This document shows positions 1 through 5,531 of a stretch of 5,531 nt of DNA, piece after piece. Positions within the stretch are counted from its first letter, which is position 1; the number at the start of each line of letters is the position of its first letter. This DNA comes from Actinomycetota bacterium. GTDB lineage: Bacteria > Actinomycetota > Thermoleophilia > Gaiellales > Gaiellaceae. A program made the position numbers and the translations under genes. Where the stretch lies: positions 3,916 to 9,446 of the forward strand of contig PMXT01000166.1 of the NCBI GenBank assembly GCA_003170995.1. Reading direction: 5' to 3'. Below the pieces are notes generated by a model. That model did not search any database and had not been told where the DNA came from. It saw nothing but the letters and a program-made list of their open reading frames with translations.

Positions 1-677
1 CCCGAGACGGTGGCGACGCCGTTTGTGAACGTGATCGCGGTGGCGGTGCCGAAATTGGTGGCCGTGCCCGAGCTGTTTGTCACTGTCGGCGTGAACGAGC
101 CGATCGTGCTGGCGCCGCTGAAGGTCAGGTTCTGCGAGTTGGTGTAGGTCGTCACGGTGATGCCGGCTGCGTCCTTGGCCGTAATCGTCAGGCTGTCGGC
201 CTGGCCGGCGGTTGGTGTTGTCGTTGCGGCCGCAAGCACGAAGTGGTCGAGCGCTCCGAATGCGAGGGTGACTTGTATCGCGGGCGAGCTCGCCGTCGCC
301 CAGGAGTGCCAGACGGCCGTCACTGTGTAGCTGTAGGTGCCTGCCGACAGTCCGCTGTCGGTGCAGGTCAGGACCGAAGTCGGCGCGGAGGAAGTTGGGC
401 AGTTGCCGCTTGGATTGCCACCGCCGCGCGTCACGTAGTAGGAGACTGCTCCCGATCCCGGTGGCGAGACCGCGCTCCAGGAGAGGGTCACTGTCCCGGC
501 CCCCGGCGTACCAATCACGTTGGTTGGGGCGGCAAGCGTTTCGGCATTGCCACTGCCGCCGCCCGATCCACTCGATGTCCAGTAGGCCTGGGCATTCGTG
601 GACGCCAGAAGTGCGACTGCCAACGCGGCCAGCGTGAAAAGACGCCTTCGCATTCCGGAAGCGGCCGCCTTGCTCAC
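1..677 (-). CDS. Secreted multidomain surface protein (fibronectin III-like + Ig-like), C-terminus outside the window
   Basis: Reading the minus strand from GTG 677 gives 225 uninterrupted codons to the window edge, so the gene is 3'-truncated here. The N-terminus (MSKAAASGMRRRLFTLAALA) is a signal peptide: RRR, a hydrophobic core to about residue 25, and an A-Q-A cleavage site at 29-31. It is followed directly by YWTSSGSGGGSG, the same junction motif as genes A-C. Residues about 48-138 read as a fibronectin type III-like domain (PTNVIGTPGAGTVTLSWSAV at the start, GTYSYTVTAV near the end) with Cys93 and Cys105 as a possible disulfide. From about 141 a second beta-sandwich begins (DHFVLAAATTTPTAGQADSL...ITAKDAAG), typical of repeated bacterial Ig-like modules, so more repeats probably follow. 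The GTG start overlaps the gene 5 stop in a GTGA and has GGGAG nine bases upstream (691-687). The internal ATG at 653 lacks a well-spaced Shine-Dalgarno. The function is unknown; an adhesin or structural surface role is inferred. Confidence 0.85.
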   Translation of the reverse strand, partial: MSKAAASGMRRRLFTLAALAVALLASTNAQAYWTSSGSGGGSGNAETLAAPTNVIGTPGAGTVTLSWSAVSPPGSGAVSYYVTRGGGNPSGNCPTSSAPTSVLTCTDSGLSAGTYSYTVTAVWHSWATASSPAIQVTLAFGALDHFVLAAATTTPTAGQADSLTITAKDAAGITVTTYTNSQNLTFSGASTIGSFTPTVTNSSGTATNFGTATAITFTNGVATVS

Positions 678-1828
678 GAGTGGGCGCTCCCGCTGAAGGT
701 CAAGACGAAGCTCTTGTCTTTGCAGACGTCCTGAGGGGTGGACAGGTTGAGGAAAGTAATCTGGGGCGCACGCGGAGCGCTTGTCAGCGTCACCTTCCCC
801 TTGGCCGGAACGGTGATCGGGTTGGCGCTCGAGGCGTTGGACTGAGTGATGGGCGAGAAATTGGTATCGCGATCGCAGCCCGAGGGAGTGCTGTCGGCCG
901 CCATGCTTACCGCGAGGTGAGTGACGTAGATCTTGCTGCTGTTGGGGTTGGTCAGCGTCAGCTCGATTGGCATGGTAAGACCGGGCTCGAGGCCGCTGAC
1001 GCCACCTGAGATGGTGAAGTCGGCGCCGGCGGTTGAGCCGCTGCCGCTGCCGCTGCCGCTTCCACCTGTCGAAACGGCAGGATCGGCGGATTTGACGACC
1101 TTGAAGTTGAGTTGCCTCGTCGAGTAGGCGGAGGAGATCTTGAGGCGATAGCTGCCGAGCACGATCTTCTTACCGCCGAAGAGTTTCTTGAGCCTCGCCG
1201 TCTTGACGCCGGTGAGATAGAGCCGCCTCGTATTCTTGGTCGTCTTGGCGTTCTTGACCAGCCGCCACTTCGAGCCCTTCTTGATGCTGAGCCGGTAGGC
1301 GAAGCTCTTGCTCGGTTTCGAGAAGCCGTAGATCAGCCTGACCGATTTCGCCGCTGCGACGGTGAAGCTCTTCTTGGTCAGACGGCCGGAAAAGGGAACG
1401 ATGTGAAAGCTGAGCAACTTGCGCCCGTCGGCGCAGGAAAGGGCGACATGGTATTTGCCGACCTTGACCGTCCTTCCGGCGAACAGTTTGCCCACGGTCA
1501 TCCTCTTCCGGCCCTTGAAGTTGCCCTTCTTGGTGACGCTCGCCACGGGCAGCCAGGCCGAGCCCGTTTTCTTGCTGAGCTGGTACGAGAAGCTCTTGCT
1601 CGGCCTCGGAAACTTGTAGATCAGCTTGACCGATCGCGTCTGAGAGGCCACGAACGAGGTCCAGGTCAGGCTGGCAGAGAACTTTTGGCTGGTCGTCGTG
1701 CTCGTAGCGGCGCCTGCCAGCGTAGAGGTGCAGGCGAGCAATAAGGCGCAGACTAGGCTGAGCAGGAGAGTCCGGCGGGTAAAGGTGAGCATTCGCTCGA
1801 GCGCTTCCGAACTGGCCGCCTCGGTCAT
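674..1828 (-). CDS. Exported protein with two tandem beta-domains and a C-terminal TasA-like two-cysteine module (gene 5)
   Basis: From ATG 1828 the product is 384 aa; an upstream in-frame ATG at 1936 would give 420 aa and ATG 1792 would give 372. ATG 1828 is preferred because GGGAA lies nine bases upstream, although 1792 (MLTFTRRTLLL) gives the most compact signal peptide. The hydrophobic segment LLLSLVCALLLA is followed by LAGA, a plausible signal-peptidase site. Two homologous modules of about 87-92 aa follow (about residues 58-144 and 154-245). Each has SVKLIY/SVRLIYGF, PSKSF.Y.LS, LF.G+ and G.Y.[VL]..S, resembling beta-sandwich repeats common in Thermoleophilia surface proteins. A GSGSGSGSG linker (about 251-268) leads to a C-terminal module (269-384) with Cys318 and Cys369 that resembles gene D (VSGLEPG, LTNP, PQDVCK). 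There is no sortase motif or C-terminal membrane segment. It is translationally coupled to gene 6. The exact function is not recognised; a surface-assembly component or adaptor is inferred. Confidence 0.8.
   Translation of the reverse strand: MTEAASSEALERMLTFTRRTLLLSLVCALLLACTSTLAGAATSTTTSQKFSASLTWTSFVASQTRSVKLIYKFPRPSKSFSYQLSKKTGSAWLPVASVTKKGNFKGRKRMTVGKLFAGRTVKVGKYHVALSCADGRKLLSFHIVPFSGRLTKKSFTVAAAKSVRLIYGFSKPSKSFAYRLSIKKGSKWRLVKNAKTTKNTRRLYLTGVKTARLKKLFGGKKIVLGSYRLKISSAYSTRQLNFKVVKSADPAVSTGGSGSGSGSGSTAGADFTISGGVSGLEPGLTMPIELTLTNPNSSKIYVTHLAVSMAADSTPSGCDRDTNFSPITQSNASSANPITVPAKGKVTLTSAPRAPQITFLNLSTPQDVCKDKSFVLTFSGSAHS
1037..1060. repeat. Hexanucleotide repeat (gccgct)x4 encoding the Ser-Gly linker
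   Basis: Four perfect copies of gccgct lie inside gene 5 and encode alternating Gly and Ser between the repeat modules and the C-terminal domain. The unit is six bases, so slippage would lengthen or shorten the linker without a frameshift. Confidence 0.8.
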
Positions 1829-1870
1829 TGGTGTGCATTCCCGCCGTAGGACAGGTCGAGAAGGAGAAAC

Positions 1871-1892
1871 GACGGCGAAAGAAGACGCCGCC
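1871..1892 (-). other. GC hairpin with pyrimidine-rich tail in the leader of gene 5
   Basis: On the minus strand GGCGGCG pairs with CGCCGTC (one G-U pair) around the 8-base loop TCTTCTTT, followed by GTTTCTCCTTCTC. It lies between the far upstream ATG (1936) and the preferred ATG (1828), so it would be in the 5' leader. It could act as a weak terminator or attenuator. The stem is short and the tail is not a clean U-tract, so function is uncertain. Confidence 0.3.
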
Positions 1893-1985
1893 GCTTGCTG
1901 CCTTTGGATGTTTCGCTTGTACGTCTCGCCTGTCATCTGTCTTCGGCCTTCTCGATTGCGCTTGATTGCTTGTTCCGGGATTTGG

Positions 1986-2015
1986 GCGGAGGGGCGACCG
2001 AGGCCGCCCCTCCGC
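1986..2015 (-). terminator. Perfect 11-bp hairpin downstream of gene D
   Basis: GCGGAGGGGCG (1986-1996) and CGCCCCTCCGC (2005-2015) are perfect inverted repeats around an 8-base loop. The hairpin starts 12 bases after the TAG of gene D. On the minus strand it is followed by CCCAAATCCC, which lacks a U-tract, so it may be an imperfect terminator or a 3'-end stabiliser that separates expression of A-D from genes 5 and 6. Confidence 0.6.
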
Positions 2016-2027
2016 TAACGCTGCGTA

Positions 2028-2495
2028 CTAGCTAGCTACGAGCGACAGGGTGATAACTGCGTTCTTGCACACGTCCTGATTCGTTGGTGTGGCCGGCTCG
2101 ATCATCGCGATCGTCCCCGTGAAGTTTTGGGACGCGCCTCCATTGAGCACGACCGGGCTCGCGATCGGGGGCGGGGTCGTGGTGAACCAAGTCGCCTGGC
2201 AATCGGTTGGCGCGATCGAAGCGATGTTGATCGCGACCGCGCTAAGCGACTGTTTGAAGGTCGCCGGGTTGGTCACATTGACGACTACGTTCTGAGCGGC
2301 CCCTCCGGGAACGAGGCCTGACACGGTGCCCGACTGTGCGACCGTGAGAGCCGAGCTGGTGCCGACTCCGGCCGAACCAGTGTTACTAGATCCACCGCTG
2401 GTGAAGTACGCATAAGCAACGCCGCTAGAGATAGCGAGCGCCACAACGACGACCGCCGCAAGTACGACCCGCTTCTTGCTGAGATGCTTCTTCAT
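2028..2495 (-). CDS. Small secreted TasA/camelysin-like protein, diverged fourth copy (gene D)
   Basis: A 155-aa protein. The start MKKHLSKKRVV matches genes A-C almost exactly and is preceded by AAGGAG at 2510-2505. The signal peptide has a KKHLSKKR n-region, a hydrophobic core VVLAAVVVVALAISSGV and an A-Y-A cleavage site, then YFTSGGSSNTGSAG. This junction resembles the AYFSD-type motif of TasA/camelysin-family proteins processed by SipW-type signal peptidases (family knowledge). Beyond about residue 45 the sequence differs from A-C but keeps the same plan: a VSGLVPGG segment, beta-strand-like VVVNVTNP, Cys99, Cys143 in DVCK, and a C-terminal TLSLVAS. That second half is closest to the C-terminal module of gene 5 in this window. 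No membrane anchor or sortase signal follows, so the mature protein is probably released or assembled outside the cell. It may be a minor or capping subunit beside A-C (inference). Confidence 0.85.
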   Translation of the reverse strand: MKKHLSKKRVVLAAVVVVALAISSGVAYAYFTSGGSSNTGSAGVGTSSALTVAQSGTVSGLVPGGAAQNVVVNVTNPATFKQSLSAVAINIASIAPTDCQATWFTTTPPPIASPVVLNGGASQNFTGTIAMIEPATPTNQDVCKNAVITLSLVAS

Positions 2496-2567
2496 TGTTG
2501 TTCTCTCCTTGGTTTAGAACTCTTGGTTTGGAACCGGTTCCTGAAATCGGTTTGCCGCTAGATGCCA
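2496..2567 (-). promoter_or_regulatory. Conserved leader of gene D, with extended palindrome and duplicated pre-SD segment
   Basis: It contains the TGGCATCTAGCGGCAA box (2567-2552) and the palindrome GAACCGGTTC (2531-2540), extended here to 12 bp as GGAACCGGTTCC (2530-2541). A short near-duplication follows, GTTCCAAACCAAGAG then GTTCTAAACCAAGGAG, which places an SD-like AAGAG ahead of the true AAGGAG (2510-2505). This makes it about 15 bases longer than the leaders of A-C. Confidence 0.6.
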
Positions 2568-2578
2568 GGCTCCGTTGG

Positions 2579-3055
2579 TTAGGTGCTCGTGACGTTGAGT
2601 GTCAGCGGCTTGCCCTTGCAATTGCCTTGGTCGATAGCCGCGAGATCAGTCCAGGACAGAGTCCCGCTGCCGGTGAGAGTGAGGAGGGCGGCTCCGTTGG
2701 GAACCACCGTATTCGAGGTCACCGTCGGCATCGCGAACTGACCGCCGGTGGTAGTGAGCATCGTCTGGCACGGCCCGTCCGATGACGTGACGGAACCGAA
2801 GACGATGGTTGCCACGTAACCGTCTGTGCCGGTCGCGTTGTCGGCCGTGAACGTCACGGTCTTGCTACCGCCGGGGTAGATTCCCACGGGGAAGGTGGCG
2901 TGGAGCACGAGGGAGCCGGACGGGGTCGCAGCGTTAGCCGTTCCACTGCCCGCGCCGGTGCTTGTCCAGTACGCATAAGCAACGCCGCTTGCGATAGCGA
3001 GCGTCAGGACGATCGCCGAAACGACGACTCGCCGCTTGGATAGATGCTTCTTCAT
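2579..3055 (-). CDS. Small secreted TasA/camelysin-like protein, tandem copy 3 (gene C)
   Basis: A 158-aa protein whose first 47 residues are identical to gene A: n-region KKHLSKRR, hydrophobic core VVVSAIVLTLAIASGV, A-Y-A at 26-28, then YWTSTGAGSGTANA. By hand alignment it is about 85% identical to A over its length. The mature part has IYPGGSKTVTFTADNATG (59-76, beta-rich), Cys96 in PCQTML and Cys146 in NCKGKPLTLNVTST, a probable disulfide pair. AAGGAG sits at 3070-3065, nine bases before the ATG. It is unusual among the three in having SDGP before Cys96 and KP after CKG. No catalytic motif is visible. A secreted structural subunit is the best reading; the function is inferred. Confidence 0.87.
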   Translation of the reverse strand: MKKHLSKRRVVVSAIVLTLAIASGVAYAYWTSTGAGSGTANAATPSGSLVLHATFPVGIYPGGSKTVTFTADNATGTDGYVATIVFGSVTSSDGPCQTMLTTTGGQFAMPTVTSNTVVPNGAALLTLTGSGTLSWTDLAAIDQGNCKGKPLTLNVTST

Positions 3056-3112
3056 TGTTGTCGTCTCCTTGTTTTGAACCGGTTCTTAAATCCAGGTTGC
3101 CGCTAGATGCCA
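3056..3112 (-). promoter_or_regulatory. Conserved leader of gene C (box + GAACCGGTTC palindrome + SD)
   Basis: TGGCATCTAGCGGCAA (3112-3097), an 11-base spacer, the perfect palindrome GAACCGGTTC (3076-3085), and AAGGAG (3070-3065). On the minus strand TTGGCA followed 17 bases later by TTTAAG could be a weak promoter, so each copy may have its own start; this is speculative. Confidence 0.55.
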
Positions 3113-3123
3113 AGATCCGTTGG

Positions 3124-3594
3124 TTAGGTGCTCGTGACGTTGAGTGTCAGCGCCGCGCCCTTGCAGTCGCTCTGATTGACGGCGAGATTGGTCCAGACCA
3201 GAGTCCCGCTGCCGGTGAGAGGGAGGCCGCCGGCTCCGTTGGGAACCACCGTGTTCGAGGTAACAGTGGCCATAGTGAACTGGCCGGGGTTGGCAGTGAG
3301 CATCGTCTGGCACAACCCGGTTGACGTGACGGAACCGAAGACGATGGTTGCCACGTAACCGTCTGTGCCCGTCGCGTTGTCGGCCGTGAACGTCACGGTC
3401 TTGCTACCGCCGGGGTAGATCCCCGTGAAGCCGGTGGCGTGAAGGGTGAGCGTGCCGGACGGAGTGGCAGCGTTAGCCGTTCCACTGCCCGCGCCGGTGC
3501 TCGTCCAGTACGCATAAGCAACGCCGCTCGCGATCGCGAGCATCAGGACGATCGCCGAAACGACGACTCGCCGCTTGGATAGATGCTTCTTCAT
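3124..3594 (-). CDS. Small secreted TasA/camelysin-like protein, tandem copy 2 (gene B)
   Basis: A 156-aa protein from ATG 3594. An in-frame ATG at 3651 would add 19 residues, but those are encoded by the leader shared with A, C and D and would bury the AAGGAG (3609-3604), so 3594 is chosen. The signal peptide is identical to A and C apart from Thr18 to Met. The mature region keeps IYPGGSKTVTFTADNATGTD, Cys95 in LCQTML and Cys144 in DCKGAALTLNVTST. It differs from its sisters in HATGFTG (they have HATFP.G) and in LVWTNLAVNQ (they have LSWTDLAA.DQ). It lies 68 bp upstream of gene C and 67 bp downstream of gene A, all in the same orientation. The function is inferred to be the same as A and C. 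Confidence 0.87.
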   Translation of the reverse strand: MKKHLSKRRVVVSAIVLMLAIASGVAYAYWTSTGAGSGTANAATPSGTLTLHATGFTGIYPGGSKTVTFTADNATGTDGYVATIVFGSVTSTGLCQTMLTANPGQFTMATVTSNTVVPNGAGGLPLTGSGTLVWTNLAVNQSDCKGAALTLNVTST

Positions 3595-3650
3595 TGTTGT
3601 CGTCTCCTTGTTTTGAACCGGTTCGATAAATGGGTTGCCGCTAGATGCCA
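3595..3650 (-). promoter_or_regulatory. Conserved leader of gene B (box + GAACCGGTTC palindrome + SD)
   Basis: TGGCATCTAGCGGCAA (3650-3635), a 10-base spacer, GAACCGGTTC (3615-3624), and AAGGAG (3609-3604) nine bases before the ATG. On the minus strand TTGGCA and TATCGA are separated by 17 bases, a weak promoter-like pair. Confidence 0.55.
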
Positions 3651-3661
3651 AGATCCGTTGG

Positions 3662-4135
3662 TTAGGTGCTCGTGACGTTGAGTGTCAGAGCCGCGCCCTT
3701 GCAAGCGCTCTGATCAACAGCGGCGAGGTCGGTCCAGGACAGAGTCCCGCTGCCGGTGAGAGCGAAGAGGCTCGCCCCGGAGGGAACCACCGTGTTCGAA
3801 GTCACTGTCGGCATGGCGAACTGGCCGGCGTTGGCAGCGAGCATCGTCTGGCACGTCCCGGTTGATGTGACGGAACCGAAAACGATGGTTGCCACGTACC
3901 CGTTTGCCCCCGTCGCGTTGTCGGCCGTGAAAGTCACACTCTTGTTACCGCCGGGGTAGATCCCCGCGGGGAAGGTGGCATGGAGCGTGAGGGTGCCGGA
4001 CGGGGTGGCAGCGTTAGCCGTTCCACTGCCCGCGCCGGTGCTCGTCCAGTACGCATAAGCAACGCCGCTTGCGATAGCGAGCGTCAGGACGATCGCCGAA
4101 ACGACGACTCGCCGCTTGGATAGATGCTTCTTCAT
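3662..4135 (-). CDS. Small secreted TasA/camelysin-like protein, tandem copy 1, first gene of the cluster (gene A)
   Basis: A 157-aa protein. The signal peptide has KKHLSKRR, a hydrophobic core at 10-25 and an A-Y-A cleavage site at 26-28. The mature N-terminus YWTSTGAGSGTANAATPSG resembles the aromatic-rich junction of TasA/camelysin proteins. The mature chain of about 129 aa is rich in Thr, Gly, Ala and Val with alternating beta-strand patterns. It has one Cys pair (95 and 145), no Trp/His/Asp cluster suggesting catalysis, no membrane anchor and no LPXTG. AGGAG at 4149-4145 precedes the ATG by nine bases. It is the promoter-proximal member of the array. SipW-type processing and a fibre-subunit role are inferences from the junction motif and the tandem copies. 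No signal peptidase gene lies in this window. Confidence 0.87.
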   Translation of the reverse strand: MKKHLSKRRVVVSAIVLTLAIASGVAYAYWTSTGAGSGTANAATPSGTLTLHATFPAGIYPGGNKSVTFTADNATGANGYVATIVFGSVTSTGTCQTMLAANAGQFAMPTVTSNTVVPSGASLFALTGSGTLSWTDLAAVDQSACKGAALTLNVTST

Positions 4136-4191
4136 TGTTGGCGTCTCCTAGTTTTGAACCGGTTCGGAAAATGGGTTGCCGCTAGATGCCA
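4136..4191 (-). promoter_or_regulatory. Conserved leader of gene A (box + GAACCGGTTC palindrome + SD)
   Basis: TGGCATCTAGCGGCAA (4191-4176), a 10-base spacer, GAACCGGTTC (4156-4165), and AGGAG (4149-4145). No gene of this family lies upstream, so the block is a leader belonging to each gene and not a leftover of a preceding coding sequence. Confidence 0.6.
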
Positions 4192-4264
4192 GGTCGCCTC
4201 GCCCGTGAGTCCGGAGCGTCCGGTATCGATACCCGGTGCTTCCGAGTAGGCAGGGTGAACCTGG
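4189..4264. other. Nested inverted-repeat structure in the divergent intergenic region (candidate structured leader)
   Basis: The outer stem is CCAGGT (4189-4194) with ACCTGG (4259-4264). Next comes GCCT (4196-4199) with AGGC (4248-4251). The central hairpin is CGGAGC (4212-4217) with GCTTCCG (4238-4244), enclosing the 12-bp palindrome GGTATCGATACC (4222-4233). It abuts the leader box of gene A and would lie in that transcript's 5' leader if transcription starts upstream of 4264. The strand is not decided by sequence alone. No known riboswitch family was recognised. Confidence 0.45.
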
Positions 4265-4290
4265 ATGTAGTTGCTTTTTGGGTGATGCCG

Positions 4291-4370
4291 CATACGCGCC
4301 CCTTGGGTTTGCCGCTGCGCGTTAGTCGGATTTTCGGCCCGTTTTCGCGTATGTTCATAACCCAAAGGGG
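4291..4370. other. Two crossing inverted repeats (pseudoknot-order or mutually exclusive stems)
   Basis: CATACGCG (4291-4298) is complementary to CGCGTATG (4346-4353). CCCCTTGGGTT (4299-4309) is complementary to AACCCAAAGGGG (4359-4370) with one bulged A. The order a-b-a'-b' means the stems cross. TTTGGGT (4277-4283) could also compete for ACCCAAA (4360-4366). It lies between the two divergent genes, so it may be an RNA fold or an operator region. Confidence 0.4.
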
Positions 4371-4383
4371 TGATTGAGCCGTA

Positions 4384-4413
4384 CTCTCGAAAGATCCCCC
4401 GATCGCTCGAGAG
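4384..4413. other. Compact hairpin upstream of the ACT-domain gene
   Basis: CTCTCGA (4384-4390) pairs perfectly with TCGAGAG (4407-4413). Inside, GATC (4393-4396) pairs with GATC (4401-4404) around a CCCC loop, after a 2x2 internal loop. It ends 39 bp before the ATG at 4453. It may be an operator, or a minus-strand element without a U-tract. Confidence 0.4.
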
Positions 4414-4416
4414 ACT

Positions 4417-4445
4417 GGCCAAGGGCGTGCTCCGGCCTCTATCCT
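4417..4445 (+). promoter_or_regulatory. Possible promoter for a leaderless ACT-domain transcript
   Basis: TATCCT (4440-4445) ends seven bases before the ATG at 4453, the spacing expected if transcription begins at the start codon. No Shine-Dalgarno precedes that ATG. The -35 region is weak (TGGCCA at 4416-4421, an 18-base spacer). Leaderless genes are common in actinobacteria; this site is inferred. Confidence 0.3.
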
Positions 4446-4452
4446 TCAACCT

Positions 4453-4989
4453 ATGGCCTCCTACGCGCTATCGGCGATCGGCCGCGACCGGCCCGGGATA
4501 GTCGCCGAGGTGACGGGAACGTTGCTTCGCCACGGCGTCAATCTCGACGATTCGCAGATGGCGATCCTGGACGGTTACTTCGCGATGATGCTGGTGCTCG
4601 AGACCTCCGAGGCGACCGACCTGGAGGCGTTGCGCGCCGATCTCGAGCGCTCGCGCGACACACTTGAGCTGGGGGCGATCTCACTCTCCGAGATCGACGC
4701 GGCCCAGGCGCGCATCGACGAGCCTTCGCACGTGATCACGCTTTACGGCGCCGATCACCCCGGAATCGTGAACGCCGTAACCTCGGCGCTGGCGGAGAGA
4801 AGCGTCAACATCACCGATCTCGACACCCATCTCGTCGGCGACGAGAGCGAGCCCGCCTACATGATGATTCTCGAAGTCGCCCTGCCTGACGGTTTATTGG
4901 GCAACGAGCTCGAGGTCTTTCTGCGCGAGATCGCGCGTGAGCAGAAGCTCGAGCTTTCAGTTCGCGCGCTCGACCAGGTGTCACTCTAG
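4453..4989 (+). CDS. Two-ACT-domain protein, GcvR-like regulator
   Basis: A 178-aa cytoplasmic protein made of two ACT domains, at about residues 4-80 and 93-172. Each opens with the hallmark loop: IGRDRPGIVAEVTGTL (9-24) and GADHPGIVNAVTSAL (99-113). A strand and helix follow (GVNLDDSQMAIL; SVNITDLDTHLVG). ACT domains bind small ligands, usually amino acids. Stand-alone double-ACT proteins of this length match the GcvR family, known in enterobacteria to control the glycine cleavage activator GcvA. No DNA-binding or catalytic domain is present, so it would act by ligand sensing or protein contact; the actual partner here is unknown. ATG 4453 is the only in-frame ATG after the upstream stop at 4375. 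There is no Shine-Dalgarno, consistent with leaderless translation. The deformylase gene follows 16 bp downstream, suggesting an operon. Confidence 0.85.
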   Translation: MASYALSAIGRDRPGIVAEVTGTLLRHGVNLDDSQMAILDGYFAMMLVLETSEATDLEALRADLERSRDTLELGAISLSEIDAAQARIDEPSHVITLYGADHPGIVNAVTSALAERSVNITDLDTHLVGDESEPAYMMILEVALPDGLLGNELEVFLREIAREQKLELSVRALDQVSL

Positions 4990-5005
4990 GCAGCGCCCCC
5001 GTCTC

Positions 5006-5512
5006 TTGGCTGCTCGGCAGATCCTCCGTCTTCCCGACCCGGCCCTGAAGCGAGTGGCTGCCGAGGCTAGCGCGGACAAGTGGGACTGGGTCGAGCGTGT
5101 CGCCGGCGACCTGATCGAGACGATGCACAGCTTTCCGCGCTGCGTGGGCCTGGCGGCTCCGCAGATCGGCGAGTCAATACGCATGATCGTCGTCGATGTC
5201 TCGCTCCACCCCAAGGGCGACCCGAGCGCCCGGGAGATCCTGCTCGTCAATCCGCGCGTTGTTTTCGCAACCGGATCTGAGGTCGCGCGCGAGGGCTGCC
5301 TGAGCGTGCCCGAGTTCACCGCCGATGTTCGCCGCGCCAGCGAGGTTGTCGTCGCGGGACTGACGCGCGCGGGGGAGCCGTGGACGATCGAGGCGAGCGG
5401 TTTCGAGGCGCGCGCCCTCCAGCACGAGATCGACCACCTCGACGGTCTGCTCTTCCTCGATCGCGTGGAATCGCTCTCGCGTGACGTCTTTCGGCGCAAG
5501 AACTACGGCTAA
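5006..5512 (+). CDS. def: Peptide deformylase
   Basis: Removes the N-formyl group from nascent proteins; a cytosolic metalloenzyme acting at the ribosome exit. From TTG 5006 it is 168 aa, a normal family length, and begins MAARQILRLPDPALKRVA, the usual deformylase N-terminus. A longer reading from GTG 4937 would overlap the ACT gene by 53 bp and add 23 non-family residues, so it is disfavoured. All three motifs are present: GLAAPQIG (48-55), EGCLSVP (96-102, Cys98 metal ligand) and QHEIDHLDG (139-147, His140 and His144 metal ligands, Glu141 catalytic). The residue at the first glycine of the canonical GxGLAAPQ is Cys (CVGLAAPQ). The Shine-Dalgarno is weak (AGG at 4988-4990, 15 bases away), so translation may be coupled to termination of the ACT gene. 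No methionyl-tRNA formyltransferase gene is in view. Confidence 0.92.
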   Translation: MAARQILRLPDPALKRVAAEASADKWDWVERVAGDLIETMHSFPRCVGLAAPQIGESIRMIVVDVSLHPKGDPSAREILLVNPRVVFATGSEVAREGCLSVPEFTADVRRASEVVVAGLTRAGEPWTIEASGFEARALQHEIDHLDGLLFLDRVESLSRDVFRRKNYG

Positions 5513-5531
5513 GAACTCGAATCAAAAAGAA

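Follow-up and report, generated by a model that had tools for sequence, protein, structure and literature searches.

We have characterised a locus of a soil actinobacterium in which four small exported proteins (A-D) are encoded in tandem, followed on the same strand by two larger exported proteins, genes 5 and 6. We lean, with moderate confidence, towards reading it as a fibre operon that works like that of TasA in Bacillus, with a cap predicted at each fibre end. If this is true, TasA-like fibres extend to the soil members of the Actinomycetota, a large and poorly cultured phylum, with subunits beyond the reach of the TasA profile, and candidates can be named for the fibre base (gene 5) and tip (gene 6). 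Among the titles and abstract openings listed from a literature library that holds a minority of subscription papers, none concerned such a TasA/SipW-type system in Actinomycetota.

Tandem subunit genes and their common domain

Within the window, the 5,531-nucleotide stretch of DNA that was analysed, subunits A (3662-4135, 157 aa), B (3124-3594, 156 aa), C (2579-3055, 158 aa) and the diverged D (2028-2495, 155 aa) are all encoded on the minus strand, as are genes 5 and 6, and the first-pass annotation was right about this layout. Its description of A-C as almost identical holds insofar as they are close tandem copies and is slightly too strong in its wording, amino-acid identity being 85.9% (A/B), 86.0% (A/C) and 84.6% (B/C). 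Pairs among A-C show dN/dS of 0.35-0.50 at dS 0.20-0.24, and therefore the genes are under purifying selection. D shares 34-39% identity with A-C (25-30% over the mature part alone) and is matched over positions 1-152 by the A1 profile at E=6.6e-39, D itself being one of the 61 rows of that profile. The junction and core of D are the same as in A-C; it reads as a diverged subunit, and the proposal that it is a special capping subunit found no support.

A-C as well as gene 6 carry the aromatic junction AYWTS, D carries AYFTS, and gene 5 has no such junction, as had been noted from the outset; cleavage after the junction Ala is predicted from this motif in A-D. AY[WFV][TSA] is present in 59/61 A1 members, placing an aromatic residue right behind the cleavage Ala as in TasA/camelysin proteins. 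Among 4109 ORFs of 37 loci plus L019, L098 and L099, 55 have the pattern A[YF][WF][TAS] after a hydrophobic stretch, most of them family subunits and adjoining large proteins.

Subunit A (173 homologues at E<=0.001) carries a Cys pair (94, 144) that is conserved in the homologue alignment. Its AlphaFold model (mean pLDDT 82.8, core blocks >90) contains six strands and one helix from residue 49, predicted with high confidence as a beta-sandwich, and residues 31-50 are mostly coil (block means 68-76). The mature N-terminus is thus loosely predicted, which would fit a TasA-like monomer with this segment outside the fold. Fold matches were weak, and Foldseek with the model of A returned no PDB match at E<=0.001.

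Comparison of A-D with Pfam and NCBIfam gave no family over cut-off. The camelysin model PF12389 had no match to A-D at E<=1 and none in the whole genome at E<=0.001, and by sequence A-D are not formally assigned to TasA/camelysin. A profile match of mature A-D to that family, suggested earlier as a check, was not convincing; against 110 TasA relatives, the profile probability was 47.7 with signal peptides and 1.1 for mature parts.

The palindrome GAACCGGTTC stands before each subunit gene, at 4156-4165 (20 nt from the start of A), 3615-3624 (before B), 3076-3085 (before C) and 2531-2540 (35 nt from D); a genome-wide motif count found five copies, of which these are four. Further upstream lies a 97-bp element (4277-4373, minus strand), with a second copy at 77% identity (L005:506-602) that precedes a 119-aa exported protein gene. 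The element also occurs ahead of subunit genes in the relatives G001, G004 and G005.

The SipW-type peptidase gene and conservation of the neighbourhood

The same genome encodes a signal peptidase of the SipW (ER-type) class, which scores 58.2-61.4 bits against TIGR02228 (cut-off 51.85) and 30.3 bits against the usual bacterial model TIGR02227, under its cut-off of 47. By eye its sequence reads SMEP...VLHRI, that is, Ser-His rather than Ser-Lys, and its C-terminal part resembles DUF5305 (28.2 bits, cut-off 29). The first 23 bases of the window's contig are the last 23 bases of the peptidase contig, and no other copy of this overlap was found in the genome with up to three mismatches allowed. 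This unique overlap places the peptidase gene about 104 bases after that of the 119-aa protein, an exported protein with a FAYTNT junction whose gene follows gene 6. The SipW-type gene therefore likely sits at the same locus as A-D, where a flanking peptidase of this kind had been anticipated. A single contig of G001 carries gene 6, the 119-aa protein and, 108 nt on, the start of a SipW gene at the contig end. In L034, also on one contig, a SipW-type gene lies about 2 kb after the module (TIGR02228, 86.5 bits; Bacillus SipW model, 78.1 bits, below its cut-off of 190).

No SipW was found at the locus in G004 or G005, nor at the majority of the other loci, and several subunit-bearing genomes have no detectable SipW, including G004, which is 93% complete and has the locus. 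Matches to TIGR02228 occur in 12/18 subunit-bearing genomes versus 46/111 others (one-sided Fisher 0.041), or in 11/18 versus 39/111 when only those over cut-off are counted (0.034) and in 11/18 versus 46/111 without a Lys-type match in G004 (0.097). These tests ignore kinship, and they hint weakly at co-occurrence of SipW with the subunits across the order.

In 10 of 37 loci a subunit, a protein of the gene-5 type lacking the junction and a large protein with the junction clearly follow one another in this order, and five more loci are ambiguous; the ORFs of genes 5 and 6 overlap by 4 nt in 7/7 loci examined. The neighbourhood is thus conserved, as had been expected, and none of the outcomes named beforehand as damaging (an enzymatic fold, an unrelated family, no peptidase, no conservation) came up.

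Genes 5 and 6 as candidate fibre ends

Gene 5 (674-1828, minus strand, 384 aa; an alternative longer start at 1936 is possible) consists of an N-terminal hydrophobic helix, two lysine-rich repeats, a Gly-Ser linker and a C-terminal subunit domain, and has 114 homologues among 7988 candidates scored. The subunit domain (692-1072, minus strand; G000:C147:4607-4987) matches A1 profile positions 32-151 at E=3.6e-11, and the model of gene 5 has a mean pLDDT of 85.9. The presence of this domain within gene 5 fits the anchoring role suggested for it earlier. Identical copies of both A and gene 5 lie on a further contig, 15.6 kb long. Gene 6 (3-677, minus strand) is open at the window edge, with the first 225 of its 1197 aa in the window, and extends to L005:999, the contig including a run of Ns. 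It starts with a signal peptide and the AYWTS junction, followed by repeats read as Ig-like (FlgD_ig, 19.2 bits, below the cut-off of 27), and ends in an RCC1-like domain (PF25390, 1e-98; L005:999-3785).

A core profile matched 7/9 gene-5 proteins and 0/9 gene-6 proteins, and a 20-residue profile of the mature N-terminus matched 2/9 gene-6 and 0/9 gene-5 proteins. The junction is visible by eye in 8/9 gene-6 relatives. Seven gene-6 proteins, including that of the window itself, go undetected with the 20-residue profile, and 45 ORFs are core-only by the profile thresholds, many of them ordinary subunits by place and length. The donor/acceptor split hence owes more to inspection than to scoring.

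We infer from this arrangement that the SipW-type signal peptidase would cleave A-D at the A|YW junction upon export and that they would then polymerise outside the cell, the mature N-terminal strand of one subunit entering the open beta-sandwich of the next. Each of A-D would combine a donor strand with an acceptor domain. Gene 5 would be an acceptor-only end, held in the membrane or wall through its N-terminal part, because it has the subunit domain and lacks the junction strand. Gene 6 would be a donor-only end, because it has the junction and lacks the subunit domain; it would plug the fibre at the opposite end, with its repeats and RCC1 propeller serving as an exposed adhesin. Assigning genes 5 and 6 to the two fibre ends differs from the earlier reading of both as anchoring or adhesion proteins. 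The fuller proposal, an end-capping kit within one operon with A-D in the middle, a membrane-held gene 5 base, a giant gene 6 adhesin tip and an encoded polarity, is put forward tentatively, at somewhat less than even chances.

The strongest competitor, to which we give a rather low probability, is that A-D are processed by SipW and remain monomers, or else form a coat or fill the matrix by packing, the junction marking an export class only and genes 5 and 6 being independent surface proteins that share a domain and a promoter. The export class is indeed broad, some Arthrobacter relatives being named 'SipW-cognate class signal peptide', gene 6 itself carries the junction on a protein without the subunit domain, and in G004 the 97-bp element is found ahead of a collagen-like exported protein as well, as it is in G005, where the contig ends within that protein and only its start is present. 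However, the recurrent three-gene order, the 4-nt overlap and the finding that gene 6 has the junction and gene 5 the core suggest one assembly and argue against it. That fibres form with no strand exchange, the subunits being linked covalently or packed side by side as complete Ig-like domains, appears improbable. In favour of this reading, the Cys pair could give a stable closed domain, and the segment TSTGAGSGTANAATPS, the presumed donor, is Gly-rich; it also lacks large hydrophobic residues spaced as in TasA (F29, I32, F39), which counts against our main reading. Against the alternative, A-D end directly after the last strand and no LPXTG-like sorting signal was found in them by eye. That A-D are camelysin-type proteases or other enzymes is very improbable, the link being that PF12389, named for a camelysin metallo-endopeptidase, weakly touches 7/61 A1 members (best E 8.9e-4; 16.6 bits versus a cut-off of 22.5 for P0044, the one seen in detail).

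Comparison with known systems

Sortase-assembled pili were set aside as a parallel given that no LPXTG-like signal was seen by eye in A-D. The NCBIfam SipW-cognate classes TIGR04088 and TIGR04090 have the same class of signal peptide, and few A1 members match them (1/61 and 2/61; best E 0.047 and 0.0042). The TasA papers describe the archaeal bundling pili AbpA/AbpX as TasA-related filaments built by donor strands; here, AbpX matched the full profile at E ~0.6, ranked under chance-like matches, and disappeared with the mature-only profile.

The TasA-TapA-SipW system of Bacillus subtilis is similar in its small exported beta-sandwich subunit (predicted here), the aromatic residue just behind the cleavage Ala, and a SipW-type peptidase at the locus (here in the window's genome by contig-end overlap, in G001 and in L034) with an adjoining accessory exported protein, as far as the excerpts of PMC9674648 and PMC10151520 describe it. 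In those excerpts, the TasA donor strand is residues 28-38, directly behind the cleavage site (PMC9674648), and TapA has a complete Ig fold that gives its N-terminal strand and cannot take one (PMC10151520). Our locus differs in that the mature parts have no convincing homology to TasA, the mature subunit is about 129 residues versus 234 in the available description of B. subtilis TasA, four subunits stand in tandem with a conserved Cys pair, and the peptidase carries the DUF5305-like C-terminal part. A putative acceptor-only gene 5 and a giant junction-bearing gene 6 are not described for the tapA operon in the same excerpts (PMC9674648, PMC10151520). In the TasA-CalY-CapP system of Bacillus cereus, CapP combines a DUF4047 N-domain with a disordered C-domain, with no subunit-domain fusion like that of gene 5 in the excerpt of PMC13082335, whereas the use of more than one subunit and a third helper protein, with SipW processing (predicted here) and no sortase, is common to that system, as the same excerpt presents it, and to the locus described here (PMC13082335).

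Subunit genes and their upstream elements

Reading of the ORFs in the window (contig C147, bases 3916-9446) of this genome (1.91 Mb, 200 contigs, completeness 84%) gives a minus-strand series in which the small exported subunits A, B, C and D are followed by gene 5 and gene 6. A-C share 85-86% identity with dN/dS values of 0.35-0.50, and D is 34-39% identical to them. Relatives of the locus are, by name, Actinomycetota peat MAGs and a Gaiellaceae bacterium, the subunit of which is 85% identical to A. Subunit number is variable, since relatives in the genus carry three (G004), two (G001) or one (G005) of these genes, or none in searches at E<=0.001 (G002 and G003). The divergent genes at 4453-5512, encoding an ACT-domain protein and a peptide deformylase, are ordinary.

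The palindrome GAACCGGTTC occurs five times in the genome, with four copies directly before A (4156), B (3615), C (3076) and D (2531) and the fifth at G000:C102:18978. It also precedes both subunit genes of G001, the single gene of G005 and two of the three in G004, the third having only its 8-base core. A 97-bp element upstream of A (4277-4373) recurs at L005:506-602, in the stretch holding the rest of gene 6, where it precedes a 119-aa exported protein encoded after gene 6. The same element is found ahead of a collagen-like exported protein in G004 (contig C23), before the start of that same protein in G005 (C81) and beside a gene-6-like protein in G002 (C27). Judged from sequence, the two elements suggest a putative shared control.

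Gene 5, gene 6 and the conserved order

A profile of 61 subunit-family sequences matched the C-terminal part of gene 5 (E=3.6e-11), as it did in the gene 5 counterparts of G001 and G004. The match begins at profile position 32, so the subunit domain at the C-terminus of gene 5 lacks the N-terminal segment. Relatives of gene 5 occur in three builds, in which this domain is preceded by two lysine-rich repeats, by a hydrophobic helix and a linker, or by a helix and Ig-like repeats; the predicted structure of gene 5 itself is an N-terminal helix, then a row of beta domains. Gene 6 runs from a junction motif through repeats to a C-terminal RCC1 propeller (PF25390, 1e-98). We read the repeats as Ig-like, their sole domain match being a sub-threshold FlgD_ig. 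In all seven loci examined, the start of gene 6 and the stop of gene 5 share 4 bases. Convergent with gene 6, at about L005:770-985 on the plus strand, lies a protein remnant that is presumably similar to the C-terminal end of a secreted CAP/SCP-domain protein.

Two pieces were made from the family profile, one for the 20 residues that follow the cleavage Ala and one for the core domain, and both were run against 4109 ORFs. Both pieces were found in 26 ORFs, and the N-terminal piece without the core in two, both gene-6 proteins (L024, L034). At these thresholds 45 ORFs had the core without the N-terminal piece, a class that includes 7/9 gene-5 proteins and also many ordinary subunits whose junction was overlooked by the short profile. 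Of the remaining two gene-5 proteins, that of L024 is interrupted by N and that of L032 is short and degenerate. The core profile found its domain in none of the nine gene-6 proteins. The N-terminal profile failed on seven of these, including the window's own; by eye, the junction motif is visible in 8/9 gene-6 relatives and absent from the gene-5-type proteins of the 12 loci listed in the next paragraph, where the N-terminus is readable. Because the short profile misses most gene-6 proteins and many subunits, assignment of donor-only and acceptor-only roles rests on motif inspection.

Conservation was assessed in 37 loci representing all genomes matched in subunit searches (two from G219; repeat fetches of one contig left out). 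A gene-5-type protein with a readable, junction-free N-terminus adjoins a subunit in 12 (L005, L020, L021, L025, L031, L034, L144, L146, L148, L151, L152, L155); L024 is a thirteenth gene-5-type locus with its N-terminus unread, and in L022 and L149 the gene-5-type protein has a junction. Ten of the 37 loci (L005, L020, L021, L024, L025, L031, L034, L144, L148, L155) clearly show a subunit, then a gene-5 type, then a large junction protein, although in L144 the last of these runs off the contig and in L148 an extra subunit stands between members; this order is ambiguous in L022, L023, L032, L146 and L149. In a phylum-wide sample the subunit was present in 14/396 genomes, including this one (E<=1e-8), and the system is thus patchy.

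The SipW-type signal peptidase

One protein in the genome exceeded the cut-off of the SipW-type model TIGR02228; it has 553 aa, and its C-terminal part resembles DUF5305 just below cut-off. Contig C174 has its gene at the end, and the final 23 bases of this contig are identical to the opening 23 bases of the window contig; this 23-base sequence occurs nowhere else in the genome (<=3 mismatches allowed). We infer that the contigs abut, which would place the peptidase start about 104 bases past the 119-aa protein. On the subunit contig of G001, gene 6 is likewise followed by a 119-aa protein and, 108 bases later, a peptidase start. The last 159 bases of that contig, comprising a hairpin and the peptidase gene start, recur in another contig where other small exported proteins precede the peptidase; given these different surroundings, G001 probably has two copies. 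A SipW-type gene also follows the module on one contig in L034; outside these three cases the peptidase is mostly elsewhere or was not found. TIGR02228 matched in 12/18 subunit-bearing genomes of the order versus 46/111 others, one of the 12 (G004) being of the Lys type. A family of small exported proteins with FAYTN/AYTSA junctions clusters around the SipW gene (L005:59-418; L019:11288-11677; L019:11749-12366; L098), and one member carries RTX calcium repeats.

Comparison with TasA fibres

Family and profile searches did not place the subunits in the TasA/camelysin family, the presumed donor strand is Gly-rich, and some genomes carry the locus without a detectable SipW, all of which counts against a fibre scheme. 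On balance we lean slightly towards a locus that makes a TasA-like fibre. Its proteins fit a scheme in which A-D would each provide both donor strand and acceptor, gene 5 would be acceptor-only and gene 6 donor-only; that the latter two form opposite ends is a more tentative proposal, which we consider less likely than not. In the Bacillus fibre protein TasA, the strand at the N-terminus, which directly follows the signal peptide, fills in the sandwich of the next subunit (PMC9674648), and the accessory protein TapA gives a strand and accepts none (PMC10151520).
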